A DNA stretch of 64,000 nt from Caldicellulosiruptor hydrothermalis 108 (GTDB lineage Bacteria; Bacillota; Thermoanaerobacteria; Caldicellulosiruptorales; Caldicellulosiruptoraceae). The DNA is taken from NCBI RefSeq assembly GCF_000166355.1, contig NC_014652.1, positions 2,206,928-2,270,927 of the forward strand, written 5' to 3'. The notes beneath the pieces were generated by a model. It had not been told where the DNA came from. It ran no database searches and worked only from the letters and a program-made list of their open reading frames with translations. Made by a program: the position numbers and the translations under genes. This document shows positions 1 to 64,000 of this stretch, in pieces. Position 1 is the first letter of the stretch, and each line of letters opens with the position of its first letter.

Positions 1-449
1 TAACTTGGTGTATGAATTGGCACAACAAACACGCTTTGTGCAACCTCATCACCCAGTTCTTCTCTCACCTTTTTATATGCCTCTTTTATAAAAGCTTCTA
101 TATCGTCTCCTATGGTTTCGCTTGAACATGTTGTAACAACACCTATCACCTTTGGCGCATATCTAAAAATAAGATTTCTTATTCCCTCTATAAGATTTCT
201 TCTTCCGCCAAACACAGCCGCATCTTCGTGGAAAGATGTCACTGCAATGTTCACAGGTTCTTTGAAGTGCCTGTTGAACTGGTATCGAACATAAGTGCAG
301 CATCCTTGAGAACCTTGAACAAGGGGCACTGCCTTGTCAATACCAAGCGTTGCATACATTGCACCAATTGGTTGACACATCTTTGGAGGATTTATGGTAA
401 CATGCCTGTTTGCTTTCGTAATTAGCGGACTGCTAAGTTTTGTTGCCAT
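1..449 (-). CDS. nifK: nitrogenase MoFe protein beta chain NifK (partial, N-terminal ~149 residues)
   Basis: Translating the reverse strand from ATG at 449 gives an open frame to the window edge. NifK is the beta subunit of the dinitrogenase tetramer and shares the P-cluster with NifD. The three expected cysteine regions are present: MCQPIGAMYATLGI, QGSQGCCTYVRYQFNRHF and VVTTCSSETIGDD. The start is set by a GGAGGTG site 8-9 nt upstream. It overlaps the end of nifD by 28 bp, so the two are probably translationally coupled. The rest of the gene lies outside the window. Identity is clear from motifs and from the position after nifD. Confidence 0.93.
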   Translation of the reverse strand, partial: MATKLSSPLITKANRHVTINPPKMCQPIGAMYATLGIDKAVPLVQGSQGCCTYVRYQFNRHFKEPVNIAVTSFHEDAAVFGGRRNLIEGIRNLIFRYAPKVIGVVTTCSSETIGDDIEAFIKEAYKKVREELGDEVAQSVFVVPIHTPS

Positions 450-1825
450 TGTGATGCCCACCTCCTGTCAACAAATTTCCAAACTGGAGCATAGAGTGAC
501 TTGTAAAGGTCTCTTGCAAAATTGACCAAACCTTCAAAAGCTACATATGGCCCATTTTCGTAAGAATGTGAGTTCAAAGATGGAACACCAATCTTGTGTG
601 CAAGGTATTTCTCTTTCAATCCTGTGAGGAATATATCGGGTTTGTACTTTTCTATAACCTCTTCAAGCTCAAGCTCGTTAGGATTATCGATCACCAAAAC
701 TCCATCGTCTGCTTTTGCGTTTATCTTTTCATAATCATCCTCATGCCCAAATGTTGTAGCACATGCAACAACTTCTATCCCAAGGTCACGCATTAGCGGT
801 ATCCAGTGCCAGACTCTCGGTGCTCCAACGTAAATCATTGCACGCTTGCCACGAAGCTTTTCTCTGAAAAACTCAAGCCTTGGCATAATACTTTCGAGCT
901 CTTCTTCAATCACTTCTTCCACCTTTTTCTCAATTCCAAAAAACTTTCCTATCTCCCTAAGGGAATTAATTGTTTCGGTAATTCCAAAAAGTGTTACCCT
1001 GATAAATGGCGTGCCGTACTTTTCTTTCATAAGCCTTGCAATGTATGTTGCTGACCTCTGGCAGTGGACAATGTTGAGCTTTGCATAGTGCATCTTGCAC
1101 AGATTATCATAAGAAGCGTTTCCAGTAAATGCTGTTATAATCCTCAAGCCAATCTTTGTGAATAGCTTCTCAAGCACCCAATAATCTCCATCAATGTTGT
1201 ACTCGCCTATAATATTAACGTCATACGGTGTTGGGTCTTCAAGTTCTTTTGTCCCAACAATCTTTTCAAAGATTGTGTGATTTGCGATATGATGACCTTT
1301 AGACTGCGACACCCCGCAAAAACCCGGTGAATTGAATGCAATGACTGGTTTTCCTATTGCTTTTGAAGCTTTTTTGGCAACAGCTTCTAAATCATCACCA
1401 ATTAGGGCAGTTGGACATGTTGCATATATAAATACCGCTTTGGCTTCAGGAAACTGCTGGTTTGCTTCAATTATTGCATTGTAAAGCTTCTTTTCCCCAC
1501 CGAAAACTATGTCTTTTTCTTGCATGTCAGTTGAAAAGCAATACTTTCTATGAAATTCACTATCGGATAGGTGTCTTCGTGATGACCACGTATAATATGC
1601 ACAGCCAATTGGCCCATGGACTATCTGAATTACATCTTTAACAGGTCCTCCAACAACACCTCTTGCTCCTGCAAATGCACAACCACGCTCTGTCATGTCA
1701 CCCGGGATGGTTCTTACATTGCACACAGGTACAACAGGATTGTTCCTGTCAGTTATATATGTGTGTTTTCCTCTTTCTTCAATGCACTTGTCACAGTCTA
1801 AAGTCACAAATGGCATAACTGTCAA
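422..1825 (-). CDS. nifD: nitrogenase MoFe protein alpha chain NifD
   Basis: 467 residues, a compact NifD. It binds FeMo-cofactor and half of the P-cluster. Candidate P-cluster cysteines are C49 (RGCAFAGA), C75 (GPIGCAYYTW) and the YATCPTALIGDD cysteine near 150. The cofactor cysteine lies in IVHCQRSATY and the cofactor histidine in SHSYENGPY near the C-terminus. All key residues appear intact, so the protein itself is not visibly damaged. The start ATG follows GGGAGG. In the usual anaerobe order it directly follows nifI2, but here about 3.8 kb of insertion sequences separate the two. Whether it is still transcribed with nifH is therefore uncertain. Confidence 0.96.
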   Translation of the reverse strand: MTVMPFVTLDCDKCIEERGKHTYITDRNNPVVPVCNVRTIPGDMTERGCAFAGARGVVGGPVKDVIQIVHGPIGCAYYTWSSRRHLSDSEFHRKYCFSTDMQEKDIVFGGEKKLYNAIIEANQQFPEAKAVFIYATCPTALIGDDLEAVAKKASKAIGKPVIAFNSPGFCGVSQSKGHHIANHTIFEKIVGTKELEDPTPYDVNIIGEYNIDGDYWVLEKLFTKIGLRIITAFTGNASYDNLCKMHYAKLNIVHCQRSATYIARLMKEKYGTPFIRVTLFGITETINSLREIGKFFGIEKKVEEVIEEELESIMPRLEFFREKLRGKRAMIYVGAPRVWHWIPLMRDLGIEVVACATTFGHEDDYEKINAKADDGVLVIDNPNELELEEVIEKYKPDIFLTGLKEKYLAHKIGVPSLNSHSYENGPYVAFEGLVNFARDLYKSLYAPVWKFVDRRWASQWQQNLAVR

Positions 1826-1836
1826 CCTCCCTTGTA

Positions 1837-1847
1837 TAATTATTTTT
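1837..1847. repeat. target-site duplication, left of IS copy 1
   Basis: ATAATTATTTT occurs immediately before the IS end (TAGCC...) and again at 3679-3689 immediately after it (...GCCTA). This defines the ends of copy 1 as 1848 and 3678, with an 11-bp duplication. Confidence 0.8.
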
Positions 1848-3678
1848 AGCCTTTTGCAAAAACGCTCAAGATGAGCGTTATCAAGCTTTACATAGAATCA
1901 AAAAAGACTGGTCACCCTCCTCATAATTGTAGTAAAATATGATTATATAAAACAAATTTTCTACTATGAGGAGGGTTCCAAAATGTTCAACACCAAACCT
2001 AAACAACTTTCTTTCATAGACCTATTCTCCCACCTAAAGGCTTCGGCTCTCTACAAGCCTGAAAGCCTCTTGGGCTTGTTCAATAAATTCATTGACTTGT
2101 CACATTATATACCTTCTTCTTTCTACAATGCCTACTACAAATATTTCGGTAAGCATAGATACTTCTCTTTAGAATCTATGCTTTGTTGCTTCCTCGTCCA
2201 AAAATTGCTCAAACTCAATACTTTAACTCAGCTTCGTGCTGTCTTACTCAACTCATTCGAACTTCGCTCATTTTGTAATCTTCATGGCAATGTCCCTTCT
2301 ATCTCTACTCTCTCTCGCTTTAGAAAAATATTTGCAAGTGAAATCCATAAACTTTTTCAAAATATCTCTATCCATGCACATAATATTTCCATCCAACAAT
2401 GCCCTCAAGATTCTTCAATCTTAATCTTCGACACAACAGGTATTGTCCCAAAGGTTCGTGAAAACAATCCTAAATTCATTCATCTACTGCTGAAAAATAC
2501 CTCAAAAGCTAACCCTGAACTTCCCTCTGAAAAAGTCTACTCTCTCGTTTATTCTTCTTTGCCTAAAACTGCTAACGCTAATTCTAACATCCGTCTTATG
2601 TTTGTAAATGGCCATTTCTGCTGGGCTTTAAAATTTGCAGTCATTACCAACGCTCTCGGTATCCCTTTAGCTTTAGTACCTCTGTTTAACTATGATTCCC
2701 CTTCCTCTGACCCACAAGAAGCAAAAGCTATCTCCGACTCTAAAGGTTTAATTCCTTCGCTCGAAACTTTATTCTCTTATATCCCCAAAAATTTCTCCAC
2801 TTTCATCGCCGACAGTGCTTTGGATTCCCACAACATATACTCCACTTTAAAAAATACCTTTAACTTCTCCAAAATCGTTATTCCACTAAATACAAGAGCT
2901 TCTAAAAATACTACACCTACATCAGACCCCAATATCGTTATTTCTGAAGATGGTATCCCTATCTGCAAAAAGTTCAACAAACCTTTTAAACCCGAAGGCA
3001 AATGTCAGGGTAAAAATCGCTCTTTGCGCCTTAAATGGACTTGCCCTATGTCACAATACAAAGATGGCAAACGCATCTGCTCTTGCCCTCAGCCTTGTAC
3101 TACCTCTAAATCGGGTAGAATGTTCTATACATACCCAGATAACTTTCGCTCTTTCCCAGGTATCAACAGAAATTCACAAGAGTTTTTTGACCTCTACAAA
3201 AAACGTGTCGCTGTAGAGCAGACTATTTACCACCTGAAATCCTACATGGGCTCTGATACTATCTCTACTTATGACCATATTTCTATTTTCTCTGATTTCT
3301 TGCTATCTGCCATTACTTTCTCGCTCTTGTTTATTCTCGCTCACAATATCAAACTCTATTGCTCTAAATTGACTATCAAAAAACTTAACAAGCTCAAAAA
3401 ACTTATCGCTTAATACTACTATTTTTTAAATCTATTTCTTACAAAAAATTTCTGGTTTTGTTTTTACTTAACCTTCTAAAACAAGGAGTTAAGAAGGCTT
3501 AGGATATTATTGTCTTTTTTGAAGTTGTTAATTTTTGTCATATGTTTGTTGCTGATTATTTTTGTTGGTATTGATAATATTTGGTTTTCACTTCTCTTTT
3601 CTTTTTGTATCTTGATTGTATTTCATGTTAGTATTGGTGCCTTTTACCTTCAATCACCACCTATTTTGCAAACGCCTA
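1848..3678 (+). mobile_element. DDE insertion sequence, copy 1 (1.83 kb), inserted between nifI2 and nifD
   Basis: The ends were set by aligning the element with its second copy at 9865-11696 and by the flanking direct repeats. Terminal inverted repeats are TAGCCTTTTGCAAAA (left) and TAGGCGTTTGCAAAA (right, reverse strand), differing at two positions. A 7-bp hairpin (AACGCTC / GAGCGTT) lies just inside the left end at 1861-1879. One transposase gene fills the centre, with 265 bp of non-coding tail. The two copies encode the same 476-residue protein. Their lengths differ by one base, apparently in an A-run near the left end, so transposition is recent. Confidence 0.9.
1983..3413 (+). CDS. DDE transposase of IS copy 1
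   Basis: 476 residues, intact. I infer an RNase-H-like DDE transposase. Candidate catalytic residues are D150 (IFDTTGI), D277 (FIADSALDS) and E412 (VAVEQTIYHLK). This layout resembles IS4/IS1182-type DDE_Tnp_1 proteins. A cysteine cluster (C341, C354, C366, C368, C372) between the second D and the E could be a zinc-binding insert. The family is not certain; an ISNCY-type group is possible because target duplications vary in length. The start ATG follows the GAGGAGGG site. It is encoded opposite to the nif operon, so it reads away from nifD. Confidence 0.88.
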   Translation: MFNTKPKQLSFIDLFSHLKASALYKPESLLGLFNKFIDLSHYIPSSFYNAYYKYFGKHRYFSLESMLCCFLVQKLLKLNTLTQLRAVLLNSFELRSFCNLHGNVPSISTLSRFRKIFASEIHKLFQNISIHAHNISIQQCPQDSSILIFDTTGIVPKVRENNPKFIHLLLKNTSKANPELPSEKVYSLVYSSLPKTANANSNIRLMFVNGHFCWALKFAVITNALGIPLALVPLFNYDSPSSDPQEAKAISDSKGLIPSLETLFSYIPKNFSTFIADSALDSHNIYSTLKNTFNFSKIVIPLNTRASKNTTPTSDPNIVISEDGIPICKKFNKPFKPEGKCQGKNRSLRLKWTCPMSQYKDGKRICSCPQPCTTSKSGRMFYTYPDNFRSFPGINRNSQEFFDLYKKRVAVEQTIYHLKSYMGSDTISTYDHISIFSDFLLSAITFSLLFILAHNIKLYCSKLTIKKLNKLKKLIA

Positions 3679-3689
3679 ATAATTATTTT
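3679..3689. repeat. target-site duplication, right of IS copy 1
   Basis: Second copy of ATAATTATTTT, directly following the IS right end. It matches the left flank exactly. Confidence 0.8.
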
Positions 3690-3794
3690 CGTAAGACACA
3701 TCAAAAAAATTCCAATAAAATAACAACCAAAGTTTCGGTTAACATAAGATTTTAAGACGCATCGACTAAAATAACATTTCTAATCCATCCTCTT

Positions 3795-4130
3795 TGAGAG
3801 GAAAGCAGCGCAAAATCACTTCTCGCTGCTTGTGGCTTCTAATCTTTAGCCACTTTTTAAAACACTATCTTTAACGCTGGCCTCTTGCCAGCCTTACTAA
3901 CTTTGATATAATTCTTTCTATCTGGGCATGGAATTTAATGTCCTTACCCCCCTGGGTGCGGATTTTTAAATCCCGCTTACCCGCAAACGAGACTATTATT
4001 CCATTCCAGGTAAGTCTAAACTATTTGGCTGGTTGAGGCCAGCTTAAAACCTAATTAAAGCTGGTTCCTCGTATCACTTGCAAGGTTGTATACTTACCTT
4101 CGCTCGGAATGGAAAACTCATGCCCTAATT
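3795..4130 (+). ncRNA. candidate IS110 bridge RNA (non-coding left end)
   Basis: Several clear hairpins lie between the element's left end and the transposase start: GCAGCG/CGCTGC at 3805-3829, GTGGC/GCCAC at 3832-3853, GCTGGC/GCCAGC at 3876-3892, GGGT-GCGGATTT/AAATCCCGC-ACCC at about 3954-3982, and GCTGG/CCAGC at 4028-4043. A longer closing pair (ATGGAAT / ATTCCAT) encloses the fourth. IS110-group elements are known to express a bridge RNA from this region, with two internal loops pairing to target and donor DNA. Assignment here rests on position and structure only; loop sequences were not matched to target DNA. Confidence 0.5.
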
Positions 4131-4165
4131 CAATTTTAAAACTACTTACGAGGAGGTCTTACGCC

Positions 4166-5458
4166 ATGAACTTAAAACCTATTGCCGGGATTGATGTCTC
4201 TAAATATTTCAGCGAAATGGTGGTTATCTCTCCTACAAATGAAATAATCGCTCGCTTGACTATCCATCACAACAATCCCTCTGACTTTGATAGGGCTATC
4301 GAAATCCTTAAAAAAGTTGAAGAGGATTTCGCGGCTCGCCCTACCATCGTCATGGAAGCCACAGGGCATTACCACAAAATCCTCTCCCGCTTCTTTACTT
4401 CTAATGGCTGGGATGTTGCAATTATCAACCCCATCCAATCTAATTCTATCAAAAATGCGGGAGTTAGAAAAGTAAAAAATGATAAAATTGATGCCCTGTG
4501 GATTGCCTTAACTTTCAGACTTACTAACTCTACTACAGCACAACCTTCATCTGAAATCCTTGACTGCTTGAAAAACCTATGCCGTCAGTATTACAACCTC
4601 AGCGATGAGTTAACCTCTTACAAATATAGACTTACTTCTGTCGTCGACCAAATTATGCTCAATTTCAAAGAGGTCTTCCCTGACATTTGCTCTAAAACAT
4701 CTTTGGCTATACTTGAAAACTACCCCACTCCAAACGATATCTTGGGCGCTGACACCGAAAAACTTATTTCCATCATTCAGCAAACTTCTAAAAAAAGCTA
4801 CCAATGGGCTAAAGAAAAATACGAACTACTCATTGCAAAAGCTAAAGAATTTAAGTCTTTTTCTATCTCCAACTTGGCAAATGTTACTATGCTTAAAGTC
4901 TATATTAACATGGTCTTAACTTTACAGCAAAACATCGACAAAATTTTTGAATCCATAAATCAACTTGTTCAGCAGTCTTCACAGACTCAGCCTTCTATAT
5001 CCGAAAATATTAACCTTCTTCAATCTATCCCCGGCATAGGTTTTCTATCCGCTGCAACTATCCTTGCTGAAATAGGTGATTTCGAAAAATTTTCAAAACC
5101 CAATAAACTTGTTGCCTTCTTTGGCATTGATCCTTCCGTAAATCAATCCGGGCAATTTGTCGGCACAAAAAACAAAATGTCTAAACGTGGCTCTAAAATC
5201 TTGCGAAGAATCTTATTTACAATTGCTCTTGCTAATATCAGAACCAAAAGAGATTCTAAGCCTTGTAATCCTGTGCTATTCGAATACTATCAGAAAAAAT
5301 GCCAACAAAAGCCTAAAAAAGTTGCATTAGGCGCTGTTATGAGAAAAATTATTTGTATCATCTTTGCTGTTATGCGTGATAAAAAACCTTTTGAACTTAG
5401 AACTCCTGAGGAACATATTCGAAGATGCTTTAATAACACTGCTGTTTATTGCGTATAA
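4166..5458 (+). CDS. IS110-family transposase (DEDD recombinase)
   Basis: 430 residues from ATG 4166, preferred over an upstream ATG at 4109 because AGGAGG lies just before it. The N-terminal RuvC-like domain carries D10 (AGIDVSK), E64 (VMEATGHY) and D106/D109 (NDKIDALW), matching the IS110 DEDD pattern. The C-terminal Transposase_20 domain includes SIPGIGFLSAATILAEIGDF and a serine in NQSGQFVG, the expected position of the nucleophilic serine. Family members excise as circles and reinsert under guidance of a bridge RNA. The gene appears intact and could be active. It points opposite to the nif genes. Confidence 0.92.
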   Translation: MNLKPIAGIDVSKYFSEMVVISPTNEIIARLTIHHNNPSDFDRAIEILKKVEEDFAARPTIVMEATGHYHKILSRFFTSNGWDVAIINPIQSNSIKNAGVRKVKNDKIDALWIALTFRLTNSTTAQPSSEILDCLKNLCRQYYNLSDELTSYKYRLTSVVDQIMLNFKEVFPDICSKTSLAILENYPTPNDILGADTEKLISIIQQTSKKSYQWAKEKYELLIAKAKEFKSFSISNLANVTMLKVYINMVLTLQQNIDKIFESINQLVQQSSQTQPSISENINLLQSIPGIGFLSAATILAEIGDFEKFSKPNKLVAFFGIDPSVNQSGQFVGTKNKMSKRGSKILRRILFTIALANIRTKRDSKPCNPVLFEYYQKKCQQKPKKVALGAVMRKIICIIFAVMRDKKPFELRTPEEHIRRCFNNTAVYCV

Positions 5459-5654
5459 ATAGTTGTTTTATTAATGAAACATTAGTTAACCATAATATGT
5501 GCTCAGCCTCCATATGTTATGTCAACTTCTAATGGATGGCTTACTTTCTTATACCCTTTTAAAAGAATTTTCTACCATAAAATGTTATCAAAAATTTTTT
5601 AAAAAACTCTTGACTTTAATTAGCTGGTCTTTATTTAAAGATAGGATTGATTTT

Positions 5655-6035
5655 TTATATCAGGGCCTCATAGCCCTTTTCTCTTGTCCTGATTCTTATG
5701 CTATCTTCAACAGGAAGAACAAATATCTTTCCATCGCCAATTTGACCTGTGCGATTTACAGCCATAATGATATTGACAACCCTCTCAACATCTCTGTCAT
5801 CTACAATGATTGTAACCATTCTTTTGGGAATAAACTCCATAGCGGTGGATGAAAGAACCATCTCTGTAGCTTTGTCAACCTCCACTGCCTTTACCTCACC
5901 AACCAACCCTCGCTGTTTGCCACGCCCCATGACTTTTTGGAATGTGGCAGCGGGATACCCCGCTGCAGCCAACACATCTTTTGTCACACCCACTTTGTTC
6001 ATTCGGATAATAGCTACAATCTCTTTCATTTTCAA
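5655..6035 (-). CDS. nifI2: nitrogenase-regulating PII protein NifI2
   Basis: 126 residues, PII family. The C-terminal PII signature is visible (QIGDGKIFVLPVEDSIRIRTRE). The T-loop region is longer than in GlnB and lacks the uridylylated tyrosine context, as in NifI2. In methanogens and anaerobic bacteria NifI1 and NifI2 form a complex that shuts off dinitrogenase when ammonium is available and releases it with 2-oxoglutarate. It lies 17 bp after nifI1 and should be followed by nifD, but two IS elements intervene. An AGGAGG site precedes the ATG. Confidence 0.93.
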   Translation of the reverse strand: MKMKEIVAIIRMNKVGVTKDVLAAAGYPAATFQKVMGRGKQRGLVGEVKAVEVDKATEMVLSSTAMEFIPKRMVTIIVDDRDVERVVNIIMAVNRTGQIGDGKIFVLPVEDSIRIRTREKGYEALI

Positions 6036-6052
6036 AAAATACCTCCTTCTTA

Positions 6053-6370
6053 CTACAGACCTTTTTCTCCCGTTCTGATGGTATAAGCCTCTTCAACAGG
6101 GCTTATAAATATCTTGCCGTCACCGAAATTGCCGGTATACGCATTTTGCAAGATTATATCAACCACTTTTTGGCAGTCACTATCTTCTACCACCATCATG
6201 ATCATTGTTTTTGGAAGTTCGTCATAGACGATGTTCCCTGTTTTGATGCCTTTTTGTTTTCCACGCCCAAATACATCAATCTTTGTCATTGAAACAAAAC
6301 CGTTTGAGTCAAGTGCCCTCACAACCTTTTCTTGCATCTCTGGCCTTATAATAGCTCGTATCATCTTCAT
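6053..6370 (-). CDS. nifI1: nitrogenase-regulating PII protein NifI1
   Basis: 105 residues, PII family. It begins MKMIRAIIRPE and ends with the PII C-terminal signature (NFGDGKIFISPVEEAYTIRTGEKG). NifI1 is the partner of NifI2 in post-translational control of nitrogenase by ammonium. It lies 23 bp downstream of nifH in the same direction, consistent with one operon. The only clear alternative, an ordinary GlnB/GlnK, is less likely because of the position between nifH and nifD and the absence of the TEYYRGVE-type T-loop that the separate glnB (7610-7948) has. Confidence 0.93.
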   Translation of the reverse strand: MKMIRAIIRPEMQEKVVRALDSNGFVSMTKIDVFGRGKQKGIKTGNIVYDELPKTMIMMVVEDSDCQKVVDIILQNAYTGNFGDGKIFISPVEEAYTIRTGEKGL

Positions 6371-6393
6371 AACTATTCAAAACCTCCTTTTTT

Positions 6394-7218
<825 letters not shown>

Positions 7219-7314
7219 CTAATTGCCTCCTTTCAGCAAGATTAAAATTGTTGAATTATGTGTTTTGATATGGTAAACTTAAAAATGGGACAATAAATCA
7301 ATTTTTTTGCGAGG

Positions 7315-7389
7315 CAGGGGGAGATGATTTGTGCAAATCTACTAAGTAGCTACAAGGTAGAGGAAGCACTTTTTATTCTTCTCCCCCTG
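7315..7389 (-). ncRNA. candidate structured leader element upstream of nifH
   Basis: Read on the reverse strand, 75 nt are closed by a perfect 9-10-bp stem (CAGGGGGAG / CTCCCCCTG). Inside are three small hairpins in a row: CUAC-CUU-GUAG, CUAC-UUA-GUAG and GAUUU-GCAC-AAAUC. The layout is a multi-branch junction, which suggests a cis-regulatory RNA in the nifH leader. It lies about 100 nt upstream of nifH. I do not recognise it as a known riboswitch class. Confidence 0.45.
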
Positions 7390-7420
7390 TATTTTCAACA
7401 AGAATGAGCTAAAATCTATG

Positions 7421-7579
7421 AAAAAGGGCAACAGCAGACATCTAAGCCTTGTCATGACGATAACACATGGCAATGGCAGGCACAAAACACGCTATTCACT
7501 TTTTTAAAAAGAGGGGCGCAAGAGGCAAGGCAGAAGCTTTTTATTCAATTTGGGGGTGTTTTGGATGCCTGCTGTTGCC
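7421..7579 (-). ncRNA. candidate structured small RNA between glnB and nifH
   Basis: On the reverse strand the 5' end GGCAACAGCAGGCAUC pairs with GAUGUCUGCUGUUGCC at the 3' end (15 Watson-Crick pairs plus one G-U), followed directly by UUUUU. A TATAAT box lies just upstream at 7582-7587. Inside, GCCUUG pairs with CAAGGC, and CAAAACAC could pair with GUGUUUUG, which would make a pseudoknot or an alternative fold. A discrete transcript of about 160 nt is inferred. It could be a trans-acting RNA, a riboswitch-like leader of nifH, an unusual terminator for amtB-glnB, or a 6S-like RNA. Identity is unknown. Confidence 0.5.
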
Positions 7580-7581
7580 AA

Positions 7582-7587
7582 ATTATA
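7582..7587 (-). promoter_or_regulatory. -10 box for the RNA at 7421-7579
   Basis: TATAAT on the reverse strand, 3 bp before the closing stem of the RNA candidate. No good -35 hexamer is visible at normal spacing, so promoter strength is uncertain. Confidence 0.35.
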
Positions 7588-7609
7588 AACTCAAGGCGTA
7601 ATGGAAAGT

Positions 7610-7954
<345 letters not shown>

Positions 7955-7992
7955 TCACCCTTTTCAAATAAAATTTGTCTTAAACCCAAAAC

Positions 7993-9339
7993 TTACTTTA
8001 CTGCCTGAGACTTCATTACAAAGTCACTATACGCTGTTGCACCATGTTCTGCAACGTCAAGACCTTCTATCTCTTCTTCTTCAGAAACTCTGAGTCCAAC
8101 TGTTATTTTGATGATTGCAAAGAGGATAAACGCTGTCACAGTGGTCCATACAAATGTTGATGCAACACCAGCAAGCTGAACCAAAAACTGCTTTATCCCT
8201 CCACCATAGAAAAGTCCGCCATCTAGAGCAAAAAGTCCGACCATCAGTGTTCCAAAAGCTCCACATACGCCATGCACAGAAATTGCACCAACTGGATCGT
8301 CTATCTTGAGTTTCTTGTCGATAAACTCAACAGCCACTACAACCAGTATACCTGCAAGCCCGCCTATTATTGCCGCACCCCATGGGTTGACAGACGCACA
8401 GCCTGCTGTAATTGCAACAAGACCAGCCAAAGCACCGTTTAGTGTCATACTAACGTCTGGTTTTTTGTACTTTAGCCATGTGTATATCATTGCTAAGTTT
8501 GCACCCATCGCAGCTGCCAGGTTGGTGTTGACAGCAATATCGCCAATCTTTTCATTCATACCAGATAAGGTTGAACCTGGGTTAAATCCAAACCAACCAA
8601 ACCACAATATAAACGTTCCAAGTGCTGCCAAGGTTATACTATGACCAGGTATAGCATTTACTTTACCATCTTTTGTGTATTTACCTATTCTTGGTCCAAG
8701 CAATGCAGCACCAATCAGAGCACACCAGCCACCAACAGAATGTACAACAGTTGAACCTGCAAAGTCGATAAATCCAAGTTTGCTCAGCCAACCGCCGCCC
8801 CATGCCCAGTGACCTACAACAGGATAGATGATAAACGAAATTACAGCACTGTAAATGCAATACGCAATAAACTTTGTTCTTTCAGCCATAGCACCTGAGA
8901 CAATTGTTGCAGCTGTTGCAGCAAACACTGTTTGAAACATCAAAAATGATGTAAGCGGAATAGATAGGCCCAAGTGTTTAAATGAATCATTCAGGAAAAA
9001 GCCAGATGTACCGATAAACCCACCTGCGTCTTTCCCAAACATGAATGCAAATCCAAATAGCCAGAATATCACAGAACCAATTGCAAAGTCCATTAAGTTT
9101 TTCATAACAATATTGCTCGCATTTTTTGCTCTGGTAAAGCCTGCTTCCACCATTGCAAATCCTGCTTGCATAAAGAACACCAAAAATGCTGTAACAAGAA
9201 CCCAGACATTATCAACGGCAGTTGCCACTTTATCAGGTGTAACCTGGTCTGCTTTTGCTATTGATGTAACAAGCAGCAAAGTTGCAATTGTTCCTACCGG
9301 GATTAAAAAGGCCTTGTAGTTTTTAATGAGTCTATTCAT
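7993..9339 (-). CDS. amtB: ammonium transporter Amt
   Basis: 448 residues with an N-terminal signal-like hydrophobic segment (residues ~10-30) followed by about eleven membrane segments. The Amt twin histidines appear in VVHSVGGWCAL and ISVHGVCGAFGT. Family motif FGWFGFNPGS is present. It moves ammonium across the cytoplasmic membrane and is usually gated by GlnK, encoded next. Transcription likely starts from the strong promoter at 9581-9609 and passes a terminator-like hairpin in the leader. Confidence 0.96.
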   Translation of the reverse strand: MNRLIKNYKAFLIPVGTIATLLLVTSIAKADQVTPDKVATAVDNVWVLVTAFLVFFMQAGFAMVEAGFTRAKNASNIVMKNLMDFAIGSVIFWLFGFAFMFGKDAGGFIGTSGFFLNDSFKHLGLSIPLTSFLMFQTVFAATAATIVSGAMAERTKFIAYCIYSAVISFIIYPVVGHWAWGGGWLSKLGFIDFAGSTVVHSVGGWCALIGAALLGPRIGKYTKDGKVNAIPGHSITLAALGTFILWFGWFGFNPGSTLSGMNEKIGDIAVNTNLAAAMGANLAMIYTWLKYKKPDVSMTLNGALAGLVAITAGCASVNPWGAAIIGGLAGILVVVAVEFIDKKLKIDDPVGAISVHGVCGAFGTLMVGLFALDGGLFYGGGIKQFLVQLAGVASTFVWTTVTAFILFAIIKITVGLRVSEEEEIEGLDVAEHGATAYSDFVMKSQAVK

Positions 9340-9511
9340 CTTTAAAAACCCTCCTTAAACCTAACTTTTTACTGATACAACTTTGTTCACTTGCCCTGCG
9401 CCCCCTTTTCAAAGTAAAGATTCTCTGGTATAATGAAAAAGCACACAATTTTTAAAAAGAGAAGATTGAAAAACCAAAGGCATGTGTGGAGACGGATAAA
9501 ATTGGGTAATT

Positions 9512-9553
9512 AAAAAAGGCAAAGGCAACCTTCTGAAAGGCGCCTTTGCCTTT
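9512..9553 (-). terminator. terminator-like hairpin in the amtB leader (possible attenuator)
   Basis: On the reverse strand GGCAAAGGC...GCCTTTGCC forms a strong stem with an inner CCTT/AAGG hairpin and is followed by six T residues. It lies about 30-70 nt after the promoter at 9581-9609 and about 170 nt before the amtB start. As drawn it would stop most transcripts before amtB, which suggests regulated readthrough. It can also form on the other strand, but no rightward gene ends here. Confidence 0.6.
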
Positions 9554-9580
9554 CTTTCTTTATTCTCTTTGTTTACTCTC

Positions 9581-9609
9581 ATTATATTCTTCATTTTGCA
9601 ATTTGTCAA
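9581..9609 (-). promoter_or_regulatory. amtB promoter, consensus sigma-A type
   Basis: On the reverse strand TTGACA (9604-9609) and TATAAT (9581-9586) are separated by exactly 17 bp, a perfect consensus. The next gene in that direction is amtB. Confidence 0.8.
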
Positions 9610-9846
9610 TACCAAAATTGCATTTTATTTTATATAAAGTTTTTAAGGTAATTTATAATTGTTTTAGATATAGTATATAAAAAGTAATATATATTTGTAT
9701 AATTTGTGTTTCGTTAATTAAATCTTACAATACCTTATTAGTCAATTATCGCCTGATAATAAATTTGCAAGATATAATCTCACATAAACTTTTTAGATTC
9801 AAATTAAATCAAGTTAAATTTGAGCTAATTAAATTATTTTTTATGG
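9610..9846. other. AT-rich intergenic DNA upstream of the amtB promoter
   Basis: Very AT-rich, without an open frame that looks real. It ends at the target duplication of IS copy 2. I see nothing else I can support here. Confidence 0.5.
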
Positions 9847-9864
9847 TTATATGTTATAATGGTA
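9847..9864. repeat. target-site duplication, left of IS copy 2
   Basis: TTATATGTTATAATGGTA precedes the IS end TAGGCG and recurs at 11697-11714 after the other end. At 18 bp it is longer than the 11-bp duplication of copy 1. It contains TATAAT. Confidence 0.8.
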
Positions 9865-11696
9865 TAGGCGTTTGCAAAATAGGTGGTGATTGAAGGTAAA
9901 AGGCACCAATACTAACATGAAATACAATCAAGATACAAAAAGAAAAGAGAAGTGAAAACCAAATATTATCAATACCAGCAAAAATAATCAGCAACAAACA
10001 TATGACAAAAATTAACAACTTCAAAAAAGACAATAATATCCTAAGCCTTCTTAACTCCTTGTTTTAGAAGGTTAAGTAAAAACAAAACCAGAAATTTTTT
10101 GTAAGAAATAGATTTAAAAAATAGTAGTATTAAGCGATAAGTTTTTTGAGCTTGTTAAGTTTTTTGATAGTCAATTTAGAGCAATAGAGTTTGATATTGT
10201 GAGCGAGAATAAACAAGAGCGAGAAAGTAATGGCAGATAGCAAGAAATCAGAGAAAATAGAAATATGGTCATAAGTAGAGATAGTATCAGAGCCCATGTA
10301 GGATTTCAGGTGGTAAATAGTCTGCTCTACAGCGACACGTTTTTTGTAGAGGTCAAAAAACTCTTGTGAATTTCTGTTGATACCTGGGAAAGAGCGAAAG
10401 TTATCTGGGTATGTATAGAACATTCTACCCGATTTAGAGGTAGTACAAGGCTGAGGGCAAGAGCAGATGCGTTTGCCATCTTTGTATTGTGACATAGGGC
10501 AAGTCCATTTAAGGCGCAAAGAGCGATTTTTACCCTGACATTTGCCTTCGGGTTTAAAAGGTTTGTTGAACTTTTTGCAGATAGGGATACCATCTTCAGA
10601 AATAACGATATTGGGGTCTGATGTAGGTGTAGTATTTTTAGAAGCTCTTGTATTTAGTGGAATAACGATTTTGGAGAAGTTAAAGGTATTTTTTAAAGTG
10701 GAGTATATGTTGTGGGAATCCAAAGCACTGTCGGCGATGAAAGTGGAGAAATTTTTGGGGATATAAGAGAATAAAGTTTCGAGCGAAGGAATTAAACCTT
10801 TAGAGTCGGAGATAGCTTTTGCTTCTTGTGGGTCAGAGGAAGGGGAATCATAGTTAAACAGAGGTACTAAAGCTAAAGGGATACCGAGAGCGTTGGTAAT
10901 GACTGCAAATTTTAAAGCCCAGCAGAAATGGCCATTTACAAACATAAGACGGATGTTAGAATTAGCGTTAGCAGTTTTAGGCAAAGAAGAATAAACGAGA
11001 GAGTAGACTTTTTCAGAGGGAAGTTCAGGGTTAGCTTTTGAGGTATTTTTCAGCAGTAGATGAATGAATTTAGGATTGTTTTCACGAACCTTTGGGACAA
11101 TACCTGTTGTGTCGAAGATTAAGATTGAAGAATCTTGAGGGCATTGTTGGATGGAAATATTATGTGCATGGATAGAGATATTTTGAAAAAGTTTATGGAT
11201 TTCACTTGCAAATATTTTTCTAAAGCGAGAGAGAGTAGAGATAGAAGGGACATTGCCATGAAGATTACAAAATGAGCGAAGTTCGAATGAGTTGAGTAAG
11301 ACAGCACGAAGCTGAGTTAAAGTATTGAGTTTGAGCAATTTTTGGACGAGGAAGCAACAAAGCATAGATTCTAAAGAGAAGTATCTATGCTTACCGAAAT
11401 ATTTGTAGTAGGCATTGTAGAAAGAAGAAGGTATATAATGTGACAAGTCAATGAATTTATTGAACAAGCCCAAGAGGCTTTCAGGCTTGTAGAGAGCCGA
11501 AGCCTTTAGGTGGGAGAATAGGTCTATGAAAGAAAGTTGTTTAGGTTTGGTGTTGAACATTTTGGAACCCTCCTCATAGTAGAAAATTTGTTTTATATAA
11601 TCATATTTTACTACAATTATGAGGAGGGTGACCAGTCTTTTTTGATTCTATGTAAAGCTTGATAACGCTCATCTTGAGCGTTTTTGCAAAAGGCTA
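9865..11696 (-). mobile_element. DDE insertion sequence, copy 2 (inverted relative to copy 1)
   Basis: Same element as 1848-3678 on the opposite strand, 1832 bp, with the same inverted repeats and the same encoded protein. It is flanked by its own perfect 18-bp direct repeat, so it is a separate insertion and not the second end of a composite transposon. It separates the amtB region from the nucleotidyltransferase gene at 11746. Confidence 0.9.
10130..11560 (-). CDS. DDE transposase of IS copy 2
   Basis: 476 residues, identical in amino-acid sequence to the transposase at 1983-3413. Candidate catalytic residues D150, D277 and E412 and the cysteine cluster at 341-372 are all retained. Both copies are therefore potentially active. 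Confidence 0.88.
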   Translation of the reverse strand: MFNTKPKQLSFIDLFSHLKASALYKPESLLGLFNKFIDLSHYIPSSFYNAYYKYFGKHRYFSLESMLCCFLVQKLLKLNTLTQLRAVLLNSFELRSFCNLHGNVPSISTLSRFRKIFASEIHKLFQNISIHAHNISIQQCPQDSSILIFDTTGIVPKVRENNPKFIHLLLKNTSKANPELPSEKVYSLVYSSLPKTANANSNIRLMFVNGHFCWALKFAVITNALGIPLALVPLFNYDSPSSDPQEAKAISDSKGLIPSLETLFSYIPKNFSTFIADSALDSHNIYSTLKNTFNFSKIVIPLNTRASKNTTPTSDPNIVISEDGIPICKKFNKPFKPEGKCQGKNRSLRLKWTCPMSQYKDGKRICSCPQPCTTSKSGRMFYTYPDNFRSFPGINRNSQEFFDLYKKRVAVEQTIYHLKSYMGSDTISTYDHISIFSDFLLSAITFSLLFILAHNIKLYCSKLTIKKLNKLKKLIA

Positions 11697-11714
11697 TTAT
11701 ATGTTATAATGGTA
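11697..11714. repeat. target-site duplication, right of IS copy 2
   Basis: Exact second copy of the 18-bp sequence at 9847-9864. It leaves a TATAAT box 15-16 bp from TTGCAA/TTTGCA inside the IS end, which may form a hybrid promoter for the gene at 11746. Confidence 0.8.
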
Positions 11715-11745
11715 AATAAAGAGGAAAATAAAAAAGGAGTCAGCT

Positions 11746-12459
11746 ATGATGGATATGGAAGTATTAGACTCAGTAGGATATGAAATATGTAGAAATATCG
11801 CTAAAAGCAATTTGTCAAAAAAATTCTATCTTGCAGGAGGTACTGCATTGGCATTGCAACTTCGCCATAGAAAGTCATATGATTTAGATTTTTTTCAAAA
11901 AGAAGTTAGCGAAAAAATAGAATTTGAATATATTTACAATGTCTTAACTCAGTTTTTCTCTAAAAGAGATGTAAATATCGTTGTAAAGCAAGTTGACCAA
12001 ATGACTTCTACTATATGTGGAGTAAAGGTAAGTTTCATTGCATATCCTTTCCCTTTGATTGAACCATTAGTCCAAGGTGATAAAATAGACATTCGTTTAA
12101 AAGGAATCAATTTAGCATCTCCAAAGGAAATAGCTTTGATGAAAGCGTATACCATCGGTAGACGACCAACATATAGAGATTATATTGACTTGTATTTTTT
12201 ACTCAAAAAAGGTATTGTTAATTTAGAGTATATTTTAGAGAAAGCACCCCAGAAATTTGTAATAGAAGGTGAATCAGTTTTTTCAAAGAAATTGTTCTTA
12301 GAACAACTTATGTATACAGAAGATATAATTGATAAAGAAACAGCATTAATCTCTGTAATAGGTGAAGCACCAAAAGTAGGTGAAATAGAAAGGTTTTTAA
12401 CTCAGCAAGCTAAAATAGCAATTGAAAAGTATATAAAGAAAAGAGGTATGCTACCATGA
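11746..12459 (+). CDS. AbiEii-like nucleotidyltransferase (putative toxin)
   Basis: 237 residues. The N-terminal motif YLAGGTALALQLRHRKSYDLDFF (positions ~28-50) has the GG(S/T)xxxxx and DxDF signature of the nucleotidyltransferase AbiEii/DUF1814 family, and TYRDYIDLYFLL (~145-157) matches the later family motif. AbiEii-type proteins are toxins of abortive-infection or toxin-antitoxin systems that modify nucleic acids. AAGGAG precedes the ATG. Its stop overlaps the start of the next gene (ATGA), so the two are coupled. IS copy 2 lies immediately upstream and separates it from its earlier promoter context. A non-toxic housekeeping role cannot be excluded. Confidence 0.8.
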   Translation: MMDMEVLDSVGYEICRNIAKSNLSKKFYLAGGTALALQLRHRKSYDLDFFQKEVSEKIEFEYIYNVLTQFFSKRDVNIVVKQVDQMTSTICGVKVSFIAYPFPLIEPLVQGDKIDIRLKGINLASPKEIALMKAYTIGRRPTYRDYIDLYFLLKKGIVNLEYILEKAPQKFVIEGESVFSKKLFLEQLMYTEDIIDKETALISVIGEAPKVGEIERFLTQQAKIAIEKYIKKRGMLP

Positions 12460-12785
12460 AACTTCCAGAGGATTTTAAAATCTTATTCAAAAATTATAAC
12501 TTTGAAATGTTAGATACAGAAAAACACAAAGAATTAATAATAAAGACAGTATTAGCAAATGGCAATTGGGAACATATTGAAAAACTTTTTACTTTTTATA
12601 GCTCCAACGAAATAAAAGATGTATTCTTAAAAGACTTCTATGGAGCTAGAGAACTTCCTATACCTACAATTTATCTTTGGGGAAGTATATTTCTTGATGA
12701 AAAAGAGTATTGGGAATATAGAAATATGAGAAGTAAGATGAACTTGGTAGAAAAATGGAAACAGACAAGAAAGATACACAAGTAA
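12456..12785 (+). CDS. small partner of the AbiEii-like protein (putative antitoxin)
   Basis: 109 residues, soluble, no signal peptide. It begins MKLPEDFKILFKNY and contains YGARELPIPTIYLWG. It resembles small uncharacterised proteins (DUF6922-like) that accompany nucleotidyltransferase genes; this is from memory of the family, not from a search. The 4-bp overlap with the upstream gene argues for a two-gene module. The order is toxin-like first, partner second, unlike classical abiEi-abiEii. Role as antitoxin is inferred from context only. Confidence 0.6.
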   Translation: MKLPEDFKILFKNYNFEMLDTEKHKELIIKTVLANGNWEHIEKLFTFYSSNEIKDVFLKDFYGARELPIPTIYLWGSIFLDEKEYWEYRNMRSKMNLVEKWKQTRKIHK

Positions 12786-12820
12786 AAAGCCAGCCCAACT
12801 TTTTAGGACTGGCTCTTTTC
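12786..12820. terminator. bidirectional terminator
   Basis: AGCCAGCC and GGACTGGCT form a stem with A-rich sequence before and CTTTT after. It can end both the rightward toxin-like pair and the leftward gene at 12837. Confidence 0.75.
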
Positions 12821-12836
12821 AAATGCTTGAGAAAAA

Positions 12837-14234
12837 CTATTTTACCCTGCTTTCATGCATCTTGAAAAGCTCTGGCATGACTTCTCGAACAACCATTTCA
12901 AGCTCATCGTCTCCAATAACAGTTGTTCTTCCATTTTCGTACTCCTTGTCAACCCACTCTTTGATTTTAGCAACTCTTGGGTCGCGCTTGTCAATCTTCT
13001 TGTCACCTTCAAGCCTGAAATATGTGTTAATCCATGCAGCGATACCTGCAAGCCCAGAGTGTGCATCAACTGCAATGACAATTGGCCTGTTTAAAATCTT
13101 CTTTGTATCAAAGATGTTGTAGATCTCCTCATCCTTTAAAATACCGTCAGCATGAATTCCTGCTCTTGTTGCATTAAATGCTCTGCCAACAAACGGCGTT
13201 CTTGGTGGAATCTCATAGTCAAGCTCTTTTTCAAAGTAATCTGCAATCTCAGTGATTACCTCAAGCCTCATATTCTTTGTTGTACCTCTAAGCTGGGCAT
13301 ATTCAATTACCATAGCCTCTAAGGGTGTATTACCAGTCCTCTCACCAATACCCAAGAGCGAACAGTTGACTGCAGATGCACCGTAAAGCCATGCAGTACC
13401 AGAGTTAACAACAGCCTTGTAAAAATCGTTGTGACCATGCCACTCAAGCCACTCAGACGGCACCTCTGCATAGTGTCTAAGCCCGTAAATTATTCCCTGG
13501 ACACTTCTTGGCAGAGCAACTCCCGGGTAAGACACACCAAGCCCGAGGGTATCGCATGCTCTTATCTTGACCGGCATATTTGCTTGGCGCGCAAGTTTCA
13601 TAAGTTCATTTGCAAACGGAACAACAAAGCCGTAAAAGTCTGCTCTTGTGATGTCCTCAAAATGGCAGCGCGGAATAATTCCATGTTCAAGAGCGGCTTC
13701 AACAATAGAAAGATACATTTCCATTGCCTGTTTTCTTGTCATGTTGAGCTTTTTAAATATATGATAGTCAGAGCATGATACCAAAATTCCTGTCTCTTTG
13801 ATGCCCATCTCTTTCACAAGTTGAAAATCCTCTTTTCTTGCTCTTATCCATGAGGTAACCTCTGGATACTTATAACCTCTTTCCATGCATTTAATAACAG
13901 CTTCTCTATCTTTTTTTGAATATAGAAAAAACTCTGTCTGACGGATCACGCCAGAGTCGTTGTCAAGTTCGTGGAGATAATCAAAAAGCCTTACAATCTG
14001 TTCAACTGTATAAGGAGACCTTGCTTGCTGACCATCTCTGAATGTTGTATCTGTTATCCATATCTCATCAGGCACAAACATAGGGACATGCCTGTGGTTG
14101 AAGGCTATCTTGGGTATCTCTGTGTACGGGAAAATCTCTCTATAGAGGTTCGGCTCTGGAACATCCTGGAGTGTATATTTATACGCTGCCTGCTCAATCA
14201 GGTTTGTCTTGGGATTAAATTCTACTCTTGCCAC
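12837..14234 (-). CDS. homocitrate synthase / Re-citrate synthase-like enzyme
   Basis: 465 residues of the HMGL-like acyl-CoA/2-oxoacid condensing family. DTTFRDGQQARS begins near residue 62 and WHGHND gives the metal-binding HxH. A long N-terminal extension of about 60 residues and the absence of a C-terminal LeuA-type allosteric domain fit the clostridial Re-citrate synthase subgroup, annotated elsewhere as homocitrate synthase. It could supply citrate for glutamate synthesis, or homocitrate for FeMo-cofactor given the nif genes nearby. Starts at GTG behind GGAGGG. A palindrome lies just upstream at 14251-14270. Confidence 0.75.
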   Translation of the reverse strand: MARVEFNPKTNLIEQAAYKYTLQDVPEPNLYREIFPYTEIPKIAFNHRHVPMFVPDEIWITDTTFRDGQQARSPYTVEQIVRLFDYLHELDNDSGVIRQTEFFLYSKKDREAVIKCMERGYKYPEVTSWIRARKEDFQLVKEMGIKETGILVSCSDYHIFKKLNMTRKQAMEMYLSIVEAALEHGIIPRCHFEDITRADFYGFVVPFANELMKLARQANMPVKIRACDTLGLGVSYPGVALPRSVQGIIYGLRHYAEVPSEWLEWHGHNDFYKAVVNSGTAWLYGASAVNCSLLGIGERTGNTPLEAMVIEYAQLRGTTKNMRLEVITEIADYFEKELDYEIPPRTPFVGRAFNATRAGIHADGILKDEEIYNIFDTKKILNRPIVIAVDAHSGLAGIAAWINTYFRLEGDKKIDKRDPRVAKIKEWVDKEYENGRTTVIGDDELEMVVREVMPELFKMHESRVK

Positions 14235-14250
14235 TTAAACTTCCCTCCAC

Positions 14251-14270
14251 ATTGTATATATGTATACAAT
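14251..14270. promoter_or_regulatory. candidate operator (palindrome) upstream of the citrate/homocitrate synthase gene
   Basis: ATTGTATATATGTATACAAT has perfect 8-bp arms (ATTGTATA / TATACAAT) around TATG. It lies 17 bp upstream of the GTG start, suited to repression. The cognate regulator is unknown. Confidence 0.5.
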
Positions 14271-14411
14271 CAAGTGTTATGAGATATATTATATTCTACT
14301 TTTGCATTTTTGACAATAGGACATTGCAAATTGTTCTTTTGCGCAAGTGTATATTTTAAGATATTGAGCGAAATTTTGCAAGATGGGAATTTGAAATCTT
14401 CATAAATGAGA

Positions 14412-15650
14412 CTATTTTCCTGAACCTTCTTCAATAGCTTCCTCATCATAAAGAATCTTTTCAGGGTCTTTTTCTGAAGAGAGGACCTCAACACTTTTGA
14501 GCTTTCTTTCTATGGTTCTTGTCTTTCTTGTTGCAGTTTCAATTGTATCCTGTGCCTCAGAAAGCTTCTTTTTAACCTTTTCAAGAATCTCAGCAAACCT
14601 TGAAAACTCAGTCTTGACCGCAGATAAAAGCTCCCAAACCTCGCTTGTTCTCTTTTCAATGGCAAGGGCTTTAAATCCAAGCGAAATGGTGTTGAGCATT
14701 GCAACAACTGTTGTGGGTCCCGCAATGATTACCTTGTATTCCCTTTGCACAGACTCAAACAGCCCGGGTATCCTCAAAACCTCTGCATAAAGTCCTTCAG
14801 AAGGCAAAAACATGATAGCAAAATCTGTTGTTTTTGGCGGGTCTATGTACTTTTCCTTTATAGTCTTTGCATTTTGCCTTATACTATTTTCAAGCTCCTT
14901 TGAAAATCTTGCAACTTCTTCTGCCTCCGCTTTCTCCTGCGCCTCAATAAGCCGCTGATAACTTTCTATGGGGAATTTAGAGTCTATTGGAAGGTATATA
15001 AATTCATTATCTTTTGAATATTTAGAAGGAATCTTTATTGCAAACTCAACTTGCTCTTGAGTGTGCGGTTTTATCCTGACATTTCTTTCGTACTGGGAAG
15101 AATCCAAAATCTGGTCTATGATATTGCCAAGCTGAATCTCCCCAAGAGTGCCTCTAACTTTTACATTGCTCAAAATCTTTTTGAGATCTCCCACACTTCC
15201 GGCAAGTGCCTGCATCTCACCAAGGCCTCTATGAACAAGCTCAAGCCGCTCTGATACAAGCTTGAAAGACTGCGAAAGTTTTGTCTCTAATGTGCTTTGT
15301 AGCTGGCTGTCAACAGTCTCTCGTATTTTCTCAAGCTTGCTATCTATCTCTTTTCGGATACTGTCAAGCCTCTCCTGACTTGATGATGTAAAATTTATTA
15401 TCTGATTGGATAGATCTGAAAATCTTGTCATTAAAATGCTGCCAAATGAGCTTATCATACTTTGCGTTTCATTTTTATTCTGAGAAAATTGCTGTGAGAT
15501 AGAATTTTGAATTTGTTCAAGTTCTTTTTCAATCTCTAACAGTTTATTTTGAGTATCCAAAGAAGAATTTATATTATTTTTAAGCCTTATTAACAAAATC
15601 AAGTTTGATATGACAAGAACGATAATAACAATTAGCAAAACTACTTCCAA
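14412..15650 (-). CDS. rmuC: RmuC-family DNA recombination protein
   Basis: 412 residues. An N-terminal membrane anchor (residues 1-22, VVLLIVIIVLVISNLILLI) is followed by a long coiled-coil region (~30-150) and the RmuC domain (~150-370), with GTLGEIQLGNI, YLPIDSKFPIESYQRL and DFAIMFLPSEGLYAEV. RmuC proteins are nuclease-fold proteins thought to limit genome rearrangements at inverted repeats. It is transcribed leftward after ricT with a 100-bp gap. Confidence 0.9.
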   Translation of the reverse strand: MEVVLLIVIIVLVISNLILLIRLKNNINSSLDTQNKLLEIEKELEQIQNSISQQFSQNKNETQSMISSFGSILMTRFSDLSNQIINFTSSSQERLDSIRKEIDSKLEKIRETVDSQLQSTLETKLSQSFKLVSERLELVHRGLGEMQALAGSVGDLKKILSNVKVRGTLGEIQLGNIIDQILDSSQYERNVRIKPHTQEQVEFAIKIPSKYSKDNEFIYLPIDSKFPIESYQRLIEAQEKAEAEEVARFSKELENSIRQNAKTIKEKYIDPPKTTDFAIMFLPSEGLYAEVLRIPGLFESVQREYKVIIAGPTTVVAMLNTISLGFKALAIEKRTSEVWELLSAVKTEFSRFAEILEKVKKKLSEAQDTIETATRKTRTIERKLKSVEVLSSEKDPEKILYDEEAIEEGSGK

Positions 15651-15755
15651 TCTTTATCACCTCTGTACAAGAAAAAGAATCTTAAAATTTAAAAAACGGG
15701 CTGCTTTTATGTTAACTTTTTAGCAGCCCTTTTGCATTTAATGCTTGGTCTTTTT

Positions 15756-16643
15756 TTATTCTTCTAAATCCAAAAGCTCTTTTATCTCGTCGTCATCAAG
15801 TGCAACAACCGGCTGTTGAATCTTCTTGGTGTCTTTTAGAATCTCAAACTCACCAACAGAGTATTCTTTTACCTCTACATTTTGCATCTCATCTTCAAAT
15901 CTGACCTTTATCTTTTCTTTTAAGACGCTTACCTCAACAACTTCACCTATACCATCGGCTGTTTTTACAATTGCACCTATCCCTGGAAGTTTGAGCATTG
16001 CCTCCTCATAGAATTTTTGCTCGTATGTCAAGCAGCACATGAGCCTTCCGCAAAGGCCGGATATCTTTGCAGGGTTTAAAACAAGCCCCTGCTGTTTTGC
16101 CATCTTTATTGAAATTGGTACAAACTCACAAAGATGCACTGCACAGCAAACCTCACGTCCGCACGGACCCAAACCACCACGGAACTTTGTATCGTCTCTG
16201 ACACCTATTTGTCTTAGCTCAATCCTTGTTCTGAAAACTGCTGCAAGGTCTTTTACAAGTTCTCTGAAATCAACCCTTCCTTCTGCTGTGAAATAGAAAA
16301 GAAGCTTGTTGTTGTCAAATGTATATTCGGCATGTAAAAGTTTCATAGGAAGCCCATGCTTTTGTACTTTTTCCTTGCAAATCTCAAGTGCTTTTGCTGC
16401 CTTTTCCATGTTCTCTTGAGCTTTTTTGTAATCCTCTTCTGTTGCCTTTCTTACAACCTTTTTGAGAGGCTGGACTATCTCTTCGTCCGGCACCTCTCTT
16501 TTTTCTATCATAACTTTTCCCATCTCGATCCCGCGGACTGTCTCAACAATGACGTCATCTCCGGCTTTTAAATCTATGTTATTCGGGTCAAACCAGTATA
16601 TCTTCCCTGCTTTTTTGAATCTAACTCCAACAACTTCTGCCAT
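15756..16643 (-). CDS. ricT: PSP1-domain protein RicT (YaaT)
   Basis: 295 residues. The PSP1 domain holds the cysteine-rich signature PCGREVCCAVHLC and GLCGRLMCCLTYE (residues ~160-215), which in RicT helps bind iron-sulfur clusters in the RicAFT complex. That complex stimulates RNase Y-dependent mRNA processing and phosphorelay in Bacillus. It follows holB by 7 bp, as in the B. subtilis holB-yaaT pair. Confidence 0.92.
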   Translation of the reverse strand: MAEVVGVRFKKAGKIYWFDPNNIDLKAGDDVIVETVRGIEMGKVMIEKREVPDEEIVQPLKKVVRKATEEDYKKAQENMEKAAKALEICKEKVQKHGLPMKLLHAEYTFDNNKLLFYFTAEGRVDFRELVKDLAAVFRTRIELRQIGVRDDTKFRGGLGPCGREVCCAVHLCEFVPISIKMAKQQGLVLNPAKISGLCGRLMCCLTYEQKFYEEAMLKLPGIGAIVKTADGIGEVVEVSVLKEKIKVRFEDEMQNVEVKEYSVGEFEILKDTKKIQQPVVALDDDEIKELLDLEE

Positions 16644-16650
16644 CTTTCTT

Positions 16651-17619
16651 TTAGCCCCCTGATAGTTTTAAAAAAATCATGTCAAGCACATTGTCTGAAA
16701 TTACATTCGCATCTGGGTATTTTTCTAACATCATGAAATCCTGCAGTAGCCTGTATATATGAGAGATTGTATGCTTGTTTGCAAACTCAACTATCTTTTC
16801 TAACTTGTCTGTGTTTGTAATAAGCTCAACGAGGTTTGTTTTTTTGAACATAAGCGCATCTCGTAAAAAGTATATAACTGTTTCAAATAAAAATACAAAG
16901 TCGTCTTTAAACTTTTCAAAATCACTTTCAAATTCTTTTATCAAACTAAAACTTGCCCCGTCGTATGAAAGAAGTTTATCAAAAATATAGTCTCTTTTAT
17001 TTTGAACCTCTTTATCATAAAAATCAAGAGCAATTTTAGGATTCCCTCTGCAAAGTTTTAAAACATAGTCTTTGGGTTCAAGCCCATGATTTTTTAAAAT
17101 CTCAGAGATTTCGCTTGAGCTGTACCTTTTGAATGAAAGCACTAATGACCTTGAAACCACTGTCGGCAAAAGCCTTTCTAAATTGTTGCATGTGAGAATA
17201 AAAAGAGCATACTCTGGAGGCTCTTCTAAAGTCTTTAAAAGTGCATTTTGAGCACTTGTCGACATCTCCTCTGCCTCTTGTATTATATATACCTTTTTAC
17301 TTGCAAATATGGGTCCTCGTGAAATGTCTTTTATAATCTCTCTAATAGCGTCAACAGATATCTCTTTTCTGTCTTCATCTCTCTTTATTAATTTAAAATC
17401 CGGGTGTGTGAGTGCGTCAAAGAGCCTGCAGCTTTTGCAAGCGCCGCACGCAAGCTTTTTTTCACACAAAACTTGCTTTGAAAAGGTCATTGCCAAAAGT
17501 TTTTTGCCAAGTCCTTTTTCACCTTCAAAAATGTATGCGTGAAAAGGCTGAATAAGTGCCTTTTTGAGTGTAGCAACAAGCCCATTTTGACCTATGAAAG
17601 TATCTAAATTCATATTCAT
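16651..17619 (-). CDS. holB: DNA polymerase III delta-prime subunit
   Basis: 322 residues, clamp-loader AAA+ fold. The P-loop is GEKGLGKK (33-40), the zinc-binding cysteines are C52, C58, C61 and C64, and the sensor region follows in TSAQNALLKTLEEPPEYALF. It forms part of the complex that loads the beta clamp. It sits between yaaR and ricT in the conserved Firmicute replication cluster. Confidence 0.93.
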   Translation of the reverse strand: MNMNLDTFIGQNGLVATLKKALIQPFHAYIFEGEKGLGKKLLAMTFSKQVLCEKKLACGACKSCRLFDALTHPDFKLIKRDEDRKEISVDAIREIIKDISRGPIFASKKVYIIQEAEEMSTSAQNALLKTLEEPPEYALFILTCNNLERLLPTVVSRSLVLSFKRYSSSEISEILKNHGLEPKDYVLKLCRGNPKIALDFYDKEVQNKRDYIFDKLLSYDGASFSLIKEFESDFEKFKDDFVFLFETVIYFLRDALMFKKTNLVELITNTDKLEKIVEFANKHTISHIYRLLQDFMMLEKYPDANVISDNVLDMIFLKLSGG

Positions 17620-17639
17620 CTCTCACCCTGTGCAAATTT

Positions 17640-18086
17640 CTAAATAAATAGGTCAACAAGCAGCCCTTTTATTTCTCCTACATATGATAAAACCTTGAGA
17701 TTGTCTGCCTCTTTTTTCAAAATCTCCTGGGTCAGCATATCCATCTTTTCATCAATCTTCTTGATGATACCAAACACCTTGTGCCTGCCTTTTCTGCCAA
17801 AAAGGCTTTCACTAAAATATTCGTGAGAAGAATACACTGTATATCCCAAAAGTTCTTTTATGGCCTTTTTGTACTCTTTGAGCGTTGAAAGGTCCAATCT
17901 TTCTGCAAGGCTCTTGCCAAGAGAGTCTATTTTGTTAATAAGCTCTTTTATTCTATTGATAATTTCATCTTTCTCAAGCTGCTTTACATAGTTTGAAAAA
18001 GAGTCTTTTGGCCTTTCAACTCTTCGCTGGTCTTGAAAAAATGTTACATTATTTATATTGTTTCTTTTAACATCTTCTACTCTCAT
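17640..18086 (-). CDS. yaaR: YaaR-family protein (DUF327)
   Basis: 148 residues, basic and largely helical, with FSNYVKQL near the N-terminus and the motif KEYKKAIKELLGYTVYSSHEY. Family function is unknown; the gene is almost always between darA (yaaQ) and holB in Firmicutes, as here. Assignment rests on length, the SLFGRKGRHKVFGIIKKID motif and synteny. Confidence 0.85.
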   Translation of the reverse strand: MRVEDVKRNNINNVTFFQDQRRVERPKDSFSNYVKQLEKDEIINRIKELINKIDSLGKSLAERLDLSTLKEYKKAIKELLGYTVYSSHEYFSESLFGRKGRHKVFGIIKKIDEKMDMLTQEILKKEADNLKVLSYVGEIKGLLVDLFI

Positions 18087-18112
18087 TTTGCTTTCCCACT
18101 TCTTAAATTTTT

Positions 18113-18442
18113 TTAAACCTTCTCAAACCTCTCAACATTGAGGACAAATATTGTAGCACCACCAATTGTTATTTCAACAGGATATGGCAGGTATACACCT
18201 GCTGACGGATTGTTTGTCACAGGCGATGAGACAATTTGTTTGCGTGTCTTGCACTTTTGAGATATAATGTCAATCACCTCAGCAACTCTTTCATCATCAA
18301 TGCCTATGAGCAAAGTGGTATTGCCAGAGCGCAAAAATCCACCCGACGTTGAAAGCTTTGTTGCCATTATGCCTTCTTTTTGAAGAGCGTCCAAGAGCCT
18401 GCCAATGTCTTCATTTTGTACAACTGCTACAATAAGCTTCAT
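18113..18442 (-). CDS. darA: cyclic-di-AMP receptor, PII-like DarA (YaaQ/PstA)
   Basis: 109 residues. It begins MKLIVAVVQNEDIGRLLDAL and carries the SGGFLRSGNTTLLIGIDD segment that contributes to nucleotide binding in this family. DarA is a trimeric PII-like c-di-AMP sensor with unknown downstream targets. Located between tmk and yaaR, the conserved position. Confidence 0.92.
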   Translation of the reverse strand: MKLIVAVVQNEDIGRLLDALQKEGIMATKLSTSGGFLRSGNTTLLIGIDDERVAEVIDIISQKCKTRKQIVSSPVTNNPSAGVYLPYPVEITIGGATIFVLNVERFEKV

Positions 18443-18499
18443 CTTTCCTCTTCTCTCCTCTCTTTGAAAAGCTTTGCCGACTTAGCATTCCTCTATATT

Positions 18500-19138
18500 C
18501 TACCACTTCTCTTTGCTTTCAAATAGCCTTTCTATCTCACGACACACCTTTTCAAAAACCTCTTTTTCTGAACCTTGCGCCTCAATGTTCACACATCTTT
18601 CAAACCATTTTGATACCTCTTTAAAGCCGCTGTACACACGCCTGTGAAACTCCAAATCTTCTAAGTCAAGCCTGTCGTTTTTGCCAGCCATTTTAATTCT
18701 TTGCAGAGCTATTTCAGGCTCTAAGGTAAGAACAATGTAAAGATCGGGTTTTATCCTATCTTCAAAGATTGAATTTAATCTCAGAATATTTTCAACACCA
18801 ACCCCTCTTACAATGCCCTGGTAAACTACACTGCTTAGGATGTATCTGTCGCAAAGCACAATGTACCCTTCATCAAGGGCAGGAATGAGTACATTTTTCA
18901 CATGTTCGTTCCTGTCTGCAGCTAAAAGCAGAGCTTCAGTAAGCCCATCCATCTTATATTGAGGGTCTAAAAGAAGCTTTCTAATTCTGTATCCTACTTC
19001 TGTCCCACCTGGCTCTCTTGTTGTGAGAACTTTGTATCCCTTCTCCTTAAGATATTTTTCAACTTTTACAATCTGTGTACTCTTACCAGATCCATCGTTT
19101 CCTTCAAATACTATGAGTTTACCCTTCCTCAACCACAT
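18500..19138 (-). CDS. tmk: thymidylate kinase
   Basis: About 212 residues. It phosphorylates dTMP to dTDP. The P-loop is FEGNDGSGKST, followed by the DRY-type motif CDRYILSSVVYQG and the lid region. The start is uncertain: ATG at 19138 (MWLRKG) is given; a TTG two codons later, placed 9 nt after GAGG, may be the true start, and in-frame ATGs exist at 19147 and 19165. It overlaps the end of the upstream decarboxylase gene. Confidence 0.92.
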   Translation of the reverse strand: MWLRKGKLIVFEGNDGSGKSTQIVKVEKYLKEKGYKVLTTREPGGTEVGYRIRKLLLDPQYKMDGLTEALLLAADRNEHVKNVLIPALDEGYIVLCDRYILSSVVYQGIVRGVGVENILRLNSIFEDRIKPDLYIVLTLEPEIALQRIKMAGKNDRLDLEDLEFHRRVYSGFKEVSKWFERCVNIEAQGSEKEVFEKVCREIERLFESKEKW

Positions 19139-20513
19139 CAACCTCATTTTTTTTGATAAATTCAATACCCAAAAGCTCTTGTAAATATTCTATAGTATCC
19201 TTTTCTATAACCTCACCCTCAACAACAACCGGAAATCCCGGTGGGTAAGGAATGATTGCCTGCGCACATACAAAGCCTTCTGCCTCACAAATTTTTACCC
19301 TTCTTTTTTTCATGCTGTCAACTTCGTATATTTTTAAAACCTTTTTTGGTCTTGGCGGTGATAAAAACTTTTTTTTCAGCACTTCTTTTCCTTTTTCTTT
19401 TATTATATCATAAAAAAAGCTTTCCAAGATTTCAAAATTAGAAAGAGCATCCACCAGAGAAAAATAAAACAGAATCCTATTTTGGTCAAAAAGCTCTGGA
19501 ACAATAGAATACCTCTCCAAAAGACTTTTTACAAAACTTTGATTTTTCCCTGCTTTGCCAAAGTTCAAAAGAAGTTTTAAAACATCTACATCTCTGTAGA
19601 CATAGTTTGTATACTCCAAGACCGGCTTGCATAGCTTTTCAAGTTTTCTTTCGAGCTCTTCAAAAAGCTGTCTGCCAAACATTTTTGAAAACTCTATGCC
19701 ATACTCACTCCAAGCAAGCAGCACATACGACGGACTTGTTGTATGAAGATAACCCAATGTTGCAGAAAGTTTCTTATTATCATTATCTGCTAAGTTTGAC
19801 AAAAGCAGTGCAGACTGGTTTGGGCATGGCAATGTTTTGTGAAGACTTAAAATGCATATGTCAGCTCCGCTATCCAAGGCTGTTTTTTTCCCTACAAATT
19901 TATAATAACCTCCGTGAGCTTGGTCAACTATGAGCTTTTTTTGATATTTCTTTGCTATATCTGAGAGCGCTTTTACATTCTGCTCAATGCCATAATATGA
20001 TGGTGAGGTTATTACAACAATTTGAGATTTTGAAGTTTGAAGGACACTTTCAAAGTGCTTTTCGTCGATATATGTAAGTATTCCTAAAGAATCATCGTAC
20101 TGTGGATATATATATTCAATGTCAAGTTTTAAAATTTTTGCAATATTATATATGCTTTTGTGAGCATCTTTGTTTATAAGTATACCGTCATACGGATTTG
20201 AAAATGCAGCAATTGAGGCTTGCAGAAGGTGCGTTGAACCCTGAAGAGACAAAAAGCAATAATTTGAACCAAAAAACTCATTTATCCCCTCTAAAAATTC
20301 CTTTATATAACCTTTTGGGTCTAATAAGTTGTCTGTACAGAAGGTTTCTGTGACATCAAAGCTGGGAAATATATTTTTAATAGCATCTGGGAAAATCTCT
20401 TCTTTACCTTTGTGACCTGGCATGTGAAGACGCAAAAAGTTGTAGCTTTTAAGAGCATTGAAAATTTTAAGATTATCTAAAATTCTGCGCATACTTTCTT
20501 GGTCCAACTTCAT
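19119..20513 (-). CDS. Orn/Lys/Arg decarboxylase-family PLP enzyme (YaaO-like)
   Basis: 464 residues from ATG 20513, chosen because AAGGGGGAA lies 6-8 nt upstream; an earlier in-frame ATG at 20534 lacks such a site. The PLP lysine is in LSLHKTL near residue 225, preceded by the DQAHGGYYKF motif. These fold-type I enzymes decarboxylate lysine, arginine or ornithine; substrate cannot be read from the sequence. The position directly before tmk matches B. subtilis yaaO. The start lies inside the 3' end of the fumarase gene. Confidence 0.85.
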   Translation of the reverse strand: MKLDQESMRRILDNLKIFNALKSYNFLRLHMPGHKGKEEIFPDAIKNIFPSFDVTETFCTDNLLDPKGYIKEFLEGINEFFGSNYCFLSLQGSTHLLQASIAAFSNPYDGILINKDAHKSIYNIAKILKLDIEYIYPQYDDSLGILTYIDEKHFESVLQTSKSQIVVITSPSYYGIEQNVKALSDIAKKYQKKLIVDQAHGGYYKFVGKKTALDSGADICILSLHKTLPCPNQSALLLSNLADNDNKKLSATLGYLHTTSPSYVLLAWSEYGIEFSKMFGRQLFEELERKLEKLCKPVLEYTNYVYRDVDVLKLLLNFGKAGKNQSFVKSLLERYSIVPELFDQNRILFYFSLVDALSNFEILESFFYDIIKEKGKEVLKKKFLSPPRPKKVLKIYEVDSMKKRRVKICEAEGFVCAQAIIPYPPGFPVVVEGEVIEKDTIEYLQELLGIEFIKKNEVDVVEEG

Positions 20514-21054
20514 ATATATCTTCCCCTTGACCATCTATTGCAACAATGCAAGGCAAATCTTCCACTTCAATCTCACGAATTGCCTCTGCACCAAGGTCCT
20601 CAAACATAACTATCCTTTGAGATTTGACACAGCTTTGAATCAAAACTGCAGCACCACCAAATGTGGCAAGATAAATGCTACCGTGTTTTTTAATTGCCTC
20701 TTTTACAGCCTCATTTCTTTTACCCTTTCCAATTAAAACCTTTATTCCAAGCTCAAGCATCATGGGAGTAAATACATCCATCCTGCCTGCTGTTGTTGGG
20801 CCACATGGTCCTATTACTTCACACGGCTTTTCAGGACAGGGACCCATGTAATATATCGCACCGTTTTTAAAATCTATTGGGATTTTACTTCCTTTTTGAA
20901 TCATTTCAAAAAGCCTTTTGTGAGCAGCGTCCCTTGCAACAAAAAGTTTGCCACACACTAAAACTTCTTGACCACATTTTAGCTTTTGTATCTCCTCAGG
21001 ATTTTGAACTGGAACATAAATCCTGTTCAATTTCTTTTTCGCCCTTCCTTTCAA
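20473..21054 (-). CDS. class I fumarate hydratase, beta (C-terminal) subunit
   Basis: 193 residues. GPCGPTTAGRMDVFTPMML and YLATFGGAAVLIQS are typical of the C-terminal half of iron-sulfur fumarase/tartrate dehydratase enzymes. In two-subunit forms the alpha chain carries the 4Fe-4S cluster. No alpha-subunit gene is adjacent: upstream is only a terminator and a ferredoxin gene. It should interconvert fumarate and malate if an alpha partner is encoded elsewhere. It overlaps the downstream PLP-enzyme gene by 41 bp. Confidence 0.88.
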   Translation of the reverse strand: MKGRAKKKLNRIYVPVQNPEEIQKLKCGQEVLVCGKLFVARDAAHKRLFEMIQKGSKIPIDFKNGAIYYMGPCPEKPCEVIGPCGPTTAGRMDVFTPMMLELGIKVLIGKGKRNEAVKEAIKKHGSIYLATFGGAAVLIQSCVKSQRIVMFEDLGAEAIREIEVEDLPCIVAIDGQGEDIYEVGPRKYAQNFR

Positions 21055-21096
21055 CTATACAGATTTTTCTAATTTTGTTTCAATTTATAATTTAAA

Positions 21097-21124
21097 GACC
21101 GGGCACTTGATTTTCTACCCGGTC
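21097..21124 (-). terminator. terminator after the ferredoxin gene
   Basis: GACCGGGT and GCCCGGTC pair across a short loop and are followed by TTTAAATT on the reverse strand. Confidence 0.7.
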
Positions 21125-21148
21125 CTAAGCTATTTTGCAATTTAAGAA

Positions 21149-21322
21149 CTAATCTCTTGGCTTTGGAGCATCAACTGGGCATACATTTGCGCATGCACCG
21201 CATGAGATGCATTCTTCTTCGTTGATTACATACTTTCCATCGCCAGGAGATATGCACTGAACAGGGCATTCGCTCTCGCATGCGCCGCATGAAATACAAT
21301 CATCTGTGATGTAATATGCCAT
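21149..21322 (-). CDS. 2[4Fe-4S] ferredoxin
   Basis: 57 residues from ATG 21322, preceded by GGGAGG. Two classical clusters are visible: CISCGACESECPVQC (C9, C12, C15, C19, C23) and CISCGACANVCPVD (C38, C41, C44, C48), so each CxxCxxCxxxCP set is complete. It is a clostridial-type bacterial ferredoxin acting as a soluble electron carrier, for example for hydrogenase, oxidoreductases or nitrogenase. It is monocistronic, ending at a strong hairpin. Confidence 0.96.
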   Translation of the reverse strand: MAYYITDDCISCGACESECPVQCISPGDGKYVINEEECISCGACANVCPVDAPKPRD

Positions 21323-21478
21323 TTTATCTTTGCCTCCCTTTTGAAATTAGATTTACTTCTATAATAATACCACGATTTTGAGGTTTTTAAAATAGATTTT
21401 TAATTAGGTTTGTAAAAGGAAAGAATTAAGCAAAAGATTTTTAAGAAAAATAAGATATGAGGAGGTGAAAGCGTAAAG

Positions 21479-22090
21479 ATGAAAAAAATATTTGCATTTT
21501 TGAGCATCCTATTTTTTCTGAATTTTTCAAGTGCCTTTGCACAAACAAAGATTTATACAATCCAAACCGGAGACACTCTGTGGAGTATAGCTGTTAAAAA
21601 TCAGGTTGGTATAAGCGAACTTTTAGCGGCAAATCCACAGATTAAAAATCCAAATTTAATATTTCCCGGACAAAAGATAAACATCCCCAATCACTCCGAT
21701 TTTAAATTATTTGAAGATGAAGTAATAAGGCTCACAAACCAAGAGCGCGCAAAAGCTGGGCTTGCGGTATTGAAGCCAAATTGGCAGCTTTCACGCGTTG
21801 CCAAATACAAATCTCAGGATATGGCAAGCAAAAACTATTTTTCACACTATTCCCCAACTTATGGCTCACCATTTAAGATGATGGAAAGTTTTGGTCTCAA
21901 ATTTTCTGCAGCAGGGGAAAATATTGCGTACGGGCAAAAATCTCCTCAAGAGGTTGTTCGTTCATGGATGAACTCCCCAGGTCACAGAGCAAATATTCTA
22001 AGCCCCTCTTTTACTGAAATTGGTGTTGGGGTTGCCAAAAACAGCAAGGGAGTTTTGTACTGGACCCAGATGTTTATAAGACCGTACTGA
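21479..22090 (+). CDS. secreted LysM-CAP domain protein
   Basis: 203 residues. Signal peptide ~1-22 (ending AFAQ), LysM domain ~25-70 (YTIQTGDTLWSIAVKN...IFPGQKINIP) and a CAP/SCP-like domain ~78-203 (LTNQERAKAGL, FSHYSPTYGSPF, GENIAYG, WMNSPGHRANIL). LysM should tether it to peptidoglycan. The molecular role of bacterial CAP domains is poorly known. This resembles the spore/cell-wall YkwD-type proteins. GGAGGTGA precedes the ATG. Confidence 0.92.
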   Translation: MKKIFAFLSILFFLNFSSAFAQTKIYTIQTGDTLWSIAVKNQVGISELLAANPQIKNPNLIFPGQKINIPNHSDFKLFEDEVIRLTNQERAKAGLAVLKPNWQLSRVAKYKSQDMASKNYFSHYSPTYGSPFKMMESFGLKFSAAGENIAYGQKSPQEVVRSWMNSPGHRANILSPSFTEIGVGVAKNSKGVLYWTQMFIRPY

Positions 22091-22130
22091 GGGTTAATTT
22101 TGGATTAGAATAAAATGCTTGAAAAGTAAT

Positions 22131-22184
22131 AACTGGGGACCAAAAAGAGTGTATCTTTTAAAAATAGTCCCCAGTTTTTATTTA
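22131..22184 (+). terminator. terminator after the LysM-CAP gene
   Basis: ACTGGGGAC pairs with GTCCCCAGT and is followed by TTTTTATTT. Confidence 0.8.
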
Positions 22185-22440
22185 TACAAGAAAAAAATCT
22201 GTAGCTTATTTCAAAGCATTTTTTTCTATATGTTCTGCCTTGCTGTTTGTTTTAAAGTTTCTCAAATCAAACTAAATTTTTGTTATCGTTACCTCTATCC
22301 TTTTATTTATGCTATAAATTATTATCTACTCAAAAATCTGCCGTTCATAAATACGACTATTGCCTATTATTTGTATTCATGATAAAATAAAACTATTCTC
22401 CAAAAATAAAATATGACAAAGCCTCATTACTTAATTGCTG
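22185..22440. other. intergenic, nothing recognised
   Basis: AT-rich with no supportable gene. The next gene's GGAGG site begins at about 22442. Confidence 0.5.
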
Positions 22441-22453
22441 AAGGAGGTACACC

Positions 22454-23221
22454 ATGAAAAAAAGAAAAGCAACTATAATAAGCTTTATTTTGATTATAAT
22501 TCTCATAATAGCCTTTGTTACTACATTTATACCAACATTACAACTAAAAACAAAAAATATGAAGGTAAAAAAGGGAAAGTGGGTAGATGTATATTACGAA
22601 AAAGAAGAAATAGCTGCTTTAGATTGTTTTAATTTAGCAGAACAGAGAGCAGAATATCTTATGGGCAAATTAGTTATTAAAGAAAAATCTAAAATAAAAA
22701 TATTTATTTATGACAAACAATCCACGTTCCAAACTAAAAAATACGGATTAATAACTCTTCTTTTTAACCTTGATTGGTATATCGGCGACAACATAGGTTC
22801 AACAGTTATATTAACCTCACCTTCAAATCCAGGAAAATTACACAACTATGAAAGTGTTAAACAATCACTTCTGCATGAAATGGTTCATGCCTATGAATAT
22901 TTAATCAATCCAAAAATTAAAAAATGGCTAAATGAAGGTGTCGCCTTATATTTAACCAACGGCGGACAATTGAAAAAAGGAGAATTAAAAAACATTAAAA
23001 TTCCTTCATTTGAAGACATCCAAACAGAAAACCCAATCAAATTTGCAAATATAGGCGGATATATTCTTGCAGATACTTACATTGAATACATAGACAGAAA
23101 ATATGGTTGGCACAAGGTACTACAATTATTAAAGACTAACAACTATAGGAAAATTTTTAAAAAGGCAGATAAAGAAATATATGACGAATGGGTAAATTAT
23201 ATAGTAACAGCTTATCAATAA
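22454..23221 (+). CDS. membrane-anchored peptidase MA-like metalloprotease
   Basis: 255 residues. N-terminal hydrophobic anchor ~8-30, then an extracytoplasmic domain. The gluzincin signature HEMVHAYEY lies near residue 140, with a downstream glutamate in WLNEGVALYL, giving HExxH...E for zinc binding. Substrate unknown. Preceded by GGAGG 7 nt before the ATG. It stands alone between two terminators and is noticeably AT-rich. Confidence 0.8.
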   Translation: MKKRKATIISFILIIILIIAFVTTFIPTLQLKTKNMKVKKGKWVDVYYEKEEIAALDCFNLAEQRAEYLMGKLVIKEKSKIKIFIYDKQSTFQTKKYGLITLLFNLDWYIGDNIGSTVILTSPSNPGKLHNYESVKQSLLHEMVHAYEYLINPKIKKWLNEGVALYLTNGGQLKKGELKNIKIPSFEDIQTENPIKFANIGGYILADTYIEYIDRKYGWHKVLQLLKTNNYRKIFKKADKEIYDEWVNYIVTAYQ

Positions 23222-23384
23222 AAATGAAAAGCCTTACTTAATAATTCATGTTTTGTGATTAAAATGTAACTCTTAGAAAATCAGATGAAGTACTGCTCAA
23301 TGTGAAATAAAATATTAATTATTATTGCTACTTTTGCTTTATACATTAATATATGTAATTTACTACTTCTGATATAAAAAGCAA

Positions 23385-23430
23385 GCAGGGGCTGTCAAAA
23401 ATTATTTTGAGATGGACAGTCCCTGCTTTA
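23385..23430. terminator. bidirectional terminator
   Basis: GCAGGGGCTGTC and GACAGTCCCTGC form a 12-bp stem (one mismatch). It lies between the convergent peptidase and cimA genes. Confidence 0.8.
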
Positions 23431-23433
23431 TAT

Positions 23434-25014
23434 TTATTTCCCCACTTTTTCTTTGCAAAGCTTATACTCCAGTGAGTCAACAAGTGCAATCCAGCTTGCA
23501 TTTACAATGTCGGTTGAAACACCTACAGTTGTCCATGTGTCTTTGCCGTCTGTTGACTCAATCAGAACTCTTACCTTTGCAGCAGTTGCAGTCTCAGCAT
23601 TCAGTACCCGTACTTTATAGTCAACAAGATGAACCTCTTTTAGTTCGGGATAGAACTTTTCCAAAGCCTTTCTCAAAGCACTATCTAAAGCATGAACAGG
23701 ACCATCACCTTCTGCAGCAGTGATTGCTGTAACCCCATCTACTGCAATCTTTACAATTGCAGATGAGCTGTACTCTACTGCCGGTTCATTAATGAGAACT
23801 TTAAATTCTTTGAGAGTAAAGAACGGCTGGTAAAGTCCCAGTTTTTTTCTAATTAGCATCTCGAATGAAGCTTCTGCCGACTCAAACTGATATCCTTCAT
23901 TTTCAAGGCGCTTTAGCTCATCAATAATCTCTTTTGTGACAGGTGAGTCTTTTGTAACTGTCGGGTCAATCTCGCGAATCTTGTCAAGAATTGTAGCCCT
24001 TCCTGCAACCTCAGACAGTACTATTCTTCTTGTGTTTCCAACAATCTCAGGGTTAATATGCTCAAACGAAGCTGGATTTTTCTTGACAGCGTCAATGTGC
24101 ATACCAGCCTTGTGAGTAAACGCATAAGCTCCAACATATGGTGCGCGCTCGTTTGGAATCATATTAGCAATCTCAGCAACATACCTTGAAAGAGATGTAA
24201 GGTGCTTGATATTCTCATCAGGGATACACTTAAACCCAAGCTTTAGCTGAAGATTTGGAATGAGCGTGATAAGGTCTGCGTTCCCACACCTCTCACCATA
24301 TCCGTTTATAGTTCCCTGTACCTGACGAGCTCCTGCCAAAACAGCCATGACCGAGTTTGCAACAGCCATGCCTGTGTCGTTGTGACAGTGAATTCCAATC
24401 AATGTCCCAGGAAACATCTCAACAACTTCTTTTGTGATGTTGTAAATATCCATTGGGAAGGTGCCACCGTTTGTATCGCACAGGTCCAAAGAATCTGCTC
24501 CTGCTTCCTTTGCAACCTTTAAAGTCTCCAAAGCGTATTTTCTGTTATTCTTGTACCCATCAAAAAAGTGCTCTGCGTCAAATACAACATACTTGCCTAA
24601 GGACTTTAAATATTTTATTGTATCATAAATCATCTGAAGATTTTCGTCCTCTGTTGTTTTCAAGACCTCTTTGACATGAAAATCCCACGACTTGCCAAAG
24701 ATTGCAACAGCTTCGGTGTCAGCTGCAATTAATGACTGGATGTTAGGGTCATCTTTCACGTCAATTCCCACTCGCCTTGTTGAACCAAAGGCGATAAGCT
24801 TTGCGTTTTTCAATTTCATCTTTTTAACTCTTGCGAAAAACTCCTGGTCTTTGATGTTAGAACCGGGATTCCCTGCCTCGATGAATTTTACACCAAATTT
24901 GTCAAGTCTCTCTACAATCTTGAGCTTATCTTCCAAAGTGTATGAAATTCCACCAGCCTGAGCACCGTCTCTTAAGGTTGAGTCATAAATGATGATGGTC
25001 TTATTATCTTCCAC
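23434..25014 (-). CDS. cimA: (R)-citramalate synthase
   Basis: About 526 residues from GTG 25014, chosen because GGAGG lies 9 nt upstream; the frame stays open further upstream. It condenses pyruvate and acetyl-CoA to citramalate, the threonine-independent entry to isoleucine synthesis. Visible motifs are STLRDGAQAGGISYT at the N-terminus, GIHCHNDTGMAVANS for metal binding, NGYGERCGNADL, and a LeuA-type allosteric domain (~390-520). LRDGAQAG distinguishes it from the nearby LeuA (LRDGEQTPG). It is preceded by its own promoter, an isoleucine-rich short ORF and a terminator hairpin, so isoleucine-responsive attenuation is plausible. Confidence 0.92.
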   Translation of the reverse strand: MEDNKTIIIYDSTLRDGAQAGGISYTLEDKLKIVERLDKFGVKFIEAGNPGSNIKDQEFFARVKKMKLKNAKLIAFGSTRRVGIDVKDDPNIQSLIAADTEAVAIFGKSWDFHVKEVLKTTEDENLQMIYDTIKYLKSLGKYVVFDAEHFFDGYKNNRKYALETLKVAKEAGADSLDLCDTNGGTFPMDIYNITKEVVEMFPGTLIGIHCHNDTGMAVANSVMAVLAGARQVQGTINGYGERCGNADLITLIPNLQLKLGFKCIPDENIKHLTSLSRYVAEIANMIPNERAPYVGAYAFTHKAGMHIDAVKKNPASFEHINPEIVGNTRRIVLSEVAGRATILDKIREIDPTVTKDSPVTKEIIDELKRLENEGYQFESAEASFEMLIRKKLGLYQPFFTLKEFKVLINEPAVEYSSSAIVKIAVDGVTAITAAEGDGPVHALDSALRKALEKFYPELKEVHLVDYKVRVLNAETATAAKVRVLIESTDGKDTWTTVGVSTDIVNASWIALVDSLEYKLCKEKVGK

Positions 25015-25039
25015 TTCATTTTCCCTCCTTTTTGATATC

Positions 25040-25076
25040 AAAAAAGCCCAGCCTGTGATTTTTAGGCTGGGCTTTT
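25040..25076 (-). terminator. terminator immediately before cimA (attenuator candidate)
   Basis: AAAGCCCAGCCT and AGGCTGGGCTTT pair on the reverse strand, followed by a six-T run. It ends about 25 nt before the cimA start. Transcription must read through it to reach cimA from any upstream promoter. Confidence 0.8.
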
Positions 25077-25106
25077 AAAATTCAATCTCAAATTTGATTG
25101 CAAATT

Positions 25107-25271
25107 CTAAAGATGCCCTAAGGGTCTTTTCAAAAACCCTCTTTGCTCATACACAGGCCAAAATGGGTGCAATGCGGCATATGAAATTTTATAAATCCAC
25201 TTAATTATTCTCTTTCTAATTATTGAAATAATGCTAACTATTGTGATTGCGCCGCATATTCGTATTATCAT
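25107..25271 (-). CDS. isoleucine-rich leader peptide of cimA
   Basis: 54 residues from ATG 25271 with AAAGGGG 7-8 nt upstream. It begins MIIRICGAITIVSIISIIRK and has 13 isoleucines in its first 29 codons, a bias suited to sensing charged tRNA-Ile. It lies between the promoter at 25314-25342 and the terminator before cimA. The RNA around it can form GGGUGCA/UGCACCC and AUGCGGC/GCCGCAU stems that would occlude its ribosome site. Function as an attenuation leader is inferred. A tiny membrane peptide is the main alternative. Confidence 0.55.
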   Translation of the reverse strand: MIIRICGAITIVSIISIIRKRIIKWIYKISYAALHPFWPVYEQRGFLKRPLGHL

Positions 25272-25313
25272 TTTTTGCACCCCTTTGACCTTTTCGATTT
25301 TTATTTGCTAATT

Positions 25314-25342
25314 ATTTTAAACCCAATTTAAAAAATTGTAAA
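25314..25342 (-). promoter_or_regulatory. promoter for the cimA leader
   Basis: TTTACA (25337-25342) and TAAAAT (25314-25319) on the reverse strand with a 17-bp spacer, just after leuA. It would give cimA transcription independent of the ilv-leu operon. Confidence 0.6.
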
Positions 25343-25351
25343 GAGTCAATT

Positions 25352-26875
25352 TTACTCCTCTGAAATTTTATACAGCATCTTATTTATAGCATTTACATAC
25401 GCCTTTGCGCTTGCTTCTAAAATATCTGTAGATAAGCCTCTTCCCAAAAACGCTTTGCCATCCTTCTTAATTCTGACTGTTACCTCGCCAAGAGCATCCT
25501 TGCCCTGGGTGACAGCCTTTATACTGTAATCATCAAGTTCAACCTGAAGCCCTGTTATTCTGTCAATTGCCTTGAAGATTGCATCAACAGGACCATCACC
25601 TGTTGCCGCCTCTTCAAGCTCTTCATCACCTGATTTTATTTTCACAGATGCGGTTGATATAAGACCATTTCCGCTTATTATCTGGAACCTCACAAGCTCA
25701 TATGTCTCTGGAATATTGAGCGACTTTTGTTCTAAAAGTGCCTCAATGTCTTTGTCAAGCACAACCTTCTTTTTATCTGCCAAAACTTTAAACTTTTCAA
25801 ACGCAGCGTCAATCTCTTCTCTTGTGAGGTCTGTATATCCAAGCTCTTTGAGCCTTTCTTCAAACGCATGTCGACCTGAATGCTTGCCAAGTACCATCCT
25901 GTTTTTCGGAAGACCAATTGACACAGGGTCAATAATCTCATATGTTGTTCGTTCTGACAACACTCCATGCTGATGTATACCAGACTCGTGCGCAAAAGCA
26001 TTTGCACCCACAATTGCCTTGTTTGGCTGAACAAATACGCCCGTTAAAGAGGATACGAGCTTGCTTGTTCGGTAGATCTGAGTTGTGTCAATTAAAACAT
26101 CCACATCGTAAAAGTCTTTTCTTGTCTTGAGAGCCATTACAATCTCTTCTAAAGCAGCATTTCCAGCTCTTTCTCCAAGTCCGTTTATTGTACATTCAAC
26201 CTGATGAACACCTTCTTCTACCGCTGCAAGTGAGTTTGCAACAGCAAGACCAAGGTCGTTGTGGCAATGAACTGAAATCTGGACCTTGTCAATGTCAGGA
26301 ATGTTTTCTTTTATTGCTCGAATAATTCTTTTCATTTCTTCTGGTGTTGTGTAGCCAACTGTATCAGGAATGTTTATAACTGTTGCACCGGCTTTTATAA
26401 CAGCATCAAACACCTTTATCAAAAATTCAATCCTTGAACGTGTTGCATCCTCACATGAAAACTCAACATCAGATACATATTTTTTTGCATATTTTACCAT
26501 GGCAACTGCTCGCTCAAGTACCTCATCTTCTGTCATTTTGAGCTTGTATTTCATATGAATATCACTTGTTGCGATAAATGTATGAATTCTCGGCGCCTGA
26601 GCATTTTTTAGTGCTTCATATGCTCTGTCTATGTCTTTTTCAACTGCTCTCGCCAAAGATACTATTACTGCATCTTTTATATTTTCAGATATTACTTTTA
26701 TTGCCTCAAAATCACCCGGAGAGGCTATTGCAAATCCTGCTTCTATCACATCAACTTTGAGCTTTTCAAGCTGTTTTGCAATCTCAAGTTTTTCATTGAC
26801 GTTGAGCGACACACCTGGTGTTTGCTCACCGTCTCTGAGCGTGGTATCAAATATCTTTATAACTCTTTTTCCCAT
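25352..26875 (-). CDS. leuA: 2-isopropylmalate synthase
   Basis: 507 residues. [15 protein letters not shown] at the N-terminus, [15 protein letters not shown] (metal-binding HxH), and a C-terminal regulatory domain (~390-505) that senses leucine in this family. It commits 2-ketoisovalerate and acetyl-CoA to leucine synthesis. It follows ilvC by 16 bp and is probably the last gene of the ilvB-ilvN-ilvC-leuA operon. Confidence 0.95.
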
Positions 26876-26891
26876 TAAAAACCCCTCACCC

Positions 26892-28408
<1,517 letters not shown>

Positions 28409-28458
28409 CTTCTTACATCCCCCTATCACCAAAAATTTTGGTAAACTCAATTAAACCC

Positions 28459-30069
28459 TTAAGGTATAGTTGGCTCATCAGGGCTTGTCACAACTTCAAG
28501 CAAAAATGGACCCTTGTGGCTTTTCATAATCTCAATAGCCTCTTTTAACTTTTCCTTGCTCTCAAGTCTCATACTCTCAATGCCATATGCTTTTGCTAAT
28601 ATCATAAAGTCAGGGTTACCATCCAAGCATGTTGCAATAAATCTGCCTGTACATCTTTTCTTCTGAAGCTCATATACCATTCCAAGCCTTGTGTTGTTGA
28701 AAAGGACAATTTTAATCGGCACCTGTTCTCTTTTAATGGTAGCAAGCTCCTGCAAAAGCATCTGGAAACTTCCATCGCCAGTGATGCTAATCACTTCTTT
28801 GTCTGGTCTTCCAAACTTCGCACCAATTGCCGCAGGAACTCCATATCCCATTGTGCCAAGTCCACCCGAAGTTATAAAGGTTCCTGGTTCTTTGATATAT
28901 AGATTATGAGCCGCCCAAATCTGATGCTGACCAACATCTGTTGTGATTATATAATCTCCGTTGTATGCCCTTGAAATTTCTCTTAGCACATCATAAGGAT
29001 GAAGCTTGTCATCATCTGGAAGAACTTTCTTCTGAGCTTTTATCTCATAAGCCCAAAAATCTTTTCTTTCTGAAATTCTTTTATTAATCTCTGAAAGCAC
29101 CTGTTTTGCATCGCCAACAATTGGAATGTTTGTATCAACATTTTTTCCTATCTCAGCAGGGTCAATGTCTATATGAATAATCTTCATATTGTCAGTAATT
29201 TTTGTATCACCCAAGGCCCTGTCTGCAAGCCGCGCACCTATCACAATTAAAAGGTCTGCCTGTCTGAGCGCCAAATTTGCCTCTTTTTGTCCATGTGAAC
29301 CTATCATGCCAAGATAATAAGGATGGTCTGTTGGAATAGAACCAATTCCCATCAAAGTTGAAATTACAGGAATTTTCTGCCTTTCTATCAAAATTTGCAG
29401 CTCTTGTGATGCACCTGATGCAATAACTCCACCACCGCTGCATACAACAGGTCTTTTTGAGTTTTCTATCGCTTCTACTGCCCTTTTTATCTGCAGAGGA
29501 TGCCCTTTTTCTTTCGGCTTGTAGCCAGGAATATCAATTTCTTTCGGAATTTCAAATTCAATCTCCTGCATCTGAACATCTATAGGAACATCTATCAAAA
29601 CAGGCCCACGTCTTCCTGTTGAGGCTATATAGAATGCTTCTTTCAACACCTTCACAATCTTCTTGGGGTCTTTTATAAGATAGTTATGCTTGGTAAACGG
29701 AGCTGTTGCCCCTGTTATATCCACTTCTTGAAACACATCTTTTCCAATTAAACTTGAATTTACCTGACCTGTGATAGCCACAATAGGAACTGAATCCATA
29801 TATGCAGTTGCAATGCCAGTTATAAGATTTGTAGCACCAGGCCCAGAGGTTGCAACGCACACACCCACTTTGCCTGTTGTGCGCGCATATCCACTTGCCT
29901 CATGAACTGCTGCCTGTTCTGTTCTCACAAGGACATGCTTTATATCAGAGTCATAAAGAGCATCATAAAATGGATAGATTGCCGCACCCGGAATGCCAAA
30001 TATAATCTCTACACCTTCGCTTTTTAAAACCTCTACCATTGCCCGTGCTACCGTCATCTTCGCCATCAA
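28459..30069 (-). CDS. ilvB: acetolactate synthase large subunit
   Basis: 536 residues, a thiamine-diphosphate enzyme. Visible are the ThDP glutamate in RTEQAAVHEASGYAR, the FAD-type middle domain, and the ThDP/Mg motif GDGSFQMLLQELATI. It makes acetolactate or acetohydroxybutyrate, the first common step of branched-chain synthesis. It is the first gene of the operon, with a consensus promoter at 30179-30207 and a possible attenuator hairpin in its leader. Start MMAKMT follows GGGTGGG; the second ATG may be used. Confidence 0.95.
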   Translation of the reverse strand: MMAKMTVARAMVEVLKSEGVEIIFGIPGAAIYPFYDALYDSDIKHVLVRTEQAAVHEASGYARTTGKVGVCVATSGPGATNLITGIATAYMDSVPIVAITGQVNSSLIGKDVFQEVDITGATAPFTKHNYLIKDPKKIVKVLKEAFYIASTGRRGPVLIDVPIDVQMQEIEFEIPKEIDIPGYKPKEKGHPLQIKRAVEAIENSKRPVVCSGGGVIASGASQELQILIERQKIPVISTLMGIGSIPTDHPYYLGMIGSHGQKEANLALRQADLLIVIGARLADRALGDTKITDNMKIIHIDIDPAEIGKNVDTNIPIVGDAKQVLSEINKRISERKDFWAYEIKAQKKVLPDDDKLHPYDVLREISRAYNGDYIITTDVGQHQIWAAHNLYIKEPGTFITSGGLGTMGYGVPAAIGAKFGRPDKEVISITGDGSFQMLLQELATIKREQVPIKIVLFNNTRLGMVYELQKKRCTGRFIATCLDGNPDFMILAKAYGIESMRLESKEKLKEAIEIMKSHKGPFLLEVVTSPDEPTIP

Positions 30070-30091
30070 CCAAATCCCACCCTTTATATAT

Positions 30092-30126
30092 GAAAAGTCC
30101 GACCATGCTACTTTAATTTGTCGGAC
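30092..30126 (-). terminator. terminator-like hairpin in the ilvB leader
   Basis: On the reverse strand GTCCGAC and GTCGGAC form a 7-bp stem followed by TTTTC, between the promoter and ilvB. It may act as an attenuator. No T-box consensus or leader peptide was found. Confidence 0.45.
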
Positions 30127-30178
30127 AATTGCTTTTTTGCTAATAGCTTTTTGTTATTTTCAAATTAAATTTTGAAAT

Positions 30179-30207
30179 ATTTTAGCACGTATTTTTATTC
30201 GTGTCAA
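30179..30207 (-). promoter_or_regulatory. ilvB operon promoter
   Basis: TTGACA (30202-30207) and TAAAAT (30179-30184) with a 17-bp spacer on the reverse strand. Confidence 0.75.
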
Positions 30208-30239
30208 GGAATTTAGGTGCAAAGACTATTACAATCTTT

Positions 30240-31034
30240 TTAACTTTTTTTAAATGCTTTTTCAACTATAAAATCTGAAAGGTGTGGAAAAAGGCGGGTA
30301 AAAAGCACAAATATATAGTCTTTTTTAGATGTGTAGATCTCTTTTCTGTTCATCTCTATACCTCTGATAATTCTTCTTGCAGCAACATCCGGCGAAAGCC
30401 TTGAAAGTCGAATTTCATCTTCTGGATATGGCTTTCCTAAAGCTTTTTTTCTAAAGCTTGTTGAAATAGAACCTGGATATGCATTTAAAATGGTTATATT
30501 GTATTTTTTTAATTCAATTCTTGCAACATCAGCCATGACCGACAATGCCGCTTTTGAAGCTGTATAGCCGCTTGTGAATGGCACAGGTCTTTTCACACCA
30601 AGCGAACAAATATTCACAATTGTACCTCCTCCTTGTTCTTTGAAAAAGGAGATTCCATACTTCATCATGTAAAAAGCACCAAAAAAGTTAGTATCAAATA
30701 CCTTTTTAAGATCAAGATCATCTATTTCTTCCACTTCACATCTCAAGCCAACTCCTGCGTTGTTAATTAAGAAATCTGCCGTTTTTAGCTCATCTTTTAT
30801 GATTTTAAAAACATCTTCACAATCTTTTTTAAAACTCACATCAGCCTTTATTAAAAATAGATTCTTCGAAAACATTGTAAGCTCATTCTGAAGCCCTTTT
30901 AAAGACTCTTCTGACCTTGAAATGGCAATAACCTTTGCACCTTTTTCAAGTAAAATCTTTGTCATTTCCTTCCCAAGACCAGATGTTGCACCTGTAATGA
31001 TAACCGTCTTATTTCTCCAGAAATCTTTTTTCAT
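30240..31034 (-). CDS. short-chain dehydrogenase/reductase
   Basis: 264 residues, classical SDR. The cofactor loop is TGATSGLGKEM (~14-24), NNAG is at ~90-93, and the catalytic serine, tyrosine and lysine are in NICSLGVKRP and YTASKAA. Substrate cannot be assigned; the sequence is of the DltE/YqjQ-like SDR type. Standing alone, it is downstream of the toxin-antitoxin pair and its terminator. Confidence 0.88.
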   Translation of the reverse strand: MKKDFWRNKTVIITGATSGLGKEMTKILLEKGAKVIAISRSEESLKGLQNELTMFSKNLFLIKADVSFKKDCEDVFKIIKDELKTADFLINNAGVGLRCEVEEIDDLDLKKVFDTNFFGAFYMMKYGISFFKEQGGGTIVNICSLGVKRPVPFTSGYTASKAALSVMADVARIELKKYNITILNAYPGSISTSFRKKALGKPYPEDEIRLSRLSPDVAARRIIRGIEMNRKEIYTSKKDYIFVLFTRLFPHLSDFIVEKAFKKS

Positions 31035-31124
31035 GCTGCACTGCCACCTTTTTGAATGTTGAAATTGTTAAAATATTAAATTGCATTTAGTATACCATAT
31101 AAAATTTAATTTTTGAAGAAAATC

Positions 31125-31155
31125 AAAAAAGGTGGGCATTTTGCAGCACCCACCC
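31125..31155 (-). terminator. terminator after the toxin-antitoxin pair
   Basis: GGTGGG and CCCACC pair on the reverse strand, followed by TTTTTT. Confidence 0.75.
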
Positions 31156-31169
31156 TACTCATAATGTGT

Positions 31170-31418
31170 TCACATTCTGTAAATCTTGACAATTTTCTCT
31201 TCTTCTAAAACCTGGTAGATTATTCTGTATTGTATGTTTATTCTTCTTGACAGTTTTCCCTCAAGGTCTCCCTTTAGCTTTTCATATGGAGGAAGATTTT
31301 GATAGGGACTTTGCTTCAGTATTTTTAAAATTTCCTTTGCTTTTTTGTCAAGCCCACAAGCCTCCAACTTTTTTGCATCTTTCAACACCTGTTTTGAAAA
31401 CTTTAGCTTATATCCCAT
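31170..31418 (-). CDS. Txe/YoeB-type mRNA interferase toxin
   Basis: 82 residues from ATG 31418 (MGYKLKFSKQ), chosen because GAGG lies 10 nt upstream; the frame is open for eight more codons. The RelE-fold pattern is visible in EKLKGDLEGKLSRRINIQYRIIYQV, the YoeB-type core, ending KIVKIYRM. Such toxins cleave mRNA at the ribosome. It overlaps the antitoxin gene by 16 bp. Confidence 0.85.
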   Translation of the reverse strand: MGYKLKFSKQVLKDAKKLEACGLDKKAKEILKILKQSPYQNLPPYEKLKGDLEGKLSRRINIQYRIIYQVLEEEKIVKIYRM

Positions 31419-31660
31419 CCTAAGTCTTCCTCGTCTTGCCATTCATTTAATGGGACTTTATCTGCCTCTAAAATGCTTTCTCTTAAATTCGGTATTGACA
31501 GTAGATATAAAGTTTCTTGAATAGCATTCCAATCTTCCTCAGAGATGAGAACTACATTCCCTTTTTTGGAAGTTATCTGTATAGGTTCACTACTTATTCT
31601 TACCTGTTCCAGAATTTTATATATGTTTTGCCTTACTTTTGTCACAGGTATTGTCTTCAA
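31403..31660 (-). CDS. Phd/YefM-family antitoxin
   Basis: 85 residues. It begins KTIPVTKVRQNIYKILEQV, the Phd/YefM DNA-binding fold, with KGNVVLISEEDWNAIQETLYLLS typical of YefM. It should neutralise the overlapping YoeB-like toxin and autorepress the operon. Antitoxin-first order is standard for this family. Confidence 0.9.
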   Translation of the reverse strand: MKTIPVTKVRQNIYKILEQVRISSEPIQITSKKGNVVLISEEDWNAIQETLYLLSIPNLRESILEADKVPLNEWQDEEDLGWDIS

Positions 31661-31701
31661 CCCAAATCACCTCTTTTAAAATTTATTGTAACGTATGTCA
31701 A

Positions 31702-32490
31702 TTATATTTCAAACACATCTCCCACACCACAAACCTTTAGCTTATTTGCTATATTGTTACCAAAATAAATTAATGTCTCTATCCCAGAGCAGTGAAGAGG
31801 TACAAGCTTATAGATTCTCTTTTCCTTGAAAAACTGACAAAGCCTTTGCAAATCATCTTGTTGAAAGTCCTTTGAATGAAATCCACCGATAACTGCAAAG
31901 ATGCTTTGAGAAAAGCATTTTTCCACTTTTTCTACAATATTTTCAATTCCATTATGACTGCAGCCGACAATAAGTATAAGTTTGTCATCTTCCTTAACTA
32001 CAAGAGATTGTTCTTCAAAAAACAAATCGCTTTGAAACTGACCATCTTTGAGAATATAAAACTCATTAGATTCCTTACCTGAGGTAACATTCACCACAAA
32101 AATACCATCAAATATCTCATAGACATCTTCATTAACAACCTTAAACCTTGCCATGTCAAGCGCTTCAAAATTTTCACCTATAAATTTATACTCCCCTTCT
32201 CTTTTGGCAAACTTTTTATCAAAAAATCCATTGTGCACCCAAATATCACAACCTGTCCTTTCAACAAGAAATTTAAGTCCACCTGTGTGGTCATAATGTG
32301 CATGGCTAAGTACCACAGCATCAAAATCAAAACCTACATCCATTTTCTCAATGTTTTTCACAATGGCATTTGTCTGCCCACAGTCAAACAAAATCTTTTT
32401 GTCATCTTTTTCAATCAAAATCGAAAGACCATGTTCTGCTAAATACCTGCCTTTGAACGTCCAGTTGTTGACAAGTATTTTGGCTTTCAT
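31702..32490 (-). CDS. MBL-fold metallohydrolase
   Basis: 262 residues, metallo-beta-lactamase fold. Metal-binding motif LSHAHYDHTGG (~74-84), then VGCSHNGIEN and PLHCSG. It is similar to the family annotated as 7,8-dihydropterin-6-methyl-4-(beta-D-ribofuranosyl)aminobenzene 5'-phosphate synthase-like, but that activity is not established for most members. It lies 56 bp downstream of the amidohydrolase gene in the same direction. Confidence 0.85.
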   Translation of the reverse strand: MKAKILVNNWTFKGRYLAEHGLSILIEKDDKKILFDCGQTNAIVKNIEKMDVGFDFDAVVLSHAHYDHTGGLKFLVERTGCDIWVHNGFFDKKFAKREGEYKFIGENFEALDMARFKVVNEDVYEIFDGIFVVNVTSGKESNEFYILKDGQFQSDLFFEEQSLVVKEDDKLILIVGCSHNGIENIVEKVEKCFSQSIFAVIGGFHSKDFQQDDLQRLCQFFKEKRIYKLVPLHCSGIETLIYFGNNIANKLKVCGVGDVFEI

Positions 32491-32545
32491 TCTAAAAAAG
32501 CCTCTCTTTCTAATTTGCCATTTACTAATCTATACACAAAACATC

Positions 32546-33361
32546 TTAGTTTACCCTATGGACAATTTCGAGACCAAGTAGCTGCTGCGCATTCTTCCAA
32601 AAAATCTTTTCTTTCTCTTCTTCAGAAAGTCTTAAGCTATTTACATACTCAACTTCTCTTTTCTGGTCCTTCCATGGAGAGTCTGTTGCAAACAAAATCT
32701 TATCTATTCCATGACTTTTAAAAATCTCTTCGGGATTTTGTATATCAACCTCACCCAAGAAAAAGGATGTATCAAAATACACATCTTCACCTATCAAACA
32801 CTCAAGCGTCTCATCAAAAAACCTATATCCACCCATATGCGCTGCAACAATCTTTGCACCCGAAAAATCTTTTAAAACTCTTTGAAGTCTTTTAGGTGTA
32901 CAGTGGTAAGGTGGCCTGAAAGCCGGGTCAACTCCGCTGTGAAAAAGCATTATCATGTCGTTTTGGAAAATTGCATCATAGATTGGATACATCTTTTTGT
33001 CATCCACAAAAAAATCCTGATAATCAGGGTGAAATTTTATTCCAGCAAACCCGTTTTCTTTTAACCACCTTATCTCTTCTTTCCACTCATCAAACTCAGG
33101 ATGAACTGTGCCAAAACAAATTATGTCCTTGTTTTCTTCCATTACCGACAAGGCCCATCTGTTAATTGTCCTTGTTTGCTGAGGTTTTGTTGCAATGGGC
33201 AAAACCACGCACATGTCAATTCCAGCATTTTTAGAAGAGTCTTTCAGACCTTGCAGGCTGCCGCTATGATAATATGGCATACCGGAATTTTGTGAAAGCT
33301 TTGACATTGCTCTTGGTGCAAGTTCATCTGGAAAACAGTGGGTGTGAAAGTCTATAATCAT
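32546..33361 (-). CDS. amidohydrolase-2 family metal-dependent hydrolase
   Basis: 271 residues, TIM-barrel amidohydrolase. The N-terminal DFHTH gives the HxH metal site. Further ligands are in GIKFHPDYQ, IVAAHMGG and LFATDSPWK. Family members hydrolyse or decarboxylate small organic substrates (ACMSD-like), but the substrate here is unknown. It starts the two-gene leftward unit with the MBL hydrolase. Confidence 0.85.
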   Translation of the reverse strand: MIIDFHTHCFPDELAPRAMSKLSQNSGMPYYHSGSLQGLKDSSKNAGIDMCVVLPIATKPQQTRTINRWALSVMEENKDIICFGTVHPEFDEWKEEIRWLKENGFAGIKFHPDYQDFFVDDKKMYPIYDAIFQNDMIMLFHSGVDPAFRPPYHCTPKRLQRVLKDFSGAKIVAAHMGGYRFFDETLECLIGEDVYFDTSFFLGEVDIQNPEEIFKSHGIDKILFATDSPWKDQKREVEYVNSLRLSEEEKEKIFWKNAQQLLGLEIVHRVN

Positions 33362-33531
33362 TTTATTTTCTCCCTTCGCTAAGAAATATCTCCTAATAGA
33401 ATAATTTTACAAAAGTTTTTGTAAAAATCCAAATTAATTTTATTTTCAGTTTTCTAAACGGTGTTTGAAAAAGATTTTTTGGGTATAAATATCTCTGAGA
33501 ACAAAAATTTTATAAAAGGAGAGACCTTGTG

Positions 33532-34026
33532 ATGAGCAAAAAGATTGAGAACATATTAAAGTTTGGAATGAAGATGGAGAAAAATGCGCAAGACTTTTAT
33601 TCTTTCTACGCAAATAGCCTACAGGATGAAAATCTAAAAAAACTTTTTGAAGAGTTTGTAAAGATTGAACAGGAACATTACAAGTATCTTGAGAATATTC
33701 TAAAAAGTCTGGGTAGTCAAGAACCACCTATATCAATCTCATGGGTTGTAGATGACCAAAACAAGATGGTTGACCCACATATACTTGTCGACAATTCAAA
33801 AATCTTGGAAACAGATTTTTCAGACCTTACAATATTGAGGCTTGCATATCTTATTGAGAGCGACTTTGCTGCATTTTACAAACACGCTGCTGAAAAGGTT
33901 GAAGACAGCAATGTAAAGGGTTTGCTTTTGCACCTTGCAAAGTGGGAAGAGGAACATGAAAAATTCTTTAAAGATAGGTACCACAGTCTTATGAAAAAGG
34001 AGTGGGAAGAACTGGATGTGTTTTAA
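33532..34026 (+). CDS. ferritin-like / rubrerythrin-type diiron protein
   Basis: 164 residues from ATG 33532, with AGGAGAG 8 nt upstream. Four-helix bundle pattern with carboxylate/histidine ligand sets in KMEKNAQDFYSFYA, FVKIEQEHYKYLE, LIESDFAAFYKHAAEK and WEEEHEKFF. There is no C-terminal rubredoxin domain. It is likely involved in iron handling or peroxide defence. Ends at a terminator. Confidence 0.85.
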   Translation: MSKKIENILKFGMKMEKNAQDFYSFYANSLQDENLKKLFEEFVKIEQEHYKYLENILKSLGSQEPPISISWVVDDQNKMVDPHILVDNSKILETDFSDLTILRLAYLIESDFAAFYKHAAEKVEDSNVKGLLLHLAKWEEEHEKFFKDRYHSLMKKEWEELDVF

Positions 34027-34088
34027 AACACACTTTGAATAGCTATAAAGGTTTAACACTGGTTTATAAATCTAAGAAAAGCAACAGG

Positions 34089-34118
34089 GGGCTGTCCAAA
34101 AAAGGACAGCTCTTTTTG
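34089..34118 (+). terminator. terminator after the ferritin-like gene
   Basis: GGCTGTCC and GGACAGC(T) pair across AAAAAA, followed by TCTTTTT. Confidence 0.8.
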
Positions 34119-34184
34119 GTTTTTGTGGTATAATAAATGATAAAAATTAAACAATTTGAAAAGATATAAGGAGAAAATTGTAAA

Positions 34185-35570
34185 ATGTCAAGGATTGAGA
34201 AAGACTTTTTGGGAATCGTAGAGCTTTCTGACCTTGAGCTTTATGGCATTCACACAAAACGCGCTTTTGCTAATTTTAACGTCTCTGGAAAGAGCGTTGA
34301 CAAAGATTTAATAAAAGCGCTTGTCATGGTCAAAAAAGCGTGCGCAATTGCAAATTATGAAGTTGGTCTTTTGGATGAAAAAATTAAAGACGCTATTGTC
34401 TTTGCATGTGACGAAATTCTGGCTGGAAAATATGATGACCAGTTCATTGTAGATAGATTCCAGGGCGGTGCGGGAACATCTACAAATATGAATGTAAACG
34501 AAGTTATTGCAAACGTAGCCTTAATTCACATTGGAAGAAAACCGGGTGAGTATGACATAATTCATCCAATCAACCATGTTAATATGTCACAGTCAACAAA
34601 CGATGTGTACCCTACAGCCTTGCGAATTGCCACTATATGGAATGTAAGAGAACTTTCAGAAGAATGTGCAGAGCTTCAAAAAAGTCTTCAGAAAAAAGAG
34701 CATGAATTTGAAGATGTAATAAAGGCAGGAAGAACACAGCTGCAGGATGCCCTGCCTGTAACACTTGGTCAGGAGTTTGGTGCATATGCCCAATCCATCT
34801 CACGCGACAGATGGAGACTTTACAAAGTGGAAGAGCGGCTCAGAGTGGTCAATCTTGGTGCAACTGCTGTTGGCACAGGAGTAAACGCACCTTTGAAATA
34901 CATTTTCAAGGTGATAGAAATATTAAGAAACTTAACCAAAATTGGCTTGGCAAGGTCTGACTATCTCATGGATGCGACACAGAACGCAGATGTTTTTGTT
35001 GAATGTTCAGGGCTTTTGAAAGCATTAGCAGTGAATCTCTCAAAGATTGCAAATGACCTTCGTCTTCTTTCCTCTGGACCAAACACAGGATTAAATGAGA
35101 TAAACCTGCCAGCTGTTCAGGCAGGTTCAAGCATTATGCCTGGAAAGGTAAATCCTGTTATACCAGAACTTATAAACACAATAGCTTTTCAAGTGATGGC
35201 AAATGACTTTGCGATAACATTGGCAGCCCAAGCAGGTCAGCTTGAATTGAATGCCTTTTTGCCTTTGATAGCAAACAATCTTCTTGAAAGTCTTAAGATT
35301 CTCAAAAACGGTATTAAAATTTTCAGGCAGCAGTGTATAGATGGTATAACAGCAAACAAAGAAAAATGTTTAGAGTATGCAAAAAAGACTCCTGCTATTG
35401 CAGCAACTTTGATTGACAAGATTGGATATGACAAGGCGGCAGAAATTGCAAAAAAGGCTATTCTTGAGAACAAACAAATAATAGATGTTGTCAAAGAGCT
35501 AAATATTATGGATGAAAAAGAGGCTCAAGAGCTTTTGAATCCTTTTGAGTTTATAAAGTTTAAAGAATGA
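34185..35570 (+). CDS. aspA: aspartate ammonia-lyase
   Basis: 461 residues of the aspartase/fumarase superfamily. GAGTSTNMNVNEVIAN (~105-120), HVNMSQSTNDVYPTALR and the signature loop GSSIMPGKVNPVIPE (~318-332) are intact. It interconverts aspartate with fumarate and ammonia. A fumarase class II is the main alternative, but the length and the GGAGTSTNMN motif fit AspA. It is followed 6 bp later by hydF, a pairing seen in other anaerobes. Confidence 0.9.
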   Translation: MSRIEKDFLGIVELSDLELYGIHTKRAFANFNVSGKSVDKDLIKALVMVKKACAIANYEVGLLDEKIKDAIVFACDEILAGKYDDQFIVDRFQGGAGTSTNMNVNEVIANVALIHIGRKPGEYDIIHPINHVNMSQSTNDVYPTALRIATIWNVRELSEECAELQKSLQKKEHEFEDVIKAGRTQLQDALPVTLGQEFGAYAQSISRDRWRLYKVEERLRVVNLGATAVGTGVNAPLKYIFKVIEILRNLTKIGLARSDYLMDATQNADVFVECSGLLKALAVNLSKIANDLRLLSSGPNTGLNEINLPAVQAGSSIMPGKVNPVIPELINTIAFQVMANDFAITLAAQAGQLELNAFLPLIANNLLESLKILKNGIKIFRQQCIDGITANKEKCLEYAKKTPAIAATLIDKIGYDKAAEIAKKAILENKQIIDVVKELNIMDEKEAQELLNPFEFIKFKE

Positions 35571-35576
35571 AATATT

Positions 35577-36809
35577 ATGGAAAGGACTGACTTTAAGATG
35601 AACACAACACCGCGCAGTGAAAGGCTTCACATAGCTATATTTGGCAAGAGAAACGCTGGTAAGTCAAGCTTAATCAATGCAATCACAAACCAGCCAATTG
35701 CGATTGTGTCCGACATGCCGGGCACTACAACCGACCCTGTTTACAAATCAATGGAGATTTTGCCGCTCGGGCCTGTTGTTTTGATTGACACAGCAGGAAT
35801 TGACGATGAAGGCATACTTGGCAAGCTCAGGGTTGAAAAGACCCTGGAGGTTTTAAACAAAACAGATATTGCAATCTTAGTGGTGTCTGATATAGATGAT
35901 TTGACGTATGAAAAGCAGCTTGCAGCCCTCTTTGATGAGAAAAAAGTGCCAAGAATTGGTGTTTTGAATAAAATCGACAAAGACCCAAACTATAAAGAAA
36001 AACTTTCATTTTTGCAATCAACTTTGGGAATGCCATTTTTAGCTGTGTCATGTGTTACTTTAAAAGGCATTGATGAGCTAAAAAATGCACTTTCAAAGCT
36101 TGTTCCAGATGTTGGTGAGGATTTGCGAATAGTAGGAGATTTGATAAACCCCGGTGACTTTGCAGTTTTGGTTGTACCAATTGACAAAGCTGCCCCAAAA
36201 GGAAGATTGATTTTGCCCCAGCAGCAGACAATAAGGGATATTTTAGATTCTGATGCAATTGCAATTGTGACAAAGGAGTATGAGTTAAAAGAAACTATTG
36301 AAAATCTTGGAAAGAAACCTGCGATTGTAATCACAGACTCACAAGCGTTTTTAAAGGTTGATGCAGACACCCCACCTGACATTCCTCTTACATCTTTTTC
36401 AATATTGTTTGCAAGATACAAAGGCGATTTGGTGGAGTTTGTTGAGGGAGTCAGGAAAATTAAAGATTTAAAACCTGGGGATACAGTTTTGATTGCTGAG
36501 GCATGTACACACCACAGGCAATCAGATGATATTGGAACTGTTAAAATTCCAAGATGGCTTCGCCAGATAGCTGGATTTGATATAAATTTTGAGTGGGTTT
36601 CTGGCTACAATTATCCTAAGGATTTGTCAAAGTATGCACTGATTATCCACTGTGGCGGGTGTATGATAACAAGGCGAGAGATGCTATTTAGAATTGAGCT
36701 TGCAAAACAGCAAGGTGTGCCAATCACAAACTATGGTATCATGATTGCATATGTGCATGGAATCCTACCAAGGGCACTAAAGCCTTTTGGAATTGAGTTT
36801 GAATATTAA
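35577..36809 (+). CDS. hydF: [FeFe]-hydrogenase H-cluster maturation GTPase HydF
   Basis: 410 residues. G1 loop FGKRNAGKSS at 22-31, then DMPGTTTDP and DTAGIDDEG and NKID. The C-terminal cluster-binding part has ACTHHRQ and IHCGGCM, giving the CxH...HCxxC ligand set. HydF is the scaffold that delivers the 2Fe subcluster to hydrogenase. The first ATG (35577) lies 6 bp after aspA; an ATG at 35598 (MNTTPRSE) is an alternative start. Confidence 0.95.
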   Translation: MERTDFKMNTTPRSERLHIAIFGKRNAGKSSLINAITNQPIAIVSDMPGTTTDPVYKSMEILPLGPVVLIDTAGIDDEGILGKLRVEKTLEVLNKTDIAILVVSDIDDLTYEKQLAALFDEKKVPRIGVLNKIDKDPNYKEKLSFLQSTLGMPFLAVSCVTLKGIDELKNALSKLVPDVGEDLRIVGDLINPGDFAVLVVPIDKAAPKGRLILPQQQTIRDILDSDAIAIVTKEYELKETIENLGKKPAIVITDSQAFLKVDADTPPDIPLTSFSILFARYKGDLVEFVEGVRKIKDLKPGDTVLIAEACTHHRQSDDIGTVKIPRWLRQIAGFDINFEWVSGYNYPKDLSKYALIIHCGGCMITRREMLFRIELAKQQGVPITNYGIMIAYVHGILPRALKPFGIEFEY

Positions 36810-36811
36810 AA

Positions 36812-36850
36812 CCCCTTCCAACTTTCCTAGGAAACTGGAAGGGGCCTTTT
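36812..36850. terminator. terminator between hydF and the SIMPL gene
   Basis: CCCCTTCCA and TGGAAGGGG form a strong stem, followed by CCTTTT. It serves the convergent genes. Confidence 0.8.
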
Positions 36851-36855
36851 GCCAC

Positions 36856-37605
36856 TTATTTTATTATAAACTCACAATTCACAACAGCAGTTATTTCTTT
36901 ATCTACTGATGTTGTATCATTTATTCCATAGTCACTAACTTCAGTTGAATAAAGCGGAGTTATCTGAAAAACACCCATAGAAGCAGATTTTAATCTTTCA
37001 ACTTGACTTCCTGTGCTCTTTGCAATCTGTTTTGCTCTTCTTACAGAATCTTCTGTTGCTAAAGAAAGCATCTGTATTTTTAAATCTGCAAGCTTTGTAT
37101 AATAATACTGAGGTGGCATAGACTCAAACTGAACACCGGAGTTTATAAGCTCTGTTGACTTTCGAGAAAGATCTGTAATCTTGTCTACATCTTTTGATGT
37201 AATCTGAATGCTTTGCGAAAGCTTGTAGCTATCAACCTTTGTTGAATATATTCCATTTGGAAGCATCTCGTATATTGTTTGAGTTGAAATTGAAGAAAAA
37301 ATTAAGTCCTTTTCAGAAAGTCCTTTCGAAAGGAAATAGTCTTTCACCTTCTTTTGACTTTCTTCTAAAAGTTTGTAAGCTTCTTTTAAATCTTTTGCCA
37401 CAACAGTGTACATACCCGTCCACTTGACAAGGTCAGAGCGAAGCTGTTTTTTTGCAGAACCTGTTACTGTAATGACTTTTCTTTCTGCCCTCAAATTTAT
37501 AAGCCCATTTGATAAAAAGTAAGAAGAGATTGTAAAAGAAATCCCTATAATTAGAGCAACAAGAACATAGGTAACATTTTTATTATTCAAAATTTTAACC
37601 TCCAT
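36856..37605 (-). CDS. SIMPL-domain (DUF541) membrane-anchored protein
   Basis: 249 residues. One N-terminal membrane segment (~10-32), then a DUF541/SIMPL domain beginning ERKVITVTGSAKKQLRSD and ending AVVNCEFIIK. These proteins are periplasmic or extracellular in other bacteria; the function is unknown. AT-rich flanks, single gene. Confidence 0.85.
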   Translation of the reverse strand: MEVKILNNKNVTYVLVALIIGISFTISSYFLSNGLINLRAERKVITVTGSAKKQLRSDLVKWTGMYTVVAKDLKEAYKLLEESQKKVKDYFLSKGLSEKDLIFSSISTQTIYEMLPNGIYSTKVDSYKLSQSIQITSKDVDKITDLSRKSTELINSGVQFESMPPQYYYTKLADLKIQMLSLATEDSVRRAKQIAKSTGSQVERLKSASMGVFQITPLYSTEVSDYGINDTTSVDKEITAVVNCEFIIK

Positions 37606-37680
37606 TTTTTTACTTTATTACATTATATCATTTAATTCTTGAGTCTACAACAAAAAAAATCTTTCTAATAATCTTGTGAT

Positions 37681-38250
37681 TTATGTATTATATTTAAGCA
37701 TATAAAGCACTCCATTTTTTGCATCGTAGATTGCTAAACAAAAATCATATGAATTAAGGTTGATAAGAGTTTTAGTATCGAGGTTTTCATAATCTATAAA
37801 CCTTGCTGTGATAACCGACCTGTCACCAATTGCTTTCCAAAATCCCTCAGAAATTTTAGGAAGACCAACTTCTTTTGCAAAGCCTCCAAATCCTGTAACA
37901 TTACCAGAAAAATCTTTAACTTCTCCGCCATATATTAGTGCTTGATATGCTTGACTTAAAGGGAGCTTTTTCCAGCTTTTTTGTTTTTCGATGTATGAAA
38001 CAAAACTTTTCATACCTTTGGGAGTAAAAACAAATTTGTAAAGTTTCATACCATCATTGTGAAAACCACCATAATCGTCATATATTTTTTCTGAAACTGT
38101 ACCTCTTGGAAGTCTTATGTTAAAATTTTCTTCGAATTCTTTTACACCGCTGTCTTGTGAAAATAAAAGACTAAACGAAAAAATTGTAAATAAGATAGGC
38201 GCTAAGATTATGCTTAAAAAAACTACTGAAAAGTGAACAAATTTTTTCAT
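37681..38250 (-). CDS. hypothetical exported protein
   Basis: 189 residues, family not recognised. The N-terminus has a long hydrophobic segment (~5-32, FSVVFLSIILAPILFTIFSF) that could be a signal peptide or anchor. The rest is soluble and mixed, with PRGTVSEKIYDDYGGFHNDG. It lies 75 bp downstream of the GNAT gene's terminator and upstream of the SIMPL gene, all leftward. Confidence 0.7.
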   Translation of the reverse strand: MKKFVHFSVVFLSIILAPILFTIFSFSLLFSQDSGVKEFEENFNIRLPRGTVSEKIYDDYGGFHNDGMKLYKFVFTPKGMKSFVSYIEKQKSWKKLPLSQAYQALIYGGEVKDFSGNVTGFGGFAKEVGLPKISEGFWKAIGDRSVITARFIDYENLDTKTLINLNSYDFCLAIYDAKNGVLYMLKYNT

Positions 38251-38319
38251 GGTTTGCTCACCATTTTTATTTTGCTATATTATATCACTAAATCTATGTA
38301 ACTGCAACCAAAAATTTAA

Positions 38320-38354
38320 AAAAATAAAAACCACCTGCAAAGTCACAGGTGGTT
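38320..38354 (-). terminator. terminator after the GNAT gene
   Basis: CCACCTG and CAGGTGG pair on the reverse strand, followed by a T-rich stretch. Confidence 0.75.
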
Positions 38355-38376
38355 AAGTCTGTTTGAAACAAATACT

Positions 38377-39195
38377 CTATAATCCCAATGTTACCCACGT
38401 GCCAATCTGCTGAAAACCAATTTTTCTGTATATATTAGCAGCTTTAGGGTTATCACAAAACAAACAAAGTGACTTTCCTTCTTTTATCAAATCACTGCAA
38501 AGTCTTTTCATGCAAATAGTAGCATATCCTCTTGAACGATACTCGTGCATTGTGCAAACACTTAAAACCATTGCCATGTCTGCAATTTCTGAACCTGTCC
38601 GCGCAGATGATACAACCATTCCATCTTCTTCTATATAATATATCCTGCTTCTTCCCATCAAAACATCCTGTCTTAGCTGTTCAAATGTTGAAGGATTTAA
38701 AAATTCTTCTATAGACTGATATAAGTATACTATCAGTTCAAGCTTGTCAAGGTTTTCTTCTAAATTATCCTTATTTATTACCTTGACCTTTTCAAATTCT
38801 TCCTGAGAAAGTGATAATTTATTCTTATCTACACTGCTGTCAAGTTTCATAAAAAGTTGTTCTCTTTTATTAAGCACATTCAATGCTTTCAAAAACGGCA
38901 TAATAACATCCTTTTTGCCAGAAAGAACTTTGCACTTTGTTGTAAGTATTATGTTACAAAATGAGTCAATGTCCCAGCTGTCAGAATCTGAATAGAAAAT
39001 CAAATCTCTGCGATAGCGAAGAAGAACTGCTTTTAAATTTCCAGATACTATATCAAATTCTCCCCAAACCTCAACAACCGGTGAGTCAAAACCAAAACTC
39101 AAGATATCGCCAATTATAAAAATATTCCACTCTTTTTCCTTTCGGACAAAATCCATAAGAGTTTCAAAATCAGCATTTGAGAGTTTTCTTATCAT
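38377..39195 (-). CDS. GNAT-family N-acetyltransferase
   Basis: About 272 residues from ATG 39195 (MIRKLSNADFE); the frame is open 19 codons upstream. The C-terminal GNAT fold is clear: AMVLSVCTMHEYRSRGYATICMKRLC is motif A with RSRGYA, followed by NPKAANIYRKIGF. The N-terminal half has no recognised motif. Substrate unknown. Confidence 0.82.
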   Translation of the reverse strand: MIRKLSNADFETLMDFVRKEKEWNIFIIGDILSFGFDSPVVEVWGEFDIVSGNLKAVLLRYRRDLIFYSDSDSWDIDSFCNIILTTKCKVLSGKKDVIMPFLKALNVLNKREQLFMKLDSSVDKNKLSLSQEEFEKVKVINKDNLEENLDKLELIVYLYQSIEEFLNPSTFEQLRQDVLMGRSRIYYIEEDGMVVSSARTGSEIADMAMVLSVCTMHEYRSRGYATICMKRLCSDLIKEGKSLCLFCDNPKAANIYRKIGFQQIGTWVTLGL

Positions 39196-39252
39196 AAAAA
39201 TCACACTTTCCTGTTTTTTTACAATTATACTACCAAACCTAAATCTAATCAA

Positions 39253-39541
39253 CTAGTTTTGATAGTGTTAAGCGGTTGTAGGGAAAACTTTTTCTTAAAA
39301 TAGTTCTAAGTTGTATAAATTATAAGCTTTTTGCTGCTTTAGGATGTCAAAATAAAATTCGATTGCATTTACTTAAGAATTCCTGCAACACCTATAGGTA
39401 ATCTTGAAATATCAGTGTCAAGAACACGAAGAGGTGATTTCGACTGCATATTGTTCTGTTTAATTAATTTTTTTTTCTTTATCCATCGCTCATATAATTT
39501 CCACAAAAAGAATGTCTCAAAATTGAATATTTTCAGAAAAA
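39253..39541. other. intergenic, nothing certain
   Basis: AT-rich. A 26-codon leftward frame (MQSKSPLRVLDT..., about 39374-39454) has no ribosome site and may be a gene remnant. I do not call it. Confidence 0.4.
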
Positions 39542-40042
39542 CTAATTTTTTGCATTTGGAGACCTTAGTCTTAAAATAGGATTTAATGCATAAAAAACTG
39601 CTATTGCAATTAATGAATCTGCCACATGATGAATCATTGTCCCTATTCCCACAACAACAAATGCTTTGTAAAAGTCAAACCCAAAAGGCATTACAACCAC
39701 AGCTTCCAAAACAGCATGTATGGGAACTGTTATCGCCAAAGCAATAGGAAAAGAATATCCTTTTTGTATCACTTTCGCCCCAACATATCCAAATACTGCG
39801 TGAACTGCCGCTCTGGCCGCTATTACAGGCCCTAACTTAATTAGAAAACCTATTGCAGACCCAATACCTACGAATAGTGCTGTTGCAGGACTTATAAGCA
39901 TTGCCAACATTACAGGTACATGAGATGCAAGGGTAGCCGAAAAAGGCGGTATAAATACTCCCAATACTCCTCCCAAGGCTAAGGGTATAAGTATTGAGAA
40001 TGCCGTCAAAAGTCCTCCAATTGTAATCTCTCTTGCTCTCAC
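39542..40042 (-). CDS. niaX: ECF transporter S component, probably for niacin
   Basis: 166 residues, about five or six membrane segments, no soluble domain. It starts MRAREITIGGLLTAF, typical of ECF S components. It follows the NiaR-type regulator gene and has a palindromic operator 40-60 bp upstream of its start, which points to niacin uptake (NiaX). The energising ECF-A/T subunits are not in the window. Substrate assignment comes from context. Confidence 0.8.
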   Translation of the reverse strand: MRAREITIGGLLTAFSILIPLALGGVLGVFIPPFSATLASHVPVMLAMLISPATALFVGIGSAIGFLIKLGPVIAARAAVHAVFGYVGAKVIQKGYSFPIALAITVPIHAVLEAVVVMPFGFDFYKAFVVVGIGTMIHHVADSLIAIAVFYALNPILRLRSPNAKN

Positions 40043-40083
40043 ACTAAAACCTCCTGTCCTTTATTTTTATAGCCATAGTATAC

Positions 40084-40103
40084 ACAGGTGTATATACATC
40101 TGT
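40084..40103. promoter_or_regulatory. candidate NiaR operator
   Basis: ACAGGTGTATATACATCTGT is a 20-bp palindrome with one mismatched pair, upstream of the transporter gene and downstream of niaR. Its TGT...ACA core suits a niacin-responsive NiaR site. Confidence 0.6.
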
Positions 40104-40109
40104 CAAAAA

Positions 40110-40146
40110 TAAAATAACCACTTCTTAGATTTGTTAAGTGGCTATA
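40110..40146 (-). terminator. terminator after niaR
   Basis: CCACTT and AAGTGG arms, followed on the reverse strand by TTATTTTATTTTT. Confidence 0.6.
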
Positions 40147-40150
40147 TTTA

Positions 40151-40666
40151 TTATTCCATTAAAAAACCTTTTTCTTTTAATATCTTTTGTATCCTATTCA
40201 ACACCTCTTCACTATCTGCTTCAACAGTGTGAAGATGCACTCCTCCTGTCAGCGAAGACAAAAGTTTCGCTTTGCCTTCTTTTACAAACTCCATGAACTT
40301 GCTTACATCATACCTTGAGGAAAGCATTAAAAGGCCTCTTAACTCACCGTACAAAGGATGTTCTACAATTACATCCAGCACCTTCCCTCCATTGTCAACT
40401 ATGAGATTTAATTCTTCTTCTGTCCTCTCGCATTCATGTTTAACAGCAAAAACTCTCTTTATCGAATTTTCTTTCGTGTGATCTATTATATAACCTTGAG
40501 GGGCAGACAATATCTTAATGCCTTTAGCTCTCAAAATAGCTATATCCTGCACTATCACCTGCCTTGTGACACCAAAAAGTTTAGCAAGTTCAGTCCCCGA
40601 TATAGCTTTTTTTGCATTTTTTAAAATCTCAATTATCTTGTTCCTTCTCTCTTCCGTCCTCATCAT
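40151..40666 (-). CDS. niaR: niacin-responsive transcription repressor NiaR (HTH-3H)
   Basis: 171 residues. N-terminal winged helix (AISGTELAKLFGVTRQVIVQDIAILRA, ~22-48) and a C-terminal 3H domain with three histidine-bearing stretches (VKHECERTEEEL, VEHPLYGELRG, GGVHLHTVEAD). NiaR represses NAD-salvage or niacin uptake genes when niacin is present. The adjacent ECF S gene and operator support the role. Confidence 0.9.
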   Translation of the reverse strand: MMRTEERRNKIIEILKNAKKAISGTELAKLFGVTRQVIVQDIAILRAKGIKILSAPQGYIIDHTKENSIKRVFAVKHECERTEEELNLIVDNGGKVLDVIVEHPLYGELRGLLMLSSRYDVSKFMEFVKEGKAKLLSSLTGGVHLHTVEADSEEVLNRIQKILKEKGFLME

Positions 40667-40676
40667 TCTCCACCTT

Positions 40677-40744
40677 TTTCAGTATAGCATTTGCACTATA
40701 AGGAAAAACATGGCTGTTACTATTATAAATCTCCTATACTGAAA
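40677..40744. repeat. 11-bp perfect inverted repeat upstream of niaR
   Basis: TTTCAGTATAG (40677-40687) and CTATACTGAAA (40734-40744) are perfect inverse copies 46 bp apart. They could be ends of a tiny mobile remnant, a cruciform or a regulator site. Confidence 0.45.
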
Positions 40745-40854
40745 GCTTCTGGTAGTAAGTATATTGTAGAAGTACTAAAATATGTGCCAAAATTTTCAGT
40801 CTTGTAGAATTTGTTAGCACCTGATGTTTCGCAATTTTTTCGTCTGAAGGTCAG

Positions 40855-41020
40855 CTATTGAGGTTATTCAGACTTGCTTTCTTTAAATCATCAACGAATA
40901 CAGGTATCTTTTTCCATTTGTAAGTATAACTAAATATAGCAATAAAATTTAAAAGCACTTCAACACTTATTATCCTAAAAATATTTATTATTTTTATTCT
41001 ACCACAATCCTATGAGAAGC
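40855..41020 (-). pseudogene. C-terminal fragment of a transposase-like protein
   Basis: Reverse-strand translation is open for about 50 codons, includes LLNFIAIFSYTYKWKKIPV, and ends at a stop near 40858. The pattern resembles the C-terminus of an IS transposase. There is no start codon or ribosome site. Fragment identity is tentative. Confidence 0.4.
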
Positions 41021-41095
41021 AAAAGATGACCAAAAGGGATGTTAAAAACAAAATTGTGTCTGAGTGACTATCATAGGCTTATCTCTCATTGTGTC

Positions 41096-41222
41096 AGCAC
41101 CCTAACTTATGTTTGACAATACGAGGATACGAACGCATAACCTTTTCAACTGGTACAGGAATCCTATATGTCTTACCATAGATGTCTTGGTACCCCTCAA
41201 CATACTTCGGGTTTAAGCTTGG
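41096..41222 (-). pseudogene. C-terminal gene fragment, possibly from a transposase
   Basis: Reverse-strand frame of about 40 codons including YVEGYQDIYGKTYRIPVPVE and ending KHKLGC-stop. It has no start. It begins right after a GC-rich hairpin region (about 41225-41275), as if an element had been inserted into the parent gene. Family not recognised. Confidence 0.4.
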
Positions 41223-41224
41223 GC

Positions 41225-41280
41225 CTCAAAGCCGCTTACCCATCCCCTGAAGAAGAAGGGTTTGCGGAGCCCATTTCTCT
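41225..41280 (-). repeat. GC-rich hairpin region resembling an IS605-type right end
   Basis: On the reverse strand AAACCC...GGGATGGGT and AAGCGGCTTTGAGGCC follow the 102-residue gene. Imperfect GC-rich hairpins immediately after an accessory ORF resemble IS200/IS605 right ends. No TnpA or TnpB gene is present. Confidence 0.3.
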
Positions 41281-41281
41281 G

Positions 41282-41590
41282 TCAGAGTTTTTTCCGGGGT
41301 CGTTCCATCTCATCTGGACCGGCGAGCCGGTAGATTCGTAACTTGCGGCTCCGTGGAAACTCCCTCTTCATTAGGGATTTGAGCAGTTTAGGAAGATCTG
41401 ATTCTGAAACGCGGAACTCGCCCTTTTCATAGCCTCGCTCGCGCACTAAAAAAGTTTTCTCATCAAGCTTCAGAATAGTAATCCCTCGATTACGCTTATA
41501 CGAGAGGATCTCCAGACCTTGCGTCGGAGTCAATTTGGCAAGCGTTGTACAGACCCGCTGCAGGGTCGTTTCCAGGTTGATTAAAGCCAT
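41282..41590 (-). CDS. conserved-looking orphan protein of foreign base composition
   Basis: 102 residues, intact, preceded by GAGGGGG 8 nt before the ATG. It is basic at the C-terminus (KREFPRSRKLRIYRL, ending RPRKKL). Family not recognised. The base composition is visibly more GC-rich than its neighbours, and it lies among transposase fragments, so recent transfer on a mobile element is likely. It may be a cargo or accessory gene of an IS200/IS605-type element. Function unknown. Confidence 0.6.
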   Translation of the reverse strand: MALINLETTLQRVCTTLAKLTPTQGLEILSYKRNRGITILKLDEKTFLVRERGYEKGEFRVSESDLPKLLKSLMKREFPRSRKLRIYRLAGPDEMERPRKKL

Positions 41591-41695
41591 TCGGGTTCCC
41601 CCTCGTGTGAATTTCTTGTTTTTCCACTTTTTATTTTATTCTTCTCTTTACCAAGAGTAGAAAGCTCTTTTTTTATTTAAAATTTTGTAAATATT

Positions 41696-43888
41696 TTACC
41701 CCAAAATAGCTTTTAAAATCCACATATGTGAATTAAAATCACCCCATGTACGTGGAATCATTATTCCTATGTTCATAAGTTCATCTCCAAACCTAATCTT
41801 TTCATCGCCTTCAATAATATACTTTTTATCAGGATCAAGCCCGTCAAGCTTGAGTCTCTTTATTGGCGGATTTGGCTCACCTAATATATTCACATAAAAC
41901 ACAACTGCCTCATTTTTGTCTTCTGTTACAAACATCCAAGCAGCTACATTTTCTTCAAATGGAGAAATTAGCCTGTACAAATCACCTTCAAATATTATAT
42001 GCCAAATTCTCTTGTAAAGTTCAATCTGTCTCTTTATCTCTTCTTTATCCTCTTGAGATAGTTTTGTCAAATCAAGCTCATATCCAAAACAGCCAGAAAG
42101 TGCTACAACCCCTCTTGTCTTCATTGGTGTTATCCTACCAACCTGATGGTTTGGTACAATTGATACATGCGCACCCATAGTTGATGCTGGATACACTATG
42201 CTTGTTCCAAACTGGATTTTAAGCCTTTCGATTGCGTCTGTGTCATCGCTTGTCCAAATTTGAGGCATGTAATACAAAATTCCCGGGTCAAACCTTCCAC
42301 CACCGCCAGAACATCCTTCAAATAAGATGTGTGGAAACTCTGTTGTAAGCTCTTCCATCATTTGATAAAGTCCTAAAACATATCTGTGGAAGACCTCTTT
42401 TTGCCTCTCTGGTGGAAGAGCAAGAGAGTAAGCTTCTGTTAAGGGCCTGTTCATGTCCCACTTGATATATTCAATTGGAGCTGTTCTTAAAATCTCTTTC
42501 ATCATCCTTAAAATCTCTTTTCTCACATCTTCTCTCGTGATGTCCAAAACGTACTGGTTTCTGCATTGTGTCAATGTCCTTCCTCGTACCTGTATGCACC
42601 AATCAGGATGCTTTCTGTAAAGCTCACTATCTGGCGAGACCATCTCAGGCTCAAACCACAGTCCAAATTTGAGCCCCATTTCATTTAACTTTTTCCCAAG
42701 CCCGTCCAAACCGTTTGGAAGCTTTCTTCTGTCAACAAACCAGTCTCCAAGTGAGCTTGTATCATCGTCTCTTTTACCAAACCAACCATCATCTAAAACA
42801 AACAGCTCAATCCCAAGCTCTTTTGCCTCTTTTGCCAATGCCAAAAGCTTTTCTTCATTGAAATTGAAATATGCTGCTTCCCAGCTGTTTATAAGAATCG
42901 GTCTTCTCTTGTCTCGATATGCTCCTCTGCAAAGTCTTTTTCTGTAAAGCTTGTGGTATGTGCGAGACATTCCTCCCAAGCCATCTTGTGAATAAACCAT
43001 TACAACCTCGGGTGTCTGAAACTTCTCGCCTGGATCTAACACCCAGGTGAACTCAAATGGATTTATACCAATTGTCACCCTAACAAGGTTGTACTGGTCT
43101 TTTTCAACAATTGCAGCAAAATTACCACTGTAGACAAGAGAAAACCCATAAACATCTCCAAACTTTTCGGTCGCACCCTTTGATAAAAGTGCTATAAACG
43201 GATTGTGCTGATGTGAGCTTTCACCTCTTGCACTTTCAATTATCTGAGTTCCGTGGATAAGAGGAGTTCTCTCTATGTATCTTTCTCTTGCCCATGAACC
43301 CCACAGGTGCAAAAGTTCAAAATCCCCTTCTGGAAAGTCAACACATGCACTCATTGCACGAAGGATTTTTAGTTTTTGTTTTCCTAAGTTCTCAAATCTT
43401 ACGCTTCTTGTTATTGCATCATAATCTTTGTAGGCTGTATAAATCAATGTGACTTTCAAATCAATCAAATCATCATAAAGTTCTATCTCCAGTGTTTGAG
43501 CTTCATCAGATGACTCGACATATGTTGTTGGAAGACCTTCAAGTTTGGGCTTTCCATCATAGATTCTGTGAGTTTTGTAAACTAAGTTTGTAATGCGAGA
43601 GCCATCTTCCTGTTCGATTTGGTATGCAGGATGCCTGAAATCTGAATTTCCATATGCTGGATATTCCTGTGGCATAGTCTCAAAAGAATATGTTTTATCG
43701 TTGGGGTCTGGCGTTGCACCAAAGACTCTTCCTGCTGTAATGTCTATATCCATCCATTCAAACTCTTTTATTTTTTTTCCCCAATAAACATGTGCTAAGT
43801 ATTTGCCTTTGAAAAGCTTTATTACATAGCTTGTATCCTTTGCTTCTATGAAAAACATGGATGTTTGAGGATTGAATTTTATTGGCAT
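41696..43888 (-). CDS. GH36 alpha-galactosidase
   Basis: 730 residues, the typical length of bacterial GH36 enzymes. The TIM barrel includes LFVLDDGWFGKRDDD, the nucleophile region EYIKWDMNRPL (D near 478), LFEGCSGGGGRFDPG, and the acid/base region QIWTSDDTDA (D near 549). It removes alpha-galactosyl groups from raffinose-type sugars or galactomannan fragments. No signal peptide, so it is cytoplasmic. A decayed sugar permease lies just upstream, so its transport partner may have been lost. Confidence 0.95.
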   Translation of the reverse strand: MPIKFNPQTSMFFIEAKDTSYVIKLFKGKYLAHVYWGKKIKEFEWMDIDITAGRVFGATPDPNDKTYSFETMPQEYPAYGNSDFRHPAYQIEQEDGSRITNLVYKTHRIYDGKPKLEGLPTTYVESSDEAQTLEIELYDDLIDLKVTLIYTAYKDYDAITRSVRFENLGKQKLKILRAMSACVDFPEGDFELLHLWGSWARERYIERTPLIHGTQIIESARGESSHQHNPFIALLSKGATEKFGDVYGFSLVYSGNFAAIVEKDQYNLVRVTIGINPFEFTWVLDPGEKFQTPEVVMVYSQDGLGGMSRTYHKLYRKRLCRGAYRDKRRPILINSWEAAYFNFNEEKLLALAKEAKELGIELFVLDDGWFGKRDDDTSSLGDWFVDRRKLPNGLDGLGKKLNEMGLKFGLWFEPEMVSPDSELYRKHPDWCIQVRGRTLTQCRNQYVLDITREDVRKEILRMMKEILRTAPIEYIKWDMNRPLTEAYSLALPPERQKEVFHRYVLGLYQMMEELTTEFPHILFEGCSGGGGRFDPGILYYMPQIWTSDDTDAIERLKIQFGTSIVYPASTMGAHVSIVPNHQVGRITPMKTRGVVALSGCFGYELDLTKLSQEDKEEIKRQIELYKRIWHIIFEGDLYRLISPFEENVAAWMFVTEDKNEAVVFYVNILGEPNPPIKRLKLDGLDPDKKYIIEGDEKIRFGDELMNIGIMIPRTWGDFNSHMWILKAILG

Positions 43889-44036
43889 TTTGTTGCCCCC
43901 TTCTTTATGTTCTTTATAAATTTTTATCCCGCAACTTTAATAATATCATCAAGGTACTTTCTTTTTCTATAGCAATTTAAAATCTTGATATATTTTTTAA
44001 ATATTTGATATGTCTTTACCATTTAATTACAGTATG
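43889..44036. other. intergenic upstream of the alpha-galactosidase gene
   Basis: AT-rich; contains the GGGGG ribosome site of the GH36 gene. No clear promoter or operator was picked out. Confidence 0.4.
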
Positions 44037-44240
44037 CTAACTTTTTATACCTGTCAAAGCAATAGTTTCAATTATATATTTTTGCCCCAGCAAATAAACA
44101 ACCAAAACAGGAATTATTGCTATCGTAGATGCAGCTATCATAAGTGCCCAGTCTGTAACATATATTCCTTTAAACTGAGCAAACAAAAGTGGTACTGTAT
44201 ACTTTTCTGGAGTATTCAAAAAATTAATGAACCCAAAAAA
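44037..44240 (-). pseudogene. C-terminal remnant of a MalG-type sugar permease
   Basis: About 66 codons matching the extreme C-terminus of carbohydrate ABC permeases: FLNTPEKYTVPLLFAQFKG, then WALMIAASTIAIIPVLVVYL and QKYIIETIALTGIKS. The upstream part is absent and a stop precedes the fragment. It probably belonged to an alpha-galactoside transporter linked to the GH36 gene. Confidence 0.8.
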
Positions 44241-44515
44241 TCATAATAGAAATTGCTTTGAAAAACAAAAAGATGTTGTAAAAATTACAAAAGACTTGCT
44301 TGTTAAACTTGAAAATTCTAAAGAAATAATTATTTTTAATGGTGAAGTTTGAATGATCAAGCAAAGAATTATATTAAAGAAATTCTTACAATCGCACTTC
44401 AATATGGGAAGATAATTAATTAAAAATGATATATTGTGTATCATGCATTCTTTTGTTATTCATTCCATAAATTTTTATTATTAATGAAGTACTGTAGGAT
44501 CAGGAGCGATCAGAA
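44241..44515. other. decayed intergenic DNA
   Basis: Contains a short rightward frame (CFEKQKDVVKITKDLLVKLE..., about 44255-44352) without start or ribosome site. No function assignable. Confidence 0.4.
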
Positions 44516-44816
44516 TATGGATGTAGGAAAAAGAATTAAATAACTAAGAAAAAGATACAAAATTGGCCAATATAAATTAGCAAGATTTAGTAAATATCGG
44601 ACAATCAAACTTATAGGACATCGAAAGAGGTATAAAACAACCTACTATCTCAACAATTGGAAATTTGTGTAAAGCTTTTAATATAAGTCTGTCAGAATTT
44701 TTTAAAGAAGACATTGTTGAAATATCTCCAGAAGTCAGAGAACTTTAGAAACATACATCCAAACTTTCACCTGAATAAATTAAAAAGCTTAGTGAATTTT
44801 TGAGTTCTCTTTGAAT
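44516..44816 (+). pseudogene. degenerate XRE-family transcriptional regulator
   Basis: Starts MDVGKRIK-stop. After a shift of frame the XRE helix-turn-helix is recognisable: DIERGIKQPTISTIGNLCKA, then FNISLSEFFKEDIVEISPEV, with further in-frame stops and a tail IKKLSEFLSSL. At least one frameshift and three stops make it non-functional. Confidence 0.75.
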
Positions 44817-44852
44817 GAAATAAGAATATTTATGAATGAAAAATAAAAGGAA

Positions 44853-44890
44853 TCCCCCTTGTTATATAAAACTTTTTAAAACAAGGGGGC
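44853..44890 (-). terminator. terminator after the GH32 gene
   Basis: CCCCCTTGTT and AACAAGGGGG form a 10-bp stem; the U tract on the reverse strand is imperfect. Confidence 0.65.
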
Positions 44891-44895
44891 ATAAA

Positions 44896-46359
44896 TCAAA
44901 TTTTTATTTCATATATTTTTGCGGATATCTTGCCTTGGCCGTATATTTGTACCTTGACAAAATCCATTTTTTCAGCTGGATAAATTCTATAAGTAAAAAC
45001 TATTTCTCCCTCATTAAGAAAAATCTCTACTGACGAAGTGTCTACTAATAATTTTATCTTTAATAAATCATCTATAGCAATTGAAGGAATACACTCTTGT
45101 TGTATTTCCTCACATTCAACAATTTCGACTTCAAATTTTTTTAATATTGAATTATAACTCATCATAAAGAAAGGTTTTTTATTATTTGCTTTGTCATAAA
45201 ATTCTATATCTATGTTCTTCAATTCATTAAAACTCATACTAAAGTCTACTTCAAATGTATCTAAATTACAACAATCTAACTTTATTTCATCATTATTAAT
45301 ATTCTTTTCCACACTAATCCTTTCCTTTTTATATCTTTCAATCTCATAAATAGGTTTTGTAATTAATTTATTATTTACATACTCCAATTGCCGAGGTAAA
45401 GTTAAAGCCCCAGCCCAGTTATGTCCGTGCTGAGTGGGAATTTTTACATTCCAATTATCCATCCATGCTATCATCAGTCTTCTACCATCAGGTGCAACTG
45501 TTGTTTGTGGTGCATAAAAATGCCTACCATAATCTAATTTATTGTAATAATCAATCTTAAAATTACCTCTTTCATAATCCATTTTACCAACAAAATATAT
45601 ACTTTCACTTTTAAGAACTTTTTCCCCTTCTTTTTTTTGATATGATAGAATCAAAATATCATGATCACATAGAGAAAATAAATCGGGGCACTCCCAAACA
45701 TCTCCATCAATTATATTTTCATTTTTCAAAATCGTATTAACATAATTCCATTTTATTAGGTCTTGCGATTTATAAAGTAAAATTTGACCTCTACCTTTTT
45801 TATCTTGAGAAGCAATCACCATATAATAATAATCATCCATCTTAAAAATCTTAGGATCTCTAAAATCTTTTTTGTTTGAATCATCTGGTAAATCATTTAA
45901 ATCAATAATAGGATTATTAGTATATTTCTGGAATGTTATACCATCTTCTGAAAATGCAAGACATTGAGTTTGAATATAATTATTGTGATTCTTATTTATG
46001 TGACCAGTATATACTAAATATAGTTTTCCATCCTTTTCAATTGCACTTCCTGAAAAACAACCATCTTTATCATAATCCATATCAGGAGCTAAAGCAATTG
46101 GCAAATATTTCCATTTAATCATATCATCGCTTATTGCGTGTCCCCAATAAGTTGAATGCCAAAAAGGTCTAAATGGATTGTACTGAAAAAAGCAGTGATA
46201 GACTCCATTATAATAGACAAAACCATTCGGATCATTTATCCATCCGCATTCGCCCATTAAATGAAATTTTAAGCGATATTTTTTATTAACTTTACTCTTA
46301 TACGTTTGTACATAGTCATTAGCCTTTTTTAGTAGATCTAATTTTTCCATATTTGACAC
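44896..46359 (-). CDS. GH32 beta-fructosidase / sucrose-6-phosphate hydrolase
   Basis: 487 residues. The GH32 catalytic triad is visible: D43 in WINDPNG, D168 in FRDPK and E223 in WECPDL. A C-terminal beta-sandwich follows (~340-487), including SSVEIFLNEGEIVFT. There is no signal peptide, so it acts in the cytoplasm on sucrose, sucrose phosphate or fructo-oligosaccharides imported by the adjacent ABC transporter. It is the last gene of the leftward operon starting at 49454. Confidence 0.95.
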   Translation of the reverse strand: MSNMEKLDLLKKANDYVQTYKSKVNKKYRLKFHLMGECGWINDPNGFVYYNGVYHCFFQYNPFRPFWHSTYWGHAISDDMIKWKYLPIALAPDMDYDKDGCFSGSAIEKDGKLYLVYTGHINKNHNNYIQTQCLAFSEDGITFQKYTNNPIIDLNDLPDDSNKKDFRDPKIFKMDDYYYMVIASQDKKGRGQILLYKSQDLIKWNYVNTILKNENIIDGDVWECPDLFSLCDHDILILSYQKKEGEKVLKSESIYFVGKMDYERGNFKIDYYNKLDYGRHFYAPQTTVAPDGRRLMIAWMDNWNVKIPTQHGHNWAGALTLPRQLEYVNNKLITKPIYEIERYKKERISVEKNINNDEIKLDCCNLDTFEVDFSMSFNELKNIDIEFYDKANNKKPFFMMSYNSILKKFEVEIVECEEIQQECIPSIAIDDLLKIKLLVDTSSVEIFLNEGEIVFTYRIYPAEKMDFVKVQIYGQGKISAKIYEIKI

Positions 46360-46373
46360 TCCAATTTTGTTAT

Positions 46374-47198
46374 TTATTTTATTGCTCCTTTTAAGATACC
46401 GTTAATAATATTTTTCTGTAAAATAAGATACACAATAATTATAGGTGTTATCGTTAAAATTAATGCTGCCATAGCTAATCCATAATCAGCAGTATAGGTA
46501 CCATAAAAATAAAATGTTGAAAGTTGTAAAGTTCTTTTTTCAGCTGAAATCAGTATGAGACTTGGTAATAAAAAGTCATTCCATATCCAAAGTCCATCTA
46601 ATATCACAATTGTAGTAGTCACTGGTTTTAAAAGAGGAAATACTACTTTCCAAAAAGTTTGAAATTCCGTTGCACCTTCAACATAAGCTGCTTCTTCCAA
46701 TTCATAAGGAATACCTTTTATAAACCCATGATACATAAAAACAGCAAAGGCTGCTCCAAATCCCCAATACATGTAAATTAATGTCCACATATTGTTAAGT
46801 AAATTGAGAGTTCCATAGATTTTTACCAAGGGAATCATGATAGCTTGAAAAGGTATTATCATAGAAGCTATCATAAGACTAAATACCAATCTATTTAATT
46901 TCCATTTCTTTCTTACAAATAAATATGCAGTCATTGCAGAAAACACTACAATACCACCAATACTAAAAAAAGTAATTATTAAAGTATTCAAAAATCCTCT
47001 TAAATAGGTCATTTTTTCTGCTGCTTTGATATAGTTTGATACACTAAACTTTGTTGGTAAACTTAATGGATTCGCCATTATATCATTTGTTGTTTTAAAT
47101 GAATTAATAATAACAGCAATAAATGGTAATATATATAAAAGAGAAATAAGCAAGACAATAAAAAATTTAATATAATCTTTATAAACCTTCTTAGACAT
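46374..47198 (-). CDS. sugar ABC transporter permease, MalG type
   Basis: 274 residues, six membrane segments. The EAA loop that contacts the ATPase is visible in YELEEAAYVEGATEFQTFWK. It abuts the MalF-type gene with no gap. Probably part of an importer for fructose-containing sugars. No ATP-binding subunit is encoded here; a shared MsmK-type ATPase is likely used. Confidence 0.92.
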   Translation of the reverse strand: MSKKVYKDYIKFFIVLLISLLYILPFIAVIINSFKTTNDIMANPLSLPTKFSVSNYIKAAEKMTYLRGFLNTLIITFFSIGGIVVFSAMTAYLFVRKKWKLNRLVFSLMIASMIIPFQAIMIPLVKIYGTLNLLNNMWTLIYMYWGFGAAFAVFMYHGFIKGIPYELEEAAYVEGATEFQTFWKVVFPLLKPVTTTIVILDGLWIWNDFLLPSLILISAEKRTLQLSTFYFYGTYTADYGLAMAALILTITPIIIVYLILQKNIINGILKGAIK

Positions 47199-48074
47199 TT
47201 AAGCTTCCACCTCTGCTTTTTTACTAAGGTATACCTGGATCGAAGTTATAATGGCAACTGTAATAAACAATATTATAGCTTTTGCTTGACCAATTCCATA
47301 ATTTTGGGATAGAAATGCTTCGCTATAAACGTGCATTGATACAAGTTCAGTACTTCTAAATGGACCTCCTTTTGTAAGAGCAAGATTCAAATCATAAACC
47401 ATGAAACTTCTTTGTAAAGACAAAAATACAGATACTGTAAAAGAAGGTGCTAATAAGGGCAATATTATTTTAGTAATCCTTGTTAATTGACCTGCTCCAT
47501 CTATAGTTGATGCCTCAATTATATCTTGAGGTATTCCAACAAGCCCAGCTATATAAATCATCATCATATAGCCAGAATATTGCCACACTGTTACAATCAC
47601 TAACGCCCAAAAAGCCTTCTGAGGACTTGCTAACCATGAATTACTTATCAATCCAAGTCCTATTTTTTGACCAATATAAGGTAAGGTATTATTAAAAATA
47701 AATTGCCATATAAACCCTAATACAATACCACCTATTAAATTTGGAGTAAAAAGTGCAATTCTGAAAACATTTTGTCCCTTTATCCCGCTTGTTAATAAAT
47801 AAGCTAATAAAAAAGCTATAAGATTAATAAATAAAACACTAAAAAAAACATATTTTAGAGTTAATGTAAAAGAATATAAAAAAGTAGAATCATTTAAAAT
47901 CGAAATATAATTCCTAATACCTATATACTTTTTTGTAGCTTCAATACCATTCCAATCAGTTAAAGTTAAATAAACCCCGTACAAGAAAGGAATAATCACA
48001 ACTGTTAAAAATACCATAGTCGTTATACCAGCAAAAATTATATAATTAACTACATTTTTTGCCTTATTCTTCAT
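47199..48074 (-). CDS. sugar ABC transporter permease, MalF type
   Basis: 291 residues, six membrane segments, with the EAA loop in IPQDIIEASTIDGAGQLTRI. It forms the heteromeric channel with the MalG-type partner. It follows the binding-protein gene after a hairpin. Confidence 0.92.
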   Translation of the reverse strand: MKNKAKNVVNYIIFAGITTMVFLTVVIIPFLYGVYLTLTDWNGIEATKKYIGIRNYISILNDSTFLYSFTLTLKYVFFSVLFINLIAFLLAYLLTSGIKGQNVFRIALFTPNLIGGIVLGFIWQFIFNNTLPYIGQKIGLGLISNSWLASPQKAFWALVIVTVWQYSGYMMMIYIAGLVGIPQDIIEASTIDGAGQLTRITKIILPLLAPSFTVSVFLSLQRSFMVYDLNLALTKGGPFRSTELVSMHVYSEAFLSQNYGIGQAKAIILFITVAIITSIQVYLSKKAEVEA

Positions 48075-48104
48075 TATCTGTCCTCCTCATAACAAAGAAG
48101 AATT

Positions 48105-48143
48105 AAAGAAGGACAGCAGACTTTAATCTACTATCCTTCTTTT
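48105..48143 (-). terminator. intercistronic hairpin between binding protein and permeases
   Basis: AAGAAGGA and TCCTTCTT form a stem. Such hairpins after binding-protein genes commonly stabilise the upstream mRNA and lower permease expression. Confidence 0.5.
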
Positions 48144-48152
48144 TGTTTTTAA

Positions 48153-49454
48153 TTATTTTACTGTTAACCAATAATTTTTTATTTCTGTATATAATTGAGA
48201 GCGTTTAATTATACCTGCTAAGTATTTTTGCATAGAAGCACCTACTTTAGGCCAATGATCAGAAGGTAAAATAGGAGTTCTAAAAGTTCTACCCTCTTTT
48301 AAGTAACTAATAATTGATTTTGCAAGAGGATCATTTGGAGTTAAATTAATATTTTTAAAAGGTGGAATTATGCTTAAAGTATAAACCCATGCTTTTTGTC
48401 CATCAGAATTATACACAAGCCAATTCAAAAATTGCTTTGCAGCTAACTGCTGAGCTTTACTATTATTCTTAGCATCAATACAAAGGATTTTAGATGGACC
48501 AGCAACAATTGCTTTGTTATAAAAGTCATTTGGATCATTGCTTATTGGTACTGGTAAAAATCCATATTCGCTATTCTGTGGATTTGCATCTTTTATTTGT
48601 GGCCATGCCCAGTTACCCATGAACCAAAAAGCAACTTTTCCATTTGCTAATAATTGTGGTCCTTGCTCGTATGTTCCAGCCAAAGGCGAATTCTTTAGAT
48701 AATTGTACTTTCTAAGCATATCAAATGTATCTAACAAACCGTTAAATACCTTGTTTGTTTGCAAATTTACTTTTCCAGTTTTCAATTTTTTAATAAATTC
48801 ATAATTCTTTTGCATATCTTTTGACTGAGCACCATAAGCTATACCAAGATAATGGGCCCCCAAAGACCAATCCAAAGGCGATATTAAAATAGGTGTAACT
48901 TTCTTTTGTTGAAGTTTTTTAAATAGGTTCTCTAAATCATTTCTTGTTTTTATTGTTGAAGGATTAAATTTCCCTATTGTTTTTTCAATTACTTGTTTAT
49001 TGTAAATAAGCCCATAGCCTTCAATGGCAAAAGGAAAACCCATAACTTGTCCATTAAATGTAATATCATCTAAAGTGCCATTTATTGCGTCTTTTACCCA
49101 TTTTTCTTTTGTAAGATTTAAAAAGTAACTTTTAAATTTTGCTACATCTGAAGGATCAATCATAGAAATACTTGGTGCATTACCAGATGCATACATTGTC
49201 GAGAGTTTTTCAAAAGGTGACTGACCTGCGCCAACAGGAATAATCTCTAAATTTACATTAGGATAAGTTTTGGAAAAACTTTTTGCTACGTCTTCTAACT
49301 GAGAATTAATTTCACCCTTTGTGCTCATCAAAGTTATTTTTACCTTTTTAGATCCTGCTTTTGAAACAGTAATGTTCAATGAATAAATACCAAAAACTAA
49401 AATGAAAACTAACACAACACCTATCATCGTTGATAAAAATTTTTTTAAACTCAT
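48153..49454 (-). CDS. extracellular sugar-binding protein of an ABC transporter
   Basis: 433 residues from ATG 49454 (MSLKKFLSTM), behind GGAGGGTGG. It has an N-terminal signal/anchor (~5-28) and a family 1 solute-binding fold (KVKITLMSTKGEINSQLEDVAKSF, FMGNWAWPQIKDAN). No obvious lipobox cysteine, so it may be held by an uncleaved anchor. The linked GH32 enzyme suggests sucrose or fructo-oligosaccharides as ligand. Confidence 0.9.
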   Translation of the reverse strand: MSLKKFLSTMIGVVLVFILVFGIYSLNITVSKAGSKKVKITLMSTKGEINSQLEDVAKSFSKTYPNVNLEIIPVGAGQSPFEKLSTMYASGNAPSISMIDPSDVAKFKSYFLNLTKEKWVKDAINGTLDDITFNGQVMGFPFAIEGYGLIYNKQVIEKTIGKFNPSTIKTRNDLENLFKKLQQKKVTPILISPLDWSLGAHYLGIAYGAQSKDMQKNYEFIKKLKTGKVNLQTNKVFNGLLDTFDMLRKYNYLKNSPLAGTYEQGPQLLANGKVAFWFMGNWAWPQIKDANPQNSEYGFLPVPISNDPNDFYNKAIVAGPSKILCIDAKNNSKAQQLAAKQFLNWLVYNSDGQKAWVYTLSIIPPFKNINLTPNDPLAKSIISYLKEGRTFRTPILPSDHWPKVGASMQKYLAGIIKRSQLYTEIKNYWLTVK

Positions 49455-49497
49455 CAAAAAACCACCCTCCATTGAAATTAAAATTTAATTTAGTTTA

Positions 49498-49526
49498 AGT
49501 ATATATCACTTTTGATTATATGTCAA
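49498..49526 (-). promoter_or_regulatory. promoter of the sugar-binding protein operon
   Basis: TTGACA (49521-49526) and TATACT (49498-49503) on the reverse strand with a 17-bp spacer. The -35 hexamer is inside the palindrome at 49519-49538. Confidence 0.8.
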
Positions 49527-49538
49527 GCGGTTGACATA
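49519..49538. promoter_or_regulatory. LacI-family operator
   Basis: TATGTCAAGCGGTTGACATA is a 20-bp near-palindrome with a central CG, typical of LacI/GalR regulators. It overlaps the -35 box of the leftward operon and lies about 150 bp before the lacI-type gene. Confidence 0.75.
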
Positions 49539-49691
49539 CAAAAATTTTAGTGATTTTTGCATAAACCAGATTTGGTTAATATTGATGAGGTAATTGCTAT
49601 GCTAACACCGCTGAGCCAACAAAAATTTAATAATAAATTTAAAATTAATGCGAATTAATGATAAAATAAGATATGGAGGTAGATAATAAAA

Positions 49692-50669
49692 ATGGCAAGT
49701 TTAAAGGATGTAGCAAAGAGAGCAGGAGTTACTGTAACAACTGTTTCTCGAGTTCTAAATAACAGAGGATATATCAGTGAAGAGACTCGTAAAAAGGTTT
49801 ACAAAGCCATGGAAGAGCTTAACTATCAACCAAATGAAATTGCAAGAGCTCTATATAAGAAAAGATCTTATTTTATTGGACTTATTATTCCTGATGTCTC
49901 CCACCCTTTTTTTGCTGAAGTTACTAAATATATTGAATATTATGCTTCCTTAAACGGCTACAAAATTCTACTTTGTAATTCATATTTAAATCCAGAAAAA
50001 GAGAAAGAATATATAAACATGTTAAAAAGACATCAAGTTGATGGGATAATCATGGGAAGTCACACATTAGATATAGAAGATTATAAAAATCTGAATTTTC
50101 CAATTGTAGCCTTAGATAGATATCTATCTGATGATATACCTTATATAACCTCAGATAATTTTACAGGAGCAGTTTTAGCAACTAATTTATTAATTCAAAA
50201 AGGATGTAAATGTTTAGCACATATTAGTGGTCCCTTGGAATTAAATACACCTGCTAATGATAGATATTATGGCTTTTTGAAAGTTGTATCTGAAAATAAT
50301 ATTGAGCATGTTGTTGTGGAAACCAAATTAAATAAATTTGATATGGAGGAGTATCAAAAAATAATCAATGATCTGTTTGAAAAAAATCCATTTATCGATG
50401 GTATTTTTGCAAGTAGTGATATGATAGCAATTACAGCCATCAAAGTTGCAGAGGCTTTTAAAAAACGCGTCCCTGATGATTTAAAAATAATAGGATTTGA
50501 CGACATTAACATAGCTTCATGGTATAAACCTTCCATAACAACAATAAGGCAAAATAAAGAAGAAATTGCAAAAAAATCTATTGAAATTCTGATAAATTTG
50601 ATAGAAGGCAAAAAAGTAGAAAATAAAAACATTCTGCCTATTTCTCTTATTGAAAGAGAAACAACATGA
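49692..50669 (+). CDS. LacI-family transcriptional regulator
   Basis: 325 residues. The N-terminal helix-turn-helix is LKDVAKRAGVTVTTVSRVLN (3-22) with the hinge helix NEIARALYKK. A periplasmic-binding-like sensor domain follows (FIGLIIPDVSHPFFAEV to KIIGFDDINIASWYKP). Divergent from the GH32 sugar operon and next to a matching operator, so it most likely represses that operon. GGAGGT precedes the ATG. Its end overlaps the cas6 reading frame. Confidence 0.93.
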   Translation: MASLKDVAKRAGVTVTTVSRVLNNRGYISEETRKKVYKAMEELNYQPNEIARALYKKRSYFIGLIIPDVSHPFFAEVTKYIEYYASLNGYKILLCNSYLNPEKEKEYINMLKRHQVDGIIMGSHTLDIEDYKNLNFPIVALDRYLSDDIPYITSDNFTGAVLATNLLIQKGCKCLAHISGPLELNTPANDRYYGFLKVVSENNIEHVVVETKLNKFDMEEYQKIINDLFEKNPFIDGIFASSDMIAITAIKVAEAFKKRVPDDLKIIGFDDINIASWYKPSITTIRQNKEEIAKKSIEILINLIEGKKVENKNILPISLIERETT

Positions 50670-50686
50670 GAAAGGGGACTGTTACA

Positions 50687-51439
50687 TTGCGCATTAAAGT
50701 AGACTTTGAATCACAAAAACCAATTGAACTTCCTATTCATTACAACTATTTTGTTCAGTCCATGATTTACAATACCATTGATGATAAAATTTATGCAACA
50801 TTTTTACATGACAAGGGGTATGAGGTTGATTTGAAAAACTTTAAACTGTTTTCATTCTCTCGCTTAGGAGGTCCATTTAAAATTGTGGGAAATGACTCAA
50901 ATAAAAAGATAGTCTTTGATAAAAAGGTTTCACTTATAATCTCTTCACCTGTTGAGGATTTTATTACAAAGTTTTCAACCGGGCTCTTAAAAAAAGATCA
51001 AATCTATCTAAAAGATAATATACTATATGTGACATCTGCAAATATGCTCAGAAAACCGAAATTTTCAAGTTTCCATAAAATAAAAATGCTATCTCCTATG
51101 TGTGCATACAAAACAATCAGAAACGAAAATTCAGAATACAAGCACTTTTTTACTCCATATGAGGATGAGTTTTATAATCTCATTTCTCAAAACCTGATGA
51201 AAAAATGCAAGCTTTTAATAAAAGACTTTGATGAAAAAAGTTTTAAATTCGAGCTAAAACCACTAAAGATTGAAGAAAAAATACACTTTAAACCCATGCT
51301 TTTCAAAAAGACGCCTATAAAAGGCTGGCTTGGTTTTTATACAATTGAAACTGACCCAATAATAATGGAGGTGGCATATTACTGCGGACTTGGCTCAAAA
51401 AACTCTCAGGGATTTGGACTTTTTGAAATCATTGAGTAA
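50687..51439 (+). CDS. cas6: stand-alone CRISPR RNA endonuclease Cas6
   Basis: About 250 residues from TTG 50687, which lies 9 nt after AAAGGGG and gives the usual start RIKVDFES; an ATG at 50666 overlapping lacI is the alternative. Ferredoxin-like RAMP fold features: LPIHYNYFVQSMIYN with the histidine typical of Cas6, LFSFSRLGG, and the glycine-rich end GLGSKNSQGFGLFE. It cuts CRISPR precursor RNA at repeats. No other cas gene and no repeat array is visible in the window. Confidence 0.85.
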   Translation: MRIKVDFESQKPIELPIHYNYFVQSMIYNTIDDKIYATFLHDKGYEVDLKNFKLFSFSRLGGPFKIVGNDSNKKIVFDKKVSLIISSPVEDFITKFSTGLLKKDQIYLKDNILYVTSANMLRKPKFSSFHKIKMLSPMCAYKTIRNENSEYKHFFTPYEDEFYNLISQNLMKKCKLLIKDFDEKSFKFELKPLKIEEKIHFKPMLFKKTPIKGWLGFYTIETDPIIMEVAYYCGLGSKNSQGFGLFEIIE

Positions 51440-51460
51440 GTTTTTCAAGGAGATGATTGA

Positions 51461-53221
51461 ATGGGGTATTTGATAAAGCTTGTAAAGATGGCAAGACCAT
51501 ACTGGAAATATCTTGTTGTCTCTGGTATCTCCATGCTTGCTATCACAGCACTAAACCTTCTTGGTCCGTGGCTTGTGAGGGATTTGACGGGAATAATTAC
51601 AAATATTAGCAAGTACCCAAATGCAAAAAGAATGATAATCAACATTTCTCTTATATTGATTCTATCTTACATTTTAAGGATTGTATTTCAGTTTTTAAAT
51701 AGTTATCTCTCACATTATGCAGCATGGAATTTAGTTGCACATGTGAGAACTTTGGTTTATAGCAAGCTTCAACAGCTTTCTTTCGGGTACTTTGTAGACA
51801 AACAAACAGGGCAGCTTATGTCAAGAGTTGTAAATGATACTGCAAACTTTGAAGTCTTGATTGCTCATGCAGTACCAGACCTGTTTACAAATGCTTTTAT
51901 TATTGTTGGAGTTGCAATTATTCTTTTTATCATAAATCCTGTGCTTGCTGCGCTATCTTTAATCCCAATTCCGCTTCTTGTTTTAAGTGGAACAGTGTTT
52001 GCTAAAAAGATTTTGCCAAATTTTAGAGAAGCACAAAGAGCTCTGGCAGATTTAAACGCTGACTTGCAAGATAATCTCTCAGGTATTCGTGAAATACAGA
52101 TTTTTAACAAACAGGAAAAAGAACTCAAAAAAATTAAAGAAAAAATCTACAGACACATTCACGCACTTTTGAGTGCGCTCAAACTCTCAGCAATATTTCA
52201 TCCAACTGTAAGTTTTCTAAGCTCTGTTGGAACAGTGATAGTAGTTTCTGTTGGTGGACTTATGGCCTTGATGGGAAAAGTGCCTGTGCAAGATATCGTT
52301 GGATTTATTCTGTATCTTAGCATGTTCTATCAACCAGTGACTCAGCTATCTCAAGTTATTGAAAACGTTCAGCAAGCTTTGGCAGGTGCTGAGAGAGTTT
52401 TTGAGATTCTTGAAACAGAGTCACAAATCAAAGAAAAAGAAAACGCTATTGAACTTAAAAATGTCAAAGGAAAAATTAACTTTGAAAATGTGTCATTTTC
52501 ATACAACCCTGAAATTCAAGTTTTGAAGAATATATCATTTGAAATTCTTCCAGGGCAGATGGTTGCATTTGTTGGTCCAACAGGTGTTGGAAAAACTACA
52601 ATTATGTACCTTTTGAACCGCTTTTATGACCCAGATTCAGGTGTAATCAAGATTGATGATATTGATATAAGGGATGTTACTTTGAAATCTTTGCATGATA
52701 ATATAAGTATGGTAATGCAGGATGTATTTTTGTTCAACGGAACAGTTGCTCAAAATATTGCATATGGAAAAGAGGATGCTACCATGGATGAAATAATTCA
52801 AGCAGCAAAAATTGCCTGTGCACACGACTTTATCCAAAATCTTCCCCAGGGCTATGACACAGTAATTGGCGAAAGAGGAGTAAAGCTCTCTGGAGGCCAA
52901 AAACAGCGACTTGCAATCGCAAGAGCTGTTTTAAAAAATGCACCTATTTTGATTCTGGACGAAGCAACATCATCTGTTGACACAGAGACTGAAAATGAGA
53001 TTCAAAAAGCAATTAACAATTTAGCAGGAACAAGGACGATATTAATTATTGCACACAGGCTATCTACTGTCAAAAAAGCTGATAAGATTATAGTTTTGAA
53101 AGAAGGTGAAATTGTAGAAGTTGGAACACATGAAGAGCTTTTTGCTAAAAAAGGACTTTATTATCATTTGTGTTCTGTGCAGTTAATTGATAAAAATGAT
53201 AGCTTAATAAGGGAGGTATAA
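51461..53221 (+). CDS. ABC transporter with fused membrane and ATPase domains
   Basis: 586 residues, half-transporter of exporter type. Six membrane segments (~15-300), then the ATPase: Walker A FVGPTGVGKTT (~370), Q-loop, signature VKLSGGQKQRL and Walker B ILILDEATSSVDTET, H-loop AHRLS. It probably forms a homodimer, as no partner half is adjacent. Substrate unknown. It begins 21 bp after cas6 behind AAGGAGATG. Confidence 0.93.
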   Translation: MGYLIKLVKMARPYWKYLVVSGISMLAITALNLLGPWLVRDLTGIITNISKYPNAKRMIINISLILILSYILRIVFQFLNSYLSHYAAWNLVAHVRTLVYSKLQQLSFGYFVDKQTGQLMSRVVNDTANFEVLIAHAVPDLFTNAFIIVGVAIILFIINPVLAALSLIPIPLLVLSGTVFAKKILPNFREAQRALADLNADLQDNLSGIREIQIFNKQEKELKKIKEKIYRHIHALLSALKLSAIFHPTVSFLSSVGTVIVVSVGGLMALMGKVPVQDIVGFILYLSMFYQPVTQLSQVIENVQQALAGAERVFEILETESQIKEKENAIELKNVKGKINFENVSFSYNPEIQVLKNISFEILPGQMVAFVGPTGVGKTTIMYLLNRFYDPDSGVIKIDDIDIRDVTLKSLHDNISMVMQDVFLFNGTVAQNIAYGKEDATMDEIIQAAKIACAHDFIQNLPQGYDTVIGERGVKLSGGQKQRLAIARAVLKNAPILILDEATSSVDTETENEIQKAINNLAGTRTILIIAHRLSTVKKADKIIVLKEGEIVEVGTHEELFAKKGLYYHLCSVQLIDKNDSLIREV

Positions 53222-53225
53222 AAAT

Positions 53226-54248
53226 ATGAAATACAGAAGGCTTGGTAGGACAAATATTGAGGTTTTCCCAATAGCATTTGGTGGAATACCAATACAAAGA
53301 ATCGATGAGGAGTCTGCTGTGAAAGTAATAAGAAGAGCCATAGAACTTGGAATAAATCTTATAGACACTGCAAGATCATATACAGACAGTGAAATAAAGA
53401 TAGGCAAAGCTCTAAAAGGAATCAATAAAAAAGTTTATTTAGCATCTAAATCACAAAATAGAACAAAAGAAGGTATTTTGAAGGATATTGAAATAAGCCT
53501 TAAAAATCTTGGTGTTGAACAAATTGACATTTATCAGTTACATGGCATAAATGATTTAGATACATTCAATAGAGTATTTTCTGAAGATGGTGCATACTGG
53601 GGATTGGTTGAAGCAAAGGAAAAAGGATTCATTAGATTTATTGGCGCTTCAAGCCATAGTACAGAAATTCTTGAAAAGTTAATAAATACAGATAAATTTG
53701 ATGTGATCCAGCTTTGCTATAACATAATAGAAACAGACGTAGAAGAAAAAGTTTTCCCATTAGCACTCCAAAAAGATATTGGAATAATTGCAATGAAGCC
53801 AGTTGGTGGCGGTGTTATTCCAAACGCTGCTCTATCTTTAAAATACGTCTTGCAAAAAGAATTTGTCGTACCTGACCCTGGAATAGAAACTATTGAGGAA
53901 TTAGAACAAAACGTAAATGTAGCAATGAACCTTAGCCCTTTGACTGATGATGAAATGAAAGAAATAGAAAGGATACGAAAAGAGCTTGGTAAAGAATTTT
54001 GCAGAAGATGCAATTATTGTCAACCATGCCCTCAACAAATTCCTATTTGGGTTATACTCCATGCAGATTCTGCAATGAAAAGACTACCTTTTAATACTCT
54101 AAAGTCTGGCTGGTTTTATGATGCATATCAAAAAGCAAAAAATTGCATTAAATGTGGAGTTTGCGTAACAAGATGCCCATACAATTTGCCAATACCTGAT
54201 ATGATTGAGAAAAAGCTTGAGATTATTCGAGCAACAATCGGCGATTAA
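53226..54248 (+). CDS. aldo/keto reductase with C-terminal ferredoxin domain
   Basis: 340 residues. AKR barrel with DTARSYTDSEIKIGKAL (~45-61), ASKSQNRT and YQLHGI. The C-terminal part carries CRRCNYCQPCPQQIP and CIKCGVCVTRCPYNLP, compatible with one or two 4Fe-4S clusters. These fused enzymes occur in anaerobes; the substrate is unknown. GGGAGG precedes the ATG, 4 bp after the ABC gene. Confidence 0.9.
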   Translation: MKYRRLGRTNIEVFPIAFGGIPIQRIDEESAVKVIRRAIELGINLIDTARSYTDSEIKIGKALKGINKKVYLASKSQNRTKEGILKDIEISLKNLGVEQIDIYQLHGINDLDTFNRVFSEDGAYWGLVEAKEKGFIRFIGASSHSTEILEKLINTDKFDVIQLCYNIIETDVEEKVFPLALQKDIGIIAMKPVGGGVIPNAALSLKYVLQKEFVVPDPGIETIEELEQNVNVAMNLSPLTDDEMKEIERIRKELGKEFCRRCNYCQPCPQQIPIWVILHADSAMKRLPFNTLKSGWFYDAYQKAKNCIKCGVCVTRCPYNLPIPDMIEKKLEIIRATIGD

Positions 54249-54258
54249 TCTAATCTTC

Positions 54259-54300
54259 AAGCCTCTTCCCTTGAAAATTTAAGGGATGAGGCTTTTTGTT
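54259..54300 (+). terminator. terminator after the aldo/keto reductase gene
   Basis: AAGCCTC and GAGGCTT with an inner TCCCTT/AAGGGA pair, then TTTTTGTTTTT. Confidence 0.8.
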
Positions 54301-54428
54301 TTTGGATAAAAGAATTAAGAATTTATGGCAAATTTTAGATTATTGAATGTTCTTCATTTTTTGATAAAATCAATATGAATGAAAAGATTTACGCAGAACT
54401 ATACCCTATCAAAAGGATGTGAAAAACA

Positions 54429-57400
54429 ATGTCTTTAGAACTTGATTATCAAACAATCGTGCAGTTTCTCTCAGAGCAAAAACTTGCATATTTTGCAAAA
54501 AACAGAAAAGCTTTTGAAAAGGGAATTGAGCTTGCTCGAAAAATTAAAAAGGAAAACATTCAATATGACCAAGAAGAAAATGCAATATTTGGCAAAGTAG
54601 AAGATGGTAAAAATGAATATTGGGTTTTTGTTGATTTTGATCTGCCTTCATATATGACTCAGGACTTTTTTGGTAACATTAAAATTGAAAATATAATCAT
54701 AAGTGCTGCATGTACATGCAGTTTGGAAAACATTGATTTAGAATCAGAGGAAGATATTGATATAGAAGATTTTGTTCTGTTCGATGATTTTTGCCGGCAT
54801 ATAATTGCTGTGTTAAAAAGTTTTGCCGATGGTAAATATATTCTCAATAGCATAAATAAAATGCAAGAAACCTTGTTTCACATGTTAGAACAAAAGCTAA
54901 ATGAGACTATTGAGAAGGAAAAAACAAAAAATTCTCGCGTTTATCAGCTTATTTCAAGCAATTTTGAAGAAAATTATATAAAGTTTTCACTTGATAACTT
55001 ATCTAAAAAGTCTCCCAATATATTTTTAGAAAAATACTTCGGATCTTCTACCAATGATTTAGTAACTTTAAAATTAAAAGTAAAAACTTCAGATTTAAAA
55101 AGAGACTATGTGGTTTCAAATATACCAGAATTTCTTAAAGCATATGAACAAAAACAACCATTTCAGTTTGGTAAGAATTTTGTATACAGTCCTACTTATC
55201 ATTTTTTTGGTGAAAAAGACAAAAAACTTTTGAATGTACTTTTGAAGTATCTGAACTTTTTAGATTTGGAAACAGAAAAAAATACTCTTTACTTACCTGC
55301 AAAAATTGCAAATGAAATAATCGAAATCCTTGACAATGAAGAAATTTTTATATCTTTTGATTATTTTGTAGCAAATTATTATGATGCTCAAAAAGTTAAA
55401 GTTGATCTTTGTACTAAAGTAAAACCCAAGATTTCATTTAAACTTGAAGACAATCAGGTAAGATTTTATAGTGATTTAATAGACACTGCTAACAGAAAAT
55501 TTTTATATAGCGATGGAAGTTATTTTGTCTCAGGTGATACTTTATATAAGCTTTCGCCAGAGCAAAAGATATTTTCTTCAATTATCAAAAAAATGGCTGA
55601 AGCAAATAGAGTATTTAACTTTTTTAAAGTTGAATACATTAAATTTTTTACCCTTAATAAAGAAGACTTTTGTGAGTTCATGAACAAATATTACTTATTT
55701 TTAAACAAGCACTTTGAATTAGAAATTGACCCAGGACTCAAAAAATTAATATTAGAAGATTATATTATTAAACCCAAACTATATTTAGAATTCGAAAATG
55801 AAAGGTTTGTAGCAAGAATCAGTGGAATGAATGAAATATTCGATACAATATCAAAAACAAAAAAAGTTCCATTGTTTGATTATTTTGGATTGTTTGAGAT
55901 ACAAAGTATTTTATTTGCTTATGGGTTTAATGAGACAGGCTCTGACCAAGAGTTCTGCTATGAATGTGTTGACCCTGATTTGTTTATGGAATTTTTAGCA
56001 GAAGGTGTTCCGCAAATCCAAAATATAACCGACGTTTATTATTCAGAAGATTTTAAGAAGCTTAAAATCAAAAAAGATGTAAAAATTATTCCCTGCTTAA
56101 AATATTCTAAACACTCAATTGACTTCTGGCTTGAAAGTGATGAGCTTGAGAGTTCAGAGCTTAAAAATATTCTTGATGCAATAAAGAAAAAGAAAAAGTA
56201 TTACAAACTCAAAGATGGTTCAATTTTGATTTTAGATAGTCCAAATATGAAAAAATTAGTTTCATTTATAGATTCTGCATCTGACATAGGCCAGGTTATA
56301 AAAGAAAAAGCTGAGCTTTCTTTACAAGAAGCAGTGGCTGTAACAAAACTTTTAGATGAAAGCGGAATTCAGGCAAATGGAGTTGAAAGTATAAAAAATA
56401 TTATCGAAAAGATAGAAAATATTAAAGAAATTGATATCCAAATCCCGGTAGAGCTTCAAGGTGTGTTAAGAGATTATCAGAAACTTGGAATAAAATGGTT
56501 ATCTTCTCTATTTGAAAATGAACTTGGTGGAATTTTAGCTGATGATATGGGGCTTGGAAAAACTCTACAGGTACTTGGCTTTATTCTTGCAAATAAGCAA
56601 AAAATTAAAAAGCCGGTATTAGCCATTGTGCCAACATCACTTATTTATAACTGGAAACAAGAGATTGAAAAATTTGCACCGGGTCTAAAAACTTTAATTA
56701 TTGACTCAACACCTGCAAAGCGCAAAAAAGCTATAGAAAAAATACCAGAGTATGATATTGTAATTACATCATATGCACTTTTGAGAAAAGATATAGAACT
56801 TTATAAGGATATAGATTTTAGTGTTTGTATCTCAGATGAAGCACAGTACATAAAAAATCCTCACTCACAAATAAAGCTGGCTGTAAAAGAAATCTGTGCA
56901 GATACCAAGTTTGCCCTGACAGGTACACCAATCGAAAATAATCTTATAGAGCTGTGGTCAATCTTTGATTTTATACTACCTGGATATTTAGGAGGAGCTG
57001 AGAAATTTGTTGAACGTTTTGCGATGCCAATTTATAGCGGAAACAATGATGCTCTGGAAAAATTGAAAAAGCTGATAAAACCGTTTGTTTTAAGAAGAGT
57101 AAAACAAGATGTATTAACCGAACTTCCTGAACTAATAGAAACAAATATTCAAGTTGCAATGAGCCCTGAACAGGAAAAAATCTACAAGCAATTTTTAGTC
57201 TCAGCTAAAAAAGAGATTGAAAAAGAAATAGATTCAGCTGGGTTTGAAAAAAGTCAAATAAAAATATTTTCTTTGCTGACAAGACTAAGACAGATCTGCT
57301 GTCATCCAAAGCTTGTATTTGAAGATTACAAAGGAAGCTCTGGTAAGCTGGAAGCACTGAAAGAAATCTTACAAGACTGTTTAGAAAGCGGGCACAGGGT

Positions 57401-57848
57401 AATTATATATTCTCAGTGGACTTCAATGTTATCTATTATCAAAAAAATGCTTGACAAGGAAAAAATTTTATACTTTTATTTAGACGGTGCAACAAAGGCT
57501 GAAGACAGAGTTGAAATGGTGAACAGTTTCAACAGTGGAGAGAGAAATGTCTTTTTACTTTCACTAAAGGCTGGTGGATTTGGGCTCAATATTACTGGTG
57601 CAGACGTTGTCATTCACTTTGATGCATGGTGGAACCCGGCAGTTGAAAACCAGGCAACAGCAAGAGCACACAGACTTGGTCAGAAAAATGTTGTTCAATC
57701 ATTTAAGATTATAACCAAAAATTCAATAGAAGAGAAAATACTTGCTTTGCAGCAGAAAAAGAAAGACCTATTTGATAGTTTAATCGAAGCAAGTCAATCT
57801 TTTATAGGAAAATTTTCAAAAGAGGAAATATTGGAGTTGTTGGAGTAA
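54429..57848 (+). CDS. SNF2-family helicase with SWIM zinc finger
   Basis: 1139 residues. SWIM-type zinc motif CTC...CRH at ~95-121, a long middle region, and a SNF2 ATPase: GILADDMGLGKTLQ (~700), SDEAQYIKN as motif II (~803), TGTPIENN as motif III, and C-terminal VVIHFDAWWNPAVENQATAR with ARAHRLGQ. It is a bacterial RapA-like or DNA-translocase SNF2 protein, which may remodel nucleic acid-protein complexes. Single gene between two terminator/intergenic regions; some relatives sit in defence loci, but no defence partner is seen. Confidence 0.92.
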   Translation: MSLELDYQTIVQFLSEQKLAYFAKNRKAFEKGIELARKIKKENIQYDQEENAIFGKVEDGKNEYWVFVDFDLPSYMTQDFFGNIKIENIIISAACTCSLENIDLESEEDIDIEDFVLFDDFCRHIIAVLKSFADGKYILNSINKMQETLFHMLEQKLNETIEKEKTKNSRVYQLISSNFEENYIKFSLDNLSKKSPNIFLEKYFGSSTNDLVTLKLKVKTSDLKRDYVVSNIPEFLKAYEQKQPFQFGKNFVYSPTYHFFGEKDKKLLNVLLKYLNFLDLETEKNTLYLPAKIANEIIEILDNEEIFISFDYFVANYYDAQKVKVDLCTKVKPKISFKLEDNQVRFYSDLIDTANRKFLYSDGSYFVSGDTLYKLSPEQKIFSSIIKKMAEANRVFNFFKVEYIKFFTLNKEDFCEFMNKYYLFLNKHFELEIDPGLKKLILEDYIIKPKLYLEFENERFVARISGMNEIFDTISKTKKVPLFDYFGLFEIQSILFAYGFNETGSDQEFCYECVDPDLFMEFLAEGVPQIQNITDVYYSEDFKKLKIKKDVKIIPCLKYSKHSIDFWLESDELESSELKNILDAIKKKKKYYKLKDGSILILDSPNMKKLVSFIDSASDIGQVIKEKAELSLQEAVAVTKLLDESGIQANGVESIKNIIEKIENIKEIDIQIPVELQGVLRDYQKLGIKWLSSLFENELGGILADDMGLGKTLQVLGFILANKQKIKKPVLAIVPTSLIYNWKQEIEKFAPGLKTLIIDSTPAKRKKAIEKIPEYDIVITSYALLRKDIELYKDIDFSVCISDEAQYIKNPHSQIKLAVKEICADTKFALTGTPIENNLIELWSIFDFILPGYLGGAEKFVERFAMPIYSGNNDALEKLKKLIKPFVLRRVKQDVLTELPELIETNIQVAMSPEQEKIYKQFLVSAKKEIEKEIDSAGFEKSQIKIFSLLTRLRQICCHPKLVFEDYKGSSGKLEALKEILQDCLESGHRVIIYSQWTSMLSIIKKMLDKEKILYFYLDGATKAEDRVEMVNSFNSGERNVFLLSLKAGGFGLNITGADVVIHFDAWWNPAVENQATARAHRLGQKNVVQSFKIITKNSIEEKILALQQKKKDLFDSLIEASQSFIGKFSKEEILELLE

Positions 57849-58334
57849 AGCGATACTTTATGAGCTAAGAATTAACAGAATTTTGTATTTAAACATGGCT
57901 TTACTTTTTTAGTTTTAAAAATCTAAAACGTGGGAGGACTGGATTTGACAAAATAAGAACCTCAATTTTTTCACTACATTATTTACTTATACCAGTAAAT
58001 TCTAAATATTCCTTGTATGTGCTTAGATTTTTGTTGTTTTTAGCTTCTTTACATTCAGTGTCTCTCCAGTTCCTCCTTATGCTTTTTGTCAATTTTGTCT
58101 TGTCTTTTAACATTATTTTAATAAAGTCTATCGAATCTATTGTTTCTATTATTTTTTAATGATATATTTATTTACTTTTTTCAAAATATATTTCAATGCC
58201 CTCTGTAATAAAAATACAAAAAACATATTATAAATTGTGCTTTTTTCAGAATTTTATTTGTTTGGGCATATTACATACATTAGCTTATATTGAAGCTTTT
58301 ACAATATTAAAAAACTAAGAACATCTACTCAATG
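57849..58334. other. intergenic with a possible gene remnant
   Basis: A leftward frame of about 57 codons ending at 57983 (IRRNWRDTECKEAKNNKNLS, then TYKEYLEFTGISK) is open but has no good ribosome site; an ATG at ~58119 would give about 45 residues. It may be the C-terminus of a lost gene. Otherwise AT-rich, nothing recognised. Confidence 0.35.
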
Positions 58335-59105
58335 TTAACAATATTTTATCTTTATGTCTTTATACCAAAGATACTTTTCAATTTCTTTTGGTAAAGTTAC
58401 TGTTGAAAACACAAAACTTATGCTATCAATATCAATACACTTTATAGTACCGTTTTTCTTGAAATTTGTTTCCATAACAGCTAATACAACTTCACTTGCA
58501 ACCTTTGCCAAGGTCTTTTTTGTACTTGCCACAATTTCATCGTCCTCCGTTACACCTTTTTCTAAGCTAAAACCTGTGCAGCTAATAATTGCTTTGTCTG
58601 CTCTCAAACCTTTTACAAATTCCTGTGCTAACATCCCAATATATGAGCCTGTTTTCCTGTCAAGCTTTCCACCTACACAAATTAGCTCAACATTCTTTTC
58701 ATCCATTAGTTCATTTACAACCTTTACATAATTCGTTATAACAGTTATTCTTATTCCCTTTTCCTTTATCTTCTTTGCTATTTCTAATGAAATTTCACTG
58801 TTGTCAAGAACAATTACGCTACCTTCTTCGATTTCCCTTACTATCGCACTTGCCAACCTTTCTACTTCTGTTAAAAACTGGTCATTAACTTCTTCCTCAA
58901 AATGATTGAATTTCTTTTCAAATCCCTCTTTCAAAACTGCCCCACCATATGCTTTTATTATTATGCCTTCTCTTTCAAACTTTCTAAGGTCATTTCTAAT
59001 TGTTTCTGGAGATACATTAAAGATCTTGCTAAGTTCACTTACTTTAATACTTTTTTTGGTAAGTAGTAATGATAATATTTTCTGCTGCCTTTCTAATGCT
59101 AACAC
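58335..59105 (-). CDS. DeoR-family transcriptional regulator
   Basis: 256 residues from GTG 59105 behind AAGGAAGGGA. N-terminal DeoR helix-turn-helix (IKVSELSKIFNVSPETIRNDLRKF, ~20-43) and KAYGGAVL. The C-terminal sugar-phosphate sensor domain contains VIVLDNSEISLEIAKKI, ICVGGKLDRKTGSYIG and CTGFSLEKGVTE. It lies downstream of the rhamnosidase gene behind a terminator and may control that locus. Confidence 0.9.
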   Translation of the reverse strand: MLALERQQKILSLLLTKKSIKVSELSKIFNVSPETIRNDLRKFEREGIIIKAYGGAVLKEGFEKKFNHFEEEVNDQFLTEVERLASAIVREIEEGSVIVLDNSEISLEIAKKIKEKGIRITVITNYVKVVNELMDEKNVELICVGGKLDRKTGSYIGMLAQEFVKGLRADKAIISCTGFSLEKGVTEDDEIVASTKKTLAKVASEVVLAVMETNFKKNGTIKCIDIDSISFVFSTVTLPKEIEKYLWYKDIKIKYC

Positions 59106-59156
59106 TAACAGATCCCTTCCTTTAATAAAACTAAACCAAAAATTTAATTTATTAAA

Positions 59157-59192
59157 AAGGAGCTATCAGCGAAAAGTACAAGATAGCTCCTT
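59157..59192 (-). terminator. terminator after the GH78 gene
   Basis: AAGGAGCTATC and GATAGCTCCTT form an 11-bp stem, followed on the reverse strand by TTTAAT. Confidence 0.75.
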
Positions 59193-59204
59193 ACTACAAA
59201 ACAA

Positions 59205-61871
59205 CTAATATTGCTTAAAAGAATACCGAAATTCATACTTCCCAGAACCTGTTTTTATAACAACACCTTCTTTTTCTTTTCTTATTTCTCTTATTTCGCT
59301 GCGAGGTGTAAAACTGATTTCTTTTTCATCTAACTTTTCGCTATAAGGCAAATAAATCGATGCTGAAGTATTAGGCGGTATATGTACTTTCATATAAAAT
59401 TCATTCTTTTTATTTTCCCAAAACACTTTTATCAATCCATTAATTGAATTATATTGAGCTTCTACAAATTGAAATGCTTGTGGATAAGGTTTGATAAGAA
59501 TATGTTTGTAACCTGGCTTTTCTTCACTTGTGTCAATTCCCGCAACTACTCTATATAACCAATCTCCTATTGAGCCATAAGCATAATGATTAAATGAATT
59601 CATTGCTGGATCCCATAACGAACCATCTTCCTTTATTCCATCCCAATGTTCCCAAATAGTAGTAGCACCTTTTAATATCTGATAAAGCCAGGATGGGTAA
59701 TCTTTTTGTAATAACAACTTATAAGCTATATCTACATATCCATATTTTGTTAACACATGACATAAATATGGAGTACTCAAAAATCCCGTAGTTAGATGAT
59801 AGTTATTTTCCTCAATTAACTGGACTAACCTCGTAATTGCTTTTTTCTTGTGTTTTTCCTCTATAAGGTCAAACATTAGGGCTAAAACATATGCTGTTTG
59901 TGTATCCGCTATTAATTGTCCGTCTGGCCTTACAAATTCTTTTCTAAAACTTTCTACAATTTTTGAGTATAACTTTGTATATTTCTCGGCGTCCTCATTT
60001 TTTCCTAAAACTTTGGCGCTTTTTACTAAAAGAGAAGTAGAATAAGCATAAAAAGCTGTCGCTATAAGATCTCGAGGAGTGGAGCCTGTGTAACTTCCTT
60101 CCGAAGCATCCAAAGCTAACCAATCTCCAAAGTGAAATCCTGTATTCCATAAATACTCGTTTTCACCTTGTTTTCTAATATATTCAATCCATGCTTTCAT
60201 ATTTTCGTATAGTTCTTCTAAAATTCTTTTGTCTCCGTAACACAAATAAAGTGTCCATGGACAAATGACAACTGCATCTCCCCATCCTGAGGAAGAATGC
60301 TTATTTTCTCTATTGGGTAAAACATATAAAACATCTGGAATTACAAACGGCATCCCTCCGTTTGAGAACTGTTCTACTTTTAAATCATGCAACCATTTAG
60401 TAAAAAAGGGGGCAACATTCATATTAAAACATGCTGTCCTCATAAAAACTTGTGCATCTCCAGTCCAACCCAGTCTTTCATCTCTCTGAGGACAATCAGT
60501 AGGAATATCCACAAAATTGCCTTTTTGTCCCCAAACTATATTATGTTGAAGTTTGTTTATAAGCTCATCTGAACATCTAAAATACCCAGTTATTTCTAAA
60601 TCTGTATGTATTACGATACCAGTAAAATTTTCTAAATTCACTTCTCCAGGATAATTCTCAACTAACACATATCGGAAACCTTGATAAGTAAAATGAGGTT
60701 CAAAAATTTCTACTTCATTTCCCTTCAAGGTGTACTCAATTGTTTGTTTTGCCTTTCTTAAATTTTCTGTATAGAAATTTCCATCTTTATCAAGAATCTC
60801 TGCATGTTTCAAAACTACTTTTTCCCCTTTTTGTCCTGATACTTTAAATCTAACCCATCCCACCATATTTTGTCCCATATCAATTACTAGTTGATTGGCA
60901 GGAGTTCTAATAAGAGAAATTAGCTTTAATTCTTCAATTTTTCTCACTGGTAAGGATTCTTGGGCAATTAAAACTTCTTTAGAATACTCTATTTCTTCAA
61001 CATTTTCCCATTTATTATCATTAAAATTTGGTAAATCCCAGCCCTCCTCCTCTAAATTGGCATCATAGATTTCACCATCGTAGATCTCCGACATCAAAAT
61101 AGGACCATACGCAAACTTCCAGTTATTATCAGTAATAATTATTTCTTCATCTCCATCTTCATACTGTATATGTAATTGAAGTATTAGAGCCAAACGTTCC
61201 CCATAAATATTTTTTACTTTTTCCCATGTTAAATATCCTTTATACCAACCTGGACCGAGGATTACTCCTATTGCATTCTTGCCAACACGTAAAAAGGAAG
61301 TAACATCATATGTTTGATATTGTATTCGTTTATGATATGAAGTCCATCCGGGAGTAAAATACCAATCTCCTACTCTCAAACCATTTAAATGAAGTTCATA
61401 CATTCCCAAACTTGAAACGTATACACGTGCCCATTTTATATTTTTTTTAAGTAGAAATTCTTTTCTTATATAAGGGCAAGCTTCCGGATTTTCTGGATTT
61501 TCTCGTGGTGAAATCCATTTAGCTATCCACTCTTTTTTATCTAAAATTCCCATTTCCCAAAAATTTATTGGGCTCCATTCTGACTCATTACCTTTGTTAT
61601 CCCATACTTTTATTTTGTAATAATATCGTGTTCTTGATTCCAAAGATGGCCCATCATATTCAATATGAACTGATTGGTTTGAGTTAATTTTCCCCGAATC
61701 CCAAACAACATTCTCAAACTTAGGGTCTTTCGCCACAAGTATCCTATATGCAGTTTGATAAATATTATATTCTTCTGACATTAATTTCCAACTAAATTTT
61801 GGTCTTAGGATATCAATACCAATAGGATTTTCTTTATATTCACATCTGATTTCTTCCACTCTTATACTCAT
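59205..61871 (-). CDS. GH78 alpha-L-rhamnosidase
   Basis: 888 residues with the GH78 multi-domain layout: N-terminal beta domains (~1-330), a rhamnosidase-type middle with PTDCPQRDERLGWTGDAQVF (~450-470), the (alpha/alpha)6 catalytic region with ATTIWEHWDGIKEDG (~735-750) and a C-terminal beta domain. The acidic residues of DERLGWTGD and the WEHWD glutamate are the expected catalytic set. No signal peptide, so it acts on rhamnosides brought in by the adjacent ABC transporter. Confidence 0.94.
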   Translation of the reverse strand: MSIRVEEIRCEYKENPIGIDILRPKFSWKLMSEEYNIYQTAYRILVAKDPKFENVVWDSGKINSNQSVHIEYDGPSLESRTRYYYKIKVWDNKGNESEWSPINFWEMGILDKKEWIAKWISPRENPENPEACPYIRKEFLLKKNIKWARVYVSSLGMYELHLNGLRVGDWYFTPGWTSYHKRIQYQTYDVTSFLRVGKNAIGVILGPGWYKGYLTWEKVKNIYGERLALILQLHIQYEDGDEEIIITDNNWKFAYGPILMSEIYDGEIYDANLEEEGWDLPNFNDNKWENVEEIEYSKEVLIAQESLPVRKIEELKLISLIRTPANQLVIDMGQNMVGWVRFKVSGQKGEKVVLKHAEILDKDGNFYTENLRKAKQTIEYTLKGNEVEIFEPHFTYQGFRYVLVENYPGEVNLENFTGIVIHTDLEITGYFRCSDELINKLQHNIVWGQKGNFVDIPTDCPQRDERLGWTGDAQVFMRTACFNMNVAPFFTKWLHDLKVEQFSNGGMPFVIPDVLYVLPNRENKHSSSGWGDAVVICPWTLYLCYGDKRILEELYENMKAWIEYIRKQGENEYLWNTGFHFGDWLALDASEGSYTGSTPRDLIATAFYAYSTSLLVKSAKVLGKNEDAEKYTKLYSKIVESFRKEFVRPDGQLIADTQTAYVLALMFDLIEEKHKKKAITRLVQLIEENNYHLTTGFLSTPYLCHVLTKYGYVDIAYKLLLQKDYPSWLYQILKGATTIWEHWDGIKEDGSLWDPAMNSFNHYAYGSIGDWLYRVVAGIDTSEEKPGYKHILIKPYPQAFQFVEAQYNSINGLIKVFWENKKNEFYMKVHIPPNTSASIYLPYSEKLDEKEISFTPRSEIREIRKEKEGVVIKTGSGKYEFRYSFKQY

Positions 61872-61898
61872 TTTTCTTCCCCCCTTTTTATGGATAAA

Positions 61899-62732
61899 TT
61901 ATGCCTTTATAGCACCTGCTGTCATTCCAGCCACAATTTTTTTATTAAAGAAAATAAAGAATATTAGTGGTGGTATTGAGATTAGCACTGCATCAGCAAA
62001 AACTAAATTCCATGATGTGGAGTATCTGCTTACGAAATTATAAAGTGTAAGCTGAACTGTAGCATTTCTTGCACCTGGTAGGAAATACAAAGGATTTACA
62101 AAATCATTAAAAATATGGACTGCATTTAGTATAGTTACAGTTACTGTAACGGGCTTTAGAAGTGGAAAAATAATTTTCCAAAACATCTGAATAGCTCCAC
62201 AACCATCTATAATTGCACTTTCGTCAATTTCTCTTGGAATAGTATTCATAAAATTAGTATACAACAAAGTAGAAAATGGATATGAAAGAGCTACTTCAAT
62301 TAATATCATTCCTGTTAGTGTTTTATATAAACCTAATGTTTTAAGTATCCAAATTGTAGGTACAACTGAGGGTGGTATCATTAAACCCATCAAAATCAAT
62401 GAATTGACTATTGATGATATCTCTTCTTTTCTTCTTTGTAATATATAACCCGTCATCGAAGCGACAAAAATTAAAATTAAGACTGAAACAACAGTAATAA
62501 TACTGCTATTTAGAAAAGCTCGAAGTACAATATAGTTTTCTGTTGTTAATACTTCTTTGTAATTTTGAAGAAAATGTAATTTTTTAGGTAAAGAAATACT
62601 TAACTCTGCTGCTTCCGTTCTACTTTTGAGAGAATTAATTATAGCAAAGAAAAAAGGAATTCCGTATATTACTAAGCACACCACAATAGCAAAAAGCTCA
62701 ATTACAAACTTTTTTATTCCTTTTCCCATCAC
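61899..62732 (-). CDS. sugar ABC transporter permease, MalG type (rhamnoside locus)
   Basis: 277 residues, six membrane segments, EAA loop in IPREIDESAIIDGCGAIQMF. It overlaps the MalF-type gene by 4 bp. It precedes the rhamnosidase gene, which suggests import of rhamnose-containing oligosaccharides. Start at MGKGIKK (second ATG) is possible. Confidence 0.92.
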   Translation of the reverse strand: MMGKGIKKFVIELFAIVVCLVIYGIPFFFAIINSLKSRTEAAELSISLPKKLHFLQNYKEVLTTENYIVLRAFLNSSIITVVSVLILIFVASMTGYILQRRKEEISSIVNSLILMGLMIPPSVVPTIWILKTLGLYKTLTGMILIEVALSYPFSTLLYTNFMNTIPREIDESAIIDGCGAIQMFWKIIFPLLKPVTVTVTILNAVHIFNDFVNPLYFLPGARNATVQLTLYNFVSRYSTSWNLVFADAVLISIPPLIFFIFFNKKIVAGMTAGAIKA

Positions 62733-63595
62733 AACTCACCTTCTTTTCTGCCTAAAAATCTATACAATGGAAAAGATAATATCGCTACTATCAAAAACAA
62801 TATAACATTTCCAGCTGTTGATAATCCATAAAAACCCGCTTCATATTGTTTATAAATAATGGAAGCAATTACATCTGTTGAAAAACCAGGTCCACCTTGT
62901 GTCATTGTCCATATAAAATCAAATCTTCTAAGACCATCTATAAAGGAAAGAATTATCACGGAATTCATTGCTGGTCTGCTAAGGGGCAAAGTAAGGTATC
63001 TTATCTGAGCCCATAAATTTCCTCCATCAATCATTAAAGCCTCATAATATTCTCGAGGTATTGCCATTATCCCTGCAATGTAAATAACTGTTGCTACTCC
63101 TACACCCTTCCATACATCTACTAATATTACGGAAAATAATGCTATCTTAGGATTGCCTAACCAATCTAACCCTTTTAAACCAATTACATTGAAAAATTTA
63201 TTTATCAAACCTTGAGTGGGATGCATTAGACTAGTAAATGTAATACCTACCGCTACTGTACTTAAAATATACGGAAAGAAAATCATTGAACGCAAAAAAT
63301 TTCTTGTTCGCAGTTCTAAAGAGAGAAAAACGCCCAATAAAAAACCTAAAATTACCTTTAAACTGCATGCTGTTACTGCATAAACTAACGTATTTCGAAA
63401 TCCAATATTTAAAGAAGGCTCTGTTAGAAAAGTAATATAATTATCAAATCCAACAAATTTCCATTCTGTAAATGTCCACCATGTAAAACTGAAGAAAAAA
63501 GCTGCAAGCGTGGGAAGTAAAAACAACGTAAAATAAATCAACATTCCTGGAATCAATAGGAAATATGAATAAACTTTTTTATAAATACTATTCAT
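62729..63595 (-). CDS. sugar ABC transporter permease, MalF type (rhamnoside locus)
   Basis: 288 residues, six membrane segments, EAA loop in IPREYYEALMIDGGNLWAQI. Partner of the MalG-type protein. No ATPase gene is adjacent, so a shared ATPase is likely. Confidence 0.92.
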   Translation of the reverse strand: MNSIYKKVYSYFLLIPGMLIYFTLFLLPTLAAFFFSFTWWTFTEWKFVGFDNYITFLTEPSLNIGFRNTLVYAVTACSLKVILGFLLGVFLSLELRTRNFLRSMIFFPYILSTVAVGITFTSLMHPTQGLINKFFNVIGLKGLDWLGNPKIALFSVILVDVWKGVGVATVIYIAGIMAIPREYYEALMIDGGNLWAQIRYLTLPLSRPAMNSVIILSFIDGLRRFDFIWTMTQGGPGFSTDVIASIIYKQYEAGFYGLSTAGNVILFLIVAILSFPLYRFLGRKEGEL

Positions 63596-63710
63596 CTTTT
63601 TTCCTCCTTGTAGCTACCCTCTCAACTCGTTTCTAATTATTTTATTATTCCGCTATATAAATATTCTTCAATACGCTCGTAAAAAACATCTCCCCTTTTT
63701 AAAATCTTTT

Positions 63711-63747
63711 GTAGGAGTTACTCTTTCAATATAAGAGTAACTCCTAC
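63711..63747 (-). terminator. intercistronic hairpin after the binding-protein gene
   Basis: GTAGGAGTTACTC and GAGTAACTCCTAC form a perfect 13-bp stem without a strong U tract. It probably acts as an mRNA stabiliser or partial terminator between binding protein and permeases. Confidence 0.55.
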
Positions 63748-63792
63748 AAAAGACTTATATTCAAATTTTTTCAGCTATTTTTTAATAGCAAA

Positions 63793-64000
63793 TTACCATC
63801 CTGGCAAATTGAGTTGTTTTGCCTGCTTTTCAACATCTTTATCATAAAGCTTTGCTCCATCTACAGGTGTTCTCATTCCACTAGCAACTTCAACACATAT
63901 TTGAGGAGCATTGGGACCTTTTAGAGGAGACAAAAATTCTAATGCAAGTGTAAATTTACCTTTCTCATAATAAGGAAGAATGTCTCTCACTGCCGGATAA
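63793..64000 (-). CDS. sugar-binding protein of the rhamnoside ABC transporter (partial, C-terminus)
   Basis: The reverse-strand frame is open to the right edge and gives the last ~68 residues (YPAVRDILPYYEKGKFTLAL, ending LNLPGW). The pattern fits the C-terminus of family 1 solute-binding proteins. Its position upstream of the two permease genes matches the usual operon order. The start lies outside the window. Confidence 0.75.
   Translation of the reverse strand, partial: YPAVRDILPYYEKGKFTLALEFLSPLKGPNAPQICVEVASGMRTPVDGAKLYDKDVEKQAKQLNLPGW

Follow-up and report, generated by a model that had tools for sequence, protein, structure and literature searches.

The window analysed here, a stretch of 64,000 nucleotides (64 kb) from Caldicellulosiruptor hydrothermalis 108, carries an ammonium transporter gene (amtB) on its minus strand, followed on that strand by P-II and nifH genes, with transposase genes on both flanks:

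4109-5458, plus strand: transposase gene of IS110 type, one flank of the amtB-nifH-P-II stretch
6370-6053 and 6035-5655, minus strand: two P-II (nifI-type) genes after nifH (PF00543)
6394-7215, minus strand: nifH (PF00142)
7610-7948, minus strand: P-II (GlnB/GlnK-like) gene directly downstream of amtB (PF00543, E 3e-32)
7993-9339, minus strand: amtB, ammonium transporter (PF00909, E 5.4e-137)
10130-11560, minus strand: transposase gene, DUF772/DDE_Tnp_1, the other flank
11746-12459, plus strand: AbiEii-type nucleotidyl transferase gene (PF08843)

The P-II gene next to amtB lies on the same strand after a gap of 44 nt, and is therefore probably part of the amtB transcript. A small open reading frame (12456-12785) overlaps the end of the AbiEii-type gene.

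Promoter, terminator and hexaloop upstream of amtB

Upstream of amtB we identified the following elements, several of which share the same bases:

9597-9622, no strand assigned: palindrome TGCAATTT-N10-AAATTGCA over the -35 box, inside the conserved block; putative operator
9581-9609, minus strand: consensus sigma-A type promoter TTGACA-17-TATAAT (-35 box 9609-9604, -10 box 9586-9581), scoring 12/12
9555-9574, minus strand: expected transcript start (about 9574, placed from the -10 box) and A-rich leader of about 20 nt
9535-9554, minus strand: putative antiterminator (P2-like) hairpin GAAAGGC[AAAGGC]GCCUUUC, hexaloop 9547-9542 with A1 and G4
9512-9553, minus strand: intrinsic terminator AAAGGCAAAGGC...GCCUUUGCCUUU followed by U6, mutually exclusive with the hexaloop hairpin
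9406-9434, plus strand: extended -10 TGGTATAAT (9426-9434) with a weak -35; conserved at all 9 amtB loci of this type in the genus

The first-pass annotation had described a perfect promoter running within about 30 nt into a strong hairpin with a U6 tract, about 170 nt before amtB. Measurement bears out both statements, with a 12/12 hexamer match, about 26 nt between the -10 box and the terminator stem, and 172 nt from the hairpin to the amtB ATG (gene start at 9339). A perfect TTGACA-16/18-TATAAT occurs a single time in the 64 kb window, and at least once in 7 of 100 shuffles. On the minus strand the 5' arm of the terminator is AAAGGCAAAGGC (9553-9542) and the 3' arm is GCCTTTGCCTTT (9526-9515), which leads into the six T of 9517-9512. 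For the 70-nt leader the fold energy is -27.6 kcal/mol, compared with -11.8 on average in shuffles (z = -5.98, equalled by 0 of 200 shuffles), while the fold of the entire 235 nt as far as amtB is unremarkable relative to shuffles (z = -1.29). Taken with the conservation described below, these fold statistics rule out a chance hairpin. Rfam covariance models gave 0 matches at gathering threshold in the window, and a riboswitch was ruled out on this ground as the identity of the leader. The promoter scan detected no minus-strand promoter of at least 9/12 between the hairpin and amtB (9511 to 9340), suggesting that amtB probably depends on transcription reading through the hairpin.

Key to the interpretation of this leader is the ability of the terminator's 5' arm to refold as the hairpin AAAGGC[AAAGGC]GCCUUU, which is the P2 motif of ANTAR targets. 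Its loop is a hexanucleotide, [AAAGGC], with A at position 1 and G at position 4, and is closed by a C-G pair (GC[AAAGGC]GC), in agreement with the loop and closing-pair rules in the accessible text of PMC3369931; the hairpin also overlaps the 5' arm of an intrinsic terminator, as the ANTAR overlap rule has it. Since hexaloop hairpin and terminator use the same bases, only one of them can form at a time. At 37 C the predicted energies are -6.2 kcal/mol for the six-pair hexaloop hairpin and -23.8 kcal/mol for the terminator, and at 75 C about 0 and -8.9 kcal/mol, respectively. The terminator outweighs its competitor in these predictions, so termination would be the default and something, presumably a protein, would have to hold the hexaloop.

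The perfect palindrome over the -35 box lies in the conserved block, so transcription initiation may be regulated too; TGCAATTT-N10-AAATTGCA has 1 match and 0 in 100 shuffles, for a pattern defined post hoc. It is the minus (amtB) strand that has the perfect U6 tract; the plus strand beyond the hairpin is likewise T-rich, and the hairpin may therefore be bidirectional. The terminator scan reported it in the plus-strand reading only. The extended -10 TGGTATAAT, as read from its sequence, could give rise to an antisense RNA against the amtB leader that would end at the amtB hairpin.

Conservation and recurrence of the leader in Caldicellulosiruptor

Of 12 genomes of the genus, the 9 that have this amtB, and no others, carry the element formed by promoter, leader and hairpin. 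The 121-bp block of G000 is 95.0-99.2% identical to that of 7 other genomes, and the -35 and -10 hexamers are identical across these 8 aligned genomes. For the five genomes of the other clade, the block is 95.0-99.2% identical to that of G000, as against 80.7-81.8% for the amtB coding region, 40.7-45.0% for the segment from hairpin to ATG and 77.5-89.8% for the 127 bp upstream of the block. In the two genomes of the same clade, block and coding region differ little (99.2 and 96.8%; 98.3 and 97.9%). In the ninth genome, G006, the block is 99% intact and stands about 1.7 kb ahead of amtB, past an insertion element. An ISL3-type transposase gene (L004 / L023) lies between promoter-hairpin block and amtB in G006, a natural separation of the putative attenuator and its gene.

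A mobile repeat was rejected as an explanation for the element, the matches listed comprising 9 orthologous places at 95-100% identity and otherwise weaker, partial matches; those of the weaker matches that were inspected, again among the matches listed, were for the most part copies of leaders or sequences resembling the promoter. The leaders of L033, L038, L043, L044 and L048, which carry what we take to be FMN riboswitches, also matched; these matches were set aside as promoter resemblance only. A second hexaloop nearer amtB, gcgc[AAGGAG]gtgt, seen by eye in L005 and L007, is not kept in G000 and was likewise discarded.

A similar design recurs in front of other genes. The second amtB of the genus has an unrelated leader, consisting in 12/12 genomes of TTGACA-17-TATAAT, 11 nt and tgcc[AATGGG]ggca inside a terminator, with a promoter spacer that is variable among the 12. 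In addition, we searched the genus with the pattern AAGGCRAAG...CTTYGCCTTT, which fixes the terminator arms and leaves the GCC that closes the hexaloop free. This returned 18 distinct places in the 12 genomes and GCC in 18/18, many of the places being orthologous, so that the independent cases are few. They comprise 9 amtB leaders, 6 leaders of a Peripla_BP_6 gene and 3 others in G003. Peripla_BP_6 leaders number 7 in all, the seventh being that of G000 (L036, G000:C1:2200763-2200803, outside the window, its gene sitting behind an HMGL-like, homocitrate-synthase-like gene), which is not one of the 18, its sequence departing from the pattern by one extra T. The identity of the gene comes from Pfam in 6 of the 7 cases and from translation in the remaining one (G002). 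The hexaloop stem is only 3 bp in 3 of the 7 leaders, and these were retained as orthologues of the 7-bp ones although they fail the stem rule given below. In G008 (L035) the Peripla_BP_6 frame has 334 codons and no start near the leader, and the gene may be broken.

In G003, a single copy (L034) precedes an alanine dehydrogenase gene (AlaDh_PNT), with G and not A as the first base of its hexaloop; another (L167) precedes a class III aminotransferase (PF00202), which on our own reading is of GABA type; and L046 lies about 0.8 kb before an alanine-racemase-like gene. Eleven other GCAAAGRNGC terminators of the genus, inspected among the matches listed, were not counted, their stems having 2 bp (7) or 3 bp (4); by eye, most of them are at gene ends. 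A control search with the pattern reversed gave 1 hit and was set aside as unfair, since the reversed pattern contains CG pairs. Of these terminators, one in G003 (L368, G003:C1:391951-391988) combines a promoter with a ggc[AAAGGT]gcc terminator of 3-bp stem and may be another leader; the first long open frame on its strand starts about 1.4 kb downstream.

The element and ANTAR genes across bacteria

Other genera of the class have the amtB leader aaaggc[AAAGGC]gccttt in 3 genomes. The stem has changed with compensation in L202, from another genus (aaaaagc[AAAGGC]gcttttt), and the amtB leaders L203 and L204 have two tandem elements each. Among 17 amtB loci of the class, 6 have the element and 10, which belong to another amtB family and to ANTAR-bearing genomes (including G092), have none; the seventeenth, L214, was read at the wrong place.

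To place these leaders in a broader context we used two sets of loci. The first comprised 80 amtB loci of named genomes, and it was in this set that the recurrence of the motif was first noticed. Hairpins of the form c[AAAGRN]g have a density there of 0.589 per kb (19 hairpins) immediately before amtB; the figures for the rest of that strand and for the opposite strand are 0.036 (18) and 0.015 (8) per kb, respectively. An earlier co-occurrence test with a looser motif gave an ANTAR gene in 14/15 loci with the motif and in 29/65 otherwise; the sole exception, L072, has no overlapping terminator. After seeing these loci we fixed the rule for an element as an A1/G4 hexaloop closed by C-G, with a stem of at least 4 pairs that overlaps a terminator. 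The second set, from the same phylum, Bacillota, comprised 93 of 131 amtB-positive genomes, hand-picked before their leaders were read, with one place each. It omits the genus itself, G107 (which had been seen before), near-duplicates and places that matched only in part or were unlisted, and may share species with the 80 loci.

Under this rule the element precedes amtB in 19/43 ANTAR-bearing versus 0/37 ANTAR-lacking genomes of the first set (p = 1.4e-6), and in 36/75 ANTAR-positive versus 0/18 ANTAR-negative genomes of the phylum set (p = 6.7e-5), p-values that are too small, because the tests ignore kinship, although the direction is secure. The other 39 of the 75 ANTAR-positive genomes in the phylum set had no element before the amtB examined. 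Loop positions 1 and 4 read A/G in 27 elements of the first set against 14 for all other pairs (5 of these G/G), and in 43 elements of the phylum set against 13 for the other fifteen pairs together (7 of these G/G). The first set also contains 19 further A1/G4 elements away from amtB (473,595 bases, same strand), and the phylum set has only 2 on the opposite strand. The phylum search constrained the identity of the first, closing pair only; the second loop pair is purine-pyrimidine in 43/43 phylum elements, and is C-G in the second amtB of the genus. In four genomes (G092, G120, G162 and G251) the distance between an amtB and an ANTAR gene is about 1.2 kb or less; in G092, no element was present in the 420 nt read at that amtB.

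In 12/12 genomes of the genus a single ANTAR gene exceeds the Pfam cut-off. In G000 this gene (G000:C1:2137089-2137247; PF03861, 73.3 bits, cut-off 27.3) sits between an HD-domain gene and a glutamine-amidotransferase-like gene. The receiver domain of the protein is degenerate (19.8 bits, below the Pfam cut-off of 30.2), and the phospho-accepting Asp of EutV aligns with Glu in 12/12 proteins of the genus. This difference from EutV could mean that Glu mimics phosphorylation, or that the signal arrives another way. Tyr164 of EutV, which stacks on G4 according to the accessible text of PMC8934654, appears to align with Met in 12/12 proteins (assuming a small numbering offset), a point against an identical binding mode.

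A single hexaloop and competing readings

The amtB leader resembles the EutV/eutP, NasR/nasF and AmiR/amiE attenuators in its A1/G4 hexaloop, its closing C-G pair and the overlap with the 5' arm of the terminator, as well as in its association with nitrogen genes and with an ANTAR gene in the genome. Unlike the dual-hexaloop systems, it is without an upstream P1, the hairpin beginning some 20 nt after the predicted start of the transcript. The first-pass annotation had predicted paired hexaloop ANTAR sites, and the search for them did not confirm this. A scan of the 25 nt upstream in 14 Caldicellulosiruptor rows, that of the window among them, found no second hexaloop, and the A-rich leader of about 20 nt has too few pyrimidines for one. 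In the second amtB leader the stem follows the -10 box after only 11 nt, which leaves little space for P1. The leader of the window thus stands outside the dual-hexaloop ANTAR family as defined.

Across the phylum elements the picture is mixed. An A1/G4 hexaloop of at least 3 bp lies within 30 nt upstream in 7/43, part of which is background, since other letter pairs reach up to 6/43 (G/T); a stricter scan (4 bp, 2 G-C pairs) gave 5/43 for A1/G4 versus at most 3 for other pairs. By eye, L261 and L263 have a G1/G4 upstream hexaloop. Among 15 elements with a promoter of at least 10/12, 4 have no room for P1 and 2 have one. Another scan of 25 nt upstream found P1 in 2/36 rows (near-duplicates counted), a plausible dual form in L131 and an A/T-only one in L202. 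The presence of P1 candidates in some phylum elements and not in others suggests that both dual and single forms exist; judging from these sequences, the single form looks the commoner of the two before amtB, and a P1 of unusual shape is possible in the remaining elements.

For EutV, in the accessible texts, deletion of P1 abolished induction (PMC3369931) and a lengthened linker abolished antitermination (PMC8934654); the linkers in eut are 5-12 nt long. Walshe et al. 2022 (PMC8934654), as far as the accessible text goes, report that a dimer cannot hold both hexaloops simultaneously and that binding to P1 and P2 does not differ significantly. There the minimal ANTAR site is redefined as one hexaloop, two being kept for antitermination with P1 as a recruitment hairpin, and further work on single hexaloops is called for. 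One A1/G4 hexaloop hairpin, as found here, corresponds to the minimal site in that text. The same text notes a single extra hexaloop in the context of EutX / Rli55, the ANTAR-sequestering small RNA. EutX / Rli55 likewise carries ANTAR hexaloops, but that of amtB lies within a terminator before a gene, in the manner of an attenuator. The covariance search in the accessible text of PMC3369931 found ANTAR-target matches in other bacteria, upstream of genes for ammonium transporters, P-II proteins and nitrogenase; its model was built on two hairpins, and single-hexaloop leaders are therefore expected to be missed. Caldicellulosiruptor is absent from the main text of that paper, supplementary tables apart. 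Among the literature matches listed, with subscription papers mostly outside their scope, there is no report of single-hexaloop attenuators before amtB, nor of ANTAR control in Caldicellulosiruptor.

We consider it quite probable that the amtB leader is an ANTAR-type transcription attenuator with a single hexaloop, its protein binding, signal and direction of control being what we infer. RNA polymerase would start at the consensus promoter TTGACA-17-TATAAT, and by default the first ~60 nt would form the terminator, leaving amtB off. Nitrogen shortage would activate the single ANTAR protein of the genus, which would grip the hairpin AAAGGC[AAAGGC]GCCUUU as it emerges from the polymerase and so hold the 5' arm of the terminator; transcription may then continue into amtB, the P-II gene and possibly nifH. 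The ANTAR reading is supported by the overlap of hexaloop and terminator, the recurrence of the design before other nitrogen and amino-acid genes, the one ANTAR gene in 12/12 genomes, and the way in which the element tracks ANTAR genes. Counted against it are the missing P1, the Met for Tyr164, the degenerate receiver, the element-free amtB genes and the insertion element of G006.

These points have to be weighed against other readings. The promoter and terminator might encode a stand-alone small RNA of ~60 nt, either regulatory or an EutX-like ANTAR decoy, leaving amtB without read-through control. Such an RNA would account for a promoter-leader-hairpin block that is more conserved between clades than the amtB coding region and that stays 99% intact in G006 despite the insertion element before amtB; we nevertheless regard it as unlikely, given that unrelated sequences of like layout stand directly before coding regions (the second amtB and the periplasmic-binding protein), that the hexaloop would be buried in the stem of the terminated RNA, and that there is no minus-strand promoter of at least 9/12 from hairpin to amtB. 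A similar attenuator could also respond to a small ligand, or to an RNA-binding protein other than ANTAR, a reading to which the absent P1 and the apparent Met in place of the G4-stacking aromatic residue both lend weight, ANTAR binding here being a prediction from sequence. The enriched loop letters, however, are exactly those known for ANTAR targets, there are 0 elements before the examined amtB in the 18 + 37 ANTAR-lacking genomes of the two sets, and the window is without an Rfam match at gathering threshold, all of which makes a reader other than ANTAR quite unlikely. Finally, an ordinary, unregulated leaky terminator, or a bidirectional one serving a plus-strand RNA, would give amtB low constant expression. 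The conserved plus-strand extended -10 TGGTATAAT could indeed drive an RNA that ends at the amtB hairpin, but this reading leaves unexplained why the hexaloop letters are conserved, why copies stand before other genes and why the element goes with ANTAR genes, and we give it very little credence.

We therefore return to the ANTAR attenuator. The first-pass annotation had proposed regulated antitermination, with ANTAR as one example; an A1/G4 hexaloop in the terminator, its recurrence and its co-occurrence with ANTAR genes carry that proposal, while its expectation of paired hexaloops falls away. Regulated antitermination, and ANTAR in particular, is thus a well supported prediction, and our verdict is that the amtB leader would work like an ANTAR attenuator and fits the single-hexaloop minimal site.

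More broadly, we lean towards the view that single-hexaloop ANTAR attenuators behind strong promoters, without P1, may form a widespread natural class controlling ammonium transporters, and that the two amtB genes of Caldicellulosiruptor may both be controlled in this manner by one ANTAR protein, the Glu in its receiver being phosphomimetic. Natural attenuators with one hexaloop and no space for a second make the need for P1 directly testable. The accessible text of PMC8209448 states that C. bescii, another member of the genus, has no nif genes. According to the same text, Caldicellulosiruptor is said to lack nifA, and its response to ammonium is left open there; for a genus so described, the present analysis names a candidate regulator of amtB and possibly of the nif genes.
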